A stretch of DNA of 64,000 bases from Streptacidiphilus sp. ASG 303 (GTDB lineage Bacteria > Actinomycetota > Actinomycetes > Streptomycetales > Streptomycetaceae), in contig NZ_JAJLRA010000005.1 in the NCBI RefSeq assembly GCF_020991365.1, positions 1 through 64,000 on the forward strand, written 5' to 3'. Positions 1 to 64,000 of the stretch are shown piece by piece (the first letter of the stretch is position 1; every line of letters begins with the position of its first letter). The position numbers and the translations under genes were made by a program. The notes below the pieces were generated by a model. That model ran no database searches. It worked only from the letters and a program-made list of their open reading frames with translations, and had not been told where the DNA came from.

Positions 1-145
1 CCACGAAAACGATCGCGGCCAGCACCTCCCGGTCCCCGTAGCGCCGCCGTCCACCGCCCTGCGGCCGCGTCGGCGCCGGCGGCACCACGCGCTGGAACAG
101 CTCCCACAACCCGTCCGGCACCATGCGCTCGACCATCGTCACCAC
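1..145 (-). mobile_element. IS5-type transposase, N-terminal fragment cut by the window edge
   Basis: Reading leftwards, this encodes the start of an insertion-sequence transposase of the IS5 class common in Streptomyces: residues such as VPDGLWELF and an RPQGGGRRRYGDREVLAA stretch are typical of its N-terminus. Two GTG codons and an ATG lie within ten bases, so the start could be 145, 142 or 136. The rest of the gene lies beyond the window, so it cannot be judged intact. The bases from 146 to 278 hold no gene I can support. Confidence 0.65.
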
Positions 146-278
146 GGCACCAGACTAGCGATTACGCCAAATGAGACGTCCTGTAAGACATGCGGTAGAC
201 CGAGACGGATGCGTCCCGGGCCTCGTGCTTGTGGACTGCTGACCGGCGAGAGTCCACCACTGCAGGTGAGCTGCTCCG

Positions 279-1481
279 TCAGCCGCTGGCTTCGCTGAGA
301 GCCACAGCCTGGTCGATCAGGGTGTGATTACGCTCCCACAGCGCCGTGATTCGCGCGGCTGCTCGATCTGAGTACGCCGTAACGAGATCGTCTTCCTCGC
401 CAGGGGGAGACAAGTCGAGCTCTTCCCAACGCGGCCACCGATCCCAGAACGGCCGATCTTGGGGGTCGCAGGCAGCTGAGAGGTACTCGTTAACCCTTAG
501 ATCCTCGGCGCGGATGCCCAGGAAAGGACGCAGATCTCCACCGAAGTCGAAAGGGTCAGGCTCGGCGCGGGTCCCGTAGCCAACGCCAGCCCGAGGCCGG
601 CCGTCGGCAGTACACCATCCTGGCTTGACCAGGAGCACCGCCAACTCGGGGTACGTGCCGAAGTCTCCGCGTATCTTCTTGTGCCCAACTGCCTGGTAGG
701 GAAACGGGCCGACAACCTTCACGGGTTCGCTCAGGTCAAGTCGGTTCAGCACCGCCGCTACAGCCGTTGGCAGTTGCTTGAGCACGTCGCGTGCTGCGGC
801 CTTGGCGCTGGGCAAGTGCTCGCCGTAGGTGAGCCAGATCCGCGCCGCAGCCTGGTCTGTTGGAGCCATGCCGGTCATCCTTTCCAGGGTGTCCAGAAGA
901 TCTCCTGCCGTTTCCCTGCCACGGCGCGTATGGGAGGTGAGCGGGGCAGGGGCCTGTTCAAGAGCGCTCCGGAGCAGGCTGGCGAAGGTGCGCAGACTCA
1001 TCGGTGTAAAGCGTTCGTCCGCCGGCTCGTCACCGTGGAGTGTGAGGAACACCAGCAGGAGTTCCTGCTGCTGAGTGTGGTCGTCGGCGAGGCGTTTCGT
1101 CTGCTCACGGCCTTCATCCGCGTGCACCTTCAGCTCGACTACGAGCTTGAACGCTGAGGTGGAGATGACGATGTCCGCGCGTGAGCCCGGTTTGACGACC
1201 TCCAGGTCCACCCGGACCCGAGCGAGACCCTCGGCTTCGACGAGGTGTGCCTTGTCCAGCACCCCCAGCATTCCGGTGAGGACGGCGGTTCCGAGGTCGT
1301 GCGGCTGGCGGGGGTCGAGCAGCCAGCCGATCAAGAGTTGGTGAGATCTCTCTTTCCTGCTGGTTTGCAGGACGTCCATCACAGTCGAGGGACCAGGCAT
1401 CCAAGAACGAGCCCTACGCTGCCTTTCCAGGTCTGCCCAGACAGCGGACCACCACTGCTCGTTCAGCCGTTCGTCTCCCAT
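279..1481 (-). CDS. PD-(D/E)XK nuclease family protein
   Basis: A 400-residue protein with the look of the PDDEXK_4 nuclease family. Near residue 45 an RKERSHQLLIGWLLDP segment resembles the family's N-terminal helix, and further on an ADIVI strand is followed by VVELKVHADEG, giving the D...ExK catalytic core. The ATG at 1481 has AAGGA about ten bases upstream and is preferred over a longer open frame that begins at 1664 and runs through the upstream gene with atypical sequence. Family members include restriction-type and repair nucleases; the substrate here is unknown. It sits 16 bases after a small conserved-looking gene on the same strand, in a region rich in transposon debris, so a role in defence or in a lost mobile element is plausible but is inference. 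Confidence 0.7.
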   Translation of the reverse strand: MGDERLNEQWWSAVWADLERQRRARSWMPGPSTVMDVLQTSRKERSHQLLIGWLLDPRQPHDLGTAVLTGMLGVLDKAHLVEAEGLARVRVDLEVVKPGSRADIVISTSAFKLVVELKVHADEGREQTKRLADDHTQQQELLLVFLTLHGDEPADERFTPMSLRTFASLLRSALEQAPAPLTSHTRRGRETAGDLLDTLERMTGMAPTDQAAARIWLTYGEHLPSAKAAARDVLKQLPTAVAAVLNRLDLSEPVKVVGPFPYQAVGHKKIRGDFGTYPELAVLLVKPGWCTADGRPRAGVGYGTRAEPDPFDFGGDLRPFLGIRAEDLRVNEYLSAACDPQDRPFWDRWPRWEELDLSPPGEEDDLVTAYSDRAAARITALWERNHTLIDQAVALSEASG

Positions 1482-1497
1482 GCGAGTGGTTCCTTGC

Positions 1498-1731
1498 TCA
1501 GCCGCGGTTGCTGTGCTTGGGCAGCTCGCCCCGGAAGTCGCAGCCGGGGCACTCGTCCTCGCCCTGGACACGGCCCTCATACCGGCCGTGGACGACTGCG
1601 TGGAGGACCACCTCCTCCACCGAGGCTTCGTCGCTGGGGACCGACGCGATGGCGTTGCCGACAATCAGCCGGAGCAAGGCGATGTCGGGCGAGGGGAACG
1701 GCAGGGACGGCATCGGTGAGTCGGTCGTCAT
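1498..1731 (-). CDS. small hypothetical protein with a CxxC pair
   Basis: A 77-residue protein ending only 16 bases before the PD-(D/E)XK gene, so the two are probably cotranscribed. It has an acidic hydrophobic middle and a C-terminal ECPGCDF motif that could bind a metal together with a partner, though two cysteines alone are not enough for a zinc site. No clear ribosome binding site is seen before the ATG. I do not recognise the family. Its composition and position argue that it is a real gene, not a shadow. Confidence 0.5.
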   Translation of the reverse strand: MTTDSPMPSLPFPSPDIALLRLIVGNAIASVPSDEASVEEVVLHAVVHGRYEGRVQGEDECPGCDFRGELPKHSNRG

Positions 1732-1912
1732 GGCCGCAGCCTACGGGGCGGCACCGAATGCCGGTCAGCAGGATGCGGTGTCCGCGTGACCGGCGGCCGT
1801 GCAGGTCGCTGCGGAACCCTCGGCCGACTGGCTGCCAGCCCTCAAGGGTGCCGGGCCTCAGCGCGGGCAGTCGGGCGCGCTGGTGTCGTCGCGCTCCAGC
1901 GGAGTGCCGGCT

Positions 1913-2419
1913 CTACTGAGATTCCTCGGAACCGTCCTGGCTCGCTCCAGCGAGCTTGCCGCCGACGAATACCACGGCCAGCCCGAGGGCGGCTGCACCG
2001 GCGGCTGCCACCATCTTCATCCCCGCCCCCAGGAACTGCTTGTTCTCGCTGTCCTTCTCGGATACCTGCCGCACGTTTTGGTCGAGGCGGTCGTAGAGGG
2101 CCTCCCGCTGTGCCCAGCTGAGGTCGTCCCGACCGAGGTCGGCCTGCAGGGCGTCCCGCTGGTCCTGCGAAGCCTTGTAGAAGTGGTTCTGACTGTTCTC
2201 GTTGGCTGCGAGAGTGGACTTGTGCGCCTCCGTAACTGCATCGATGTCGGCCTTGCCTAGGTCCTTGAAGGCAGGGAACTGCTCGATGAGCTTGAGCCGC
2301 ACCTCGGTGGCCATCTCGGGCATCGCTGCCGCGAACTTGAGCACCTTATCCTTGGACAGGTTCCGCCAGTTCGGGATACCCAACTTCCGCTTGACCGCTG
2401 ATTCGTTCACGTCGCCCAT
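1913..2419 (-). CDS. hypothetical protein with C-terminal membrane anchor
   Basis: A 168-residue protein, lysine- and glutamate-rich for this genome. The first 125 residues are predicted helical and charged (for example LSKDKVLKFAAAMPEM and QFPAFKDLGKADID), and residues about 134 to 158 form one hydrophobic segment followed by a short polar tail. A tail-anchored cytosolic helical protein is the simplest reading. The ATG at 2419 has GGAG six bases upstream. The gene abuts the broken IS5-family transposase. The function is unknown, and the unusual composition suggests recent transfer. Confidence 0.6.
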   Translation of the reverse strand: MGDVNESAVKRKLGIPNWRNLSKDKVLKFAAAMPEMATEVRLKLIEQFPAFKDLGKADIDAVTEAHKSTLAANENSQNHFYKASQDQRDALQADLGRDDLSWAQREALYDRLDQNVRQVSEKDSENKQFLGAGMKMVAAAGAAALGLAVVFVGGKLAGASQDGSEESQ

Positions 2420-2530
2420 TCCTGACTCCGTTCGTCGTCCCGTGAGGCATCCCGGATAGTAGCGGTGCCCGCCGACAAGGCCCTCTTCCTCGTCCTCGGG
2501 CTGCTCGCCATGACTCTGTAAGAGCTCGTA

Positions 2531-3237
2531 CCCAGGCCGTGGATCTCGGGCTCGCCGCGGCGGGAGACGGCCGGCAGGATGCCGCGTCGCCGCAGTTGAC
2601 GGCGATTGGGGTTGCTGTCGTAGCCCTTGTCGCCAAGCACGGCGTCGGAACGCTTGCGCGGGTGGCCGACCCGTCCGGCGACCGGCGAGACGCCGTCGAC
2701 CAGGGCGGGGGTCTGGGTGACGTCGCCCGCGTTGGCGACAGTGGTGATGACCTTCAGCGGGAGGCCGCCGCCGTCGGTGACCAGGCGGTGTTTGCTGCCC
2801 CTCGTGCGGCGGTCGACCGGCGAGGGGTCCGTCGCCGAGCCCTCTTTTTCGCCCGCACGTGGGTGGGGGTGCCCCCGGGCGGAGCATGGGGGAGCGTCGA
2901 TGCAGGCACGGGACTAGTCCAGCTCGCCGGCCGCGTTCAGCTCGGCCAGGAGTATGCGGTGCAGGGCGTCGAAGACCTCGGCCTCCTGCCAGCGGTTCAG
3001 ACGCCGCCAGCAGGTCTGACCGGAGCCGAAGCCCAGCTCCAGAGTCAGCTGCTGCCAGGTGATCCCGGCGTGGAGGACGAACAGGATGCCCTGCAGGCAC
3101 CTGCGGTCGTCCACCGGACGCGGGCCGGGAGAACGCCGCGGCCTCGGCGGCAGCAGCGGCTCGATCAGCGCCCACAGGTCATCGTCCACGATCCACGGCT
3201 TGCTCCTCACACCCACCCGAACGGCCCAATGCCTCAA
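2531..3237 (-). pseudogene. IS5-family transposase, disrupted
   Basis: The first frame (3237 to 2914) encodes a typical IS5-class N-terminal domain (DDDLWALIEPLLPPRP, then GITWQQL and WRRLNRWQ) and stops after GELD. The rest continues in other frames: an HVRAKK-like stretch, a VITTVANAGDVTQT segment and finally GDKGYDSNPNRRQLRRRG with its catalytic-region signature. Many IS5 elements use a programmed frameshift at this point, but here a 35-base insertion also breaks the gene and homology ends at about 2531, before the last catalytic segment, so the element is dead. It lies between the IS3 fragment and the 168-residue gene. Confidence 0.75.
2861..2895. repeat. short GC-rich palindromic insertion inside the transposase
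   Basis: A 35-base block containing GGGGGTGCCCCC, GGGCGGAG and CATGGGGGAGC interrupts the transposase between the codons for an ACID-like motif and the following HVRAKK-like motif. The G-run/C-run layout can fold on itself. From memory, similar short GGGGG-CCCCC palindromes are scattered in streptomycete genomes. It looks like a small inserted repeat, not transposase coding sequence. Confidence 0.5.
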
Positions 3238-3284
3238 GGGTTACGACCGACCGGGCCTCTTTCGCAAGATCGTGTGATGAGCTC

Positions 3285-4328
3285 TCAGGTATTAGTCGGC
3301 TTCGTACTTGGCTGACGAGACGTGGCCTGTCTCGCCGTGAAGGCGGCGGTAGTTGTACCAGTTCCCCCACTCGGCGGTGGCAAGCTCGACCTCGGAGAGT
3401 AATTCGTCCCGGCTTGCAAGGGTAGGAGCCGACTGGGCTTACCGTGCCAGGAGATGCGCAACGCATCGCGGGCTCGGGTGGCGGCGACGAAGAGTTGGTT
3501 GCGGCTCTTCTTGAGTTCGCGTTCGTACCGATTCGGGTCGGCCTGATACTGCTCGATAAGGGCCGTACGTGGGAGAACTCCGTCGCTCGCACCGATGATC
3601 GCGAGCTTTTGATATTCAAGCCCATTGAAGCGATGCATCGTACCGATGTGGACCTCGCCGCCCCCCTGGGGGCCGTCCTTGGTGAGGGTCGCTGTGGTGA
3701 TGCCGTGCTTCTTCCTCAAGTCCTCGGCAACGCGGCCGGCCATCTCACCGTCGGCGACACAGACGGCGAGACGGCCGGCCGCATCGCGCGTGATGCCGTT
3801 CGGGGAAGGCTGGGTGATGTCCGAGCGCCACTGCTTGAGGGTCTCTGCGAGCTGGGTAATCTCGTCGGTCCAGTCGACGCAGGCGACGTACTCGGGGACC
3901 GGGGCGTGCAGTAGGGAGTGGTAGCCGTCAAGGGTGTCGGTCCCGTCGTCTAGGTCGTCATAGATGGCTCCGCGAACGACCTTGGTGGCCTGGTCGAGGA
4001 TCTCCTGGGTTGTGCGGTAGCTGAGCGTCAGCTTCGAGGAGCGGCCTCGGATGTTGATGCCGACGGTGGAGAGGGTGACATGCCGATCGTAGATCCGCTG
4101 ATGGGTGTCACTGGCGATGAAGAGATCGTCCGGACTGGGCGCGACCATGGCGCGCAGCATCTTCCAGTGAGCGGGGCTGAGGTCCTGGGCCTCGTCGACG
4201 ACGATGTGCTGGTAGCGGTGGCGGAGATAGCGCATCCCGGAGCTGTTGTCGTCGAGGTGGACCAGGTCGCCGCCGCCGATCTCCGCCTTGTGCTCGGCCC
4301 AGATCTGGATCTTCCGGGCCCGTTCCAT
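3285..4328 (-). pseudogene. UvrD/Rep-type superfamily 1 helicase, truncated at both ends
   Basis: The frame holds the second half of an SF1A DNA helicase: motif II as VVDEAQDLS, motif III/IV around LTLSYRTTQEIL, a motif V region (IGTMHRFNGLEYQ) and motif VI as QLFVAATRARDAL. The Walker A nucleotide-binding motif and the whole N-terminal domain are absent, and the last 40 residues read through the IS3 transposase relic in the wrong frame. It therefore cannot be a working helicase. Positions 4329 to 4623 upstream contain no recognisable helicase start and nothing else I can support. Such UvrD-like genes often belong to defence or mobile elements. Confidence 0.75.
3292..3420 (-). pseudogene. IS3-family transposase, C-terminal fragment
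   Basis: In one minus frame the sequence encodes VELATAEWGNWYNYRRLHG, then GHVSSAKYEAD and a stop at 3292. This is the conserved end of IS3-family integrase-core transposases (usual form W.dWYN..RLH....G..sPaeyE). Everything upstream of about residue 40 from the end is missing, replaced by the helicase-like gene in a different frame. It is a relic of an insertion that truncated the helicase gene. Confidence 0.75.
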
Positions 4329-4623
4329 CGCCGCCTTACCGCCTGCGGTAAGAACTGCGAAGCTCAGGCCCGTTATCCAGAATGGGCAGGATCAAGCGAT
4401 CTTCCATGGTGCCGGGCACCACGCGGGGCACCCGATGGCCACCTTCGGATGCCCCGCGACCCGGAAACTCCGGCCGATTCACCCAGATCTGCAAGGCATA
4501 CTCGACGAACTGCGGCGACATCATAAGGGCCGAGCGGCTGCAGATCATCGCCGGTGAATCACCGTTCGCAGCGCCGCGAATCTCCGAGCAGGCTCGGGGG
4601 ACGGGAGGCCGACGGCTCCCGGT

Positions 4624-5370
4624 CTACGCTGCCGGACCGGTCGGCTCCGCGAGGGCCCGGGCGGTGTCGGTGAGGCGCCGGTGGGCGATGTGCCAGTAGC
4701 GGTCGGACAGCTCGCTGCCGACGAAGCGGCGGCCCTCCTGGAGGGCGGCGACGCCGGTGGTGCCGGAGCCGGCGAAGGGGTCGAGGACGGTGCCGCCCGG
4801 CGGGCACAGCCGCACCAGCTGCCGCATGACCTCGACGGGCTTCTGGGTGATGTGCAGGCGGTCCTTGCGCGGCTGGGAGGCGGAGTACAGGCCGGGCAGG
4901 TAGACGGGGTTGCGCTCGGCGTCGACGGGCCCCTTGGTGGCCCACAGGACGAACTCGCAGTCCTGCTTGAGGCCGCCCTTGCGCGGGCGGGCGGCGGGCT
5001 TGTGCCAGGGGGCGACGCCGCGCCAGGTCCAGCCGGCGGCCTGGAGGGCGTCGCTGGTGACCGGGAGCTGGCGCCAGTCGGTGAACACGAGCGCGGTGCC
5101 GGATTCGACGGTGGCCCGGTGGGCCTCGGTGAGCAGCAGGGTGAGCCAGTAGCCGTAGGAGCGCTGGTCGCGGTTGTCGCCGGGGAAGTCCGCCAGGGTG
5201 TGGGCCGCGTCGCCGGAGGTGTACTTGGCGCGGGCGGTGCGGGCGGTGCGCTCGACGCTGGTGCGGCCGCCGGAGTTGTAGGGCGGGTCGGTGAACAGGG
5301 CATCGACGGAGGCGTCGGGCAGGGTGCGCAGGAAGGTCAGGGCGTCGCCATGGTGGAGGGTGAAGGTCAT
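4624..5370 (-). CDS. site-specific DNA methyltransferase (N4/N6 class)
   Basis: A 248-residue N-4 cytosine/N-6 adenine DNA methylase. The catalytic motif IV is TDPPYN near residue 27, and the SAM-binding motif I is DPFAGSGTT near residue 195, the order of the beta class. A GELSDRYW-like C-terminal segment follows. The length is normal for phage-type solitary methylases. No restriction endonuclease is adjacent; the nearest nuclease-like gene is over 3 kb away. The ATG at 5370 has a GGAAG-type site about nine bases upstream. It probably modifies DNA of a mobile element or the host for protection or regulation. The target sequence cannot be read from the gene. Confidence 0.85.
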   Translation of the reverse strand: MTFTLHHGDALTFLRTLPDASVDALFTDPPYNSGGRTSVERTARTARAKYTSGDAAHTLADFPGDNRDQRSYGYWLTLLLTEAHRATVESGTALVFTDWRQLPVTSDALQAAGWTWRGVAPWHKPAARPRKGGLKQDCEFVLWATKGPVDAERNPVYLPGLYSASQPRKDRLHITQKPVEVMRQLVRLCPPGGTVLDPFAGSGTTGVAALQEGRRFVGSELSDRYWHIAHRRLTDTARALAEPTGPAA

Positions 5371-6252
5371 GGCGCGTCTCTTCCGAAGTGGGCGGTGGCG
5401 GGGTCGGTGCGCCGGACGGTAGGCGGGGCGCGGTGACGGCGCGCAATCCGCGGCCGCTATAGCAACGGCGCTGCCCGTGGGCCGTCCGGGGCGTTTTTGG
5501 CGTTGTCACGCCGGGTGCCTAGGGTCGGCGCCATGCCCTGCGGGCGGGAGTTCCGGTCCCGCGGGCGGTTGCCGTTCGGCACCTCTCCCCTCCTTGCGTG
5601 CGCGCTTCCGTGCGGGCGTTGTGGGAGAACCGTGCCCTGGTCCGGGATCCGAGCCGTGGGAGGAGGGAGCAGTCCGTGGTGGCGGCGCTGAGATTACGCG
5701 GGCGGCGTGAGGCGGCCGTCGCGGCGAGGCGGCGCAGCCGGGAGCGGAAACTCCCGGGCGCCACCGGCCCCATCGCTCCCGGAGTGCGGTGTGCCTGCCG
5801 TGCAGGACGTGGAGCAGGTGAAGCAACGGCGCGGTGCGGTGCGGCCTTTCGACGGGAGAGCACGCGACCGCGCTCCCCTACCGTGCGAGGAGACCTCGAT
5901 GCAGCATGCCCGTGGACGGACCGGCCCGGTGCCGACCGTGCGCCCCGGGGCGGGTGACGTCCGTGCCGGCCGGGACAGGTGAGGAGGGGCGCCGCGCTGG
6001 CGGTGGTGACGGTGCTGCTGCCGGCAGCGCTGGTGGGGACGGCGGTGCTGGGGATCGTCGGCACGGAGGTAGCGGAGTGCAGCGCCGGGGGCACAGGCGC
6101 GACAAACGCGGCGTCAATAGGAGACCCAGGCGCGCAGCGTGGCGGAGATCCTGCGGCAGTACCCGCAGACGCTGTTCGGCGAGGCGTTCCACCGAGCAAT
6201 CGGCTGACGGGCCGCCGCGGTACGGCGACGGCCCGGTCGGCCGGGGCGGTGG
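5371..6252 (+). other. 882-base stretch with only gene relics
   Basis: No intact gene is supported. A 27-residue frame starting at 5899 has a good GAGGAG site, and its stop overlaps (GTGA) a second start at 5979. That second frame encodes one hydrophobic signal-like segment (AALAVVTVLLPAALVG) and then loses sense. In another frame, 6121 to 6207 encodes a protein-like tail containing SVAEILRQYPQTLFGEAF before a stop. Coupled small genes of this kind are seen in transfer regions of streptomycete integrative elements, so these may be remnants of one. A TAGGGT box lies at 5520. Confidence 0.4.
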
Positions 6253-7959
6253 CTAGGCCGCGGCGGTCAGCAGTTTGCGGACGTGCTCGACTGCCTCGGC
6301 CACCGGAACCTTCGAAGCCTCGCCGGTGGCCCGGACGGTGACCTCGACGACGCCCTCGGCCAGGCCGCGGGCGCCGACCGTCAGGCGGTAGGGGATGCCG
6401 ACGAGCTCGACGTCGCGGAACTTCACGCCGGGCCGCTCGTCGCGGTCGTCGAGCACCACGTCCACGCGCTCGGCGCGCAGCCGCGCGTACAGGTCCTCGG
6501 CGGCCGCGGCCACCTGCTCGTCCTTGCCGCCGAGGACGACCACGGCCACCTCGAAGGGGGCGACGGCGGCCGGCCAGACGATGCCCTTGTCGTCGTGGTG
6601 GGTCTCCACGACGGCGGCCAGGGCCCGCTCCACACCGATGCCGTAGCTGCCCATGACCGGGACCACCCGCTCGCCGTCGGGCCCGAGCACGGACACCTCC
6701 AGGGTCTCGGTGTACTTGCGGCCGAGCTTGAAGATGTGGCCCACCTCGATCGTGACCAGCACCTCCAGCGGCGAACCGCACTGCGGGCAGGGCTCGCCGG
6801 CCGTGACCTCGCGCAGGTCGGCCCACTGCCGGACGGCGACGTCCCGCTCCAGGGACACCCCGCGCAGGTGGACCCCGTCGGTGTTCGCACCGGTGGTCAT
6901 GCCGGTACGGCCGCGCAGCGCCTCGTCCGCGAGGACGGGGAGGCCGGTGACGCCGACGGCGCCGAGGCTGCCGGGGGCGGCGCCGAGGGCGTCCCGGATC
7001 TTCTCGGGGCTGGCCGGGCGCACGACGGTGGCGGAGAGGGCGTCGACCAGTTTCTGCTCGACGAGGGAGTGGTCGCCGCGCAGCAGGACGAGGGTGAGCG
7101 CGTCGTCGACCACGTACACCAGGGTCTTGACCTGCCGCTCGGCCGGGACCCCGTGGAGGCGTGCCAGCTCCTCGATGGTGCGCGCGTCGGGGGTGTCGAA
7201 CGGCTCTGGGGCGTCCGGGCCGGGGCCGTCCACGACCGCGGGCAGGGCGGAGGTCGCCTTCTCGGTATTGGCGGCGTAGCCGCAGGCCGGGCAGTGGACC
7301 ACGAGGTCCTCCCCCGCCGGCGAGGGGCACATGAACTCCACCGACGCGCTGCCGCCCATGGAGCCGCTGGAGGCCTGCACGGCGACGGCGGGCAGGCCGA
7401 GCCGGGCGAAGATCCGCTCGTAGGCCGCCTTGTGGAGGTCGAAGGAGCGGTCCAGGCCGGCCTGGTCGGCGTCGAAGCTGTAGGAGTCCTTCATGGTGAA
7501 CTCGCGCACCCGCAGCAGGCCGCTCTTGGGCCGGGCCTCGTCGCGGAACTTGGTCTGGAACTGGTACCACATCTGCGGCAGGTCGCGGTAGGAGCGCAGT
7601 TCCTGCGACAGCACGGTGAAGATCTCCTCGTGCGTCATGCCGAGGGCCAGGTCGGCGCCCTTGCGGTCCTTGAGCCGGAACATCTCCTCGCCCATCGCCT
7701 CCCAGCGGCCGCTGCGCTGCCAGATCTCTGCCGGGTGCAGGGCGGGCAGAACGAACTCCTGGGCGCCGATCGCGGTCATCTCCTCGCGGACGATGTCCAT
7801 GATCTTGGCGCGGACGCGCACCGCCAGCGGCAGCAGGGAGTAGTGGCCGGCCATCAGCTGGCGGACGAACCCTCCCCTGAGCAGCAGGCGGTGGCTGACC
7901 GCGTCCGCGTCGGCGGGGTCCTCCCGGAGGGTGGGCGCGTACAGCTGGGACCAGCGCAT
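6253..7959 (-). CDS. proS: prolyl-tRNA synthetase, bacterial type (possible second copy)
   Basis: A class II aminoacyl-tRNA synthetase of 568 residues that charges tRNA-Pro in the cytoplasm. It begins MRWSQLYAPTLREDPADA, has motif 2 around RDEARPKSGLLRVREF, the TMKDSYSF signature, a CPACGYAANTEKA segment, an inserted YbaK-like editing domain in the middle (roughly residues 225 to 385), motif 3 around GSYGIGVERALAA, and a C-terminal anticodon-binding domain. The length is normal for the bacterial type with editing. From memory, the usual streptomycete housekeeping enzyme has a clearly different N-terminus, so this may be a divergent second copy. It lies between mobile-element relics. No T-box leader was recognised upstream, and the ribosome binding site is weak. 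Confidence 0.92.
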   Translation of the reverse strand: MRWSQLYAPTLREDPADADAVSHRLLLRGGFVRQLMAGHYSLLPLAVRVRAKIMDIVREEMTAIGAQEFVLPALHPAEIWQRSGRWEAMGEEMFRLKDRKGADLALGMTHEEIFTVLSQELRSYRDLPQMWYQFQTKFRDEARPKSGLLRVREFTMKDSYSFDADQAGLDRSFDLHKAAYERIFARLGLPAVAVQASSGSMGGSASVEFMCPSPAGEDLVVHCPACGYAANTEKATSALPAVVDGPGPDAPEPFDTPDARTIEELARLHGVPAERQVKTLVYVVDDALTLVLLRGDHSLVEQKLVDALSATVVRPASPEKIRDALGAAPGSLGAVGVTGLPVLADEALRGRTGMTTGANTDGVHLRGVSLERDVAVRQWADLREVTAGEPCPQCGSPLEVLVTIEVGHIFKLGRKYTETLEVSVLGPDGERVVPVMGSYGIGVERALAAVVETHHDDKGIVWPAAVAPFEVAVVVLGGKDEQVAAAAEDLYARLRAERVDVVLDDRDERPGVKFRDVELVGIPYRLTVGARGLAEGVVEVTVRATGEASKVPVAEAVEHVRKLLTAAA

Positions 7960-8118
7960 GGACCGGCAACCGTCCTCTCAGCGAAGCTGCGGGATGTCGT
8001 GGCGGGGCTCGCGCCGGCACCACGACGGGGGTCGCATCCTAGTGGCGCGGAGCCGCCCGACTCGCCCCGTTTTCGGGCCGCCCATCGGGTGCGCGTGCAC
8101 CCCGGAAGGCCCTCACGG

Positions 8119-8205
8119 CACGATGCCCTGGACACGTACGGTCACCTCTTCTCGGACCACGAGGAGCACGGCAGGGGCGCACTGGACAGTGCCCTCGGCG
8201 CATGA
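8119..8205 (+). pseudogene. tyrosine integrase, C-terminal scrap
   Basis: The frame ends ALDTYGHLFSDHEEHGRG...LGA and a stop at 8205. This matches the end of phage/ICE tyrosine recombinases, including the catalytic tyrosine in the LDTYGHLF box. The preceding LGH motif and the rest of the catalytic domain are missing. It stops 50 bases before the rnpB terminator, so an integrated element probably once ended here. Confidence 0.65.
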
Positions 8206-8255
8206 GCGCAGAACCCATGTGGGGCAAACGTGGGGCACTAGCACTCGAGGCCCGG

Positions 8256-8280
8256 AAAACCCCAGCTCAGAGAGCTAGGG
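8256..8280 (-). terminator. rho-independent terminator of rnpB
   Basis: On the minus strand CCCTAGCTC, a three-base loop and GAGCTGGGG form a hairpin immediately followed by TTTT. It begins directly after the 3' end of the RNase P RNA, a well-placed intrinsic terminator that is unusual in this genome for having a T-run. Confidence 0.8.
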
Positions 8281-8281
8281 G

Positions 8282-8685
8282 CGGACGAGTCGGCCTGTAC
8301 GCCGGGTTCTGTCTCCCGGGGGCCTTGCGGCGCCCGGGGAGGCGGCCATCCATCTAGGGCTGCCGTTGCCGACAGCCTCGTGCGGTCTACCCGCGGACTC
8401 GGGCGGGCAGCCCTCGATCATCCGCGCAGGGCGCCCGAGGGCACCCCATCTTGACCTTGCTCCGGGTGGGGTTTACCGAGCCGTCCGGATCACTCCGGCC
8501 GCTGGTGGTCTCTTACACCACCGTTTCACCCTTACCGGGGGCCGAGGCCCCCGGCGGTCTGCTTTCTGTGGCACTGTCCCGCGGGTCACCCCGGGTGGGC
8601 GTTACCCACCACCCTGCCCTGTGGAGCCCGGACGTTCCTCGGCGGGTCCGTGGACCCGTCGCGACCGCCCGGCCGGCTCGTCCGC
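8282..8685 (-). ncRNA. rnpB: RNase P RNA, class A
   Basis: The catalytic RNA of ribonuclease P, which matures tRNA 5' ends. The 5' part reads GAGGAACGTCCGGGCTCCAC, the conserved CR-I strand, and is followed by ACAGAAAGCAGACCGCC and GGTAAGGGTGAAACGGTG. The 3' half contains the CR-V partner AGACAGAACCCGGCGTACAG. The ends pair as GCGGACGAG(C/T)CGGCC. The length of about 404 bases fits actinomycete type A RNAs. A terminator follows directly, and a TAGCAT box sits ten bases before the 5' end. The neighbouring lipoprotein gene lies just upstream. Confidence 0.95.
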
Positions 8686-8694
8686 CGTACGGCC

Positions 8695-8700
8695 ATGCTA
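8695..8700 (-). promoter_or_regulatory. probable -10 box of rnpB
   Basis: TAGCAT on the minus strand ends about ten bases before the inferred RNA 5' end, the right distance for a vegetative promoter. The -35 region 17 bases further upstream has no good match. Confidence 0.45.
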
Positions 8701-8777
8701 TCCGACCCGGAGGGGGCGGCCCGCCCGGGCGGGACGGCCGCGCGGCGGCGGGAGGGGCGGCGCGCCGCCCCCGCGGC

Positions 8778-10058
8778 TCACACCCCGTCGGGCGGGCCGC
8801 TGCTGTCGAAGGAGCCGCTGTCGGATCCGGAGTCCTCGCCGTCGGACATGAACGCGGCCATCCCGTCCAGGTCCTCCGCGGTGAGCGGGGTCGCGTGCGG
8901 CGGCGCCTGCACCGGGGGCGCGGTGCGGGAGAAGGTCAGGCGGAGGGGCAGGTGGTCGCTCCACGACGCCTTCGGCTCCAGCCGGGCGAGGTCCACGCTG
9001 ACGGAGGCGAGCGCGCCGTCCCTGATGAGGAGGTCGGCGGAGACCGGGCGGTCGGGGATCCCCTCCGCGGCGTCGGCGGGCAGGCCGTCGCCCAGGCCGG
9101 GGATTCCGGGGATTCCGGGGATTCCGGGGATTCCGGGCAGCCCGGAGGAGCCCGGAGCACCGGGGACCAGCGGCCGCACGGCCTTCTGCAGGTCGCGCAC
9201 CAGGGTGCGGGCCGGGGCCGAGACGACGACGCGGTCGGCGCCGCCCTCCGTGCCCTTGTCCTCGAAGGAGACGTCGTCGGCGAGGACCGCGCCGACGACG
9301 TCCAGCAGCCTCCGCTGCGCGGCGGGGTCCGGGGAGGGGCCCGTGGAGGGGGCGCCGCCCGCCTGCCTGCGGGCCGCGTCGGTGACCCGTCGCAGGAGCG
9401 CCGGGTCGAGGGAGATCCACTCCCCGTGCAGGGCCTTGCGGAACGTGCCGAGCTCCGGGGGGATGTCGGACTCCATGGCGTCCATGTCCCCCGGATCGGC
9501 GCCGACCAGGGCGGCGAAGGCGTCGAGGTCGACGCGCCCGTACATCCGGCCGTCGACCTGGCGGACCTCCACGAGCACGCCCCCGTCCCTGCGGCGCAGG
9601 GTGCAGGAGAGGTCCACCGAGCGGTCGCCGGACAGTCCGGCCGTGCCGGGCGCCACGACGCCGGACCTCAGCGCGGGGACGTCCTTGAGCGGGCGGTCGG
9701 CGGAGACCGAGAAGGCGAGGCGCAGATCGGTGAAGGACTCCGCGTCGCGCTGCCCCATGGAGTCCCCGGACAGCCCCGCGAAGGCGCGGAGCTGGGTGGG
9801 GGTGGCCTGCAGGGAGAGCTCGCCGGCGAGGGTGCGGCCGTCGGTCAGCCGCTCCGCGGCGGAGTGCACCTTCTCGGCAGCGGACAACTGCCGGACGGTG
9901 CCGCAGCCGGCGGTACCGGCGGCGAGGAGCGCCGCGCACCCGGCAGCGGTGAGGGTCGCGCGGGCGGCCTTGCGTATGGCGGTGATGACGGTTCTTCCCT
10001 CTGTGGGCGCAGGGGTGGGCGGACCCCGGCGACGGGCGTGACGGCGCAAGGAAACCAC
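8778..10058 (-). CDS. secreted lipoprotein, LppX/LprG-like layout
   Basis: A lipoprotein with a hydrophobic signal ending in LLAAGTAGC, whose cysteine would be lipidated. The mature part of about 350 residues resembles actinobacterial lipoproteins that compare variants of a threshold-like beta sheet (SVDLSC, VEVRQVDGRMYGRVDLDA), and may carry lipids. A GIP repeat lies near the middle, and the C-terminus is serine/glycine/aspartate-rich. The start is uncertain: a GAGGGAAG site lies before codons GTC-ATC, neither a normal start, so the nearest ordinary start is the GTG at 10058, which gives an unusually long arginine-rich n-region. Either a rare start or an upstream start is used. Confidence 0.7.
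   Translation of the reverse strand: MVSLRRHARRRGPPTPAPTEGRTVITAIRKAARATLTAAGCAALLAAGTAGCGTVRQLSAAEKVHSAAERLTDGRTLAGELSLQATPTQLRAFAGLSGDSMGQRDAESFTDLRLAFSVSADRPLKDVPALRSGVVAPGTAGLSGDRSVDLSCTLRRRDGGVLVEVRQVDGRMYGRVDLDAFAALVGADPGDMDAMESDIPPELGTFRKALHGEWISLDPALLRRVTDAARRQAGGAPSTGPSPDPAAQRRLLDVVGAVLADDVSFEDKGTEGGADRVVVSAPARTLVRDLQKAVRPLVPGAPGSSGLPGIPGIPGIPGIPGLGDGLPADAAEGIPDRPVSADLLIRDGALASVSVDLARLEPKASWSDHLPLRLTFSRTAPPVQAPPHATPLTAEDLDGMAAFMSDGEDSGSDSGSFDSSGPPDGV
9099..9134. repeat. four tandem copies of a 9-base unit
   Basis: GGGGATTCC repeats four times exactly inside the lipoprotein gene. On the coding strand it gives successive Gly-Ile-Pro triplets, a short collagen-like run. Copy number could vary by slippage. 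Confidence 0.85.
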
Positions 10059-10217
10059 AGCGCCTGCACCGCGGCACCGGGATTTCCCACGGCCGTCGAC
10101 GTAGCCGGGGGCTGTGACAGATGGACCGTTCCGGCAGAGGCGGGACTCAACGGCGAGGGGTCCGCGGCCGGGGGTCGCGGTCGCGCTTCCGGCCGGGACC
10201 ACTCGGGTGACGGACCG

Positions 10218-10850
10218 TCAGGAGCGTTTGCGGAGGGCGGCCGTGATGCGGTCGAGGGCGGCGGCGTCGTCCGGGGGGAGGGCGAGCAGCGCCTCCGGGG
10301 GCTCGCCGAGGATGCGGTCGGCCTCGGCGGCGGCGGCGCGGCCGGCCTCCGTGACGCTGACGATCTTGGCGCGGCGGTCCTCGGGGTGCGGGGTGCGCTC
10401 CACCAGGCCGCGGCGGGCGAGGTCGTCGACGACGACGGTGGTGTACGGGGCGTCCGTGGCCAGGTCGGCGGCGAGGGCGCGCAGGGTGGCGGGGGCGGCG
10501 GCGAGGCGGCGCAGGGCCTTGATGCGGACGAAGCTCATGCCGAGGGCGTCGACGACCTCGCGGCGGCGGTCGTTCTCCTCCAGGACGAGGGCGCGGAGGT
10601 TGTGCCAGGTGCGGGCGGCGAGGGCGCGGCGGGCGGCCGAGGGGGCCCCGGCCCCGGTGGGAGCGGACGCGGCGTCCCCGGACGCGGTGTCCCCGGCTCC
10701 GGTGTCCGCAGCCCCGGCGGCCCCGGACCCGGTGTCCGCAGCCCCGGTGTCCCCGGCCCCGGTGTCCGCAGCCCCGGTGTCCGCGGAGGGGCGGGCCCGC
10801 GGCGGGTCCGGGGCGGCGGACGCGGAGGCGGGTTCGTCGGACGTGGTCAC
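10218..10850 (-). CDS. MarR-family transcription regulator with repetitive N-terminal extension
   Basis: A 210-residue protein whose C-terminal 140 residues form a MarR winged helix-turn-helix: ALGMSFVRIKALRRLAAAPATL, then the YTTVVVDDLARRGLVER recognition and wing region and PEDRRAKIVSVTEAG. The first 70 residues are alanine/aspartate/threonine/glycine repeats (ADTGAGDT type) with no known fold. The GTG at 10850 overlaps the stop of the MFS gene by four bases, so the two are coupled in one operon. It probably represses the operon by binding the repeats upstream of the transporter and responds to a small aromatic ligand, as related regulators do. Confidence 0.9.
   Translation of the reverse strand: MTTSDEPASASAAPDPPRARPSADTGAADTGAGDTGAADTGSGAAGAADTGAGDTASGDAASAPTGAGAPSAARRALAARTWHNLRALVLEENDRRREVVDALGMSFVRIKALRRLAAAPATLRALAADLATDAPYTTVVVDDLARRGLVERTPHPEDRRAKIVSVTEAGRAAAAEADRILGEPPEALLALPPDDAAALDRITAALRKRS
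10672..10785. repeat. degenerate tandem repeat in the marR-type gene
   Basis: Units of the form CCGGTGTCC(G/C)C(A/G)G are repeated about seven times, coding for the ADTG/GDTG repeats of the regulator's N-terminus. The array is imperfect and in frame, consistent with slippage expansion in a disordered tail. Confidence 0.6.
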
Positions 10851-12379
10851 GTGCGGGCCGGCGCCTTCCGGTGGTCGGGGTCGAGGCGGGCCGCCACCTC
10901 CGCGGCGGTCCGTCCCGCCCAGCGGGTGGAGGTGATGATACCGAGCACGAGCACCGCGGCCCCGCAGCCCGCGGTGATCCACCAGCCGACGTGGCTGGCG
11001 GCCGGGAAGCCCTGCGCGAAGGGTCCGGAGACGGCGGAGACGGCGGCCGTGCCGATGACGGCGACGCCGAGCGACTGGCCGACCTGGCGGCTGGTGGAGG
11101 CGACGGCCGCGGCGACGCCCGCCCGCTCCCGGGGCATGCCGGAGACGGCGGCGTTGGTGATGGGCGCGTTGACCATGCCGAAGCCGAGGCCGAAGAGCGC
11201 GTACGCGGTGAGGAGCAGCGCGGCGGAGGAGTCGGCGGTGAGCGTGGTGAGCAGCAGGGCGCTGGCGGTCATGGCGCCCCCTGCCGTCAGCAGCGGCAGG
11301 CGCGGGCCGGAGCGGCCGACGATGCGGCCGGAGAGCGGGGCGCAGAGGAGGGTGAGGACGGCCATGGGCAGCGTCCACAGGCCGGCGCGGACGGGGTCGT
11401 ACCCGCGGACCTCCTGCAGGTAGAGGGTGTTGAGGAAGAGGAAGCCGCCGAGGGCCGCGAAGGCGCAGACGGCGGTGGCGGTGGCGCCCGCGAAGGGGAC
11501 GCTGCGGAAGAAGCGCAGGTCGACGAGGGGTTCGGTGCGGCGGCGCTCCCAGGCCAGGAAGGCGGCGAGGGCGCCGGCGGCCGCGCAGGCGGGGGCGAGG
11601 ACGGCGGGCGAGGTCCAGCCGCGGCCGGGGCCCTCGATGATCGTCCAGGTGAGGGAGCCGAGGAGGACGGCGACCAGCAGCTGTCCCACCGGGTCCGGAC
11701 GGCGGGGGTGCGGGGCGCGGGACTCGGGGACGTACGCGGCGGTGAGGGCGAGCGCGGCCAGGCCGACGGGGATGTTGACCCAGAAGATCGAACGCCAGCC
11801 GGCGGACTCCACGAGCAGGCCGCCGGCGACCGGCCCGAGGGCCATGCTGACGCCGACCACCCCGCCCCAGACGCCGATGGCCTGGGCGCGTTCGCGGGGG
11901 TCGGTGAAGGTGTTGGTGATGATCGACATGGCGACCGGGTTGAGCATGGAGCCGCCGACGGCCTGGAGGGCGCGGAAGGCGATCAGCCAGCCGAGCCCGG
12001 GGGCGAGGCTGCACAGCAGCGAGCCGAGGACGAAGAGGGCCAGGCCGGTCTGGAAGGTGCGGCGGCGGCCGACGCGGTCGGCGGTGGAGCCGGAGAGCAT
12101 CAGCAGCGCGGCGAGGACGAGGGTGTAGGCGTCGATGACCCACTGCAGGCCGGAGGAGGGGGCGTGCAGGTCGGTGCGGACGGACGGCAGCGCGATGTTC
12201 ACGACCGTGACGTCGAGGCCGACGATGAAGAGGCTGAGGCAGCAGATCGCGAGGACGAGCACGCGGCGCCGGCGGGTGGGCACGGGGGCGGGTGCGGCCT
12301 CCGGCGCGCTCCCGGGGGCGGACGCGGCGCGGGGGGCGCCCCCCGGGGCTGCTGCGGCGCGGGGTTCGGGCACGGACAC
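10847..12379 (-). CDS. MFS drug exporter, DHA2 (14-helix) type
   Basis: A 510-residue proton-driven multidrug exporter in the cytoplasmic membrane. The first helix carries LDVTVVNIALPSV, the family's motif D1. Motif A is GSTADRVGRRRTF, and motif C is seen around GVVGVSMALGPVAGG. About 14 hydrophobic helices are countable. The GTG at 12379 has GAGGTGG seven bases upstream. The proline/alanine-rich first 35 residues are a cytosolic lead. The stop overlaps the start of a MarR regulator, the standard arrangement for an inducible efflux operon. The substrate is unknown. Confidence 0.9.
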   Translation of the reverse strand: MSVPEPRAAAAPGGAPRAASAPGSAPEAAPAPVPTRRRRVLVLAICCLSLFIVGLDVTVVNIALPSVRTDLHAPSSGLQWVIDAYTLVLAALLMLSGSTADRVGRRRTFQTGLALFVLGSLLCSLAPGLGWLIAFRALQAVGGSMLNPVAMSIITNTFTDPRERAQAIGVWGGVVGVSMALGPVAGGLLVESAGWRSIFWVNIPVGLAALALTAAYVPESRAPHPRRPDPVGQLLVAVLLGSLTWTIIEGPGRGWTSPAVLAPACAAAGALAAFLAWERRRTEPLVDLRFFRSVPFAGATATAVCAFAALGGFLFLNTLYLQEVRGYDPVRAGLWTLPMAVLTLLCAPLSGRIVGRSGPRLPLLTAGGAMTASALLLTTLTADSSAALLLTAYALFGLGFGMVNAPITNAAVSGMPRERAGVAAAVASTSRQVGQSLGVAVIGTAAVSAVSGPFAQGFPAASHVGWWITAGCGAAVLVLGIITSTRWAGRTAAEVAARLDPDHRKAPART

Positions 12380-12400
12380 GGGCGGGCCACCTCGAAGGTT

Positions 12401-12430
12401 GGGTTCGTACAACCGTTGTGACGGTACAAC
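12401..12430. promoter_or_regulatory. candidate MarR operator upstream of the MFS gene
   Basis: GTACAAC occurs twice (12407 and 12424) as direct repeats 17 bases apart. The first copy is part of the inverted repeats GTTCGTACAAC and ACAACCGTTGT. The cluster lies about 30 bases upstream of the transporter start, where a repressor would act. It is the only AT-containing patch in the intergenic region. Confidence 0.5.
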
Positions 12431-12673
12431 TTTCCGTGGGCGGGCACCAGGGGCGGCGGCCGGGCCCTGCGGTCGGCGCCCCGACCGGCGTCTCCGGCAG
12501 GGGTGTCCGGCAGGCGCGTGCGGTCGGGGGCGTGCGGGCCGGGGACGCCGGGTCGGGGGCGTCCGGCGGGGTCTTCCGGACGGCGCGGTGCGCGACGTAG
12601 GTTGTCGGGATCTTGCACCGCCCGCACGGTCCGGCGCCCCCCCCGGCACCGTCCCGCACCCCCGGAGCACGAC

Positions 12674-14263
12674 GTGACAGACACCGCCTCCCGCCACGAC
12701 GCCGTCATCGTCGGCGGCGGCCACAACGGCCTGGTCGCCGCCGCCTACCTGGCGCGGGCCGGCCGCCGGGTCCTGGTGCTGGAGAAACTCGGGCAGGCGG
12801 GCGGCGCGGCCGTCTCCACCCGGGCGTTCGCCGGCGTCGACGCCCGGCTGTCGCGCTACTCGTACCTGGTGAGCCTGCTGCCCCGGAAGGTCGTCGCCGA
12901 CCTCGGCCTGCGGGTGGAGCTGAGGCGGCGCCGCATCTCCTCGTACACCCCCGCCGTGCGCGGCGGCGTGCCCACCGGCCTGCTGGTCGACGCGGCGGAC
13001 GGCGCGCGCACCCGGGAGTCCTTCCGGGCGCTGACCGGCTCGGACCGGGAGTGGGAGGCGTGGCAGCGCTTCTACGGAACGACCGCCCGGGTCGCCGAAC
13101 GGGTCTTCCCCACCCTCACCGGCCCGCTGCCCTCCCGCGAGGAGCTGCGGCGGACGGTCGGCGACGACGCGGCGTGGGAGGCGCTGTTCGAGCGGCCGCT
13201 CGGCGAGGCGGTGGAGGAGGCGTTCGCCGACGACCTGGTGCGCGGCGTGGTGCTGACCGACGCCCTGATCGGCACGTTCACCCACGCCCACGACCCCTCC
13301 CTGCTGCAGAACCGCTGCTTCCTCTACCACGTGATCGGCAACGGCACCGGCGACTGGGACGTGCCGGTCGGCGGCATGGGCGCCGTCACGGGTGCGCTGG
13401 AGGAGGCCGCGCGCGCGGCCGGCGCCGAGATCCGCACCGGCTGCGAGGTCACCGCGATCGGCGGCGGCGACGGCCGCGGGGACGCGGAGGTCTCCTACCG
13501 CGGCCCGGACGGCGAGGCGGTGGCCGCGGCCCGGCACGTGCTGGTGAACGCGGCGCCCGCCGTCCTGGACCGGCTGCTCGGCGAGGAGCCGTCCGGGCCC
13601 GCCCCCGAGGGCGCCCAGCTGAAGGTCAACATGGTGCTGCGGCGCCTCCCCCGTCTGCGCGACTCCTCCGTGGACCCGCGCGACGCCTTCGCCGGCACCT
13701 TCCACATCGCCGAGTCGTACGGGCAGCTGGAGGCCGCCTACCGCGAGGCGGCGGCGGGCCGGGTGCCGCAGGCGCCGCCGTCGGAGATCTACTGCCACTC
13801 GCTCTCCGACCCGTCCATCCTCGGCCCGGAGACGGCCGGGCAGGGCGCCCACACCCTGACCCTCTTCGGCCTCCACCTGCCCGCCCGGCTCTTCGGCGAC
13901 CCGGGGGCGAAGCAGCGCGCGCTGGACGCGACCCTGGCGCAGCTGGACGCGGTCCTCGACGAGCCGCTCGCCGACTGCCTGGCGGTCGACGCCGACGGCC
14001 GTCCGTGCCTGGAGGCCAAGACGCCGCTCGACCTGGAGCGCGAGGTGGGGCTGCCCGGCGGCCACATCTTCCACCGCGACCTGGCCTTCCCGTACGCGGC
14101 CGACGGCGGCCGCGACGGCTCCCCGGCCGCCCGCTGGGGGGTGGCCACCACCCGCCGCAACGTGCTGCTCTGCGGCGCCGGGGCGGTGCGCGGCGGCGGC
14201 GTGAGCGGCATCCCGGGGCACAACGCGGCGATGGCCGTGCTGGAGGACGGCCCGGCGGCGTAG
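12674..14263 (+). CDS. FAD-dependent oxidoreductase, phytoene desaturase/PYROXD2 type
   Basis: A 529-residue flavoprotein. The N-terminal dinucleotide-binding motif is VIVGGGHNGLVAAAYLARAG followed by an acidic strand end (VLVLEK), and the C-terminal FAD-binding segment is GAGAVRGGGVSGIPGHNAA. The size and the two ends match the CrtI-like NAD(P)/FAD-dependent oxidoreductases widely conserved in actinobacteria. No carotenoid genes are nearby, so carotenoid synthesis is not indicated and the substrate is unknown. The GTG at 12674 has GGAG six bases upstream. It is transcribed divergently from the MFS/MarR operon. Confidence 0.88.
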   Translation: MTDTASRHDAVIVGGGHNGLVAAAYLARAGRRVLVLEKLGQAGGAAVSTRAFAGVDARLSRYSYLVSLLPRKVVADLGLRVELRRRRISSYTPAVRGGVPTGLLVDAADGARTRESFRALTGSDREWEAWQRFYGTTARVAERVFPTLTGPLPSREELRRTVGDDAAWEALFERPLGEAVEEAFADDLVRGVVLTDALIGTFTHAHDPSLLQNRCFLYHVIGNGTGDWDVPVGGMGAVTGALEEAARAAGAEIRTGCEVTAIGGGDGRGDAEVSYRGPDGEAVAAARHVLVNAAPAVLDRLLGEEPSGPAPEGAQLKVNMVLRRLPRLRDSSVDPRDAFAGTFHIAESYGQLEAAYREAAAGRVPQAPPSEIYCHSLSDPSILGPETAGQGAHTLTLFGLHLPARLFGDPGAKQRALDATLAQLDAVLDEPLADCLAVDADGRPCLEAKTPLDLEREVGLPGGHIFHRDLAFPYAADGGRDGSPAARWGVATTRRNVLLCGAGAVRGGGVSGIPGHNAAMAVLEDGPAA

Positions 14264-14350
14264 GGCGCGGCCCGGGGTGCGGCCGCCCGGACCGGTGGGG
14301 GGCGGCGGGCGCGGGTCCGGGCAGGGCCGTCCGGGTGCGTAGGGTTGGGG

Positions 14351-14377
14351 GCGGGCGGCCCGCAGCGGGCCGCCCGC
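14351..14377 (+). terminator. hairpin after the oxidoreductase gene
   Basis: GCGGGCGGCCCG and CGGGCCGCCCGC pair with a three-base loop, 12 perfect pairs, without a T-run. A TAGGGT box lies just before it at 14340, so the hairpin could also sit in the leader of the following gene. Confidence 0.5.
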
Positions 14378-14481
14378 CCGTCCGTCCGGCACGTGCCGTG
14401 CCGTCCGCGCGGGCCGTTCCGTCCGCGCGGGCCGTGCCCGTCCGCACCACCGCCCCGCCCGCACCACCGAGGAGTCCCGCC

Positions 14482-15285
14482 GTGCTCGTCCTGCTGCCGC
14501 CGTCCGAGGGCAAGGCCGCGTCGGGGGAGGGCGCCCCGCTCGACCCGGCCGGGCTGTCGCTGCCCGCGCTGGCGCCCGCCCGCGCGCGGGTGCTCGACGC
14601 CCTGGTGGCGCTCTGCGCGGACGGCGGCGAGGACGCCGCGATGGAGGTCCTGGGCCTGGGCGGGACCCTGCGCGGGGAGGTGGCGCGCAACGCCGCCCTG
14701 CGGACCGCGCCCGCCCTGCCCGCCGGGGAGCTGTACACCGGCGTGCTGTACGACGCGCTGGACCTGGGCACGCTGGCCGGGCCGGCGCGGGCGGCGGCGG
14801 AGCGGTCGCTGCTGGTCTTCTCCGGCCTGTGGGGGGCGCTGCGGATCACCGACCGGGTGCCGCCGTACCGCTGCCCGATGGGCGTGAAGCTGCCGCCGCT
14901 GGGCGCGCTCGGCCCGTACTGGCGCCGCGAGGCGGCGCAGGCGCTGACGGAGGCCGCCGCCGCGGACGCCGGCCCGGTGCTGGACCTGCGCTCGGCGGCG
15001 TACGCGGCCGCGTGGCGGCCCGCCGGCGAGGTGGCCGCCCGGACGGCGACCGTGCGGGTGCTGCACGAGCGCGAGGCCGGCGGGGTGGTGAAGCGGTCGG
15101 TGGTGAGCCACTTCAACAAGGCGACCAAGGGCCGCCTGGTGCGCGACCTGCTCCAGGCGGGGGCGGAGCCGCGGGACACCGGCGGGCTGGTCACGGCGCT
15201 GCGCGACCTCAAGTACACCGTGGAGGAGCAGCCGGCCGCGGCCGGGCGGCCGCGGCAGCTGGACGTCGTCGTCCGCGAGCTCTGA
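14482..15285 (+). CDS. yaaA: peroxide stress protein YaaA family
   Basis: A 267-residue YaaA/DUF328 protein. It begins VLVLLPPSEGKA, the family signature, has GLWGALRITDRVPPYRCPMG in the middle, and ends with the conserved VSHFNKATKGRLVRDLL segment. In Escherichia coli YaaA lowers free iron during peroxide stress and binds DNA. The same protective role here is inferred by family. The GTG at 14482 has GAGGAG seven bases upstream. The bases between 15286 and 15357 hold no gene. It is convergent with the RNase H/phosphatase gene. Confidence 0.92.
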   Translation: MLVLLPPSEGKAASGEGAPLDPAGLSLPALAPARARVLDALVALCADGGEDAAMEVLGLGGTLRGEVARNAALRTAPALPAGELYTGVLYDALDLGTLAGPARAAAERSLLVFSGLWGALRITDRVPPYRCPMGVKLPPLGALGPYWRREAAQALTEAAAADAGPVLDLRSAAYAAAWRPAGEVAARTATVRVLHEREAGGVVKRSVVSHFNKATKGRLVRDLLQAGAEPRDTGGLVTALRDLKYTVEEQPAAAGRPRQLDVVVREL

Positions 15286-15357
15286 GGACCGCCCGCGGGC
15301 CGTACCCGCCCGCCCGGCCCCGCGCCCGCCCGTCGCGGGAGGACGCGGGCCGGCGGC

Positions 15358-16521
15358 TCAGCCCCGCAGGTGGCCGGTGTCGTTGAGCAGCCGCAGCGAG
15401 GCGTTGCCGTCGGCGTAGTACTGGACGGCGGAGAGCGACGCGGCGGAGAGCTCCATCCGGAACAGCGCCTCGGGCGGGGCGCCGAGGGCGAGCCGCACCA
15501 GGGTCTTGACCGGGGTCACGTGGGTGACCAGCAGCACGGTGCGGCCCGGGTGGCGGGCGAGGAGCTTGTCGCGGGAGAGGGCGACCCGGCGGGCGGTGGC
15601 GGCGAAGCTCTCGCCGCCGGGGGGCGCGGCCTTCGGGGAGGCCAGCCAGGCGTCGAGCTCGGCGGGGTACCGCTCCTGCACCTCGGCGAAGGTCAGGCCC
15701 TCCCAGGCGCCGAAGTCGGTCTCCCGCAGGCCCTCGTCGATGCGGACGTCGAGGCCGAGGCGGGCGGCGGCGGCCTCGGCGGTCTGCCGGGCGCGCTTGA
15801 GCGGCGAGGAGACGACGGCCTGCACGGTGCCGCGGGCGGCGAGCGCCTCGGCGGTCCGCTCGGCCTGCCACAGCCCCCGGTCGGAGAGCTCGGGGTCGCT
15901 GCCGCCGCTGCCGGAGAACCGCTTCTCCGGGGTGAGGTGGGTCTCGCCGTGGCGCAGCAGCACGAAGGTGGTGGCGGTCCCGACGTCGCCGGACCAGCCG
16001 GCGGGGCGGGCCGGGGCCTGCTCCTGCGCGGCGGGCGCCGCGGCGGGGGCGGCGGGCTCCGCGGCGGTCCGGGCGGGCGCGAGGGGCCGGGGCTCCCACT
16101 GCCGCCCCGCCTTGCCCGCGTCCATCGCCTCGTTGGCGAGCCGGTCGGCGTCCTTGTTGCGCTCGCGCGGGATCCACGCGTACGCGACCCGCCCGGCCGG
16201 GAAGACGGAGCGGGCCTCGGCCGCGAGCGGCCGCATGTCCGGGTGCTTGATCTTCCAGCGGCCGGACATCTGCTCGACGACCAGCTTGGAGTCCATGCGC
16301 ACGTCCACGCGGGCGTCCGGGTCGATGGCGTGCGCCGCCCGCAGGCCCGCGATCAGGCCCCGGTACTCGGCGACGTTGTTGGTGGCGCGGCCGATGTACT
16401 CGGCGGCCTCGGCCAGGAGGTGGCCGGTGTCGCCGTCGCGGACGACGGCGCCGTACCCGGCGGGCCCCGGGTTGCCCCGGGAGCCGCCGTCGGCCTCCAC
16501 GACGAGCCTGCGGTCGGACAC
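15358..16521 (-). CDS. bifunctional RNase H / acid phosphatase
   Basis: A 387-residue two-domain protein. Residues 1 to about 130 are an RNase HI fold with catalytic acids in VVEADGGSRGNPGPAGYG, AEYRGLIAGL and RMDSKLVVE. After an alanine/proline linker, residues from about 165 form a histidine phosphatase (CobC/phosphoglycerate-mutase-like) with VLLRHGETHLT and a later LLVTHVTPVK. Related actinobacterial proteins degrade RNA in RNA/DNA hybrids and hydrolyse phosphoesters, in some species alpha-ribazole phosphate of cobalamin synthesis. It starts with GTG, four bases after the zinc-ribbon gene stop, and so belongs to the Nif3/zinc-ribbon operon. Confidence 0.93.
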   Translation of the reverse strand: MSDRRLVVEADGGSRGNPGPAGYGAVVRDGDTGHLLAEAAEYIGRATNNVAEYRGLIAGLRAAHAIDPDARVDVRMDSKLVVEQMSGRWKIKHPDMRPLAAEARSVFPAGRVAYAWIPRERNKDADRLANEAMDAGKAGRQWEPRPLAPARTAAEPAAPAAAPAAQEQAPARPAGWSGDVGTATTFVLLRHGETHLTPEKRFSGSGGSDPELSDRGLWQAERTAEALAARGTVQAVVSSPLKRARQTAEAAAARLGLDVRIDEGLRETDFGAWEGLTFAEVQERYPAELDAWLASPKAAPPGGESFAATARRVALSRDKLLARHPGRTVLLVTHVTPVKTLVRLALGAPPEALFRMELSAASLSAVQYYADGNASLRLLNDTGHLRG

Positions 16522-16525
16522 GGCG

Positions 16526-17269
16526 TCAGATCCCCGAGTCGGAGGTGCGGACCAGGATGCGGCCGCAGTTCTCGCAGCGCACCACGGCGTCGGCGGGCTC
16601 GGCCTTCACCGCGTTGAGGTCGGCGGTGGAGAACTCGACGTGGCAGCCCTCGCAGCGCCGCTGGTGCAGGCGGGCCGCGCCGACGCCGCCCTGCTGCTCG
16701 CGCAGGCGGGTGTAGAGCTTCATCAGGTCGGCGGGGATGACGGCGGCGACGGCCTCGCGGTCGCGGGCGACCTTCGCGGCGTCGGCGTCGATCTCGGCGA
16801 AGGCGGCGTCGCGGCGGGCGACGGCCTCCTCCAGCACGACGGTGGCGTGCTCCAGGCGCGCGGTCAGCTCGGTGACGCGGGTCTGGGCGGACTCCATCCG
16901 CTCCATGACGTCGAGGACGACGTCCTCCAGGTCGGACTGGCGCCGGGCGAGGGAGCCGATCTCGTGCTGGAGGTTCTCCAGGTCCTTGGGCGAGGTGACG
17001 GCGCCGGAGTCCAGCCGCTGCTGGTTGCGGGCGGCGCGGGCGCGGACCTGCTCCACGTCCTGCTCGGCCTTGGTCTGCTCGCGGGTGGTGTCGCCGAGCT
17101 GGGTCTCGGCGGCGACGACCAGGTCGCGCAGCGCGGTGTGGTCGGCGGTGGCCTTCTCGATCTCGGCGTGCTCGGGCAGGCTCCTGCGCCGGTGCGCCAG
17201 CTGGTCGAGGCGGGAGTCGAGGGCCTGCAGGTCCAGCAGGCGGATCTGGTCGGCGGGCGCGGCGTTCAG
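16526..17269 (-). CDS. coiled-coil protein with C4 zinc ribbon, apparent CTG start
   Basis: A 247-residue conserved actinobacterial protein. A long coiled coil (residues about 10 to 180) is followed by a zinc ribbon with CEGCHVEFS and CENCGRILV, four cysteines in two pairs. The family (zf-RING_7) is cytosolic and thought to act in nucleic-acid or protein contacts; the exact role is unknown. No ATG, GTG or TTG lies near the expected start. AGGAG followed six bases later by CTG-AAC-GCC matches the expected N-terminus (NAAPADQIRLLDLQAL), so a CTG start at 17269 is chosen. It lies between nif3-like and RNase H genes. Confidence 0.88.
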   Translation of the reverse strand: MNAAPADQIRLLDLQALDSRLDQLAHRRRSLPEHAEIEKATADHTALRDLVVAAETQLGDTTREQTKAEQDVEQVRARAARNQQRLDSGAVTSPKDLENLQHEIGSLARRQSDLEDVVLDVMERMESAQTRVTELTARLEHATVVLEEAVARRDAAFAEIDADAAKVARDREAVAAVIPADLMKLYTRLREQQGGVGAARLHQRRCEGCHVEFSTADLNAVKAEPADAVVRCENCGRILVRTSDSGI

Positions 17270-17301
17270 CGGAGGCTCCTGGGATGCGTGGGGGCGGACG
17301 G

Positions 17302-18141
17302 TCAGTCGGTGGGGTTCGGCATGGGCGCGTGGGCCGTCCACGGGTCGGTGACCAGGGTGGAGACCTTGATCTCCAGGGCCCAGGCGCGCCGCTCGGCCTC
17401 GGCGGCGAGGTCGCGCTCGGCCAGCCGCAGCCAGGGCCACTCGGTGGCCCAGTGCGCGGCGTCGACCAGGGCGACCGGCGCGGTCTCGGACGCCTCGGAC
17501 GCCGGGTGGTGGCGCAGGTCGGCGGTGACGTAGGCGTCGGCGCCGGCGGCGCGCACCGCCTCGAAGAGGCTGTCGCCGGAACCGCCGCACACCGCGACGC
17601 GGGCGATCCGGCGGTCCGGGTCGCCCGCGATGCGGATCCCGGCGGCGGTGGCGGGCAGGGCCGCCGCCACGCGCACGGCGAAGGCGGAGAGCGGCTCGGG
17701 CTCGGGCAGCTCGCCGACGCGGCCGGTGCCGCGGCGGCCCGCCGGGTCGGTCGGGTCCGCCACCAGCGGACCGGTGACGCGCAGCCCGACGGCCTCGGCG
17801 AGGGCGTCGGAGACGCCGGGATCGGCGTGGTCGGCGTTGGTGTGGGCCACGTGCAGCGCCACGCCGTTGCGGATCAGGGTGTGCACGACGCGGCCCTTGG
17901 GGGTGGTCGCGGCGACGCTGCTCGTCCCCCGCAGGTAGAGGGGGTGGTGGGTGACCACCAGGTCGGCCCCCCAGGCCACGGCCTCGTCGACGACGGCCTG
18001 GACGGGGTCCACGGCCAGCAGGACGCGGGAGACCTCGGCGTGCGGATCGCCGCAGACCAGGCCCACCGCGTCCCACGGCTCCGCCCACCGCGGCGGGTAG
18101 AGCTCCTCGAGCACGCTGATGACGTCGGACAGTCTGGGCAC
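17302..18141 (-). CDS. Nif3-like dinuclear metal centre hexameric protein
   Basis: A 279-residue NIF3/YbgI family protein. It has [11 protein letters not shown] near the start, the metal-binding [11 protein letters not shown] near residue 65, a [10 protein letters not shown] segment near residue 98, and a late [13 protein letters not shown] where the last metal ligands lie. Family members form toroidal hexamers with two metal ions. Some are proposed GTP cyclohydrolase-like or hydrolase proteins, but the physiological role is unsettled. The GTG start lies 118 bases from the divergent membrane-protein operon. It is the first gene of an operon with the zinc-ribbon and RNase H genes. Confidence 0.92.
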
Positions 18142-18259
18142 GGGTCGAGACTACCGCGCACCGCGCCCGGCGCCCGCCCCCGCCGGTCGGCGGGGTGGGC
18201 CGCCGGGCGGCGGCCGGTCCGGCTGGTCACCGGTCGGCCGGGTGCGCCAGACTGCGCGC

Positions 18260-18727
18260 GTGACATCGACCGATCCGCTCCTCCAGCCGACGCTGCAGCG
18301 GCAGCCGCCCGGCACCGGCCGCCCGTGGCGGCTCTCCTCCCAGGGGTACGTGGCCTTCTTCGGCGGCACCCTGGCCGGCACCGCCGTCGCGGTGGCGAAC
18401 GCCGTCCGGCTCGGCCTGCCGCGCGGCAGGGTGGCGGGCGTCGCGGCGGCCGGTGCGGCCGCCCTGGCGGCGACGGCCGCGCTGCTCGTGGCGGGGGGCT
18501 CCCGGATCGGCGCGACCGAGCTGCCGGTGCTGCGGGTGCTGGCGGTGGCGGCGTACCTGGTGCAGGCGCACCTGCAGCGCGAGCGGGACCGGGTCTTCGT
18601 CCTGCGGGGCGGGGAGCACGCGCCGCTGCTGCGCACCGGGCTCGCGGCGGTCCTCGTCCTCGGCGCCCTGGAGACCGCGGGCACGGCGGCCCTGGCCGGG
18701 GCGGTGTCCGGAGCGGTGGCGGGATGA
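18260..18727 (+). CDS. small integral membrane protein, first gene of the TPR/AAA+ operon
   Basis: A 155-residue protein with three or four hydrophobic segments (about residues 30 to 50, 60 to 80, 90 to 105 and 130 to 150) separated by arginine-rich turns. The N-terminus is soluble and glutamine/proline-containing. I do not recognise the family. Its stop overlaps the ATG of the next gene (ATGA), so expression is coupled to a TPR membrane protein and a TPR-AAA+ ATPase. A membrane platform for that ATPase is a reasonable inference. Confidence 0.7.
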   Translation: MTSTDPLLQPTLQRQPPGTGRPWRLSSQGYVAFFGGTLAGTAVAVANAVRLGLPRGRVAGVAAAGAAALAATAALLVAGGSRIGATELPVLRVLAVAAYLVQAHLQRERDRVFVLRGGEHAPLLRTGLAAVLVLGALETAGTAALAGAVSGAVAG

Positions 18728-19587
18728 GCGCCGGGGCCCTGGACCTGGCCGGGCACTGGCTGGAGCGCGGCCGGCCCGACCGGGCGCTGGACGAGCTGTC
18801 CCGGGTCACGGGCGAGGAGGCGGTCTCGGCGCGGGCGTTCCGGATCCGCGCCCTGGCCCACCACCTGGCGGACGAGGACGCGGCCGCCGTCGACATCGCC
18901 CGCAGCGGGCTGGCCGCCCACGGCCCGGACACCGGCCTGCTGGGCGTCCTCGCCCAGGCCCTCGCCGACCTCGGCCGCACCCCCGAGGCCGAGCGGGCCT
19001 GCCTGCAGGGCCTGGCGCTGGACCCGGAGGACGTCTGGCTGCTCTGCACCTACGCCCGCATGTGCGGCTTCGCCGGACAGCACGACAAGGCCCGGCTGCT
19101 CCTGGAGCGGGCCGCGGCCGCCGAGCCCGGAGCCCGGCCGGTCGCGCACACCCGGGCGGTGCTGGCGATCGCCCGCGGCGACCACGACGAGGCCCGGCGG
19201 ATCGCCGCCGGGCTGCTGGCCGCCGACCCCGACGACGCGGGCGCCCACGCCCTGCGCGGCCTGGCGGCCTCGCACCGCGGCGACACCGGTGCCGCCTACG
19301 CGGGCTTCCGGGCCGCCGCCGCGAACAACCCGCAGAACCGGCACGCCGTGGCGGCGGCCCGCGAGCTGCGGGCGGCCGACCACTGGCTGCTGCGGCCGCT
19401 GCGGCCGTTCCGGCGCTTCAGCGCCTTCCAGATCTGGATCACGGTGGTCGTGGTCCACGCCGCCCTGCGGCTCGTCGGCCTGGGGGCGGCGGCCACCCCG
19501 GCGGCCCTCGCCTGGCTGGCGTTCTGCGCGTACTCCTGGATAGCGCCCCCGGTGGTGCGGGGGCTGATGAAGAGAGGGGTCCTGTGA
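18724..19587 (+). CDS. TPR-repeat protein with C-terminal membrane anchor
   Basis: A 287-residue protein. Residues 1 to about 215 are tetratricopeptide-like helical pairs (for example LADLGRTPEAERACLQGLALDPED and GDHDEARRIAAGLLAADPDD). Residues about 235 to 275 hold two hydrophobic segments (QIWITVVVVHAALRLVGLG and AALAWLAFCAYSWIA). It therefore presents a protein-binding solenoid at the membrane surface. The ATG at 18724 overlaps the preceding stop, and its stop overlaps the next GTG, so the three genes form one translationally coupled unit. The partner proteins are unknown. Confidence 0.8.
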   Translation: MSAGALDLAGHWLERGRPDRALDELSRVTGEEAVSARAFRIRALAHHLADEDAAAVDIARSGLAAHGPDTGLLGVLAQALADLGRTPEAERACLQGLALDPEDVWLLCTYARMCGFAGQHDKARLLLERAAAAEPGARPVAHTRAVLAIARGDHDEARRIAAGLLAADPDDAGAHALRGLAASHRGDTGAAYAGFRAAAANNPQNRHAVAAARELRAADHWLLRPLRPFRRFSAFQIWITVVVVHAALRLVGLGAAATPAALAWLAFCAYSWIAPPVVRGLMKRGVL

Positions 19588-20855
19588 GCGAGGACCGGAT
19601 CGAGTCGCTGCGGCGGGCCGTGGAGGCCGGCCCCGACGACGCCATGCTGCGGCTGATCCTCGCCGAGGCGCTGCTCGCGGACGGCCGCGGCGGGGAGTCG
19701 CTGGCCCACTTCGAGGTGCTGCTCCAGGCGGGGGCGCTGCCCCCCGAGTCGCTGCTCCAGGTCGGCGCGGCCGCCCTGGAGGCCGACCGGCTGGACCTGG
19801 CGCGGGCCTGCCTGGAGGCGGCCCGCCAGGCCGGCGTCGTGGAGGGGGTGGCGGCGCTGCAACGGCAGGTCGAGGACCGGGTGGCGGAGCGCAGCGGCGC
19901 CGACCGGCTGCGGGTGCGCGCCGACGGGGCGGACGGCGCCGCCGGCGGCCCGTACGACGACGCCGGGCCGGAGTCGACGACCTTCGCCGACGTCGGCGGC
20001 ATGGCGGAGGTCAAGAAGCTCGTCCACCGCATGGTGGTGCTCCCCCGCTCCCGGCCGGAGCTGTTCGAGCGGTACGGCCGGCGGGCGGGCGGCGGCGTCC
20101 TGCTGTACGGGCCGCCCGGGTGCGGCAAGACGCTGCTGGCGCGGGCCACGGCGGGCGAGTGCGGGCTGCCGTTCCTCAACGTCCGCATCGAGGACGTGAT
20201 CGACCCCTACCAGGGCGTCTCGGAGCGCAACCTGCACCAGGCCTTCGAGACGGCCCGCGCCGTCGGCCCGTGCGTGCTCTTCCTGGACGAGCTGGACGGG
20301 CTGGCGTACGCGCGGCACAAGCACCGCGGGTCCGAGGCGCGGCGGCTGGTGGACGTGCTGCTGCAGGAGCTGGACGCGATCGGCTCCGACAACACCGGCC
20401 TGACCGTGATGGCCGCCACCAACGCCCCCTGGGACGTGGACGAGGCGATGCTGCGGCCGGGCCGCTTCGACCGGGTGGTCTTCGTGCCGCCGCCGGACGA
20501 GGCCGCCCGCGCGGACATCCTGCGGGTGCACGCGGCCGCGGTCCCCGGGCGGGACGGGGTGGACGCGGCGGCGGTCGCGGCCCGCACCGCGCTGTACTCC
20601 GGGGCCGACCTGCGGGCCGTGGTGGAGCACGCCGTGGACGAGCTGATCGAGGAGGCGCTGGCGACGGGCGGCGAGCCCCCGCTCGGCACGCCGGGGCTGC
20701 TGGCGGCGGCGGGCCGGGTGCGGCCCTCGACGCTGGACTGGCTGCAGCGGGCGAAGGCGTACGTGGAGTTCGCCAACCAGGGCGAGCGGTACGAGGACGT
20801 GGCGGCGTACCTGCGGACGCGCGAGGTGCGGCGGAGGCTCGCCCGCGGGGAGTGA
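19584..20855 (+). CDS. TPR-AAA+ ATPase, Cdc48/proteasomal-ATPase-like
   Basis: A 423-residue cytosolic ATPase. Residues 1 to about 100 are TPR-like helices. After a short acidic linker comes a single AAA domain: TFADVGGMAEVKKLV, Walker A GPPGCGKTLLA near residue 178, Walker B CVLFLDELDGL, sensor 1 MAATNAPW, arginine-finger region RPGRFDRVVF and sensor 2 SGADLRAVVEHA. This is the classical-clade type that forms hexamers and remodels or unfolds proteins. The GTG at 19584 is preceded by GAGAGG and overlaps the previous stop. With the two upstream membrane proteins it may form a membrane-associated remodelling machine. The function is not known to me. Confidence 0.88.
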   Translation: MSEDRIESLRRAVEAGPDDAMLRLILAEALLADGRGGESLAHFEVLLQAGALPPESLLQVGAAALEADRLDLARACLEAARQAGVVEGVAALQRQVEDRVAERSGADRLRVRADGADGAAGGPYDDAGPESTTFADVGGMAEVKKLVHRMVVLPRSRPELFERYGRRAGGGVLLYGPPGCGKTLLARATAGECGLPFLNVRIEDVIDPYQGVSERNLHQAFETARAVGPCVLFLDELDGLAYARHKHRGSEARRLVDVLLQELDAIGSDNTGLTVMAATNAPWDVDEAMLRPGRFDRVVFVPPPDEAARADILRVHAAAVPGRDGVDAAAVAARTALYSGADLRAVVEHAVDELIEEALATGGEPPLGTPGLLAAAGRVRPSTLDWLQRAKAYVEFANQGERYEDVAAYLRTREVRRRLARGE

Positions 20856-21817
20856 CGAGGGCGGGCCCGCGGGGCCCGGACGGGGTGCGGACCGGAGGGC
20901 GGGCGGGGCGGCCGCCGTCCGGTCCTCCGGCACGCGCGGGCGCGGGCGCGGGCGTGGGCGCGGGCCGGACGGCCGTCGAACGCGGGCCGGGCGGCCGTCG
21001 GACGCGGGGCGGACCGGGCCGCGGCCGTGCGGCACGCGCGGGCGCGGGGCGCGTGACGATGGGGGCTGCGGACCGGCCGCGGGAGCGGAATCCGCCGCGG
21101 ACCACCCGTACGGGTGAAGGGCCGGTGATCGCGTTGAGGGCCGCCGGGAACCGCCCGTACCTTCGGTGCTGCGACGGGGCGGGAATGGGCCGGATGGGTC
21201 AGGGGGACCGGAAGAACGTCCATTCCCGCCCCGGTTTCCGAAGCCGGCCGGCATGCGGTCGCCACGGGTCCGAGGCAGGGATGTGCAGGCATGGGGAAGG
21301 GCACACCGCGGCACGTGACCGGGGGCCGCAGGCCGGCGGAGGACGCACGGGCGGCCGCGGCCGCGCCCGGGGGTGCCGGTGGTGGATGGGGGTCCACCGC
21401 CGGCGCCCTCCGGAGCGCGGTCCGGCCGCCGACCCCCGGGCCGTGGCCGGCCGCGCCCGTCCGGCGCGCGGCGTGCCCCCGGGCACGGCGCCCCGCCGCC
21501 TCGTCCGAGCCGTCCGGGTACGCCCGGGACGGCGTCGGCCCTCCGTCCTGCGGTGCACCGCACCGGAGTCCCTCCTCCCCCGCCGACGGGCGGGAGGGGC
21601 CCCTGCGCCCCACCGGCGCACATGACCGGACACGGCCCGGCACGCGCCGCTGCGGACGCCCCCGGCCGGTCCGGCCGCGGACGGCGCCGCCGCCCGTCCG
21701 GAGGCCGCCCGGGCGTCCGACCGCCGCACCGGCCGCGGGCGCCGGGCCGGACGGCCGCGCCCGGCCCTTCCGCGGCGCGCCCCCCTCCGGGCCGGAGGCC
21801 GCACGGACGGCCTCCGC
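20856..21817 (+). other. 962-base intergenic region, no gene supported
   Basis: Extremely GC-rich, with a GCGGGCGCGGGCGCG run near 20938 and several imperfect palindromes of GGCCG type. Open frames here have shadow-like composition, lack good ribosome binding sites and match nothing I know. A segment near 21105 to 21240 is somewhat less GC-rich and may hold promoter or leader sequence for the S9 peptidase gene, but no clear -35/-10 pair is visible. Confidence 0.5.
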
Positions 21818-23782
21818 ATGACCCTCACCACGCGGACCGCCGCACCGGCCCTGCGCCGCGTCTCCTTCACCTTCGCCGCCGACGGCTCCCACGCGGCCTG
21901 CCTGGCCGCCGCCGACGGCGGCGGGTGGTACGCCGAGAGCTGGCGGCTGGACCGGCCCGGGGCCGCGCCCGCGCCCGTGCCGCTGCCGCCCGCCGGACGC
22001 CGCTCGGAGAGTCTGCAGGCCCAGCTGGTGGCACTGGCCGACGGCCGGGTGCTGGTCTGCCGCCACGACGGGGAGCTGCACCGGTCGGCGGTCCTCTCCC
22101 CCGAGGGCGAGCAGCCCGTCGGGACGCTGCGCGCCGCCGCCCTGCGGCTGCTGCCGGTGCCCGTGCCGCCCGGCGCCGGGCCCGGCGCCCCCGTCGCGGT
22201 GGCCCTGGCGGGCGACGCCCGGCACGTCACCACCGTCTGGCTGGTCGCCGGGGACGGATCGGCACCCCGCCGCGCCGCCGAGCTGGCGGGGCTCTTCGGC
22301 GGCGGGGTGTGGCTCGACCGGCAGGGCCGGCTGCTGGCCCTGGACCGGGTCGCGGGCGGGACCGTCCGCAGCGTCGCGCTGGACCTCGCCGACGGCACCG
22401 TGTCGCCGCTGCTGGAGATCGCCGAGGGCAGCAGCGACCGCCTGGTCCTCTTCGACCCGGACACCCGGCTCGCCGTCGTGCGCAGCGACGCCCCGGGCAC
22501 CGACCGCCTCGGCTGGGGCGTGCTCGGCGCGGAGGAGCCGCTGCGCTTCCCCGAGTGCCTGCACGTGCCGGGCGCGCTGGTGCGGCCGGTGGCCGTGGAG
22601 GCCGCGGCCTCCCCCGGGCCGGCGGCGGAGCGGCGCGTCGCCGTGCAGCTCGACCGGGGCGCGGGCTCGGCACTGGCGCTGTGGCGGCCGTCCGGCGGGG
22701 GGCTGGAGCTGCTGCCCGCACCGGCGGGCCGGTTCGGGGCGGTGGCCCACTGGTCGCGGGCGGGGCTGCGCATCCCGTACTCGGCCCCGGACCACCCGGC
22801 GGCGCTGGCGACCCTCGACGTCGACGCGGCGCGGCGCCCGGCGGCCGCGCCCGTACCGCCCCGCGCGCCGCAGGGCGCACCGCCGCCCGGCACCCCGTTC
22901 CCGGGCACGCCGTCACCGGACACGCCGTCCCCGGACACGCCTCCCGGGCCGCCCGGCTGGCGCCTCGACGGCAGCGCCGGGCCCGGCGGCGGCCGCTGGC
23001 ACCCCGCCGCCGCCGTGGAGCTGTGCGGGGCGGCCGGTCCGATGGAGGCCGTCGTCTACGGCGGGGCCGGCTGGTCCACCGCGCGCCACCTGGTCGTGGC
23101 GCTGCACGGCGGACCGGCCGACGCCTGGCGGCTGGAGTTCGACCCGACGCTGCAGCGGCTGGCGGCCGAGGGGCTGGCCGTGGTCGCGCCCAACCAGCGG
23201 GGCAGCACCGGGTACGGGCCCGAGCACGCCCTGTGCCTGCACGGCGCCTGGGGCGGCCCCGACCTGGAGGACGTCCTGGCGCTGCTGGCGGACCTGGCGC
23301 CCCGCCGGGCGGCCCTCGGACTGGAGCCGCCCGCCCTGTTCGGGATCAGCTACGGCGCGTTCCTGGCCCTGCTGGCCGCCGCCCACGCCCCCGACGGCCA
23401 CGTGTCGCGCTGCGCGGCCGTGGCGCCGTTCCTCTCCGGGGCGCGGCTGCTCGCCGAGGCGGCCGCCCCGGTGCGGGCGCTCACCGCCCGGCTCGGCGGC
23501 GGCGCGACGGTCGACGACGCACGCGGGCCCCGCGACGTCCTGGAGGTCTGCCACCGCATCACCGCGCCGCTGCTGGTGGTGCACGGCGACCGCGACGAGG
23601 TGGTGCCGGTGGCGCACTCCCGCGCGCTGCGGGAGCGGCTGCTGCGGGCGGGGCGCGCGGAGGGGTCCGACTTCCGGTGTGTGGAGTCGGCGGGGGCGGG
23701 GCACGAGCTCCTGGCGGAGGAGGGCGCGCCCGTCGTGCGGGAGCTGCTGGCGGGCTTCCTCCGCACGGGCCGCCCCTCCTGA
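21818..23782 (+). CDS. S9-family prolyl oligopeptidase-like serine peptidase
   Basis: A 654-residue protein with an N-terminal beta-propeller-like region (to about residue 400) and a C-terminal alpha/beta hydrolase. Catalytic serine 511 lies in GISYGAF, the acid is D593 in HGDRDEVVP and the histidine is H629 in GAGHEL. HGGPADAW near residue 430 supplies the oxyanion region. There is no signal peptide, so it acts in the cytosol. Such enzymes cleave short proline-containing peptides or acyl-amino acids. A proline-rich insert lies around residues 345 to 380. The ATG has a poor ribosome binding site. A gene for a 71-residue peptide follows after 280 bases. Confidence 0.88.
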   Translation: MTLTTRTAAPALRRVSFTFAADGSHAACLAAADGGGWYAESWRLDRPGAAPAPVPLPPAGRRSESLQAQLVALADGRVLVCRHDGELHRSAVLSPEGEQPVGTLRAAALRLLPVPVPPGAGPGAPVAVALAGDARHVTTVWLVAGDGSAPRRAAELAGLFGGGVWLDRQGRLLALDRVAGGTVRSVALDLADGTVSPLLEIAEGSSDRLVLFDPDTRLAVVRSDAPGTDRLGWGVLGAEEPLRFPECLHVPGALVRPVAVEAAASPGPAAERRVAVQLDRGAGSALALWRPSGGGLELLPAPAGRFGAVAHWSRAGLRIPYSAPDHPAALATLDVDAARRPAAAPVPPRAPQGAPPPGTPFPGTPSPDTPSPDTPPGPPGWRLDGSAGPGGGRWHPAAAVELCGAAGPMEAVVYGGAGWSTARHLVVALHGGPADAWRLEFDPTLQRLAAEGLAVVAPNQRGSTGYGPEHALCLHGAWGGPDLEDVLALLADLAPRRAALGLEPPALFGISYGAFLALLAAAHAPDGHVSRCAAVAPFLSGARLLAEAAAPVRALTARLGGGATVDDARGPRDVLEVCHRITAPLLVVHGDRDEVVPVAHSRALRERLLRAGRAEGSDFRCVESAGAGHELLAEEGAPVVRELLAGFLRTGRPS

Positions 23783-23928
23783 CCTGCGGGCGCGGCGGCC
23801 GGGAGCGCCGGGTGACGGCCGGTCGGACGACGGTCCGTCACCCGTCCCGCGGGCGGGCCCTCCGGGGCGCGCCGCGGCGGTCCGCCGACGGGGCGGGACC
23901 GAGCGTGCACCGGCCGTGACCGCCTGGG

Positions 23929-23934
23929 TAGGGT
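23929..23934 (+). promoter_or_regulatory. -10 box before the 71-residue peptide gene
   Basis: TAGGGT, a common streptomycete -10 form, stands 129 bases before the peptide gene start, predicting an untranslated leader of about 120 bases. No good -35 match is present upstream. Confidence 0.4.
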
Positions 23935-24062
23935 GATCCACCCGAGCGGCCGCCCCGGCGGCCCGGCCCCGGTCCGCGACCGGGTCCCGCGGTGCACCCG
24001 CACGGCGTGCACCGCCGTGCGGCACCGTCCAGTCCTGACCCCTCCCACGGAGAACGCATCTG

Positions 24063-24278
24063 ATGTCCGAAGCCTTCACCGACACCACAGAGAAGCGCGC
24101 CGCCGAGGCGGTGGCTGCGGGCGCCGGGGCCGGCCGGCACCGCGGGCCCGTCGCGCGCAACGACGACGCCGTCCTGGAGCCGGAGGCCGGGCACGGCCGC
24201 CACCGCCGTGCGGGGAGCGCCCTGTCGGGGCCGCCGGCCCCGGGGTGGTCCTTCCCCGGGATGTCCGGCGGGGTGTAG
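24063..24278 (+). CDS. 71-residue peptide with proline-rich C-terminus
   Basis: The ATG is preceded by GGAGAA ten bases upstream. The N-terminus (SEAFTDTTEKRAAEAVAAG) is acidic and helical, two GRHR motifs follow, and the C-terminus reads SGPPAPGWSFPGMSGGV. There is no signal peptide or membrane segment. A perfect 16-pair hairpin 60 bases after the stop and a TAGGGT box upstream mark it as an independent short transcript. A leader-plus-core layout beside a prolyl oligopeptidase gene allows a modified-peptide precursor, but no modifying enzyme is nearby. An ordinary small regulatory or conserved hypothetical protein is equally possible. Confidence 0.55.
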   Translation: MSEAFTDTTEKRAAEAVAAGAGAGRHRGPVARNDDAVLEPEAGHGRHRRAGSALSGPPAPGWSFPGMSGGV

Positions 24279-24337
24279 CCGGCCGCTTCCGCACCGCGGG
24301 GCCCGGACCGGGGGCGGCGCCGACCGGTCCGGGACCC

Positions 24338-24376
24338 GCCGCTCCGCCCCGCCGCCCCGCGGCGGGGCGGAGCGGC
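24338..24376 (+). terminator. hairpin terminator after the peptide gene
   Basis: GCCGCTCCGCCCCGCC pairs perfectly with GGCGGGGCGGAGCGGC around a seven-base loop. There is no T-run, as is usual in this genome. The remaining bases up to 24530 contain nothing else I can support. Confidence 0.75.
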
Positions 24377-24530
24377 GTCCGGGGCGGGGCCCGCGGCCGG
24401 GACGGAGGCGGGACGATGCCCGGGCGGGGGGCGCCCGGGTGGTCCGTCGGCGGGGTCGGCGGGGGCCGCAGCCCGGGACACGCCCCCGGGCCGGGCGAAC
24501 CCCGGGGACGGGCACCCCCGGGGACGGGCG

Positions 24531-24554
24531 AAATGGACGTCACCATGTCCATTT
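24531..24554 (+). promoter_or_regulatory. inverted repeat, likely operator
   Basis: AAATGGAC and GTCCATTT form a perfect 8-base inverted repeat around an 8-base spacer. It ends ten bases before the -35 box of the promoter of the I36-type gene, a position suited to an activator dimer. It is strikingly AT-rich for this genome. Confidence 0.65.
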
Positions 24555-24564
24555 GTGAAGGAAT

Positions 24565-24593
24565 TTGACGACTTCCTCCTTGCTCCCTAGGAT
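24565..24593 (+). promoter_or_regulatory. vegetative-type promoter of the I36-type gene
   Basis: TTGACG at 24565 and TAGGAT at 24588 are separated by exactly 17 bases, close to the consensus for the principal (HrdB-type) sigma factor. The start codon follows about 60 bases later. Confidence 0.75.
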
Positions 24594-24654
24594 GCCGCCC
24601 GTTGCTCAGGGGGGAGCGGCGGACGCCTCCCCCCGGACGTCCAGGGAGGCGGAC

Positions 24655-25356
24655 TTGCGCGGCAGCAGGCGCATGACGGGCACGGCGTTATCGGCGGCCC
24701 TCCTCGTGCTCGCACCGGTCCCCGCCTCCCACGCCGCCGACGGCGGCGGAACCGGCGGCGGCGTGCTCGCCGACCACGACGGCAGGACGATCGACCTGGC
24801 GGACGGCTGGGACGGCGCGAGCGTCTGCAACGAGTTCCCGGACGGGTCGGTCGGCTGCTTCGACACGACGGCCGAGGCCGACGCGGCGGTGGCCGCCTAC
24901 GACGCCGCACACCCGCAGCCCCGGACGCTCCGCTCCGGCGCCGCGCGGGCCGCCGCGGAGGCCGCCGGCGACGGCGACCCCACGGACGGCGACGGCTACG
25001 GCGTCGGGCCCGTCACCACGGCCCCCGCCGACCCCGTCCCGCCCGGCTACGCCCGCTCCACGGAGTCCTGCCCGGCCTCCTACGTCTGCCTCTGGCAGGA
25101 CGCCGGCTACCGGGGCAGGATGCTGCGCTGGTCCGCCCCGGGGACGAAGCGGCTGCAGGAGTGGGACTTCCGCGACAAGGCCAGCTCGGCCTGCGACCTC
25201 AAGGCGGTGGGCCGCGGCGGGCTCTACGACTGGCGCCCGCTCATGCCGGATCCGGAACTGCTCCTGCCCGCCGACGCATGCGTGAAGGACTTCACGAAGG
25301 TCGGCTACCGGACCGGCGGCAGCTGGAACGACAGGGCGGACGCCCTCGTCGTCTGA
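24655..25356 (+). CDS. secreted protein with peptidase inhibitor I36-like domain
   Basis: A 233-residue exported protein. The TTG at 24655 has GGAGG seven bases upstream and opens an ideal signal peptide (RGSRRMTGTALSAALLVLAP, cleaved after ASHA); a longer open frame upstream would spoil it. After a region with a CNEFPDGSVGCF cysteine pair and an acidic linker, the C-terminal domain (from about residue 135) has SCPASYVCLWQDAGYRG, DFRDKASSACD and SWNDRADALVV, the layout of I36-type inhibitors related to the Streptomyces metalloproteinase inhibitor SMPI and beta/gamma-crystallin folds. It probably inhibits an extracellular protease. The nearest metalloprotease gene is 34 kb away. Confidence 0.82.
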   Translation: MRGSRRMTGTALSAALLVLAPVPASHAADGGGTGGGVLADHDGRTIDLADGWDGASVCNEFPDGSVGCFDTTAEADAAVAAYDAAHPQPRTLRSGAARAAAEAAGDGDPTDGDGYGVGPVTTAPADPVPPGYARSTESCPASYVCLWQDAGYRGRMLRWSAPGTKRLQEWDFRDKASSACDLKAVGRGGLYDWRPLMPDPELLLPADACVKDFTKVGYRTGGSWNDRADALVV

Positions 25357-25417
25357 CGACCGCCCCCGCCGCCCCACCGCCCCGGCGGAGGCGGCCCGTC
25401 CCCCGGAAGGGGCCCCC

Positions 25418-25837
25418 TTGGAGCGACTGGAGCGACCCCTCGCCGCCGCGGCCCTGGCCGCAGCCGCCGTCCTCGGCGCCTCCTCCTGCTCGACGGAGAC
25501 CGTGGCCGTGCCGAGCGAGGTGCACACCGTCAGCGCCTTCCCCTCGGGGGTGCCCACCGTCCCGGCGGAGGACAGGAGGGCCTTCCTGGCCCGCACCGAC
25601 CGGGAGGGGACGGCGGAGCAGAGGGAGGCGGTCCGGCACGTGACGGCGCTGTCCGGTCAGTGGGACGGCAGCACCGGCAACGCCTACGTCTCCACGGACC
25701 TGGCCTCCGGGGAGAGCCGGGAGGCGCAGCGCATCGCCGGGGCGTTCGCCGCCTGGGCGCACACCGGCGGGCAGGTGGGGCAGGTGAGCGTCTTCGACCG
25801 GGACGGCAGGATCCTCGGCGGCGTCGGACGGTTCTGA
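25418..25837 (+). CDS. small lipoprotein, function unknown
   Basis: A 139-residue protein with a TTG start and GGAAGGGG upstream. The signal segment AAAALAAAAVLGASSC ends in a proper lipobox, so the cysteine at about residue 24 would be lipidated and the protein anchored outside the membrane. The mature part is short and polar, with no motif I recognise. It lies 61 bases after the I36-type gene and may share its promoter. Confidence 0.72.
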   Translation: MERLERPLAAAALAAAAVLGASSCSTETVAVPSEVHTVSAFPSGVPTVPAEDRRAFLARTDREGTAEQREAVRHVTALSGQWDGSTGNAYVSTDLASGESREAQRIAGAFAAWAHTGGQVGQVSVFDRDGRILGGVGRF

Positions 25838-25942
25838 GCCCCCCGGGGCGGCCCCACCGGGCGGCGGCCCCGCACGGCCCGTCCGCGCCCCGGGTCCGCA
25901 CCCCGTCCCGCACCCCGTTCCGCACCACTGAGAGGAGATCAG

Positions 25943-26995
25943 GTGACCATCCCCTTCCGGCAGCGGTCCGGGGAGCACGAGGAACCGGTGCCCGGGGAGG
26001 CCGGCCGCCTCCTGCCGCGTCCGGCGGATCCGGACCCCCGCGCCGAGCGGCACCACCGCCCCGGGGGAGGCCCGGCCCGCGCGGCCGGCCCCGCGGCCCC
26101 GCCCTCCCCCGGACGGTCCGGCCGGCGGCGGCGCCCGGCCCTGCTCCCGGCGGCGGCCGCGGCCGTCGCCGCCGGCGCCCTGGCGCTCACCGTCGGCGTC
26201 GGCGGCCTGCCGACGGGGACGGCCCCGGCGGGCTCTCCCGGAACCCGGGAGCGCGGGCACGCGCGGCACGCGGCCTCGCCGGGCGCGGTGCGGCTGCTGG
26301 AGCGCGCCGCCCTGGCCGCCGCGGAGGGGCCCGGATCCCCGGTCCCCGGCCACCGGTACGGCTACGTCCGCGTCACCGGCTGGACGACGTCGCTGGACGG
26401 GGACACCGGGCGGACCGAGCGGGTGTCGGCGGACCGCGAGGAGTGGACGTCGGTCGACGGCAGCGGGCCCACCCTGCAGCGCGACGGCGGCGGCACGCGG
26501 TGGCTGGACGCCCCCGGCGACGGCACGCTGAACAGTCCGACCTACCGGCTCCTGGAGCGGCTCCCCGCCGACCCCGGCGCCCTGCTGCGGAGGATCTACG
26601 CCGAGACCGTCCCCGGCCACGGCCCCGGCACCGGCTCCACCACCGGCCCGGACCAGGAGGCGTTCACCACCATCGGCGACCTGCTGCGCGGCACGGCGGT
26701 GCCGCCCGGGACCGGTGCCGCCCTGTACCGCGCCGCGGCCCGCATCCCCGGCGTGGCGGTCGTGCCCGACGCCGTGGACGCGGCCGGACGGCACGGCACG
26801 GCCGTCGTGCGCGACCACGGGGGCGAACGCACCGAGTGGATCTTCAACCGGGGCAGCCTGCGGCTCCTCGGCGAGCGCGAGGTCCTGCTCCGGGACGGCC
26901 CGTGGGGCAGCGCGGGCACCGCCGTGACCTCGACCGCCGTCCTCGGCCAGGGCATCGCCGACCGGCCGGGGGAGCTCCCCCGCCGGGACGGGTGA
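25943..26995 (+). CDS. CU044_5270-family membrane protein
   Basis: A 350-residue protein with a cytosolic arginine/proline-rich N-terminus, one transmembrane segment (about residues 70 to 92, ALLPAAAAAVAAGALALTV) and a large extracellular domain typical of CU044_5270 proteins (GHRYGYVRV, TLNSPTYRLLERLPADP, AALYRAAARIPGV). These usually sit beside an ECF sigma factor gene and may sense or anchor it. Here no sigma gene is adjacent, the upstream gene being a lipoprotein. The GTG at 25943 has GAGAGGAG upstream. Confidence 0.82.
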   Translation: MTIPFRQRSGEHEEPVPGEAGRLLPRPADPDPRAERHHRPGGGPARAAGPAAPPSPGRSGRRRRPALLPAAAAAVAAGALALTVGVGGLPTGTAPAGSPGTRERGHARHAASPGAVRLLERAALAAAEGPGSPVPGHRYGYVRVTGWTTSLDGDTGRTERVSADREEWTSVDGSGPTLQRDGGGTRWLDAPGDGTLNSPTYRLLERLPADPGALLRRIYAETVPGHGPGTGSTTGPDQEAFTTIGDLLRGTAVPPGTGAALYRAAARIPGVAVVPDAVDAAGRHGTAVVRDHGGERTEWIFNRGSLRLLGEREVLLRDGPWGSAGTAVTSTAVLGQGIADRPGELPRRDG

Positions 26996-27012
26996 GCCGG
27001 CGCCGCGGACCG

Positions 27013-27042
27013 GCCGTCCCGCCCGGCGCCGGGCGGGACGGC
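27013..27042. terminator. bidirectional terminator, perfect 30-base palindrome
   Basis: Two 15-base arms, GCCGTCCCGCCCGGC and its complement, meet with no extra spacer between the convergent CU044_5270-type gene and the alcohol dehydrogenase gene. It adjoins the dehydrogenase stop codon. Confidence 0.85.
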
Positions 27043-29297
<2,255 letters not shown>

Positions 29298-29442
29298 CCA
29301 CCGGCCCGGCCGGGAGGGGCGTGCGCGCGGACCCCGGGTCCCGTGCCCGGTACGGTGGCCCCTGCGGCGGCACGGGCGTGCGGCCGGAGAGCTCCACGGG
29401 CCGCGGCGCGGCGGGCCCGCGGCGACCGTGCGGGGAGACGGG

Positions 29443-30768
29443 ATGGCGAACGACGACGAGGGCGCACCGGCGGTCTGGGACCCGACGGCGCGCGACGGGG
29501 CCGGCGGCTGGGTGAGACGCGGCGACGGCAGCACCCAGCGGCTGCGGGGCACCGGTGCGCCCGGGTCCGGCCGGGGCGGCGCCCCCGCCGCCCCGGGCGG
29601 GGACGGGGGACCGGCCGGCGGCGGGCCCGGGGGCGACGGTCCCGGCGGGCCTCCTCCGGGCGGCCGCCCGTACCTGCCGACGTCGATGGACACCCCCGCG
29701 GCGGCCCCCGCGCCGCCGCCCCCGCCGTCCCCGCGCCAGGTCCCGCAGCCCGCGCAGTCCCAGGACCCGCAGCCCCAGGACCCGCAGGGCCCGGCCGGTC
29801 CGGGAGCGTCCGCCGGGTTCGGCCCTCCCCCGCCGGGCTACGGCCCCCCGCAGCCCTCCCCCGCGTACGGGTACCCGCAGCCCTCCCCCGCGTACGGCCA
29901 CCCCGGGCCGCAGCAGGGCTACGGCGCGCCCGGGCCGCAGCAGGGCCACGGCCACCTCCCGGCGCCCCCGGCGTACGGGTACCCCCAGCCGTACGGCGCG
30001 CCGCAGCAGCCCGGGCCGGTCCCCGGCATGCCCCCGGGCGCGCCGGAGGACGGCGGCGCGGGCCACGGCCGCCGGACCGCGCTGCTCGCGGCCGTCGTGG
30101 TGCTGGCCGCGGCGGCCCTGGGCGGGGGCCTGGTGTGGGCCCTGGGCGGCGGCTCCGGCGGCTCCCGCGCGAACGCCTCCTCCTCCGTCCCGGCGTCCCC
30201 CGTCGGCAGCGGCACCCCGGCCCCGCCGCCGCCCGGCGGTCCGTCGCAGCCCTCCGCACCGGCGTCGGACGCGCCGTCCTCCCCCGCCGCCTCGGCGGAC
30301 CCGGCCGCGGCGCGGGCCCAGGCGGCGGCCCTGGACCGGCTGCTGTCCCGCAACGCCGGGGCCCGCAGGCAGGTCGGCAACGCCGTCGCCACCGTGGAGA
30401 GCTGCGCCGACCCGGCGGCGATGCGGAGCGCCGCCGCCGTCTTCGACCAGGCGGCCGGCCAGCGCGAGCAGCTGCTCGCCGAGCTGGGCCGGCTGGACCT
30501 GGGCGCGCTGCAGGGCGGCCGGTCCGCCGCCGCGCTGCTGCGCTCGGCCTGGCAGCAGTCCGCCGACGCCGACCGGGCCTACCGCCGGTGGGCCGACCGG
30601 GTGATCGCGGACGGCTGCGCGGCGGGCGGCGCGCCCCGCACCGCGGACCGGCAGCAGGCCGACGCCTGGAGCGCCCGGGCGACCCGCAGCAAGCAGTCCT
30701 TCGTCCTCTCCTGGAACCCGATCGCCCACCGGTACGGCCTCGCGTCGCGGACCGGGGATGGGATCTGA
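29443..30768 (+). CDS. proline-rich single-pass membrane protein
   Basis: A 441-residue protein with three parts. Residues 1 to about 205 are a proline/glycine/glutamine/tyrosine-rich disordered cytosolic region with repeats such as PSPAYGYPQ and GPQQGYGAPG. One transmembrane helix lies at about residues 210 to 230 (LLAAVVVLAAAALGGGLVWAL). The extracellular part has a serine/proline linker and a helical domain with one cysteine pair (SCADPA, DGCAAG). The ATG at 29443 has GGGGAG five bases upstream. Its end overlaps the amidase gene by 11 bases, suggesting a role with cell-wall remodelling. I know no function for it. Confidence 0.78.
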   Translation: MANDDEGAPAVWDPTARDGAGGWVRRGDGSTQRLRGTGAPGSGRGGAPAAPGGDGGPAGGGPGGDGPGGPPPGGRPYLPTSMDTPAAAPAPPPPPSPRQVPQPAQSQDPQPQDPQGPAGPGASAGFGPPPPGYGPPQPSPAYGYPQPSPAYGHPGPQQGYGAPGPQQGHGHLPAPPAYGYPQPYGAPQQPGPVPGMPPGAPEDGGAGHGRRTALLAAVVVLAAAALGGGLVWALGGGSGGSRANASSSVPASPVGSGTPAPPPPGGPSQPSAPASDAPSSPAASADPAAARAQAAALDRLLSRNAGARRQVGNAVATVESCADPAAMRSAAAVFDQAAGQREQLLAELGRLDLGALQGGRSAAALLRSAWQQSADADRAYRRWADRVIADGCAAGGAPRTADRQQADAWSARATRSKQSFVLSWNPIAHRYGLASRTGDGI

Positions 30769-31870
30769 CCCGACCGTGCCCTTCCTGCGCCACTCCCCCC
30801 GCCCCGACGACGGTCCCGACGACGGGAACGCCTCCGCCGCCGCGCCCGCCCCCGGCGGCGGCCCGCACGACGACCACGACGGGCCCGACGACGGCCTGTT
30901 CGGCACCCCCTACGGCGACCGGACCCCGCGTCTGCGGCCCGCGGTGCGGCTGCTGGCCGCCGCCGGGACCGCCGGCGCCCTCGGCCTGGCCGGGTGGCTG
31001 GGCTGGCAGGCGCTGCCGGGCGGCGGCGGGGGCCGGCCGGACGCCGCGGCGTCCGGCTCCCTCTCCGTGGACGCCTCCCCCGCCGGCCCGCTGCCCTCCG
31101 GCGGTCCGTCGCCCGACGGGAGCGCGTCCCCCACCGGCCGGCCCCGCCCGTCCGCCTCCGGACGCGCCGTCCCGCCCGCGGACGCCGGCCGGCCGCTCGC
31201 GGGCCGCACGGTGGTGCTGGACCCGGGCCACAACCCGCACAACGGCGCGCACACCGCGGAGATCGCCCGCAGCGTCGACATCGGCAACGGCCGCAAGGAG
31301 TGCGACACCACGGGCACCTCGACCGACGACGGCTACCCGGAGGCGTCCTTCACCCTGGACGTGGTGCGGCGGGCGAAGCGCCTCCTGGAGGCCGAGGGGG
31401 CGCGGGTGGTGCTCACCCAGGACGGCGACCGCGCCTGGGGCCCCTGCGTCGACGAGCGGGCGGCGGCGGGCAACCGCGAGCACGCGGACGCCGCGGTGTC
31501 GGTGCACGGGGACGGCGGACCGGCCCGGGGGCACGGCTTCCACGTGATCCTGCCCTCCCGGGTCGAGGAGGGGAAGGCCGACACCGCGCCGATCACCGGC
31601 CCGTCCCGCACGCTGGGGCTGCTGCTGCGGGACCGCTTCGCGGCGGCGACCGGCCAGGCGTACTCCACGTACCTGGGGCACGACGGCCTCGACGTCCGCG
31701 GCGACCTCGGCGGGCTGAACCTCTCCCGGGTGCCGAAGGTGTTCATCGAGTGCGGCAACATGCGCAACGCGGGCGACGCCCGGCGCATGAAGGACCCTCA
31801 GTGGCGCGGACGCGCGGCGGAGGGCCTCGCCGACGCCCTCACCGCCTTCCTCACCGGCCCGGGTCGATAG
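30758..31870 (+). CDS. N-acetylmuramoyl-L-alanine amidase (Amidase_3)
   Basis: A 370-residue membrane-anchored amidase cutting the bond between MurNAc and L-Ala in peptidoglycan. A cytosolic aspartate-rich lead and one transmembrane segment (about residues 60 to 80) are followed by a serine/proline linker and the catalytic domain. Zinc ligands and catalytic residues lie in [12 protein letters not shown], a glutamate in [21 protein letters not shown] and [11 protein letters not shown]. The start overlaps the preceding gene's end in another frame, so the two are coupled. CSTT-like insertions ([13 protein letters not shown]) are typical of actinobacterial members. Confidence 0.92.
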
Positions 31871-31934
31871 GCTCCTGTCCCGTTCGAACGTCAACTCACG
31901 CCGAACACGGCGACACGACCGAGGGGAACCGTCC

Positions 31935-33050
31935 GTGAATCTGCGCTCTCTCAAACGGGGAGACGCCGCCGTCGCCGTCGGGGCACTGCTGCTGCTCGTC
32001 TCGTCCTTCCTCCCGCTGTACTCGGCGGCGAAGAAGAACTGCACGGGTGACACCTGCTCGTACAACACCTGGCACAGCGGCTTCCTCGTCACTCTCGGCT
32101 CGGTCGTACTGGCGGGCCTGGCGGGGGCGGCGCTGGTGCTGCTCGCCCGCTCCCAGGGGGAGGCCGCGCAGGCCAAGCAGGTCGCCGGCCTGCGGCTCGG
32201 CCAGTGGGGCACCGCCCTCACCGTCTTCGCCGCCTGGAGCGCGGTGTGGACGCTGTTCGCCAACGGCTCCGGCTACTTCGCGGCGCTGCCGTCGTCGGAC
32301 GGCGTGGACTTCGGCGACTCCGTGGACCACGCCTTCGGCACCTACCTGATGCTCCTGGCGGCGCTGGTCACCGCGGGCGCCGCGGTCGCGACGCCGCTGG
32401 TGCCGGCCCTCCAGGCGAAGCTGCTCCCCGACGCCCGGCCCGCGCCCGCCCCGCAGCAGGGCGGCGCGTACCCGGGCGGCTACCCGGGCGGCCCGCAGCA
32501 GGGCGGCCACCCCGGCTACCCGCAGCAGGGCGGCCACCCCGGCGGCCCCCAGCAGGGCGGCGCGTACCCGGGCGGCTACCCGGGCGGCCCGCAGCAGGGC
32601 GGTCCCGGCGGCCACCCCGGCCACCCGCAGCAGGGCGGCCACCCCGGCGGCCCGCAGCAGGGCGGCTACCCCGGCGGCCCCGGGCAGGACGGCGGCTACG
32701 GCTACCCGGCCGCCCAGCAGCCCGCGGGCGGACAGCCCTGGGGCGGCGCCGCGCAGCAGCCCGGTCCGGGCGGGCAGCAGCCGCAGGAGGGCTCCTTCGG
32801 CGGCCCGGCCGGCGCGCACGCCCCCGCACCCGCCCCGGCCCCCGCGCCGGACTTCGCGCCGTTCTGGTTCGCGGTGCCCGCGCCGCGCCCGCTGGCGCCG
32901 GAGGACGACCCGGCGGGCCCGCCGGTCGGCGAGCTGACCCCGGGCACCTGGTTCCTGGCCGTGGAGCAGCGCGGCGCGGCCCTGGTGGCCCAGCTGCAGG
33001 ACGGCCGCCGCGGCCTGCTGACCGACACGTCGGGCATCGAGCGCGGCTGA
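31935..33050 (+). CDS. DUF5336-like membrane protein with PGGPQQGG-rich tail
   Basis: A 371-residue protein. Residues 1 to about 160 contain four hydrophobic helices with an extracellular [11 protein letters not shown] loop holding a cysteine pair. Residues about 165 to 300 are a glycine/proline/glutamine/tyrosine/histidine-rich disordered tail, and a short C-terminal cytosolic domain follows ([20 protein letters not shown]). The GTG at 31935 has GAGGGGAA upstream. The tail repeats may drive condensation or partner binding; that is inference. It is followed by a strong terminator. Confidence 0.78.
32452..32690. repeat. tandem PGG-PQQGG coding repeats
   Basis: Near-identical units based on CCCGGCGGCCCGCAGCAGGG recur about ten times in the DUF5336-like gene, including two copies of a longer block coding for [15 protein letters not shown] (32466 and 32556). 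Confidence 0.75.
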
Positions 33051-33068
33051 CGCGCCGCCGGTCCAGGA

Positions 33069-33098
33069 CGCCCCGCCCGGAGCACTCCGGGCGGGGCG
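33069..33098 (+). terminator. terminator after the DUF5336-like gene
   Basis: CGCCCCGCCCGGA and its complement form 13 perfect pairs around GCAC, followed by TTT. It ends 33 bases before the next start codon. Confidence 0.85.
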
Positions 33099-33131
33099 TT
33101 TGGCTCGTGCGGCACGGGCAAGACGCTGTCC

Positions 33132-33404
33132 ATGAGCGGACTGTCACGTATCGTCAGGCTGCTGGCCAACATAGCCGCAGCCGTCCTGGTCGTCTGGATC
33201 CTCTTGTTCCTGTTCGACGCCAACCGCGCGAACACGGTCGTCCAGTGGTTCCACGACGCGGCCGACTGGCTGGCCACCTGGTCCCGGAACCTCTTCGCCA
33301 TCGACAACGCCAAGCTGCGCACCACCGTCAACTACGGCATCGCGGCCGTGGTGTACGCGGCCGTCGGCGTGCTGCTGGCCCGCGTCGTGTCGCGCCGCGG
33401 CTGA
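33132..33404 (+). CDS. small two-helix membrane protein
   Basis: A 90-residue protein with hydrophobic segments at about residues 12 to 30 (IAAAVLVVWILLFLFDA) and 66 to 85 (YGIAAVVYAAVGVLLARV), joined by an amphipathic loop with three tryptophans. No clear ribosome binding site precedes the ATG. The family is widespread in Streptomyces as far as I recall but is uncharacterised. Confidence 0.7.
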   Translation: MSGLSRIVRLLANIAAAVLVVWILLFLFDANRANTVVQWFHDAADWLATWSRNLFAIDNAKLRTTVNYGIAAVVYAAVGVLLARVVSRRG

Positions 33405-33544
33405 CCCGCGACGCCCACGGCCCACGGCACGCCCGCGGGGGCGGACCACCGAGGAACGGCGCACCCCGCGCCCGGCGCACCGCCGGCGCGGCAGCACCCA
33501 CCGGCACGACAGCACCACCGGCACCGACACCGGCGGCCGCGCCC

Positions 33545-34648
33545 TCAGGCGCGGCTGCCGTCGCGTGCGGCCCCGGCCTCGCAGCAGTCCGCCACGGCGA
33601 GCCCGGCCGGGAGCTGCTCGCCGCCGAAGACGGCGACGGTGGCGTGGTCGCCGCCGAGCGCCGCCACGGCCAGCAGCATCGAGCCGGCGGTCCAGGTGGT
33701 GCGCTCCTCCGGCCAGACCGCGTCGTCCTCGAAGACGTAGCCGGTCCAGTAGGAGCCGTCGTCGTGCCGCAGGTGGCGGATCCAGCGCAGGACGTCGACC
33801 GCGCGGTCGGACTCGCCGACCGCCCACAGGGCGAGGGCGAGCTCGGCGCTCTCGCCGCCGGTGACCCAGGGCCGGTCGGAGACGCAGCGCACGCCCAGGC
33901 CGGGGACGACGAACCGGTCCCAGCCCTCGGCGATGCGCCGCTGGGCCGCGGCGCCGCGCAGCGCGGTGCCGAGCACGGGGTAGTACCAGTCCATCGAGTA
34001 GCGGTCCTTGTCGAGGAACCGCTCGGGGTGGTGGGCGACCGCGTGGGCGAGGCGGCCGGCGGCGAGCTCCCAGTCGGGCTGGGGCTCCTCCAGGTGGTCG
34101 GCGAGGGCGAGGGCGCAGCGCAGGGCGTGCAGGATGCTGGAGGAGCCGGTGAGCAGGGCCTCACCGACGGCGGTGCCGTCCTCGTCCTGGCGCCAGGCGA
34201 CCGCGCCGCCGGGCAGCTGGAGGCCGACGACGAAGTCGACGGCCCGGCGCACGGCGGGCCAGATCCGGTCGACGAAGGCGTCGTCGCCGGTGGCGAGGTA
34301 GTGGTGCCAGACGCCGACGGCGATGTAGGCGCAGAAGTTGGTCTCCCTGGCCCGGTTGTCGGGCACGCCGTCGGTGTAGGAGGCGTACCAGGAGCCGTCG
34401 GCGTTCTGGTTGGCGGCGAGCCAGCGGTAGGCGGCCTCGGCGGCGGCGTGCTCGCCGGCGGCGTCGAGGGCCATGGCGGCCTCGGTGTGGTCCCAGGGGT
34501 CGAGGTGCCCGCCGGTGAACCACGGTATGGCGCCGTCGGGCCGCTGGTCGGCGAGGATGGTGCGCACGGTGGCGGCGGCCTGGGCGGCGTCGAGGACGCC
34601 GGGCAGCACGAGCGCGTCGGGGACGGCCAGGTCCTCGGCGGCGGTCAC
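33545..34648 (-). CDS. terpene-cyclase/prenyltransferase-fold (alpha/alpha barrel) protein
   Basis: A 367-residue protein with repeated helical pairs and QW-like motifs (QRPDGAIPWF, NADGSWYASY, DDGSYWTGY), the alpha/alpha toroid fold of squalene cyclases and prenyltransferase beta subunits. No DxDD cyclase acid motif is obvious, so catalysis as a cyclase is doubtful; a glycan-binding or glucoamylase-like role is also possible. The GTG at 34648 overlaps the stop of the methyltransferase gene by four bases, placing it third in the glycosyltransferase operon. Confidence 0.75.
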   Translation of the reverse strand: MTAAEDLAVPDALVLPGVLDAAQAAATVRTILADQRPDGAIPWFTGGHLDPWDHTEAAMALDAAGEHAAAEAAYRWLAANQNADGSWYASYTDGVPDNRARETNFCAYIAVGVWHHYLATGDDAFVDRIWPAVRRAVDFVVGLQLPGGAVAWRQDEDGTAVGEALLTGSSSILHALRCALALADHLEEPQPDWELAAGRLAHAVAHHPERFLDKDRYSMDWYYPVLGTALRGAAAQRRIAEGWDRFVVPGLGVRCVSDRPWVTGGESAELALALWAVGESDRAVDVLRWIRHLRHDDGSYWTGYVFEDDAVWPEERTTWTAGSMLLAVAALGGDHATVAVFGGEQLPAGLAVADCCEAGAARDGSRA

Positions 34649-35418
34649 GCGCCCTCCCCGCTCTCCTGCGCGCCGGTGCCGGTACCGGCGGCAGCGGCGG
34701 CGGGCAGGTGGGGCTTGGTGGCGTAGGCGACGAAGCTCTTGCCGATCAGCGGGTCGAGCGCGGCCTCGGCGAGGCGGGTGGCCAGCGGGCGCTTGACGAT
34801 GTCCCAGACCAGCAGCTTGTGGTACAGCTTCACCGGCAGCGCCCGGTCGTTGTCCACGCCGAAGGCGCACTTGAGCCACCAGTACGGGGAGTGCAGCCCG
34901 TGGGCGTGGTGGGTGCCGTAGGGCTCGAGGCCCGCCTCGCGCATCCGCTCCAGCAGCTCGTCGCCGCGGTAGATGCGGATGTGGCCGCCCTCGACCTCGT
35001 GGTAGGCGTCGGAGAGCGCCCAGCAGATCTTCTCGGGCAGCCACCGGGGCACGGTCACCGCGATGAGGCCGCCGGGCTTCAGGACGCGGACCATCTCGGC
35101 GAGGACGCCCTTGTCGTCCGGGATGTGCTCCATCACCTCGGAGACGATGATCCGGTCGAAGGAGTCGTCCTCGAAGGGCAGCGCGAGGGCGTCGCCCTCC
35201 ATGGCGGTGGCGCGGGCGCCCGCGGGGGCCTCGCCGGCCTCGTCCATGGCCGCGAACCACCGGCGGACCTCGGCGATCTCCTCGGCGTTGCGGTCCAGCG
35301 CGACCACGTCGGCGCCGCGCCGGTAGCACTCGAAGGCGTGCCGGCCGCCGCCGCAGCCCAGGTCGAGCACCCGGTCGCCGGGGGCGAGCGGGAAGCGGGA
35401 GAAGTCGACGGTCAGCAC
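34645..35418 (-). CDS. class I SAM-dependent methyltransferase
   Basis: A 257-residue enzyme with motif I VLDLGCGGGRHAFE near residue 17, acidic VVALDRNAEE, a DRIIVSEVMEHIPDD segment and LKPGGLIAVTVPRW, a standard Methyltransf_11 core. The C-terminal part (GLHSPYWWLKCAFG) is shared with glycan-pathway methyltransferases next to glycosyltransferases in streptomycetes. The GTG at 35418 has GGGAG seven bases upstream. It lies between the glycosyltransferase and barrel-protein genes and overlaps the latter. Confidence 0.88.
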   Translation of the reverse strand: MLTVDFSRFPLAPGDRVLDLGCGGGRHAFECYRRGADVVALDRNAEEIAEVRRWFAAMDEAGEAPAGARATAMEGDALALPFEDDSFDRIIVSEVMEHIPDDKGVLAEMVRVLKPGGLIAVTVPRWLPEKICWALSDAYHEVEGGHIRIYRGDELLERMREAGLEPYGTHHAHGLHSPYWWLKCAFGVDNDRALPVKLYHKLLVWDIVKRPLATRLAEAALDPLIGKSFVAYATKPHLPAAAAAGTGTGAQESGEGA

Positions 35419-35503
35419 TGCGTGGCTCCCATTCGTTGCGGCGCCGGCCGGCACGGTCCCGGTGGCGTGGTGGTGCGTCAGGAAGGGTACGGGGGTGCGG
35501 TCG

Positions 35504-36838
35504 TCAGACGTAACGCCAGCCGGGGCCGGTGCGCGCCCGCTGCCCGGCGCCGGTGGCGACGGCCTCGCGGTACCGGTCGGCGGTGAGGGCGGCGGCGCGC
35601 TCCCAGGTGAAGCGGGCCAGGACGCGCTCGCGGCCGGCCTCGCCGATGCGGGCGCGCAGCTCCGGGTCGTCGAGCATCCGGCCGAGGGCGGCGGCGAGGG
35701 CGCCGGCGTCGCCGGGCGGCACGGCCAGGCAGGTCTCCCCGTGGGGTCCGGCGACCTCGGGGATGGCGCCGCCGGTGGTGGCGACCAGGGGGGTGCCCGT
35801 GGCCATGGCCTCGGCGGCGGGCAGCGAGAAGCCCTCGTACAGGGAGGGGACGCAGGCGACCTCGGCGGAGCGGTAGAGGTCGACCAGCTCGGCGTCGGTG
35901 AGGCCGCTGCGGAAGGTGACGTGCCCCTCCAGGCCCAGGCGGCGGACGGCCTCGGCGACCGGCCCGTCGTCGCGGCTGCGGCCGACGACGACCAGGTGCG
36001 CCTCACGTTCGGTGCGGACCTTGCCGAGCGCCTCGACGAGGTGGACCAGGCCCTTGAGCGGCACGTCGGCGCTGGAGGTGGTGACGATCCGTCCGGGGAC
36101 GACCGGCACGGAGGCGTCCGGCGACCACAGGCGGGTGTCGGCGCCGATGGGGACGACGCCGATGCGGGCGCGGTCGACGCCCAGGTGCGCGGCGATCTCG
36201 TCGCGGGAGCTGCCGGAGACGGTGAGCACGTGGTCCAGGCGGCGGGCGACGCGCTTCTGCATGCGGGTGAAGGCGTACCAGCGGCGCACCGACAGGCGGC
36301 GCTTGAGGTCCGCGGCGGAGGCCAGTTCCAGCTCGCGGTCGACGGTGACCGGGTGGTGGATGGTGGTGACCAGGGGGAAGCCGTGCCGCTCCAGGCCGAG
36401 CAGGCCGTAGCCGAGGGTCTGGTTGTCGTGGACGACGTCGTACCGGCCGCGGCGGGCGGCGAGGAAGCGGCGGGCGCGCAGCGAGAAGGTGAGCGGCTCG
36501 GGGAAGCCGCCGGTCCACATGGTGGCGACCTCCAGCAGGTCCACGGCGTCGCGGTACTCGCCGGGCCGGGGCGTGCGGAAGGGGTCGGGCTGGCGGTACA
36601 GGTCGAGGCTGGGGATCTCGGTGAAGGAGACCGAGCCGGGGCCGTCGACCTCGTCGAGCACGGGGTAGGGCTGTCCGCCGAGGACCTCGACGCGGTGCCC
36701 GAGGCGGGCCAGCTCGCGGGAGAGGTGCCGGACGTAGACGCCCTGGCCGCCGCAGAACGGGTTCCCCTTGTAGGACAGCAGCGCGACGCGCAGCGGCTGC
36801 TCGGCCTCCCGGGCGGCCCCCTGGGTCTGAGCGGTCAC
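35504..36838 (-). CDS. glycosyltransferase family 4 (GT-B fold)
   Basis: A 444-residue retaining glycosyltransferase. The N-terminal half has LSYKGNPFCGGQGVYVRHLSREL, which binds the acceptor. The C-terminal half has VPSLYEGFSLPAAEAMATG with the E-x7-E motif that binds the sugar nucleotide. GT4 enzymes transfer sugars to lipids or surface glycans. With the following methyltransferase and barrel protein it may make a methylated glycolipid or sugar. The GTG at 36838 has AAGGAG six bases upstream. It is divergent from the KstR-like regulator and shares its operator region. Confidence 0.9.
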   Translation of the reverse strand: MTAQTQGAAREAEQPLRVALLSYKGNPFCGGQGVYVRHLSRELARLGHRVEVLGGQPYPVLDEVDGPGSVSFTEIPSLDLYRQPDPFRTPRPGEYRDAVDLLEVATMWTGGFPEPLTFSLRARRFLAARRGRYDVVHDNQTLGYGLLGLERHGFPLVTTIHHPVTVDRELELASAADLKRRLSVRRWYAFTRMQKRVARRLDHVLTVSGSSRDEIAAHLGVDRARIGVVPIGADTRLWSPDASVPVVPGRIVTTSSADVPLKGLVHLVEALGKVRTEREAHLVVVGRSRDDGPVAEAVRRLGLEGHVTFRSGLTDAELVDLYRSAEVACVPSLYEGFSLPAAEAMATGTPLVATTGGAIPEVAGPHGETCLAVPPGDAGALAAALGRMLDDPELRARIGEAGRERVLARFTWERAAALTADRYREAVATGAGQRARTGPGWRYV

Positions 36839-36889
36839 CCTCGGCTCCTTCTTCCCGCACCGCCCCGGGCGCGGACGCCGCGGGTGGGG

Positions 36890-36903
36890 TAGAACAGGTT
36901 TCA
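36890..36903. promoter_or_regulatory. KstR-type operator
   Basis: TAGAACAGGTTTCA fits the published mycobacterial KstR motif TnnAACnnGTTnnA at every defined base. It lies 52 bases upstream of the glycosyltransferase start and 105 bases upstream of the KstR-like TetR gene, so the regulator could control both. Confidence 0.65.
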
Positions 36904-37007
36904 GTATCGAACATCTGGGAGAACTCGAAGATACCGGCCCGCGGGCCTCCCGCCGGAGGCAGGGCTGGTGATTCGCGCCACGCCGGAGCCGACCACGGGG
37001 GGCACCC

Positions 37008-37727
37008 ATGACGGCAGGTCCGACCCCGCACGCCGAACCGGCCGCGCACGCCGGACCGGCCGCCCGTACCGGGCCGGCCGGGCACGCCCGCCGGGCCGCG
37101 CCGGGCCGCGCCCGCACCGCGGGGGCGGGCGCCTCCCATCCTGCCGGTACCGGGGGCGCACCGCTCACCGGGCGGCAGGAGGAGCGGCGGCGCCGCATCC
37201 TGGAGGCCGCTGCGGCGCTGGCCTGCCGGGGCGGCTTCGACGCGGTGCAGATGCGGGAGGTCGCGGAGGGCTCGGGCGTGGCCCTGGGGACGCTGTACCG
37301 CTACTTCCCCTCCAAGACGCACCTGCTGGTCGCCGTCATGGAGGACCGGCTGCAGCTCATGCGCGACCGGCTGCGCCGCCGCCCGCCCGCCGGGGACGAC
37401 CCCGCGGCCCGGGTCGCCGACGTCCTGATGCGCGCCTTCCACCGACTGCAGCGCGAGCCGCGGCTCGCCGAGGCGATGGTGCGGGCGCTGACCTCGGCCG
37501 ACCGGTCGGCCGGCGCCGAGGCCGACCGGGTGGGCCGGCTCACCACCGCCGTCGTCGTGGACGCCATGGGGCTGGACCGGCCGCCCACCGCGGGGGAGCT
37601 CGCCGCCGTCCGGGTCGTCGGGCACACCTGGCAGTCGGCCCTGGTCTCGTGGCTCTCCGGCCGGTCCTCCATCGCCGAGGTCCGGGGCGACCTGGAGACC
37701 GCCGCCCGGCTGCTGACCCTGGGGTGA
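37008..37727 (+). CDS. TetR-family regulator, KstR-like
   Basis: A 239-residue DNA-binding repressor. After an alanine/proline-rich lead of about 52 residues, the helix-turn-helix reads RILEAAAALACRGGFDAVQM then VALGTLYRYFPSKTHLLVA, the recognition helix type of KstR, the sterol and lipid catabolism repressor of actinobacteria. The C-terminal domain (from about residue 120) binds a ligand, probably an acyl- or sterol-CoA if the homology holds. An exact KstR-type operator stands upstream between it and the glycosyltransferase operon. The long lead may be an artefact of a downstream true start. Confidence 0.88.
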   Translation: MTAGPTPHAEPAAHAGPAARTGPAGHARRAAPGRARTAGAGASHPAGTGGAPLTGRQEERRRRILEAAAALACRGGFDAVQMREVAEGSGVALGTLYRYFPSKTHLLVAVMEDRLQLMRDRLRRRPPAGDDPAARVADVLMRAFHRLQREPRLAEAMVRALTSADRSAGAEADRVGRLTTAVVVDAMGLDRPPTAGELAAVRVVGHTWQSALVSWLSGRSSIAEVRGDLETAARLLTLG

Positions 37728-37849
37728 GCGCCCCTCCCGGGCGTCCGCGCCGGGCGCGGGCCCCGGCGGCCCCGCGGGTTCCGGACCCGCGCGCCCCGGC
37801 CCCGCGGGCCCCTGTCCCGCCCCCGGGGCGGTCCCGTGCGGGCGCCCGT

Positions 37850-37855
37850 TAGAGT
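37850..37855 (+). promoter_or_regulatory. -10 box of the cobalamin-regulated operon
   Basis: TAGAGT lies about ten bases before the riboswitch begins, so the riboswitch would be at the very 5' end of the transcript. The -35 region is GC-only. Confidence 0.5.
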
Positions 37856-37867
37856 GTCCGCGACACA

Positions 37868-37985
37868 ACTCCATGCGCCTCCCGTCCGGGGGAAGCCGGT
37901 GCAAGTCCGGCACTGACCACGCAGCCGTGAGCCCGCCCCCCAGGCGGGCGAGTCGGAATGCCCGGCGGAGGCGAGCGGCTTCCCG
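37868..37985 (+). ncRNA. cobalamin (adenosylcobalamin-type) riboswitch
   Basis: The conserved core is visible: GGGGGAAGCCGGTGCAAGTC, then CCGGCACTGACCACGCAGCC GTGAG and, after a variable hairpin (CCCGCC...GGCGGG), GAGTCGGAATGCCCGGCGG. These match the GGTG-AA-TCC, CTG-CC-CGCA-C-GT and GTC-GA-GCC blocks of B12 riboswitches. It lies 100 bases before the first start codon. In actinobacteria such elements reduce expression when cobalamin is abundant, most likely by hiding the ribosome binding site. It ties the following operon to corrinoid supply. Confidence 0.9.
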
Positions 37986-38085
37986 GGCCCGCGGCAGCGG
38001 ACGTCCGGCACCCGTCGAGGTCTACGGACGGCCGGCGCCCGCACGGTGGCGGCCACGACCGCTCACCGAAAGGCAACACCCGCTG

Positions 38086-39504
38086 ATGCTCTCCGCCGCC
38101 GCCCGCGCCGGCGCCGCGCTCGCCTGCGCCGCGCTCCTCACCGGCACCGCCGCCGCACCGGCCCTCGCCGACGACTCCGCCTCCCCGGCCGCGTCCGCCG
38201 CCTCCCCCTCGCCGGTGGCGGTGCCCCCGGGCCTGTACGGCAAGGACGACCCGACCTACGACGGCGTCTGGCGGCAGTCCCTGGCGCTGCTCGCCCTGCA
38301 CACCGCCCAGGTGCGGCCCGCCGACGCCGCCGTGCGGTGGCTCACCGGGCAGCAGTGCGGCGACGGCGGCTGGCCGTCCTTCCGCGCCGACACCGCCGAC
38401 GCGTGCACCGCGGCCACCGAGGACAGCAACGCCACCGCGCTCGCCGTCCAGGCCCTGACCGCCCTCGGCGGCCACGACGCCGCCACCGCCAGGGGCGTCT
38501 CCTGGCTGCGCCGCCACCAGAACCCCGACGGCGGCTGGTCGTACAACCCCGGCGGCGCCAGCGACGGGAACTCCACCGGCCTCGCCGTCAACGCCCTCGT
38601 CGCCGCCAAGGCCGACCCGGCCCAGGTGCGCAAGCACGACCGCAGCGCCTACGACGGCCTGGCCTCCTTCCAGCTCGGCTGCGACGCCCCCGCGGCGAAG
38701 CGGGGCGCGTTCGCGTACCAGCCCGACAAGTCCGGCGCGCTGGAGCCCAACGACCTCGCCTCCGCCCAGGCCCTGCTCGCCGCGGCCGGCGGCGCCCTGC
38801 CCGTCGCGCCGGGCGCGCGCCGGGAGAAGCCGGCCGCCGCGCCGGACTGCGCCGCCGGGGCGAAGGGCGCCCTGCCCCGCGAGAGCTCCGCCGAGGCGGA
38901 CGCGCACTTCCTCGTCGGGCGGCTGGCCGCGGGCAAGCAGCGGCTGATGCAGTCGCTCCCCGGCGCCGCCCCCGCGCCCGACTACAACGCCACCTCCTGG
39001 GCCGTGCTGGGCCTGGTCGCGGCCGGGCACCCGGACCAGGCGTCCGACGCCGCCGACTGGCTGGCGGGCAACGGCTACGCCTGGATGCAGGGCAAGCAGG
39101 GCGTCAACCCGGCGTCCGCCGCGACGCTGCTGCTGGTGGCGAAGGCGACCGGGCTGGACCCGTACAACTTCGGCGGCAGCAACGTCGTCCAGATGCTGGT
39201 GAACTCCGGCCCGGCCCCCGCCTCGCTCCCCTCCGCCGCCGCCTCGGCCGCCTCCGCCGCGCCCGACGGCACCAAGGCGCCCGGCTCCTCGGTGACCGGC
39301 GCGGACGAGGACGAGAACGGCGGCTTCTCCCCCGTGTGGCTGATCGGCATGGGCCTGGCCGCCGGCATCGGCGGCGGGGTGTTCCTCAGCCGCCGGGGGA
39401 AGCGGGGACCGGCGGGCACGGCCCCGGCCGCCGCCCCCGCGTCCGCCGCCCCCGCCGACGACGCGCGGGACGGCGCGGCCGCCGGCGGCGGCGACGACCG
39501 ATGA
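38086..39504 (+). CDS. surface alpha/alpha-barrel protein, candidate corrinoid-capture protein
   Basis: A 472-residue exported protein: signal peptide (residues 1 to about 32, ending PALADD), an alpha/alpha-toroid domain of squalene-oxidase-type repeats (LTGQQCGDGGWPSF, RRHQNPDGGWSYNP, LAGNGYAWMQG), a linker and a C-terminal membrane anchor (about 425 to 445, WLIGMGLAAGIGGGVFL) followed by arginines. It is therefore displayed outside the cell. It is the first gene after a cobalamin riboswitch and is coupled to an ECF transporter. Animal intrinsic factor and transcobalamin bind B12 with the same kind of alpha6/alpha6 barrel, so capture of a corrinoid is a reasoned inference. Confidence 0.82.
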   Translation: MLSAAARAGAALACAALLTGTAAAPALADDSASPAASAASPSPVAVPPGLYGKDDPTYDGVWRQSLALLALHTAQVRPADAAVRWLTGQQCGDGGWPSFRADTADACTAATEDSNATALAVQALTALGGHDAATARGVSWLRRHQNPDGGWSYNPGGASDGNSTGLAVNALVAAKADPAQVRKHDRSAYDGLASFQLGCDAPAAKRGAFAYQPDKSGALEPNDLASAQALLAAAGGALPVAPGARREKPAAAPDCAAGAKGALPRESSAEADAHFLVGRLAAGKQRLMQSLPGAAPAPDYNATSWAVLGLVAAGHPDQASDAADWLAGNGYAWMQGKQGVNPASAATLLLVAKATGLDPYNFGGSNVVQMLVNSGPAPASLPSAAASAASAAPDGTKAPGSSVTGADEDENGGFSPVWLIGMGLAAGIGGGVFLSRRGKRGPAGTAPAAAPASAAPADDARDGAAAGGGDDR

Positions 39505-40220
39505 CGGGGACCGGGACCGGGACCGGGACGGGGACCCGGGCGCGCGTCCGGCCGGGCGCCGCGGCGCGCCCGGCCGCCCGGGCCCTCGTCCTCGCGGCGG
39601 CCGCCGCGCTCCCGCTGCTGGCCGCCGCCCCGGCGCAGGCCACCGGGTACCGCTACTGGTCGTTCTGGGACGGCAGCAGCGGCTCCTGGACGTACCAGCA
39701 GCAGGGGCCGGCCACCTACCGGCCGCAGGACGGCGGCGTGGACGGCTGGCGGTTCGCGGTGAGCCCCGACGGCGGCAGCGGCGCCGCCCGGCCGCGCGCG
39801 GCCGCCGGCTTCGCGGCGGTCTGCGGCGGCACCGCGGCCCGCGCGGGCCGCAAGCGGGTCGCCGTGGTGCTCGACTTCGGCACCCCCGCCGACGCCCCGG
39901 CGGGCGAGCGGCCCCCGGCCCGGCGCACCGCCTGCGCGGTCGTCCCCGAGGACGCGAACAGCGCCGAGGTGCTGGCCGCGACCGTGCCGCCGCTGCGCTA
40001 CGACGCCAGCGCCATCCTGTGCGCCATCGCCGGGTACCCCCGGTCCGGCTGCGGCGAGGCCGTCGGCGCGGGCACCGCGGACGCGGCGGGGGCGCCCGCG
40101 AAGGGCGGCGGGAGCGGTGACGGCGGCGGTCCGTCCGTCGGGCTGGCCGCGGGCGGGGCGGTGGTCGCGGCGGTCGCGGCCGGCGCCGTCGTCCGGGCCC
40201 GCCGCCGGCGTACGCCGTGA
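39501..40220 (+). CDS. SCO2322-family surface protein
   Basis: A 239-residue exported protein. Its ATG overlaps the preceding stop. A threonine/glycine repeat lead and a signal peptide (to about residue 47, APAQA) are followed by YRYWSFWDGSSGSWTYQ and YRPQDGGVDGWRF, the hallmark of the family named after S. coelicolor SCO2322. Two cysteine pairs lie later, and a C-terminal hydrophobic helix with arginine-rich end (about 210 to 232) anchors it. The pattern of W-x-Y strands and an aromatic-capped turn resembles the small beta domain (DUF4430) of intrinsic-factor-like proteins; that resemblance is my reading, not established. It always seems to accompany this ECF transporter type. Confidence 0.82.
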   Translation: MTGTGTGTGTGTRARVRPGAAARPAARALVLAAAAALPLLAAAPAQATGYRYWSFWDGSSGSWTYQQQGPATYRPQDGGVDGWRFAVSPDGGSGAARPRAAAGFAAVCGGTAARAGRKRVAVVLDFGTPADAPAGERPPARRTACAVVPEDANSAEVLAATVPPLRYDASAILCAIAGYPRSGCGEAVGAGTADAAGAPAKGGGSGDGGGPSVGLAAGGAVVAAVAAGAVVRARRRRTP

Positions 40221-41614
40221 ACCCGCAGTCCGTGGACCCGCAGTCCGTGGACCCGCAGGCAGCGGGTCCGCGCCCCGCGGCCCCGCCCGCCGGCCCCGCG
40301 GCCGCGGCGGTCCCCGCCGCACGCACGGCCGGCGGCGGGGAGCAGCGGCGGCCCGCCCGCGACCGTGCCGGCCGCCGCCGCACGGCCCGCCGTCCCGCCG
40401 CCGGGCCGCGGCAGCTGCACCCGGGCGCGTGGTGGCTGTGGGCGCTGGGCCTGGGCACCGCCGCCTCCCGCACGACGAACCCGCTGCTGCTGCTCCTCGC
40501 CGCGGCCGTCGCCGGGCACGTCGTCGCCGCCCGGCGCGGCGACGCCCCCTGGTCGCGGTCGTACGGGGCGTTCCTGCGGCTGGGCCTGGTGGTGCTCGGC
40601 ATCCGGCTGGTCTTCGCCGTGCTGCTGGGCTCGCCGGTCCCGGGCACCCGCGTGCTGTTCACCCTCCCCGAGGTGCCGCTGCCCGACTGGGCCCAGGGGG
40701 TGCGGCTGGGCGGCCGGGTCACCGCGGAGGCCCTGGCCTTCGCCCTGGAGGACGGCCTGAGGCTGGCCGTGCTGCTGGGCTGCGTCGGCGCGGCGAACGC
40801 GCTCGCGAGCCCCGCCCGGCTGCTGCGCTCCCTGCCGGGCGCCCTGTACGAGGCGGGGGTGGCGGTGGTCGTCGCCATGACGTTCGCGCCGAACCTCGTC
40901 GCCGACGTGCGGCGGCTGCGGGCCGCCCGGCGGCTGCGGGGGCGCCCCGACCGGGGCGTGCGGGCGCTGCTGAGCGTGGGCCTGCCGGTCCTGGAGGGGG
41001 CCCTGGAGCGATCGGTCGGCCTGGCCGCCGCCATGGACACCCGCGGCTTCGGCCGCACCGCCGACGTGCCGCCCGCCGTGCGCCGCACCACGGCGGCGCT
41101 CACCCTCACCGGCCTGACCGGGGTGTGCGTCGCGGTGTACGGGCTGCTGACCGACACCGGCACGGTGTGGGCGCTGCCGCTGCTGGCCGCCGGACTGGCC
41201 GCCGCCGCGGGCGGACTGGTGCTCGGCGGGCGGCGGGCGCTGCGCACCCGCCACCGGCCCGACCCGTGGGCGGCCCGGGAGTGGCTGACCGCCGGCTCGG
41301 GCGCGGCCGTCGCGGGGCTGACGGTGTGGCTGTCGACCCGCGACCCGGGCGCCTTCCACCCGCCGGCCGTCCCGCTCACCGCGCCCGCGCTGCCGCTGCT
41401 GCCGGCCGCCGCCGTGCTGCTGGGCCTGGTCCCGGCGGTCGCCGCACCGGTCCCGCCGCGGACGGCGGGGCAGGGTCCGCGGGAGGCGGCCGGCACGCGG
41501 GAGGGCACGGGAGCCGGGGCGCGCACCGCCGCGGGGGGACCGGGGCACCCGCGGGGGCGGCGGGCGCGGCAGGAACGGAAGGACGCAGAGGAACGGAAGG
41601 AGGCCGACCGGTGA
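40217..41614 (+). CDS. ECF transporter T component (CbiQ-like)
   Basis: A 465-residue integral membrane protein, the coupling subunit of an energy-coupling-factor importer. About seven hydrophobic helices are seen between residues 80 and 430, and the coupling motif lies in SVGLAAAMDTRGFGR near residue 275 (the x-R-G type helix that binds the ATPase). The first 65 residues are a proline/alanine-rich cytosolic lead. The GTG at 40217 overlaps the previous stop by four bases, and the next gene overlaps its end. It works with the fused ATPase and S component encoded downstream. Confidence 0.9.
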   Translation: MNPQSVDPQSVDPQAAGPRPAAPPAGPAAAAVPAARTAGGGEQRRPARDRAGRRRTARRPAAGPRQLHPGAWWLWALGLGTAASRTTNPLLLLLAAAVAGHVVAARRGDAPWSRSYGAFLRLGLVVLGIRLVFAVLLGSPVPGTRVLFTLPEVPLPDWAQGVRLGGRVTAEALAFALEDGLRLAVLLGCVGAANALASPARLLRSLPGALYEAGVAVVVAMTFAPNLVADVRRLRAARRLRGRPDRGVRALLSVGLPVLEGALERSVGLAAAMDTRGFGRTADVPPAVRRTTAALTLTGLTGVCVAVYGLLTDTGTVWALPLLAAGLAAAAGGLVLGGRRALRTRHRPDPWAAREWLTAGSGAAVAGLTVWLSTRDPGAFHPPAVPLTAPALPLLPAAAVLLGLVPAVAAPVPPRTAGQGPREAAGTREGTGAGARTAAGGPGHPRGRRARQERKDAEERKEADR

Positions 41615-43257
41615 TCACCTTCGAGCAGGTCTCCGTGACCTACCCCGACGCCGACGCCCCCGCCCTGGCCGGGGTGGACCTGCACGTGCCCGAGGGCGAG
41701 CTGTGCCTGCTGGTCGGCCCGTCGGGGTCGGGCAAGTCCACGCTGCTGGGCGCCGTCTCCGGCCTGGTGCCGCACTTCACCGGCGGCGTGCTGCGCGGCC
41801 GCGTCACGGTGGCCGGGCGCGACACCCGCACCCACCGGCCGCGCGACCTCGCCGACGCGGTCGGCACCGTCGGCCAGGACCCGCTGGCCCACTTCGTCAC
41901 CGACACCGTGGAGGACGAGCTCGCCTACGGCCTGGAGTCCCTGGGCACGCCGCCCGAGGTGATGCGCCGCCGCGTCGAGGAGACCCTCGACCTGATGGGC
42001 CTCGCCGAGCTGCGCGACCGGGCGCCCGCCTCCCTCTCCGGCGGCCAGCAGCAGCGGGTGGCGATCGGCTCCGTCCTCGCCGTCGGCCCCCGGCTGCTCG
42101 TCCTGGACGAGCCCACCTCCGCGCTCGACCCCGGCGCGGCGGAGGAGGTGCTGGCGGTGCTCCAGCGGCTCGTCCACGACCTGGGCACCACCGTGCTGCT
42201 GGCCGAGCACCGCCTGGAGCGGGTGGTGCAGTACGCCGACCGGGTGGTGCTGCTGCCCGGCCCCGGCCTGCCCCCGGTGACCGGCGACCCGGCCGAGGTC
42301 ATGGCGGCGTCCCCGGTCTTCCCGCCCGTCGTGGGCCTCGGCCGCGCCGCCGGCTGGTCGCCGCCGCCGCTCTCGGTCCGCGACGCCCGGCGCCGGGCCG
42401 CCCCGCTGCGGGCGCGCCTCGCCGCCGCCGCACCGGCGCCGCGCACCCCCGCCGGGCGGCCGCCCGGCGAGGCCGTCGCCGAGGTGCGCTCCCTCGCGGT
42501 GCGGCGCGGGGGCACGGCGGCGCTGCGCGGCGTCGACCTGGTCCTGCACCGGGGTTCGGTCACCGCCCTGATGGGGCGCAACGGCGCGGGCAAGTCGACC
42601 CTGCTGGGCAGCCTGGTGGGCCTGCACGCGCCCGCGTCCGGCTCGGTGCGGGTCGCCGGGCTGGTCCCGCACCGCACCCGGCCGGCGCAGCTGGTCCGGC
42701 AGGTCGGGCTGGTCCCGCAGGACCCGCGCGACCTGCTGTACGGGGAGACGGTCGCCGCCGAGTGCGCCGCGGCCGACGCCGACGCGGGGGCGGAGCCCGG
42801 CACCTGCCGCGCCCTCGTGGAGCGGCTGCTGCCGGGTCTCGCGGACGGCAGCCACCCGCGCGACCTCTCCGAGGGCCAGCGGCTCTCGCTCGCGCTGGCG
42901 GTCGTCCTCACGGCCCGGCCCGCCCTGCTGCTGCTCGACGAGCCGACCCGGGGGCTGGACTACGCGGCCAAGGAGCGGCTGGTGGGGATCGTGCGCGGGC
43001 TCGCCGCCGAGGAGCCGCGCTGCGCCGTGCTGCTCGCCACCCACGACGTGGAGCTGGCCGCGGAGCTGGCCGACCGCACGGTCGTGCTGGCCGACGGGGA
43101 GGTGGTGGACGACGGACCGACCGCCTCGGTGGTCACCGCCTCGCCCGCCTTCGCCCCGCAGGTGGCGAAGGTGCTCGCCCCCGAGCCCTGGCTGACGGTC
43201 AGTCAGGTCCGCGACGCGCTCACGCCGGTCGGCGCCGCGCCGGGGAGCCCCGCGTGA
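41611..43257 (+). CDS. ECF transporter ATPase, two nucleotide-binding domains fused
   Basis: A 548-residue protein with two ABC domains in tandem, equivalent to EcfA1/A2. Domain 1: Walker A VGPSGSGKSTLL (near residue 38), signature LSGGQQQRVAIG, Walker B LLVLDEPTSALD. Domain 2 (from about residue 290): Walker A GRNGAGKSTLL, signature LSEGQRLSLALA, Walker B LLLLDEPTRGLDY, H-loop ATHDVELA. It powers uptake by ATP hydrolysis at the inner face of the membrane. The GTG overlaps the T-component stop. Confidence 0.93.
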   Translation: MITFEQVSVTYPDADAPALAGVDLHVPEGELCLLVGPSGSGKSTLLGAVSGLVPHFTGGVLRGRVTVAGRDTRTHRPRDLADAVGTVGQDPLAHFVTDTVEDELAYGLESLGTPPEVMRRRVEETLDLMGLAELRDRAPASLSGGQQQRVAIGSVLAVGPRLLVLDEPTSALDPGAAEEVLAVLQRLVHDLGTTVLLAEHRLERVVQYADRVVLLPGPGLPPVTGDPAEVMAASPVFPPVVGLGRAAGWSPPPLSVRDARRRAAPLRARLAAAAPAPRTPAGRPPGEAVAEVRSLAVRRGGTAALRGVDLVLHRGSVTALMGRNGAGKSTLLGSLVGLHAPASGSVRVAGLVPHRTRPAQLVRQVGLVPQDPRDLLYGETVAAECAAADADAGAEPGTCRALVERLLPGLADGSHPRDLSEGQRLSLALAVVLTARPALLLLDEPTRGLDYAAKERLVGIVRGLAAEEPRCAVLLATHDVELAAELADRTVVLADGEVVDDGPTASVVTASPAFAPQVAKVLAPEPWLTVSQVRDALTPVGAAPGSPA

Positions 43258-44216
43258 CCCCCGCACCCGGGGCGGCGCCCCGGACCGCCGCGCCCGGGAC
43301 CGCCGCATCCGGCACCGGCACCGGCACCGGACACCGCAGCGCCACCCGGCCCGTCCCCCTCGGCCGGCGGTCCGCCGCGGCCCTCGCGCTGACCTCCGCG
43401 GCGGGCGTCGCCGCCTTCGGCTGGCCGCTGCTCGCCTCCCCCGGCGCCGACCTCGTCGGCCACTCCGCCGACGCGCCCTGGCTCTTCGCCGCCCTGCTGC
43501 CGCTGCTGCTGGCGGTGGCCGTCGCCCAGGTCGCCGAGGGCCGGGCCGACGGCGGCCCCGGCCTGGACGCCAAGGCGGTCGCCCTGCTCGGCGTCCTCGC
43601 CGCCGCCGGCGCCGCCCTGCGCCCGCTGGGCGCGGGCACGGCCGGGATCGAGCCGATGTTCTTCCTCATGGTGCTGGCGGGCCGGGTGCTCGGGCCCGGC
43701 TTCGGCTTCGTGCTGGGCGCGCTGTCGATGTTCGCGTCCGGCCTGCTCACCGGCGGTGTGGGCCCCTGGCTGCCGTTCCAGATGCTGGCCATGGGGTGGG
43801 TGTGCACGGGCGCGGGGCTGCTCCCGGGCGCCGCCGGCCTGCGCGGGCGGCGCGAACGCGTCCTGCTCGCCGCGTACGGGGCCGTCTCCTCCGTCCTGTA
43901 CGGCACCGTGATGAACCTCCAGGGCTGGCCCTACCTCGGCGGCATGAGCAGCTCCGTCTCCTTCGTCCCCGGCGACCCGCTCACCGCCAACCTGGCGCGC
44001 TTCACCGCGTACTGCCTCGCCACCTCCCTCGGCTGGGACCTGCCGCGCGCCGCCGTCACCGTCGTCCTCTGCCTCACCGTCGGCGGACCGGTGCTGCGGG
44101 CCCTGCGCCGCGCCTCGCGCCGCGCCGCCTTCGACGCGCCCGTCTCCTTCGTGGACGGCCAGGCCGGGCCGTCCACCGCCGGGGACGGCTCCGCCGAGGG
44201 CACCGCCGGACGCTGA
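43254..44216 (+). CDS. ECF transporter S component (substrate-specificity subunit)
   Basis: A 320-residue membrane protein with about six hydrophobic helices between residues 45 and 285, the layout of ECF S components, including GIEPMFFLMVLAGRVLGPGFG and ALSMFASGLLTGGVGPWLPF that match the thiamine/cobalamin-type subfamily. The GTG overlaps the ATPase stop. The riboswitch implies the substrate is cobalamin, cobinamide or a precursor. Cobalt alone is less likely because no CbiN/CbiM pair is present. Confidence 0.88.
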   Translation: MTPAPGAAPRTAAPGTAASGTGTGTGHRSATRPVPLGRRSAAALALTSAAGVAAFGWPLLASPGADLVGHSADAPWLFAALLPLLLAVAVAQVAEGRADGGPGLDAKAVALLGVLAAAGAALRPLGAGTAGIEPMFFLMVLAGRVLGPGFGFVLGALSMFASGLLTGGVGPWLPFQMLAMGWVCTGAGLLPGAAGLRGRRERVLLAAYGAVSSVLYGTVMNLQGWPYLGGMSSSVSFVPGDPLTANLARFTAYCLATSLGWDLPRAAVTVVLCLTVGGPVLRALRRASRRAAFDAPVSFVDGQAGPSTAGDGSAEGTAGR

Positions 44217-44409
44217 TCCGGGCCGCCGCACGGCGCTGCGGCGGGCGGTCCGGGCCCCGGCGGTACGGGACGTGACGGCTCCTCCGGGACATCGGACCGT
44301 ACGGGTGTCGTGCCCGCGGATGGGGGCAGGCGACCCTTCGAGCCGGTCACGCACGGTCGTCACGGAGGCCGCCCGCCGGGGGCCCCGCCCACCCAGCAGG
44401 AGGCTTGTC

Positions 44410-44976
44410 ATGAGCACTGGTGCGACCATCGCCCTGATCGTGGTCGCCGTGGTCGTCGTCGCGGCCCTCGCCGCCCTGACCCTGAGGCCCCGGATGCGCA
44501 GGCGCCGCCTGGAGCGGCAGTTCGGCCCCGAGTACCACCGGGCGGTCGCCGAGCACGGCACCCCCGAGAAGGCCCAGGAGGACCTGGAGGAGCGCCTGCG
44601 CCTGCGCCGCGACCTCGACGTCCGTCCCCTGAGCAGCGAGGCCCGCGAGCGCTACCGGGCCGACTGGGCGGGGCTGCAGGAGGAGTTCGTCGACGCCCCC
44701 GGCCAGGCCCTGGTCGACGCCGACGAGCTGATCGGCCGCGTCATGCGCGACCGCGGCTACCCCGCCGACGAGCGCGACGAGGCCCTGGCGGCGCTCTCCG
44801 TCGACCACGCCCGCACGCTGCAGAGCTACCGCAGCGCGCACGCCGTCGCCCGGAAGGCCCAGGAGGGCAGCGCCACCACCGAGGAGATGCGCGAGGCCGT
44901 GGTCCGCGCCCGCGAGCTCTTCGCCGAGCTCGTCGAGGCAGGGTCCGGCACCCCCCGCCCCACCACCAGCCACTGA
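44410..44976 (+). CDS. membrane-anchored helical protein, FVD-motif family
   Basis: A 188-residue protein with an N-terminal transmembrane helix (residues 7 to 27, ALIVVAVVVVAALAALTL), basic residues, then a charged helical cytosolic domain. The segment WAGLQEEFVDAPGQALVDADELIGRVM (in parts: FVDAPGQALVDADEL) is shared with the next gene's product. AGGAGG stands six bases before the ATG. The function is unknown. The family looks like streptomycete secreted/membrane proteins of stress-related clusters, but I cannot assign it. Confidence 0.75.
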   Translation: MSTGATIALIVVAVVVVAALAALTLRPRMRRRRLERQFGPEYHRAVAEHGTPEKAQEDLEERLRLRRDLDVRPLSSEARERYRADWAGLQEEFVDAPGQALVDADELIGRVMRDRGYPADERDEALAALSVDHARTLQSYRSAHAVARKAQEGSATTEEMREAVVRARELFAELVEAGSGTPRPTTSH

Positions 44977-44999
44977 CGACGAAGGAAGAGGACACCCCC

Positions 45000-46061
45000 A
45001 TGGGCGAGCGCAGAAGCACCGAACGCGGCGAGGAACTGCTGCGGCGCGCACAGGGCCGGGACGACGAGGGCCAGCAGGCGGCCAGGACACCGGAGGAGCC
45101 GCCGAGCGGCCGGGCCGCGTCCGAGGACTCGGTGTACGGGTACCGGACCGCGGGCACCCCGGAGCGTCCGGCGACGGCGCCCGGCGAACCGCGCCGCGAG
45201 GAGGCCGCCGCCCGCGCGGCGCAGCAGGCCGCCGGTCCCGACCCGCGGACCGTCACGCCTCCGGGCACCCCGCCCGGTCCCGTCACCGGCTCGGTCACCG
45301 ACCCCCACCACGACCCCGAGGCCGGGGCCGGGGCCGGCGGGACCGCCGCCCGGGACACCACCGCACGGGACACCGCCGCGCAGGGCGGTGCGCCGAGCAC
45401 TGACGGGCGGGACTCCACGGGGGACCGCGGCGACATCGCGGACCGCGGCGGCCTGTCGAAGGACCGCACGGAGACGGACCGCACGGAGACCGGCCGAACG
45501 GAGACCGGCCGCACGGGCACCGGCGACCGGATCGGCACGGGCCACCGCGCGGACACGGCCGACGACCGGACCACCGGCACCGGGATCGGCGTCACCGGCA
45601 GCACGAGCACCGGCCGGACGGCGGACGACCGCACCGGTACCGACCGCACTACCGCCGACCGCACCGGCACCGGCACCGGCGGGACGGCGGCAGCCGCCGC
45701 CGGTGCCGCGGCAGCCACCGCCGCGTCCGGCCGGACCGACCGGCCGCGGCACGCCGCCGGCGGTACGGGCACCGCGGGCGCGGCCGCCGAGGAGGACCAC
45801 CTCCTGCGCAGCGATGCGGCGGAGGACCTCCAGGCCCGCTGGCGGGAGATCATGGTCGGCTTCGTGGACGGCCCGAAGCACGCCGTCGAGGAGGCCGACC
45901 AGCTCCTGGACAAGGTCGCCGCGATGATCACCGAGGGCATCGAGGAGCGCCGCCGCACCCTGCGCGGCGGCTGGCAGGGCCAGGGCGAGGGCGAGACGGA
46001 GGAACTGCGCCTCGCGCTCCAGAAGTACCGCGGTCTGGTGACGCACCTGCTGCAGACCTGA
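45000..46061 (+). CDS. disordered protein with C-terminal FVD-motif helical domain
   Basis: A 353-residue protein. Residues 1 to about 250 are low-complexity (DRTETGRTETGRTGTGDR and similar threonine/glycine/arginine/aspartate runs). Residues about 255 to 353 hold RWREIMVGFVDGPKHAVEEA followed by DQLLDKVAAMI and a helical end, homologous to the domain of the preceding gene. The two genes are 23 bases apart and probably cotranscribed and paralogous in part. There is no signal or membrane segment. A strong hairpin follows. Confidence 0.72.
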   Translation: MGERRSTERGEELLRRAQGRDDEGQQAARTPEEPPSGRAASEDSVYGYRTAGTPERPATAPGEPRREEAAARAAQQAAGPDPRTVTPPGTPPGPVTGSVTDPHHDPEAGAGAGGTAARDTTARDTAAQGGAPSTDGRDSTGDRGDIADRGGLSKDRTETDRTETGRTETGRTGTGDRIGTGHRADTADDRTTGTGIGVTGSTSTGRTADDRTGTDRTTADRTGTGTGGTAAAAAGAAAATAASGRTDRPRHAAGGTGTAGAAAEEDHLLRSDAAEDLQARWREIMVGFVDGPKHAVEEADQLLDKVAAMITEGIEERRRTLRGGWQGQGEGETEELRLALQKYRGLVTHLLQT

Positions 46062-46082
46062 CGGCACCGCCGGACGGGCGCC

Positions 46083-46120
46083 GAGGGCCCCGGACCTCCT
46101 GCGGGAGGTCCGGGGCCCTC
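46083..46120 (+). terminator. terminator after the FVD-motif gene pair
   Basis: GAGGGCCCCGGACCTCC and its complement give 17 perfect pairs with a TGCG loop. It lies between convergent genes and could serve both strands. Confidence 0.85.
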
Positions 46121-46181
46121 CGCCGTCCGGCCCGTCCGGTCTCTGCCGGGACGGGCGCCGGCGGCCTCGCGGCGGCCGGTC

Positions 46182-46526
46182 TCAGCCGAGCTTCGGCGAC
46201 GCCTGCTGCACGACCTCGAACGACCACAGCGACGAGTCGGTGGCGGCCGGCCGGGCCTGCCCGCCGCCCTGCTCCTCACCGCCGCCCTGACCGCCGCCCC
46301 GGTGCGCGCTCTGCATCGGACCGGACATCCACGTCTGGAAGTCCTCCTCGCTGCGCCACCTGGTGTACACGAGGTACCGGTCCGTCCCGTCGACGGGCCG
46401 CAGCAGCTCGAACCACTCGAAGCCGTCGGACCCCTCCACGGCGCCGGCCCGCGCGGCGAACCGCTGCTCCAGCACCTCCCGCTGCTCCGGCGGGACCGTC
46501 AGCACGTTGATCTTCACGACGCTCAT
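46182..46526 (-). CDS. antibiotic biosynthesis monooxygenase-domain protein
   Basis: A 114-residue protein of the ABM ferredoxin-like fold: KINVLTVPPEQREVLEQRFA, GSDGFEWFELLRPVDG and YTRWRSEEDFQTWMS. It forms dimers in known relatives, which include heme-degrading enzymes and cofactor-free monooxygenases. A glycine/glutamine insert (GGGQGGGEEQGGGQ) near residue 80 is unusual. The ATG at 46526 has a GGATGG site upstream. Confidence 0.85.
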   Translation of the reverse strand: MSVVKINVLTVPPEQREVLEQRFAARAGAVEGSDGFEWFELLRPVDGTDRYLVYTRWRSEEDFQTWMSGPMQSAHRGGGQGGGEEQGGGQARPAATDSSLWSFEVVQQASPKLG

Positions 46527-46817
46527 GCGTCCATCCTGCCGCACCGCTGCGGAGCCCTCGCGGCGGACGCGCCCCGGCGCACGGCGTCAGCCGGGCGGGC
46601 GGCCGCGGCCCGTGCGGCTTCCGGAGCGGCTCCGCCCTCCCTCCGCACCGGGTCTCCCTCCGCACCGGCTCCTCCGGGCCGGGGCGCGGAAGGCGGGCGG
46701 CACGGCCCCCTCCGCGCTCCGGCGGCGGACACCGGCCCCGGGCGGCGGCCGCCGCCCGGGGCCGGTGTCCGTGCCACCGCCTAGGATCTTCCCCTCCCAC
46801 GAGGAAGGAGAACGGCG

Positions 46818-47240
46818 ATGAGCGGCGACCGCTGGTACCGGTCGGGTCCCTGGGCGGAGGATCTGTCCGCTGCGTTCCGCCGGGCGCAGGAGGAGGGGCT
46901 GGCGGACGTCGGAGGCGGGTTCGAGGGCCGGGACATCGACGGCCTCTGGGCGGACGGGGCGTGGTGCGAGTACATGGCCACCAGGGGCACCGGGTCGGCG
47001 GCGTCCCTGCACCTGCTGATCGACCCGGAGGCCGAGGAGGAGTGGGCGACCCTACGGCCCCTGACCGGGGAGGAGGTGCGGGCCTGGGCGCCCGGCGGCA
47101 GGCCGACACGCGCCGAGTGGCTCGAGGCCCGCGAGAACGGGCGGATCGGCTACCCGGCGCACGGGCGCGGAAGGTGCACCGTGCTCTACGCCGACGGCGA
47201 GCCGGTGGAGGTCATGTACTGGGGGTCCATGTCCGGCTGA
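46818..47240 (+). CDS. conserved hypothetical protein, 140 residues
   Basis: Starts at an ATG with GAAGGAGAA upstream. The protein is acidic and tryptophan-rich (RWYRSGPWAEDL, DGAWCEYMATRG, YADGEPVEVMYWGSMSG) without signal or membrane parts. It appears to be a cytosolic streptomycete protein of unknown function. The 290 bases before it include a GC-rich hairpin-forming stretch. Confidence 0.72.
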   Translation: MSGDRWYRSGPWAEDLSAAFRRAQEEGLADVGGGFEGRDIDGLWADGAWCEYMATRGTGSAASLHLLIDPEAEEEWATLRPLTGEEVRAWAPGGRPTRAEWLEARENGRIGYPAHGRGRCTVLYADGEPVEVMYWGSMSG

Positions 47241-47330
47241 GCCGCCCGCGGTCGGGCGGCCGCACCGGCCTCGGGTGGCCCGCCCGCCGCCCGGGGACCG
47301 CGCACCGTCGGGCGGGGGCGCGCCGCGTCC

Positions 47331-47954
47331 TCAGGGCGCGTCGGACAGGTGCAGGGGCGGGAGGCCGAGGGCGGCGGCGGTGCGGGCGGGGGCGTCGTGC
47401 CAGGGGCGGGGGGACAGGACGGGGACGCCCGCGGCGGCGGCCTCGGCGGCGAGCAGCCGGCCGTAGGCGAGGGAGGCGCGGGCGCGGTGGCGCTGCGGCC
47501 CGGCGTCCGGCTCGCGGGCGAGGTAGTTGGCGACGAGGCCGTCCTCGTCGTCCTCGTGGACGACGACGCCGCGGACCGGTCCGGCGGGCGACGCGAGGGA
47601 CGGCAGCAGGTAGTCGCCCTCGACGACGACGGGCGTGCCGGTCGCCACGTGGTTGGCGGCCACGGCGGCGAGGGCCGGGGCGAGGGCGCGGGCGGTCCTG
47701 AGCTGCACCTCGGCGATGCGCCCGGGCGGCCCGCAGGCGTCCTCGGGGCGGGTGCGCCAGTGGTGGAGGTCGGGCTGCTGCTCCGGGGTGGTCATCACCA
47801 GCAGGGCCTCGACGACGTCGTCGACCTCGACCAGGGGCATGCTGTAGGCGGCCGCCAGCGCCCGGGCGATGCTCGTCTTGCCGATGCCCGAGCAGCCGCC
47901 GACCAGCAGCACCAGGGGGGCGGGGCCGGGCGGGGCCGGGTGCGTCGCGTCCAC
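47331..47954 (-). CDS. P-loop kinase, 2-phosphoglycerate kinase-like
   Basis: A 207-residue cytosolic protein with Walker A GGCSGIGKTSIARALA near residue 19, an acidic Walker B-like VVVEGDYLLPS near residue 108 and a lid-type arginine region (REPDAGPQRHRARASL). It resembles 2-phosphoglycerate kinase/adenylate-kinase-fold small-molecule kinases. The substrate is uncertain. The GTG at 47954 has GGGGAG-like bases upstream in the divergent spacer with the methyltransferase gene. Confidence 0.78.
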   Translation of the reverse strand: MDATHPAPPGPAPLVLLVGGCSGIGKTSIARALAAAYSMPLVEVDDVVEALLVMTTPEQQPDLHHWRTRPEDACGPPGRIAEVQLRTARALAPALAAVAANHVATGTPVVVEGDYLLPSLASPAGPVRGVVVHEDDEDGLVANYLAREPDAGPQRHRARASLAYGRLLAAEAAAAGVPVLSPRPWHDAPARTAAALGLPPLHLSDAP

Positions 47955-48080
47955 GGCGGGGAGGGTAGCGCCTCTCCCGGAGCCGCCGTCACGGACCCGG
48001 GGAGGGCCGGAAACGGACTGCGCCCGGCCGGCCAGCGCCCGTAGGGTGGCCGCCGGGCGATCAAGGAACCGGGAGCAGGC

Positions 48081-48896
48081 GTGGACGCGGAGCGGCGGGA
48101 CGTGGTGCGCAGCAGGGTGTTCGGCGAGGTCGCGGAGGTGTACGACGCCTACCGCCCCGGCTATCCGGACGCGCTGGTGGACGAGGTGCTCGCGTACGCG
48201 GCGCTCGGCGGCCGCCCGGCCGTGGAGGTCGGCGCGGGGACCGGCAAGGCCACGGCGGCGTTCGCGGCGCGGGGCGTGCCGCTGGTGTGCGTGGAGCCCG
48301 ACCCGCGGATGGCGGAGGTGCTGGCGCGCACCACCGCGCCGTACCCGCAGGTGCGGGTCGAGGTGGGCGCCTTCGAGGAGTGGGAGCCCGGCGGCCGCCG
48401 GTACGGGCTGCTGGCGGCGGCGGCGTGCTGGCACTGGCTGGACCGGGACCGGCGCTGGGACCTGGTGCACGCCGCCCTCGCGCCCGGCGGGGCGGTGGCG
48501 CTCTTCTGGAACGGCCGCGCCGTGCGCGACGAGGGGCTGCGGACGGCGCTCGCCGAGGTGGACGCCCGCCACGGGGTCGACCGCGTCCCGCACAGCGACC
48601 CGCTGTCCGCGTGGGAGGACGAGCAGGCGGCCTGGGCCGAGGGGACCGGCTGGCCCGCGGAGGAGTGCCGGCGCGACGGGCGGTTCACCGGCCTGCGGTC
48701 GGTCCGCTTCCGCGAGGAGCACCGGTACGGGACGGAGCACTGGGTCGGGTACCTGTCCTCGATCTCCGCGTACCGCATGCTGCCCGAGGACCGGCGGGCG
48801 TCCGCCCTGGCCGGGATCGCCGGGGTGCTGGACGCCCACGGCGGCGGGATCGACGTCGTGGGCGTGTCCGACCTCTTCCTGGCCCGCGCCCGCTGA
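48081..48896 (+). CDS. class I SAM-dependent methyltransferase (Methyltransf_11)
   Basis: A 271-residue enzyme. FGEVAEVYDAYRPGYPDALVDE near the start and AVEVGAGTGKATAAFAARG (motif I, near residue 47), acidic CVEPDPRMAEVL and AAACWHWLDRD are typical of trans-aconitate/ubiquinone-type small-molecule methyltransferases. The GTG has GGGAGC five bases upstream. The substrate is unknown. Confidence 0.85.
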   Translation: MDAERRDVVRSRVFGEVAEVYDAYRPGYPDALVDEVLAYAALGGRPAVEVGAGTGKATAAFAARGVPLVCVEPDPRMAEVLARTTAPYPQVRVEVGAFEEWEPGGRRYGLLAAAACWHWLDRDRRWDLVHAALAPGGAVALFWNGRAVRDEGLRTALAEVDARHGVDRVPHSDPLSAWEDEQAAWAEGTGWPAEECRRDGRFTGLRSVRFREEHRYGTEHWVGYLSSISAYRMLPEDRRASALAGIAGVLDAHGGGIDVVGVSDLFLARAR

Positions 48897-48966
48897 GCCG
48901 CCCGGCCTGCCGTCCCCCGGGACTCCCGCCCCGCGGCCTCCCGTCCCCCGGCCCCCCGGGGCGAAC

Positions 48967-51138
48967 TCAGACCGCAGCGCCGCGGCGGGAGGGGGTGTGG
49001 ACGGGCGGGCAGGGCAGGTCGTCGGCGTCGCCGCACAGGTCGGGGCTGAGGCGGGTCAGCAGGGCGGCGAGGTCGGCGTGGCGGGTCTCGTCCCAGTCGC
49101 CGAGCAGGGCGGCGAGCCGGGCGCGGCGGGCGGCGAGGAGGCGGTCGGCGACCTCCTCGCCCCGCGGGGTGAGGCGCATGTCGAGGGTGCCGTCACGGGC
49201 GGCGAGGCCACGCGCCTCGACCTCGACGGCGGCGTCCTCGACGGTGCGGCGGGGCACGACGCGGCGGTCGGCGACGTCGCCGGGGGCCACGCTGCCGTAC
49301 CGGCGCATCATGAGGAGCAGCCAGGAGGAGGCCGGCCGGAGGTCCAGGCCGGCGTCGGCGGTGATGCGCCGGTACAGGTCGTGGCGGGCCTCGCGGGTGC
49401 CGAGGACGGTGAGGGCGCGGGCGGTCTCGTCGGCGGAGGAGCGTTCGACCGGGTTGGCGCCGATCGCCTCGCCGAGGTCGGGGGTGGTGACGGTGCGGCG
49501 CAGGGGTTGCTCCTGCAGGAGGCAGGCGAGGACGAACGCGACCAGGACGACCGGCACCGCGTAGAGGAAGACCCGGGTGATGGACTCGGCGTAGGCGTGG
49601 TGGACGGCGTCCTGCACGGCGGGCGGCAGGGCGGCGACGGTCCGCGGGTCGCGGGTGGCGGCGGAGGCGTCGGTGCCGGGCGGCAGCGGCACCCCGGCGA
49701 GGGCGTCGGCCAGGCGGGTCCGCAGGCCGGAGGAGAAGACGGCGCCGAAGGCGGCGACGCCGAAGGACGCGCCGATCGAGCGGAAGAAGGTGGCGCCGGC
49801 GGTGGCCGCGCCCAGGTCCTCGTAGCCGACGGAGTTCTGCGCCACCAGGACGAGGACCTGCATCACCAGGCCGAGGCCGAGGCCCAGGACGAGGAAGGAC
49901 AGGCTCGTCACCGCGGTGCCGCTGTCCTCGGTGAGGCGGGAGAGGAGCAGCAGGCCGACGGCGGTGACGGCGGTCCCCGCCACGGGGAACGCCTTGTAGC
50001 GGCCGGTGCGGCTGACGATCTGGCCGGAGGCCACGGAGGTGAGCAGCATGCCGAGGACCATGGGCAGCATGTGCAGGCCGGAGAGGGTCGGCGAGACCTG
50101 GTGGACGACCTGGAGGAAGGTCGGCAGGAAGGTCAGCGCACCGAACATCGCGAAGCCGACGACGAAGGAGATGACCGCGGCGAGGGTGAAGGTCCGGCTG
50201 CGGAAGAGGTGCGGGGGCAGGACCGGCTCGGCGGCGCGCCGCTCGACCAGGACGAGGAGCAGCGCGAGCCCGAGCCCGAGCGCGCCCAGGGCGGCGGTCT
50301 GCCAGGAGCCCCACGGCCAGGCGGTGCCGCCGAGGGAGGCCGCCAGCACGAGGCAGGAGGCGGCCGCGGCGATCAGGGCGGTCCCGGCGTAGTCGACGGT
50401 GTGCCGCCGGGTGGTGCCGGTGCGGGGCAGGACGGCGGCGATGACGGCGAGGGCGGCGACGCCGAGGGGCAGGTTGACGTAGAAGACCCAGCGCCAGCCG
50501 AGGGTGTCGACGAAGAGGCCGCCGAGGAGCGGGCCGAGGACGCTGGTGACGCCGAAGACGGCGCCGAACAGGCCCTGGTAGCGGCCGCGTTCCCGGGGCG
50601 GGACGAGGTCGCCGACGATCGCCTGGGTGAGGACGATGAGGCCGCCGCCGCCCAGGCCCTGGAGGGCGCGGAAGGCGATGAGGCCGCCCATGTCCTGGGC
50701 GAGTCCGCAGAGCGCCGAGCCCGCCAGGAACACCGCGATGGAGCCCTGGAAGAGGCGCTTGCGCCCGTACATGTCGCCGAGCTTGCCCCACAGGGGGGTG
50801 GCGGCGGTGGCGGCCAGCAGGTAGGCGGTGACCACCCAGGAGAGGTGGTCGAGGCCGCCGAGGTCCCCGGCGATGGTGGGCAGCGCGGTGGAGACGATGG
50901 TCTGGTCGAGGGCGGCGAGGAGCATGGCGAGGAGCAGCGCGCCGATGGACCACCACAGCCCGGGGGCGGGCGCGCCGGGGTGCGGTGCGTTCCGGGGGTC
51001 CGCGCCGGAGGGGTCCGCGCCAGGGGGGTGCGCGCCGGGGGGCGCGGCGGCCGGGGCGGGGGGTCGTGCGCCGGAGCGCTGCGCGGCGGTGTCGGCGCGG
51101 GCTCTCCTGCGGTCGGGCCGGGCTTCGTGGTCCGCCAT
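48967..51138 (-). CDS. DHA2 multidrug exporter with fused C-terminal winged-helix-like domain
   Basis: A 723-residue protein. After a proline-rich lead, residues about 60 to 545 form a 14-helix EmrB/QacA transporter: LDQTIVSTALPTIAGDL, motif A GKLGDMYGRKRLF, GLGGGGLIVLTQA and motif C FGVTSVLGPLLGG. From about residue 555 a soluble domain follows with ALTVLGTREARHDLYRRI, VADRRVVPRRTVEDAAVEVE and LTPRGEEVADRLLAARRARL, a layout like a MarR winged helix. The second ATG (51138) is preferred because GAGGAG stands seven bases upstream. Substrate and the role of the fused domain are unknown. Confidence 0.9.
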   Translation of the reverse strand: MADHEARPDRRRARADTAAQRSGARPPAPAAAPPGAHPPGADPSGADPRNAPHPGAPAPGLWWSIGALLLAMLLAALDQTIVSTALPTIAGDLGGLDHLSWVVTAYLLAATAATPLWGKLGDMYGRKRLFQGSIAVFLAGSALCGLAQDMGGLIAFRALQGLGGGGLIVLTQAIVGDLVPPRERGRYQGLFGAVFGVTSVLGPLLGGLFVDTLGWRWVFYVNLPLGVAALAVIAAVLPRTGTTRRHTVDYAGTALIAAAASCLVLAASLGGTAWPWGSWQTAALGALGLGLALLLVLVERRAAEPVLPPHLFRSRTFTLAAVISFVVGFAMFGALTFLPTFLQVVHQVSPTLSGLHMLPMVLGMLLTSVASGQIVSRTGRYKAFPVAGTAVTAVGLLLLSRLTEDSGTAVTSLSFLVLGLGLGLVMQVLVLVAQNSVGYEDLGAATAGATFFRSIGASFGVAAFGAVFSSGLRTRLADALAGVPLPPGTDASAATRDPRTVAALPPAVQDAVHHAYAESITRVFLYAVPVVLVAFVLACLLQEQPLRRTVTTPDLGEAIGANPVERSSADETARALTVLGTREARHDLYRRITADAGLDLRPASSWLLLMMRRYGSVAPGDVADRRVVPRRTVEDAAVEVEARGLAARDGTLDMRLTPRGEEVADRLLAARRARLAALLGDWDETRHADLAALLTRLSPDLCGDADDLPCPPVHTPSRRGAAV

Positions 51139-51534
51139 GCCAGCTCCTCGGAACATCGGGTCCCGGTGCCGGGCCCGGAGCCGGGTCCGGGCGCCGCCCC
51201 CGCCCGTTCATTCTGTCAGCTGTGTCCTGTTTCGCCCTTTCGGGGGCAGCCGCCCGCGGGAGGGCGCGAAAGGCCGCGTACGGTCACCGAACAGGCGTGA
51301 CCCGATCCAAAGCGGCACCGGAGGGCCAATCCGGGCACTCCGCCCCCGGCCCCCGGTCCACGCTGTGCGACCGGCCGGTGATCCTGCATAATCGGGCGCG
51401 ACCGAGGCCTCGCGCGCCGACCCGTCCCCGTACGGCGCGCCCCGTCCGCCGCCGGTCCCCGCCCGCCGACCGGCTGCCGCCTGCGCGCTCTCCGACCGGC
51501 ACCACCGCAGTTCGTCCCGAGGAGGACCGGCCGG
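51139..51534. other. divergent promoter region, no gene
   Basis: AT-richer patches lie at 51207 to 51242 (TCATTCTGTCAGCTGTGTCC region, suited to the exporter's promoter) and at 51381 to 51395, where CATAAT at 51387 may be the -10 box of the zinc-ribbon/peptidoglycan-binding gene. No open frame here is convincing. Confidence 0.45.
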
Positions 51535-52602
51535 ATGTCAGGACAGCGCTGCCCCGCGTGCGGTGCCGAGCGCGGCACCGGTCCCTGCGCCTGCCCGCCG
51601 GGCGCGGGCGACGCGGTCGACACGGCGGTGCTGCCGCGGATCGAGGGTCCGCCGCTGGTGCGGCCGTACGTGCAGCAGCCGGGCGGTCCGGATGCGGGCG
51701 CCGTGCCGCCGCAGGGCGCGGTACCGCCCCCCGGACCCTTCACGCCGGAACCGGCCGTGCAGGGCGCGCCGGGCGTGCAGGGGGCGCCGGGCGTGCAGGG
51801 TGCGCCGGGCGCCGCGGTCGGTGCCCAGGACGCCGGACAGGCCGGCCCGGTGGCGGTGCACCCGGCCGGGGCCGACGGACCGGCCCCGGGCGACCTGGGG
51901 ATGTTCCCGCTGGAGACCGCCGACGCCCCCGCCCACGTGCCCTACTCCCGTGCGGCCGGACGGCAGGCCGCGGACCGGCGGCGGCGCCGGCGCGGAGCGG
52001 TGGCCGTGGGCGCGGTGGCGGTGGCGGCCGTCGCGGGCACCGTCGTGGCGCTCTCCGGGGGCGGCGACGGCGGCGCGGACCGGGTCGCGGCGCCCTCCCC
52101 GTCCGCGTCCGCCCTGGTCGGCAACCCGACGCCGCTCCCCGCCTCCCCCGCCCCGAGGCGCGGCCGCCCCTCGCCCAGGGCCGTCCCCGGCGGGGCGTCG
52201 CAGACCGCAACGGCGTCGGCCCCGCCCGCGAAGGCCACCGCGAGCGCCTCCACCGCCCCGGCCGCCCCGGCCGTCTCCGTCACGGCACGGCCGGGAAGCC
52301 CCTCCGCCCCGGCACCGGGGCGGACGGCCGCCCAGAGTGCCGCCCCGTCCGGGCCGCCGGCGCCCAGCGCCTCCCCCACCGGGCCGCCCACCCTCTCGAT
52401 GGGCATGGAGGGGCCGGAGGTGGTCGACCTCCAGCAGCGGCTGGCCCGTGCCTCGACGTACCACGGGAAGCCGTCGGGCCGGTACGACGACAAGACCTTC
52501 CAGGCCGTCGCCCAGTTCCAGGTCTGGTACAGCGTGCAGGGCGACCCGCGGGGCGTGTACGGGCCCAACACGCGGCAGCGGCTGGAGATCGCCTTCCCCT
52601 GA
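51535..52602 (+). CDS. membrane protein with zinc ribbon inside and peptidoglycan-binding domain outside
   Basis: A 355-residue protein. The first 20 residues hold CPACGAERGTGPCACP, a likely zinc ribbon, followed by a proline-rich cytosolic region with three VQGAPG repeats. One transmembrane segment (about 160 to 180) follows arginines. Outside are a serine/proline linker and a C-terminal PG_binding_1 domain (LSMGMEGPEVVDLQQRLA, YDDKTFQAVAQFQ, GVYGPNTRQRLE). It would connect a cytosolic partner with the cell wall. GAGGAGG stands upstream of the ATG. Confidence 0.85.
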   Translation: MSGQRCPACGAERGTGPCACPPGAGDAVDTAVLPRIEGPPLVRPYVQQPGGPDAGAVPPQGAVPPPGPFTPEPAVQGAPGVQGAPGVQGAPGAAVGAQDAGQAGPVAVHPAGADGPAPGDLGMFPLETADAPAHVPYSRAAGRQAADRRRRRRGAVAVGAVAVAAVAGTVVALSGGGDGGADRVAAPSPSASALVGNPTPLPASPAPRRGRPSPRAVPGGASQTATASAPPAKATASASTAPAAPAVSVTARPGSPSAPAPGRTAAQSAAPSGPPAPSASPTGPPTLSMGMEGPEVVDLQQRLARASTYHGKPSGRYDDKTFQAVAQFQVWYSVQGDPRGVYGPNTRQRLEIAFP

Positions 52603-52807
52603 ACGGGCGCCGCCGCCCGCCGGCCCGCCCCCGCAGGACGCACGTACCGGCCCGCACGTACCGGTCCGCCCGCACCGTCGCCGCACCGCTCCCGGTGGGC
52701 GGAGGACCCGCGAGCCGGGGGCCTGGCACGCGAGCCGGGGGCCGGGCGCGGGAGCCGCGGGCGGGGCGCGCGGGCCGGGGGCTGCGGCACGCGGCATCCT
52801 GGACGCC

Positions 52808-53413
52808 GTGGCGATCGACGGCTTCGGCCCCCTGGAGTTCCAGCTCGTGCTGCTCCGCCGGATGGCGGACTTCCGGCCCGGCGAGGTCGAGGACGCGGTC
52901 CTGCGGCTCGGCTCCGACCGCACGGCGATGCGGGAGGCCAACCGGCGCTGGCAGGCCATGATCCGTTCCCGCGGCTTCCCGCGCGGCGACCGCCGCTACC
53001 GGGCGGTCCTCGGGCCGCCGGAGTCGGCGGGGCGGCGGCGGGTGGGCGACCTGGAGCTGCGGGTCCTGCGCTGGCCGGTGCCGCTCTGGCCGGAGCTGCG
53101 CTTCGAGGTGCTGCTGGCGCCGGGCGGAGCGGTGTTCAACGAGTGGCTGGTGCGGGCGCCCGGTACGGCCCCGCCCCCGCTGCGGACCCTGGAGGACCTG
53201 GCCCCCTGGTCCTGCACGGTCGGGGACGTGGCGGCGGCGTTCGCCCCGGCGCGGCCGATGGAGGGCACGGCGCCGGGGCGGTGGCGGCTGGCGTTCACGG
53301 CGCCGGACGCGGACGGGACGGCCCGGCGGGCGGTCGCCGACTTCACCTGGGGCCTGCTGCAGGAGGTCCGGACGGACGGCGGCCCGGCCGCCCCGGGGAC
53401 GGCTGGGCCCTGA
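52808..53413 (+). CDS. hypothetical protein, 201 residues
   Basis: A soluble protein with arginine- and tryptophan-rich sequence (LVLLRRMADFRPGEVEDAVL, AMREANRRWQAMIRSRGFP, WPELRFEVLLAPGGAVFNEW). A GTG start is chosen at the point where coding-like sequence begins; no strong ribosome binding site is seen. No known domain is recognised. Two terminator-like hairpins follow. Confidence 0.65.
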   Translation: MAIDGFGPLEFQLVLLRRMADFRPGEVEDAVLRLGSDRTAMREANRRWQAMIRSRGFPRGDRRYRAVLGPPESAGRRRVGDLELRVLRWPVPLWPELRFEVLLAPGGAVFNEWLVRAPGTAPPPLRTLEDLAPWSCTVGDVAAAFAPARPMEGTAPGRWRLAFTAPDADGTARRAVADFTWGLLQEVRTDGGPAAPGTAGP

Positions 53414-53460
53414 CCTCCCGGCGCTGACCTCCCGGCGCTGACCTCCCGGCCCGGACGGCC

Positions 53461-53489
53461 GGACCCCGGGGGTCGAACCCCCGGGGTCC
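53461..53489. terminator. hairpin between convergent genes, first of two
   Basis: GGACCCCGGGGGT pairs with ACCCCCGGGGTCC around a three-base loop, 13 perfect pairs. It probably ends transcription of the 201-residue gene. Confidence 0.75.
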
Positions 53490-53500
53490 GGTGCCCGGCC

Positions 53501-53538
53501 GCGGGCCCGCCGGGACCGCGCTGGTCCGGCGGGCCCGC
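53501..53538. terminator. hairpin between convergent genes, second of two
   Basis: GCGGGCCCGCCGGGACC pairs with GGTCCGGCGGGCCCGC with one bulged base. It lies 24 bases from the GDT1-type gene stop on the other strand and could terminate it. Confidence 0.65.
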
Positions 53539-53561
53539 GGCGGGGGCCGGTGCAGACGCGG

Positions 53562-54146
53562 TCAGCCCCGGATCGCGCCGACGATGCTGACGGCCGCCAT
53601 GACCAGCATGACCACCGCCGCCACCCGGGTGATGACCCGCAGCGGCACGTGCTTCATGAGCTTCTGGCCGCCGACGATGGCGACGCCCGCCACCGCGCAC
53701 AGCGCCAGCCAGGAGCCGAGGGCGACGGAGAGCGGGTCGGCGTAGCGGGCGGCGAGGTTGGCGGTGGTGATCTGCGTCAGGTCGCCGAACTCGGCGACCA
53801 GCACCAGCAGGAAGCCGGACCCGGCGACCTTCCAGAAGCCGGTCGACGACGGCTCCTTGGCGGCGTGGCCGTCCTCGCCCTCCTCCCGCTGGAGGAGCAG
53901 CATGGCGGCGCCGCCGAGGAAGAGGAGGCCGACCACGCCCTCGACCCAGCGGTGCGGCAGCAGCGCGAGGAGGCTGCCCGCGGCGACCGCGAGGGCGACG
54001 TGCACGGCGAAGGCGGCGGCGATGCCGGCGAAGACGTACGACGCCCGGTAGCGGGTGCCCAGGACCAGGCTGGCCAGGGCGGTCTTGTCCGGCAGTTCCG
54101 CCAGGAAGATGATGCCGAAGGTGATCGCGGCGACGGTGATGCTCAT
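53562..54146 (-). CDS. TMEM165/GDT1 family (UPF0016) cation transporter
   Basis: A 194-residue membrane protein with six hydrophobic helices in two homologous halves. Each half carries the family motif E-x-G/P-D-[K/L]-T: FLAELPDKTALA near residue 15 and VAEFGDLTQITT near residue 118, the acid residues that bind the ion. Family members export Mn2+ or Ca2+ in exchange for protons. An Mn2+ (yybP-ykoY) riboswitch in the leader supports manganese export here. The acidic/lysine loop between the halves is short and cytosolic. Confidence 0.92.
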   Translation of the reverse strand: MSITVAAITFGIIFLAELPDKTALASLVLGTRYRASYVFAGIAAAFAVHVALAVAAGSLLALLPHRWVEGVVGLLFLGGAAMLLLQREEGEDGHAAKEPSSTGFWKVAGSGFLLVLVAEFGDLTQITTANLAARYADPLSVALGSWLALCAVAGVAIVGGQKLMKHVPLRVITRVAAVVMLVMAAVSIVGAIRG

Positions 54147-54235
54147 CGGATGGGGGTCTTTCCTCGTCGGTTCGGGCTCCCGCACCGGAGGTCCCTCGGG
54201 GGTCGCTTCGGCACGGCAGCGCTGGGCGTACAGCA

Positions 54236-54362
54236 CTGCGGCCGAAGGTCTCGCCGGCACCGCCGCCGCGGACCGCGCCGCGTTCGCAGGATGCCCCGGG
54301 CGCCGGGCCGCCGCGGCGGCCAGTGTGTCGACGGTCCGGTGGAGGGCTACTCCCCTTCGATC
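54236..54362 (-). ncRNA. yybP-ykoY manganese riboswitch
   Basis: On the minus strand GGGGAGTAG (54347-54355), the invariant 5' signature, is followed by a CCC arm, and GAGACCTTCGG at 54242-54252 gives the conserved second loop and closing strand. The spacing (about 100 bases, holding a variable GC-rich arm) suits the class. It lies 90 bases before a GDT1-type gene, a known target class of this Mn2+ sensor. It would switch the exporter on when manganese is high. Confidence 0.8.
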
Positions 54363-54369
54363 GCCTCCC

Positions 54370-54375
54370 ACCCTA
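54370..54375 (-). promoter_or_regulatory. -10 box of the riboswitch transcript
   Basis: TAGGGT on the minus strand, just before the riboswitch and overlapping the 3' end of the FetB-like gene. It predicts a start a few bases before the GGGGAGTAG signature. Confidence 0.5.
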
Positions 54376-55215
54376 CCGGACCGGCGGACCGTCCCCCGGC
54401 CCGCGGGACACCAGACCCCGCCCCACCAGCTCCAGCACGACGACCACGGCGGCCGCCTCCACCGCGAGCAGCGCGACCAGGACGAGGAGCTGCACCGCGC
54501 CCGCGGCCACCGGGGAGGCCCCGCCGAGCAGCATGCCGACGAAGGCGCCCGGCAGGGTGACGAGGCCCACGGTGCGGGTCTGGTCGAGCGCGGGGACCAG
54601 GGAGGTGGCGGCGGCGGTGCGGCAGATCTCCAGCCGGGCGTCCCGGTCGGGGAGGCCCAGCGAGAGCGCGGCCTCCACCTCGCCGCGGCGCTGGGCCAGC
54701 TCGTCCAGCGCCCGGCGGCCGGAGAGCGAGGTGGCGGTGAGGGCGCCGCCGATGAGGATGCCGGCGACCGGGATGAGCGAGATGCCCCTCGCCGGGACCA
54801 GGCCGCCCCCGACGAGCAGCAGCAGGGCCGGGACGGTGCCCGCGGCGATCGGGGCCGCCGCCCACCACCAGTCGGGTCCGGCCGTCATCCGGCGGCCGGC
54901 GGTGCGCACCGCCACCGTGAACATCAGCAGGACGAAGAGCAGCGACAGCGGCAGGGAGCGGACGACCCACCCGATCACGGCGGCGACGGCGGCCAGCTGC
55001 ACGGCCGCCCGCAGCCCGGCCCGCAGCACCGCCCGGCCGTGGCCGAGCCGCCCCCAGCCCGCGACCGCGACCCCGGCCGCCAGGAGCAGCGCCACCACCG
55101 CCCCCAGGGCCGGGGTCACCGGCAGGAGCGAGGATCCGCCCGCCGCCGCCCGCACCCCGGCCCCCGGGCCCGTCGCCGCCACCACCGCCACCGCCGCCGC
55201 CGCCGCTCCTGTCAC
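54373..55215 (-). CDS. FetB-like (UPF0014) ABC permease
   Basis: A 280-residue membrane protein with about seven helices. RAGLRAAVQLAAVAAVIG near residue 65, PVAGILIGGALTATSLSGRRA near residue 148 and LVTLPGAFVGMLLGGASP near residue 220 are diagnostic of the FetB/YbbM family, the permease of an iron-linked exporter. Its usual ATPase partner FetA is not adjacent in this window, so a partner elsewhere must be assumed. It stops next to the Mn2+ riboswitch promoter. Confidence 0.88.
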   Translation of the reverse strand: MTGAAAAAVAVVAATGPGAGVRAAAGGSSLLPVTPALGAVVALLLAAGVAVAGWGRLGHGRAVLRAGLRAAVQLAAVAAVIGWVVRSLPLSLLFVLLMFTVAVRTAGRRMTAGPDWWWAAAPIAAGTVPALLLLVGGGLVPARGISLIPVAGILIGGALTATSLSGRRALDELAQRRGEVEAALSLGLPDRDARLEICRTAAATSLVPALDQTRTVGLVTLPGAFVGMLLGGASPVAAGAVQLLVLVALLAVEAAAVVVVLELVGRGLVSRGPGDGPPVR

Positions 55216-55260
55216 GGTCCCATCATGGGTCCCGGGGCACGCCCGGCCGCGGTCCGGCCC

Positions 55261-57693
<2,433 letters not shown>

Positions 57694-57752
57694 CTAGGCC
57701 CCCTCCGTCCGGAAAGCGGACGGAACGCCTCCCCCGCCACCGGAAAGGGTGG

Positions 57753-58733
57753 TCATCGGCCTCCGGAGGCATGGAACGCGGGACCCGGGGACCCGGGGTC
57801 GCGGGGTGCGGGGCCGTGGACGGCCGCCCACGCGTCGGCGACCATGGCGTCCAGGCCGGAGCGGACCGGCCGCCAGCCCAGCACGCGGCGGATGCGGACC
57901 GTGTCGGCGAGCAGCACGGGCGCCTCCCGGCGGGGCGGCAGCCGCCTCACCGGTACCGGCAGCCCGGTCACCCGCTCGACGGCGGCGACCACGTCCGCGA
58001 CCGAGGCGGCGGTGGCGCCGACGTTGCACACCTCGGCGCGGCCGGGGCGGCAGGCCGCGAGGGCCGCCGCGCAGGCCCGGGCCACGTCGGCGACGTGGAC
58101 GAAGTCCCGGACGGCGGCGCCCTCCCCGGGCACCTCCAGGCGGTCGGCGCGGCCGGCGGCGACCGCCAGCGCGCGGGGGACGACCCGGCTGCCGTCGCCG
58201 TCGCCGCGCCCGGCGACGGCGCCCGAGACGTTGAACGTCCGCAGCACCACCGCGCCCGCGCGGCCGTCCGCGACGGCGTCGCGCACGGCCTGCTCGGCCT
58301 CGGCCTTGGAGGCGCCGTACGGGCTGTCGGGGCGCAGCGGGGCGTCCTCCGCCACCGGCTGCCGGTCGGGGGTGCCGTAGACGGCGGCGGTGGAGGCGAG
58401 GACCAGCCGCAGCGGGCCGTCGGCGGCGGCCAGCAGGGCCCGGGTGCCGCCGGCGTTGACGGCGCGGTAGTCGGCGGGCCGTTCGAAGGACTCGCGGACC
58501 CGGGTGAGGGCCGCGAGGTGGCAGACGGCGTCCACGCCGCGCAGCGCGCGGCGCAGGGCGTCCGCGTCCCGCACGTCGGCGTGGACGGTGCGGGCGGCGG
58601 GGAGCGGCGGGAGGGCGGTGCCGGGCGGACGGCCCGTCAGGGCGACCACCTCGTACCCGTCCTCGGCGAGCCGGTGGACCACCGCCGAGCCGACGAATCC
58701 GTACGCCCCCGTGACCAGTACCGAACCGCCCAC
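57753..58733 (-). CDS. NAD-dependent epimerase/dehydratase (extended SDR)
   Basis: A 326-residue Rossmann enzyme. LVTGAYGFVGSAVVHRL at the start binds NAD(P), STAAVYG and PYGASKAEAE carry the catalytic serine/threonine and YxxxK pair, and RTFNVSGAVAGRGDG and FVHVADVARA are typical of UDP-glucose 4-epimerase-like sugar enzymes. The substrate is probably a nucleotide sugar. It lies between geoA and a divergent M4 protease gene. Confidence 0.88.
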   Translation of the reverse strand: MGGSVLVTGAYGFVGSAVVHRLAEDGYEVVALTGRPPGTALPPLPAARTVHADVRDADALRRALRGVDAVCHLAALTRVRESFERPADYRAVNAGGTRALLAAADGPLRLVLASTAAVYGTPDRQPVAEDAPLRPDSPYGASKAEAEQAVRDAVADGRAGAVVLRTFNVSGAVAGRGDGDGSRVVPRALAVAAGRADRLEVPGEGAAVRDFVHVADVARACAAALAACRPGRAEVCNVGATAASVADVVAAVERVTGLPVPVRRLPPRREAPVLLADTVRIRRVLGWRPVRSGLDAMVADAWAAVHGPAPRDPGSPGPAFHASGGR

Positions 58734-58917
58734 CGCAACCCCCCGGCCGCTCCGCTCCGACGGGGCCCATCATGCCGTTCGGGGCGGGCCGCCGGGGCCG
58801 TCCGGACGGCCGGACGGCCGGGCGGCGCGGGAATGTGGGAGCGCGGGGGTCGCGGGCCGCCCGTGGCGGCGCCGGCCGCCCCCGCCGCACCCGCCCGTCG
58901 GGGTGGGCGACGCACTC

Positions 58918-58946
58918 TGGACACCGCAGTGTCATGAACACATAAT
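58918..58946 (+). promoter_or_regulatory. promoter of the M4 protease gene
   Basis: TGGACA at 58918 and CATAAT at 58941 are separated by exactly 17 bases. The patch TGAACACATAATCC is clearly AT-richer than its surroundings. The start codon follows 104 bases later. Confidence 0.65.
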
Positions 58947-59049
58947 CCTTGCCCAGCCCCATCCGCTCCACCCGCGCGACCCGTGACGGAACACCGCACG
59001 GGTGCTGCCTTGCATGCCCGCCCGGGCCCGCAGCCAACCGAGGAGCACG

Positions 59050-60696
59050 ATGCAGCCCACCACCCGGCTCACCGCCACCGCGATATCCGCAGCGGTCACC
59101 ACCGCCGCCGTCACCGCCGCGCTGCTGCCCACGGCGGCCACCGCCGCCGCGGCCGGCCGGCCGCACCCCTCCCGGGCCACCGCCGTGGCCGGGGCCGACG
59201 CCGCCGTCGCCGCCCACGCCCGCGCCCTCGGCGTCACCGCGGCCCAGGGCCGGACCGTGCGGGACGTCGTCGTCGACGCGGACGGCGCCCAGCACGTGCG
59301 CTACGACCGCACCTACCGCGGCCTGCCGGTGCTCGGCGGCGACCTCGTGGTGCACCTGGCCCCCGGCGGGGCGTACGCGGGCGCCGACCGGGCCGCCCGC
59401 TCCGACCTGGCCGTCCCGACGACCACGCCGGCCGTGGCGCCCTCCCGCGCCGCCGACGGCGCGGTGGCCTCGCTGCGCGCCGCCGAGCGGGGCCGGGCGC
59501 TGCGGCAGGCCAAGGCGAGGCCGGAACTGGTGGTGGACGCCCTGCACGGCGCGCCGCGCCTGGCCTGGCGGACGACCGCCGTGGGGCTGGACAGCCTGGG
59601 CAACCCCGCCGCCCGGGTGGTGCTCACCGACGCCCGCACCGGCGCCCGCATCGACGCCTGGGACGCCCTGGAGACCGCGGCGGGCGACGGCGCGTCCCTC
59701 TACAGCGGCACCGTGCCGCTGGAGACCACGCTCTCCGGCAGCAGCTACCAGCTGAAGGACGCCACCCGCGGCAACACCTACACCGGCGACGCGGCGGGCA
59801 AGACCGACAGCTGCTTCTTCGGCATCTGCTTCTCCCGGGCCCCCGCCACCGTCTTCACCGACGCCGACAACCACTGGGGCACCGGCACCACCGCCGACCG
59901 CGCCAGCGCCGCCGTCGACGCCCAGTACGGCACCGACGAGACCTGGGACTACTACAAGAACGTCCACGGCCGCAGCGGCATCGCGGGCGACGGCAAGGGC
60001 TCCTACAACCGCGTCCACTACGGCAGCGCGTACAACAACGCGTTCTGGGACGACAGCTGCTTCTGCATGACCTACGGCGACGGCGACGGCACCACCTTCG
60101 GGCCGCTGGTCGCCCTCGACGTGGCCGGGCACGAGATGTCCCACGGCGTCACCTCGCGCACCGCCAAGCTCACCTACTCCGGCGAGTCGGGCGGCCTCAA
60201 CGAGGCCACCTCCGACATCTTCGGCACGCTGGTGGAGTGGTACGCCGCCAACTCCTCCGACAGCGGCGACTACCTGATCGGCGAGCGGATCGTGAAGTCC
60301 GGCTTCGGCAAGGCCGCGCTGCGCTTCATGGACAAGCCCTCCAAGGACGGCAAGTCCGCCGACTGCTGGTCGTCGGGCGTGGGGAACCTCGACGTCCACT
60401 ACTCCTCCGGCGTCGCCAACCACTTCGCCTACCTGCTGGCCGAGGGCAGCGGGGCGAAGACCGTCAACGGCGTCGCCTACGACAGCCCCACCTGCAACGG
60501 CTCCACCGTCACCGGCATCGGCCGCGACCGGCTGGGGAAGATCTGGTACCGGGCGCTGACGGTCTACATGACCTCGAGCACGAACTACGCGGGCGCCCGC
60601 ACCGCGAGCCTCAAGGCCGCCACCGACCTCTACGGGGCGGGCAGCGCGGAGTACAACGCGGTCGCCGCGGCCTGGTCCGCGGTGGGTGTGAACTGA
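59050..60696 (+). CDS. secreted M4 (thermolysin-type) metalloprotease
   Basis: A 548-residue extracellular zinc endopeptidase. A signal peptide (to about residue 35) and a propeptide with FTP-like features (RTYRGLPVLGGDLVVHL) are followed by the mature enzyme. The zinc site is HEMSH at residues 361 to 365 with the third ligand E385 in LNEATSD. NNAFWDDS and YSSGVANHFAYLL (with the catalytic histidine nearby) complete the active site. Cysteine pairs (CFFGIC, CFC, CWSS, TCNG) suggest disulfides. The ATG at 59050 has GAGGAG upstream; a longer frame exists but lacks it. Confidence 0.95.
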   Translation: MQPTTRLTATAISAAVTTAAVTAALLPTAATAAAAGRPHPSRATAVAGADAAVAAHARALGVTAAQGRTVRDVVVDADGAQHVRYDRTYRGLPVLGGDLVVHLAPGGAYAGADRAARSDLAVPTTTPAVAPSRAADGAVASLRAAERGRALRQAKARPELVVDALHGAPRLAWRTTAVGLDSLGNPAARVVLTDARTGARIDAWDALETAAGDGASLYSGTVPLETTLSGSSYQLKDATRGNTYTGDAAGKTDSCFFGICFSRAPATVFTDADNHWGTGTTADRASAAVDAQYGTDETWDYYKNVHGRSGIAGDGKGSYNRVHYGSAYNNAFWDDSCFCMTYGDGDGTTFGPLVALDVAGHEMSHGVTSRTAKLTYSGESGGLNEATSDIFGTLVEWYAANSSDSGDYLIGERIVKSGFGKAALRFMDKPSKDGKSADCWSSGVGNLDVHYSSGVANHFAYLLAEGSGAKTVNGVAYDSPTCNGSTVTGIGRDRLGKIWYRALTVYMTSSTNYAGARTASLKAATDLYGAGSAEYNAVAAAWSAVGVN

Positions 60697-60715
60697 GCAC
60701 TCGTCAGCAGTGAGG

Positions 60716-60742
60716 CGGGCCCGGGGCGTTGCCCCGGGCCCG
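60716..60742 (+). terminator. terminator after the M4 protease gene
   Basis: CGGGCCCGGGGC and its complement form 12 perfect pairs around a three-base loop, followed by TCCTGTT. Confidence 0.85.
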
Positions 60743-60869
60743 TCCTGTTCACGCCAAATCCACGGTCGGGATTCCGTTTGTGTGGGTGTCGCAGGGGCGT
60801 TCGGGGTACCGTGCCGTCGGCAGCGGGGGCGGCGGCGCCTCCGGACGACCGGCGAGTGGAGTGGCGTCA

Positions 60870-61670
60870 GTGGACCGTCCGACCTGGGCACCGCAGGGCA
60901 TCGACCTCACCAGGGCCAGCGCGGCCCGGATGTACGACTTCTTCCTCGGCGGGTCGCACAACTTCGAGGTCGACCGCGAGGCCGGACGCCGGGCCCTGGA
61001 GATCCTGCCGGACCTGCCGAAGATCATGCAGGCCAACCGGGCCTTCATCCGCGACGCGGTGCGGCACGCGGCGGCGTCCGGCGTCACCCAGTTCCTCGAC
61101 ATCGGCTCCGGCATCCCGACCTTCGGCAACGTCCACGAGATCGCCCTGGAGGCCTCCCCGGACTCCCGGGTGGTCTACGTCGACCACGACCCGGTGGCCG
61201 TCGCCCACAGCCAGGCGCTGCTCGCCGACGTGCCGCAGGCCGACGTGGTCGAGGCGGACCTGCTGCGGCCCAAGGAGATCCTCTCCCGGGTCCAGGAGGG
61301 CGGCCTGCTCGACCTCGACCGGCCGGTGGCCCTCCTGCTGGTCGCGGTGCTGCACTTCGTGGAGGAGTCCGCGGACCCGTACGCGCTGGTGGCGGAGTTG
61401 CGCGACGCGCTGGCACCGGGCAGCGTCCTGGTGCTCTCCCACGCCAGCCAGGACACCCGGCCGGAGGAGTCGGCCCGCATCGAGGAGCTGTACGCGCGCG
61501 CCGGCACCCCGTTCGTGATGCGGACCCGGCCCCAGGTGGAGCGCTTCTTCGAGGGCTTCACGCCGGACCCCGGCGTGATGCTGATCGCCGAGTGGGGCGA
61601 CAACGCCCAGGCCGCCGGCGACGACCCGGGCCGCTTCAGCGGGTACGTGGGAGTGGGACGCAAGCCGTGA
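60870..61670 (+). CDS. SAM-dependent methyltransferase, DUF574/Methyltransf_19
   Basis: A 266-residue protein of a family greatly expanded in streptomycetes. It begins RPTWAPQGIDLTRASAARMYDFFLGGSHNF, the family hallmark in parts, with LDIGSGIPTFGNVHEI near residue 74 as the SAM site and VVYVDHDPVAVAHS after it. The role is unknown. The GTG at 60870 has GGAG eight bases upstream. Its stop overlaps the start of the GGDEF-EAL gene, so the two are translationally coupled. Confidence 0.9.
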   Translation: MDRPTWAPQGIDLTRASAARMYDFFLGGSHNFEVDREAGRRALEILPDLPKIMQANRAFIRDAVRHAAASGVTQFLDIGSGIPTFGNVHEIALEASPDSRVVYVDHDPVAVAHSQALLADVPQADVVEADLLRPKEILSRVQEGGLLDLDRPVALLLVAVLHFVEESADPYALVAELRDALAPGSVLVLSHASQDTRPEESARIEELYARAGTPFVMRTRPQVERFFEGFTPDPGVMLIAEWGDNAQAAGDDPGRFSGYVGVGRKP

Positions 61671-64000
61671 ACGGTCCCACCCCGTCCGGGGACCCCGCCC
61701 TCGCGCGGGGCCCCCGCCCGGCGGCCGGCCGGGGCGCGGCGGCCGCCCCGGTCCCGGCCGGCCCCGGCCGGGACCACCCCGGACAGCACGCCCCCGGACA
61801 GCACGCCCCCGGCCCGGACGCGCCCGGCACCCCCCGCCCGCCGGACACCCCCGGCGTCCCCGGCCCCCTCGGCGCCCCCGACCCCCTCGGCGCCCTCGGG
61901 CAGGAGGCCCGCGACGCCGTCGGCCGCTTCGCCGCCGTGTGGTGCCGCGCCCTCTACCCGGTGTCCACCACCTCGCTCAGCCGCGCCGAGCTCCAGGCCT
62001 ACCTGGAGCCGCTGGCCGCGCGCCTGCACGCCCTGCTCTCCGCCCGCCCCTTCCACCCCTGGCCGGCCCGCGAGGTCGGGGCCGCCCTGGTCCGCGCCCA
62101 CTGCACGGACCCGCAGGCGCTCGCACAGAGCCTCGACGTCATCGAGTCCTACCTGCTGCTGTACTGCCCGACCGGCCTCGGCGGCGAGCCCGGCACCGCC
62201 CGCAGCCGCCTCACCCGCCTCCAGCACCACCTCGCGGCCGGCTACGCCCGCGAGCTGCGGGAGCGGGCGCTGGGCGAGCAGGAGGCCATCTCCCGGGCCG
62301 CGCTCACCGCGCAGGTCCGCGCCGAGCAGGCGCTGCGCGCCAGCGAGGCCCGCTTCCAGGCCCTCTTCCGCGACTCGGCGATCGGCATCGGCATCGCCGA
62401 CCTCCAGGGCCGCATCACCGACGTCAACGGCGCCCTCGCCCGCATGCTGGCGGCCAGCCCCGAGGACCTCACCCAGCTCAACGTCAACGACTTCGTCCAC
62501 CCCGACGACACCGACGGCGTGTGGGAGCTGTACCGGGACTCGGTGCGCGGCGACCGCGACCACTTCCGCGCCGAGAAGCCCTACTTCCGGCAGGACGGCT
62601 CCGTCGTCTGGACCGACCTCACCGTCTCCCTCATCCGCGACGACCGGGGCCTGCCGCAGTACCAGGTGGCGATGATGGAGGACATCACCGAGCGCCGCAT
62701 GCTGCACGACCGGCTCCACCACCAGGCCACCCACGACCCGCTCACCGGACTGCCCAACCGGACGCTCTTCCTGGAGCGGCTGAACACCGCCCTGGCGCCG
62801 GGCTCCCCCGTCCGCAGCGTGGGCGTCTGCTACCTGGACCTCGACGGCTTCAAGGCCGTCAACGACAGCCTGGGCCACCGCGCGGGCGACCAGCTCCTCA
62901 CCGCCGTCGCCGAGCGGTTCCGCCGCTGCGTGGACGGCCCGGGCCGGACCGTCGCCCGCATGGGCGGCGACGAGTTCACCGTCCTCGTCCCCGACCCGGA
63001 CGGCGAGGAGGAGATGGTGGCCCTGGCGCGGCGGCTCACCGGCTGCCTCGCCGACCCCGTCGACGTCGCGGGCCGCCCCCTCTCCCCCACCGTCGGCGCG
63101 GGCGTCATCGTCTGCGCGGCCGGCGCGCTGGAGCCCGCCGAGGTGGTGCAGGCCGCCGACATCGCGCTGCTGCGGGCCAAGGCGGAGGGCGCCGGCCGCT
63201 GGGCCCTGTACGACGCCGACAGCCACGCCCGGGAGATCGCCCGCTCCACCCTCTGCACCCACCTGCCGCTGGCCCTGGAGCGCGGCGAGTTCTTCCTGGA
63301 GTACCAGCCGCTGGTCTCGCTCGCCGACGGGGCCGTGGTGGGCGCCGAGGCCCTGGTGCGGTGGCGGCACCCGCAGCACGGCACCCTCGGCCCCGACAGC
63401 TTCGTGCCGCTGGCCGAGCAGACCGGGCTGATCGTGCCGCTGGGCCGCTGGGTGCTGGAGACCGCCTGCCGGCAGGCCCGTGCCTGGCAGCGGGCGCTGC
63501 CCGGCACGCCGCTGCGCATCAACGTCAACCTGGCGCCGCAGCAGGCGCGTTCGCCCGAGCTGGTGCACGACGTGCTGCGGATCCTCAAGGAGGCCGGGCT
63601 GGAGCCGGAGGCGCTCTGCCTGGAGGTCACCGAGAACGCGCTGATCGGCGCCGACGACCAGGCCCTGCACGCCCTGCGCCGCCTCACCGACCACGGCGTC
63701 GCCGTCGCCCTGGACGACTTCGGCACCGGCTACTCCAACTTCTCCCACCTGCGGCGGCTGCCGGTCCACGGCCTCAAGATCGACCGGTCGCTCGTCGGCG
63801 ACCTCGCCGGCCCCGGGGTGCCCGACCCGACGGCCGAGAAGATCCTCACCGCCCTGGTCTCCCTGGCCCGGGCGCTGGGCCTCACCGTGACGGCGGAGGG
63901 CGTCGAGACGGCGGAGCAGGCGGACCGGCTGCGCAGCCTGGGCTGCGACACCGCCCAGGGCTGGCTCTACGGCCGGCCGGGGTCCGCCGAGGCGTTCCCC
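61667..64000 (+). CDS. PAS-GGDEF-EAL cyclic-di-GMP protein, cut by the window edge
   Basis: At least 778 residues, without a stop inside the window. After a proline-rich lead (about 60 residues) and a helical domain, a PAS domain (about 225 to 350, SEARFQALFRDSAIGIGIAD) leads to a diguanylate cyclase domain with intact MGGDEF at 433 to 437 and a phosphodiesterase domain with EAL at 561 to 563 and DDFGTGYSNFSHLR later. Both active-site signatures are kept, so it may make and break c-di-GMP, which controls development in Streptomyces (compare RmdA/RmdB). The GTG overlaps the methyltransferase stop. Confidence 0.92.
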   Translation, partial: MNGPTPSGDPALARGPRPAAGRGAAAAPVPAGPGRDHPGQHAPGQHAPGPDAPGTPRPPDTPGVPGPLGAPDPLGALGQEARDAVGRFAAVWCRALYPVSTTSLSRAELQAYLEPLAARLHALLSARPFHPWPAREVGAALVRAHCTDPQALAQSLDVIESYLLLYCPTGLGGEPGTARSRLTRLQHHLAAGYARELRERALGEQEAISRAALTAQVRAEQALRASEARFQALFRDSAIGIGIADLQGRITDVNGALARMLAASPEDLTQLNVNDFVHPDDTDGVWELYRDSVRGDRDHFRAEKPYFRQDGSVVWTDLTVSLIRDDRGLPQYQVAMMEDITERRMLHDRLHHQATHDPLTGLPNRTLFLERLNTALAPGSPVRSVGVCYLDLDGFKAVNDSLGHRAGDQLLTAVAERFRRCVDGPGRTVARMGGDEFTVLVPDPDGEEEMVALARRLTGCLADPVDVAGRPLSPTVGAGVIVCAAGALEPAEVVQAADIALLRAKAEGAGRWALYDADSHAREIARSTLCTHLPLALERGEFFLEYQPLVSLADGAVVGAEALVRWRHPQHGTLGPDSFVPLAEQTGLIVPLGRWVLETACRQARAWQRALPGTPLRINVNLAPQQARSPELVHDVLRILKEAGLEPEALCLEVTENALIGADDQALHALRRLTDHGVAVALDDFGTGYSNFSHLRRLPVHGLKIDRSLVGDLAGPGVPDPTAEKILTALVSLARALGLTVTAEGVETAEQADRLRSLGCDTAQGWLYGRPGSAEAFP

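Follow-up and report, generated by a model that had tools for sequence, protein, structure and literature searches.

Secreted proteins that combine an alpha/alpha toroid with an SLBB domain, encoded in operons with CbiO and CbiQ, were described by Burroughs, Balaji, Iyer and Aravind in 2007 and predicted to scavenge B12 (PMC1796856). The toroid plus SLBB clade named in that account covers low-GC Gram-positives, planctomycetes and euryarchaea, and neither 'Streptomyces' nor 'circular permut' occurs anywhere in the main text of the paper. A preliminary description of the locus considered here had proposed that a two-protein surface trap feeding an ECF importer was a new kind of arrangement. That claim does not stand, since the combination of toroid, beta-grasp domain and CbiO/CbiQ for B12 scavenging was already predicted in the 2007 paper.

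The window analyzed here is a 64,000-nucleotide stretch of the Streptacidiphilus sp. ASG 303 genome (contig NZ_JAJLRA010000005.1). The following features were identified within it.

37889-37963, plus strand: cobalamin riboswitch aptamer, RF00174 (41.2 bits against a gathering cut-off of 31.5, E 5.7e-07)
38086-39504, plus strand: barrel gene encoding P0001, SCO2321 family, ATG at 38086
38230-38865, plus strand: toroid segment bC, residues 49-260, aligning to canonical A5 183-385; second in canonical relatives
38866-39219, plus strand: toroid segment bN, residues 261-378, aligning to canonical A5 79-178; first in canonical relatives
39501-40220, plus strand: SCO2322-family gene encoding P0002, identified by its NF040672 match
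39648-39764, plus strand: beta segment D1 (YRYWSFW...GWRFAVS), the C-terminal half in canonical relatives
39846-40064, plus strand: beta segment D2 (RVAVVLDFG...LCAIAGYP..GC), the N-terminal half in canonical relatives
40217-41614, plus strand: ECF T component gene, CbiQ-like; PF02361 below cut-off, conserved neighbour in related loci
41611-43257, plus strand: fused ECF A-A' ATPase gene with two ABC_tran (PF00005) stretches
43254-44216, plus strand: ECF S component gene (membrane protein, predicted to bind substrate), PF12822 over cut-off

As the preliminary description had stated, the riboswitch is followed by five genes, and each of the four junctions between them is a 4-base overlap. The longest open reading frame for the barrel gene opens at 37873, ahead of the riboswitch; the ATG at 38086 was taken as the start. 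The five-gene operon is more than a chance arrangement, as its gene order is kept across related loci: barrel, beta and T genes followed one another in this order in all 80 of the named relatives kept, out of at least 526 found, and all five genes did so in 72 of the 80. Because ORF lists for the related loci contain shadow frames from GC-rich DNA, which contaminated early HMMs built from the longest ORFs, the conclusions were drawn from domain-level profiles made afterwards.

Both surface proteins belong to families known by locus-tag names. P0001 scored 414.5 bits against SCO2321_fam NF053823 (cut-off 300) and P0002 scored 213.7 bits against SCO2322_fam NF040672 (cut-off 85). Hydropathy confirmed the earlier reading that each has a signal-like N-terminal segment and a membrane-like C-terminal segment. 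The AF2 model of P0001 contains 13 helices of at least four residues between residues 60 and 390, forming an alpha/alpha toroid. Downstream, the T gene scored 20.3 bits against CbiQ PF02361, below the cut-off of 25, with its place conserved in related loci, and the S gene scored 31.4 bits against ECF_trnsprt PF12822 (cut-off 30.7). With A-A', T and S encoded together, the operon supplies its ECF importer with an energizing module of its own. Rodionov et al. are said to have made earlier ECF predictions in 2009, which reportedly include the names CbrT, CbrU and CbrV.

Toroid and beta domain are encoded by separate genes in the window rather than in one chain. In relatives they are joined in two layouts, both beside ECF genes: one chain carries toroid, beta domain and CWB2 in L085, L091 and L111, and one chain carries the beta domain with two or three toroids in L214, L215 and L216. 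In L215, a further gene for a toroid segment plus Pfam DUF4430 runs divergently to the fused one, and riboswitch matches lie to both sides. Among 396 genomes sampled, 98 of the 104 with a barrel also had a beta or DUF4430 match, and the beta protein, which is secreted as judged by hydropathy, is associated with toroid and CbiO/CbiQ-like genes. We consider it probable that the operon encodes a B12-repressed corrinoid importer with a toroid and beta surface pair, corrinoid binding being predicted. By analogy with the two domains of transcobalamin in their single chain, the toroid and the beta domain would clamp a corrinoid between them on the outer side of the membrane. From the membrane-tethered pair the corrinoid would then go to the S component, with the T/A-A' module powering import and the riboswitch lowering operon expression when cobalamin is plentiful.

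An unlikely, though serious, alternative is that the two proteins do not sandwich a shared ligand. Instead, the barrel alone would scavenge corrinoid, and the beta protein would serve in the membrane, as receptor or gate, either docking the barrel once loaded or aiding the S component. A hydrophobic C-terminal end (KD19 of at least 1.39) in 20 of 22 canonical beta proteins versus 8 of 28 canonical barrels fits this division of labour, as do the secretion of the barrel in many relatives and the fact that barrel genes can sit far from transporter genes. In addition, 8 of 66 beta genomes, G062 among them, had no barrel match at E<=1e-15, and therefore the barrel may be dispensable. However, one-chain fusion in two different layouts and the strong co-occurrence fit direct cooperation, and both domains of transcobalamin touch the ligand, as reported in PMC1796856.

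The preliminary description had suggested checking whether neighbourhood and riboswitch co-occur. In 44 of 54 genomes the beta gene had a same-strand RF00174 match (E<=0.001) within the 4.5 kb upstream of it, with 24 of these matches over the Rfam cut-off and 20 below it. Where a genome had exactly one RF00174 match, it lay upstream of the beta gene in 25 of 28 cases (16 of the 25 over cut-off). Unlinked barrels in G134, G284, G166 and G102 lie 110-166 nt downstream of RF00174 matches of their own, which scored 32.5, 30.1, 30.1 and 30.4 bits, respectively (cut-off 31.5). RF00174 over cut-off was absent in 4 of 10 named loci, and no match at E<=0.001 was seen in L217, a locus of the same genus as the window with a permuted operon.

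Cobalamin riboswitches also control transporters of the cobalt or lower-ligand type. The cargo could be chelated cobalt, a lower-ligand base or another compound that is not a complete corrinoid, with B12 regulation arising because the cargo feeds B12 synthesis. The S component is compatible with this idea: it did not match a solved B12 S component, profile searches giving no convincing PDB match, and it weakly resembles the folate S family, below cut-off. A single-protein PDB search with it gave one match at E 1. CbiC is present in the window's genome, so the host is probably able to make B12 itself and would not need to import it. We nevertheless regard another cargo as improbable, since the toroid and beta domain are parts of known corrinoid carriers and the sole RF00174 match found sits at this operon in 25 genomes.

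The barrel is nearest by sequence to squalene-hopene cyclases, and its AF2 model aligned with 2sqc by VIA at Z 22.6 (254 aligned residues, 3.2 A). By sequence, the animal carriers are more distant: intrinsic factor was matched weakly (E 0.3, 40 positions), and PF01122 Cobalamin_bind had no match in P0001 at E<=1. Neither transcobalamin nor intrinsic factor was among the 50 structure matches listed for the barrel, a blank that excludes nothing. The toroid of the fused protein L111 matched PF01122 weakly (E 0.0058, below cut-off). DxDD is the catalytic motif of class II terpene cyclases. Although squalene-hopene and related cyclases are the top sequence and fold matches, it is very improbable that the barrel is a terpene-cyclase-like enzyme acting at the cell surface: the DxDD string is absent from P0001, and in the 3 of 56 Streptomycetaceae barrels that contain it, it lies by eye within an acidic linker. 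As a string match, not placed against cyclase positions, DxDD occurred in 4 of 21 canonical barrels, and a looser D-x-[DN]-x-T string occurred in all 56 Streptomycetaceae barrels and 19 of 21 canonical barrels.

Profile alignments show that the SCO2321-family barrel is circularly permuted with respect to the order that most relatives have. Against canonical barrels, the rotated barrel profile gave E 2e-49 over 299 columns, whereas the native-order profile gave E 1.8e-34 over 196 columns plus a separate 99-column alignment; a reversed-sequence control gave E 0.0045. Sets A5 and A6 contained 21 and 20 proteins chosen from those available, and A7 contained 48 of 49, with L080 left out. On a barrel tree of 45 rows, comprising loci in the range L066-L120 with both segments and leaving out the window's own barrel, the order switched at least two times.

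The same type of comparison shows the SCO2322 domain to be a circular permutant of a beta domain that is widespread in Actinobacteriota. D1 alone aligned to canonical columns 78-116 (E 7.2e-18) and D2 alone to columns 7-68 (E 4e-12). Against 31 canonical beta domains, the rotated SCO2322 profile gave E 5.4e-27 over 96 columns versus E 2.3e-15 over 38 columns in native order, and reversed controls gave E 0.22-0.26; in this comparison a cut at a quarter of the alignment, which falls near the D1/D2 seam, scored nearly as high as the rotated profile (1.5e-25). A separate rotation scan peaked at the D1/D2 seam (2e-24). The profile was built from 77 of 80 named domains (three missed the text pattern) plus 13 from A1, and set A2 consisted of 22 canonical beta proteins chosen from those available. 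The AF2 model of P0002 (pLDDT 89) has the rotated element order E-E-E, short helix, E-E-H-E-E rather than the beta-grasp order S1-S2-helix-S3-S4-S5, and placing D2 before D1 restores the order of the canonical relatives. That the permutations of the two domains are an artefact of aligning internal repeats is hardly credible: the toroid consists of repeated hairpins, so that rotated alignments score even between canonical barrels, but canonical barrels and canonical beta domains compared among themselves each scored best at rotation 0, the SCO2321 and SCO2322 profiles each scored best at one seam, and whole-genome searches returned the same split or half matches.

The permutation of both halves had gone unseen in the preliminary description. 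Pfam contained no family matching P0002 at E<=1, Foldseek gave nothing at E<=0.001 among the 20 PDB matches listed for the beta model, and VIA-align gave no Z of 2 or more among 122 chains. Because both fold-search programs align in sequence order, a permutant can escape them, and these blanks are therefore evidence neither way. Such parts get missed because the permuted beta domain lacks both a Pfam match and a match in sequence-order fold searches, and the relationship to B12 carriers is hidden because each half has its pieces connected in a rotated order.

Profile comparisons lend moderate support to the actinobacterial beta domain being of the transcobalamin (SLBB/DUF4430) beta-grasp type. 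Canonical beta domains compared directly with DUF4430 gave a weak score (probability 35.7, E 3.9e-4). A profile of actinobacterial DUF4430 domains, built from 26 of 30 DUF4430 loci, picked up two of the fused proteins, L091 at a whole-sequence E of 4.8e-6 (6.5e-5 for its best single domain) and L085 at 1.3e-5 (0.14 for its best single domain), and in the reverse search the beta profile reached DUF4430 proteins with a best whole-sequence E of 0.0043. DUF4430 (PF14478) was matched by other proteins of such loci, in L077, L108 and L215, and by 0 of the 22 canonical beta relatives; searching the PDB with the same 22 proteins turned up 13 matches, all no better than E 0.029, and no plausible relative among them. 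SCO2322 was also compared with DUF4430 directly, and neither native nor rotated order gave anything useful (probability at most 3); the link between the two is visible only via the canonical actinobacterial beta domains. The proposal that the surface proteins are the two halves of a B12 trap thus survives in part. Toroid and beta domain are recognized by profile, are fused in relatives and have riboswitch matches even when unlinked, while the step from the beta domain to the transcobalamin/DUF4430 beta-grasp is less secure, resting on weak or transitive scores.

In our preferred reading of a corrinoid importer with a toroid and beta pair, the permutations probably arose via tandem duplication followed by trimming, and each half would thereby carry its C-terminal anchor on another edge. 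A C-terminal membrane-like or LPXTG-type segment was found in 14 of 14 permuted barrels examined, plus the window's own, versus 6 of 28 canonical barrels when the C-termini are read, and 8 of 28 on hydropathy alone. We offer only tentatively, as a possible but rather doubtful extension, that both transcobalamin-like clamp halves were permuted in the Streptomycetaceae line, that the toroid was permuted again independently at the same seam in the actinobacterial family f16, and that these changes, which would then be adaptive, converted a secreted or wall-bound B12 carrier into a membrane-tethered clamp loading the S component directly. If true, two interacting proteins would have been permuted in concert, which is rare. 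For the large SCO2321 and SCO2322 families the analysis also puts forward a function, and for Streptomycetaceae a specific path of B12 uptake; the series from fused to split and rotated forms would make the assembly logic of the transcobalamin clamp testable with small bacterial proteins.

What is new, within the literature searched, is the form with split and doubly permuted halves, the fact that it recurs, and a proposed role for SCO2321 and SCO2322. SCO2322 by name returned nothing in the open-licence literature, and the only match for SCO2320, SCO2321, SCO2323, SCO2324 or SCO2325 was unrelated by title. ECF-CbrT of Lactobacillus delbrueckii, as described in PMC5997447, resembles the window's system in being an ECF-type importer with B12 as substrate, which for the window is predicted; unlike ECF-CbrT, the window operon itself encodes A-A', T and two surface proteins, and its S component has no convincing PDB profile match. 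The UFD of eukaryotic E1 enzymes is likewise a beta-grasp domain with a natural circular permutation, but it functions in the unrelated ubiquitin pathway and, in the account of PMC1949818, has strand S1 moved to the C-terminus. Animal transcobalamin, intrinsic factor and haptocorrin share the toroid and small beta domain, which occupy one chain in relatives L085, L091 and L111 and occur as a toroid segment plus DUF4430 in L215. Direct sequence matches of the window proteins to these carriers are weak or absent, and in contrast to them the window has two genes, membrane anchors (by hydropathy), both halves rotated and an adjoining ECF importer. The systems of Burroughs et al., as presented in PMC1796856, likewise have a secreted alpha/alpha toroid and a beta-grasp domain, either fused or accompanied by a second SLBB protein at the surface, together with an ABC ATPase and a CbiQ-like protein, whereas the window's halves are separate genes and both are circularly permuted.

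Contig C156 of the host genome (6,985,763 bases in 200 contigs) carries the window, in which a cobalamin riboswitch had been described ahead of five genes overlapping by four bases each. The Rfam model and the gene coordinates confirmed this arrangement, with a four-base overlap at every junction. The closest SCO2322 relatives came from Kitasatospora and Streptomyces, which would place the host in the Streptomycetaceae.

37889-37963, plus strand: cobalamin riboswitch aptamer (RF00174, 41.2 bits; gathering score 31.5)
38086-39504, plus strand: SCO2321-family barrel (alpha/alpha toroid) protein, P0001 (SCO2321_fam, 414.5 bits; cut-off 300)
39501-40220, plus strand: SCO2322-family (beta) protein (SCO2322_fam, 213.7 bits; cut-off 85)
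40217-41614, plus strand: ECF T component
41611-43257, plus strand: fused A-A' ATPase
43254-44216, plus strand: S component

Hydropathy gave both the barrel and the beta protein a signal-like segment at the N-terminus and a membrane-like one at the C-terminus. The window also encodes a class A bacterial RNase P RNA (8282-8680, minus strand, 276.4 bits). Four further cobalamin riboswitch matches were found in this genome (C178:142733-142860, C178:130235-130380, C167:72625-72741 and C189:223865-224026, the last scoring under the cut-off), and CbiC lies on the contig of one of them (C189:229786-230370).

Scanning genome contigs with the SCO2322 alignment yielded at least 526 relatives, from which 80 loci of Streptomyces, Kitasatospora and Wenjunlia were kept. 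All 80 loci contained barrel, beta and T genes, 76 also had A and 72 had S, and the order barrel-beta-T-A-S was found in all 72 loci with the complete set; the eight incomplete loci probably reflect short contigs. In 76 of the 80 loci a B12-box pattern preceded the barrel, and in 75 of these the distance to the aligned start of the barrel was no more than 320 nt; counting both strands, the pattern occurred 104 times in total in the 1,090,783 bases of these loci. The Rfam gathering score was reached in six of ten loci picked for testing, and two of the ten lacked a B12 box.

The preliminary description had proposed looking for co-occurrence of neighbourhood and riboswitch across actinobacteria. 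In a 396-genome phylum sample, the SCO2322 model matched 54 genomes, 13 of them over the cut-off. The ECF genes recurred in the surrounding regions: of 56 stretches (55 loci with strong or weak matches, and the window), 43 contained T, 51 A and 49 S (phmmer with queries from the window, E<1e-20). In 44 of the 54 genomes an RF00174 match (E<=0.001) preceded the beta gene on the same strand by at most 4.5 kb; 24 of the nearest matches were over the Rfam cut-off and 20 under. One RF00174 scan of genomes used stricter filters and lost weak matches. Among 28 genomes with a single RF00174 match, 25 had it in this upstream position (16 over the cut-off), and in G002, G242 and G335 it sat on a contig other than that of the beta gene. 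No upstream match at E<=0.001 was found in ten of the 54 genomes (G107, G193, G023, G242, G362, G002, G022, G322, G335 and G225); the G193 locus contained a B12-box pattern, and those of G107 and G023 had neither. One locus (L079, G204:C1:669547-687753) contained two beta genes, two canonical barrels and five cobalamin riboswitch matches in about 12 kb. Another (L080 5024-8044, minus strand) contained a 1,006-aa ORF matching the T, A and S models together, which may represent a fusion or an artefact of models that had picked up shadow frames of GC-rich DNA.

In four genomes (G134, G284, G166 and G102) the riboswitch match was 418-523 nt ahead of the beta match, leaving no room for a barrel gene. 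A whole-genome search found their barrels elsewhere, 110-166 nt downstream of another RF00174 match; one of these riboswitches was over the Rfam cut-off of 31.5 bits (32.5 bits) and three were just under (30.1, 30.1 and 30.4 bits). The same search found no barrel match in G062.

First genome: barrel C10:52045-53115, plus strand; riboswitch C10:51725-51879, plus strand
Second genome: barrel C1:953482-954537, minus strand; riboswitch 954667-954786, minus strand
Third genome: barrel C78:38314-39318, minus strand; riboswitch 39428-39494, minus strand
Fourth genome: barrel C13:69631-70716, plus strand; riboswitch 69380-69481, plus strand

Domain comparison across loci revealed that the SCO2322-family beta domain is a circular permutant. 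In proteins of this family, from Streptomycetaceae and G062, the segment D1 (YRYWSFW...GWRF in the window) comes first and D2 (RVAVVLDFG...LCAIAGYP..GC) last; their counterparts had the opposite, canonical order in 31 other loci, including the second locus (L077) of a Streptomycetaceae genome. When profiles of 90 SCO2322-type and 31 canonical-order domains were compared, the native order aligned over 38 columns (E 2.3e-15), whereas moving D2 before D1 extended the alignment to 96 columns (E 5.4e-27); the single segments scored E 7.2e-18 (D1) and 4e-12 (D2), against 0.22 and 0.26 for reversed controls. Similarly, a rotation scan against an alignment of 48 canonical domains (A7) was optimal with the cut between D1 and D2 (2e-24, 96 columns) compared with rotation 0 (2e-14, 37 columns), while rotation 0 was best for canonical against canonical domains. 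A7 matched 66 of the 396 genomes at E<=1e-6. In 13 of these (12 Streptomycetaceae and G062) a match started at model position 48 or beyond and so covered the second half only, the pattern that a permutant should give; full canonical matches occurred in 54 of the 66, including G171, which had both types. The AF2 model of the window's beta protein (pLDDT 89.0, pTM 0.84) had the elements E-E-E, short helix, E-E-H-E-E, placing the E-E-H run that opens a beta-grasp domain after three strands. Extra beta-domain ORFs of 183-212 aa were seen at G322:C89:15298-15621, G294:C5:49286-49606 and G036:C30:22219-22533, each in a genome with another copy.

The SCO2321-type barrel is circularly permuted too. 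In most related loci with a barrel, the counterpart of P0001 residues 261-378 precedes that of residues 49-260. P0001-type barrels aligned natively with 21 canonical barrels in two pieces (196 columns, E 1.8e-34; 99 columns, E 6.9e-15), and after rotation in one piece of 299 columns (E 2e-49; reversed control 0.0045). The rotation scan peaked at residues 249-269; for canonical against canonical barrels rotation 0 was best. Barrels matched in 104 of the 396 genomes (E<=1e-15), and the permuted pattern, in which the best match to one barrel starts at model position 129 or later, was found in 15: 12 Streptomycetaceae and three of family f16. In a tree of 45 barrels, every segment set in canonical order, 11 Streptomycetaceae barrels were sister to canonical f53 barrels (97/91) and the three permuted f16 barrels (100/96) nested among canonical f16 barrels. 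The tree required two changes of the permuted label, even with only well-supported branches counted. The wide distribution of the canonical order suggests that it is the ancestral one, in which case both changes would be gains of the permuted order. Read by eye, the permuted barrels of both groups share their end points, opening immediately ahead of one common GRF/GLYG position and closing right behind the FGG-D-L-V segment.

Toroid and beta domain were also found fused. In three f31 loci (L085, L091 and L111), one ORF combined three CWB2 stretches with a toroid and either one or two canonical beta domains (single-domain E from 3e-20 to 5.1e-22); T, A and S genes and an independent beta gene adjoined it. 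In three Streptomycetaceae loci, including L215 from the window's own genus, a canonical beta domain was followed by two or three toroids in one ORF adjoining beta, T, A and S.

L214 4924-8838, plus strand: beta and tandem-toroid ORF
L215 5660-8728, plus strand: beta and tandem-toroid ORF
L216 4944-7991, minus strand: beta and tandem-toroid ORF
L215 3947-5482, minus strand, divergent from the fused ORF: toroid segment (31 bits), then Pfam DUF4430 (24.6 bits; cut-off 23.8)

Six RF00174 matches lay near the starts of divergent genes in these three loci, one of them under the cut-off (L215, plus strand, 30.6 bits), and the divergent partner in L215 had matches to either side. The congener that carries L215 also has a permuted operon, L217, in which none was found at E<=0.001. 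A duplication-and-trimming route to permutation would have to pass through tandem copies of both domains such as these, and the permuted orders may have arisen in this way. Across the sample, 98 of 104 barrel genomes had a beta (A7) or DUF4430 match, and barrels matched in 58/66 beta and 43/76 DUF4430 genomes (Fisher's exact p = 2.4e-51 for barrel against beta or DUF4430, counting genomes as independent despite shared descent). Five other loci (L201-L205) contained long ORFs (1,839 to 2,330 aa) in which the DUF4430 domain is repeated, with shorter DUF4430 ORFs next to them; toroid models did not match these loci at E<=0.01.

DUF4430 (PF14478) is a transcobalamin-type beta-grasp domain, and homology of the beta domain with that of transcobalamin is likely through this transitive link. 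Set against a profile of 26 DUF4430 domains, the canonical beta domains scored weakly (probability 35.7, E 3.9e-4). Among 9,085 translated segments, the DUF4430 profile found the fused ORFs of L091, L085 and L111 (whole-sequence E 4.8e-6, 1.3e-5 and 0.0039; best single-domain E 6.5e-5 for L091 and 0.14 for L085), and the reverse search reached DUF4430 proteins with a best E of 0.0043. DUF4430 genes also lie near canonical-order barrels in L210 and L211. The Pfam DUF4430 model matched 0 of 22 canonical beta proteins. For the toroid, a PDB search with canonical barrels retrieved intrinsic factor at E 0.3 only, and Pfam Cobalamin_bind matched the L111 toroid under its cut-off (E 0.0058).

We propose that corrinoid would be the ligand of the two surface proteins, that toroid and beta domain would adopt a clamp geometry, and that the pair would hand its cargo to the S component. 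The C-terminal anchor may also have a role. A hydrophobic C-terminal segment (hydropathy score KD19 >=1.39) was present in 20 of 22 canonical beta proteins versus 8 of 28 canonical barrels, six of these eight reading as anchored, and all 14 permuted barrels examined had a membrane-like or LPXTG-type segment. The association of permuted order with an anchor is just a hint, because the permuted barrels represent two lineages only.

The reading of the two proteins as a transcobalamin-like pair was partly supported, by the profile-level domain identities, the fusions and the co-occurrence, and its general form had been anticipated. In the sections consulted, Burroughs et al. 2007 (PMC1796856) named the SLBB superfamily and described bacterial secreted SLBB-toroid proteins encoded with CbiO/CbiQ-like genes, often with a second surface SLBB protein, predicting B12 scavenging. 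The proposed surface trap is therefore a variation on a known kind, and the preliminary description's claim of a new arrangement was not supported in this respect. The terms 'Streptomyces' and 'circular permut' are absent from the main text of that paper, and within our searches the double permutation and its recurrence were undescribed. Among known systems, in the portions consulted, a circular permutation has been reported for the E1 UFD domain (PMC1949818, a review related to Burroughs et al. 2007), and ECF-CbrT is a characterised B12 ECF transporter (PMC5997447).
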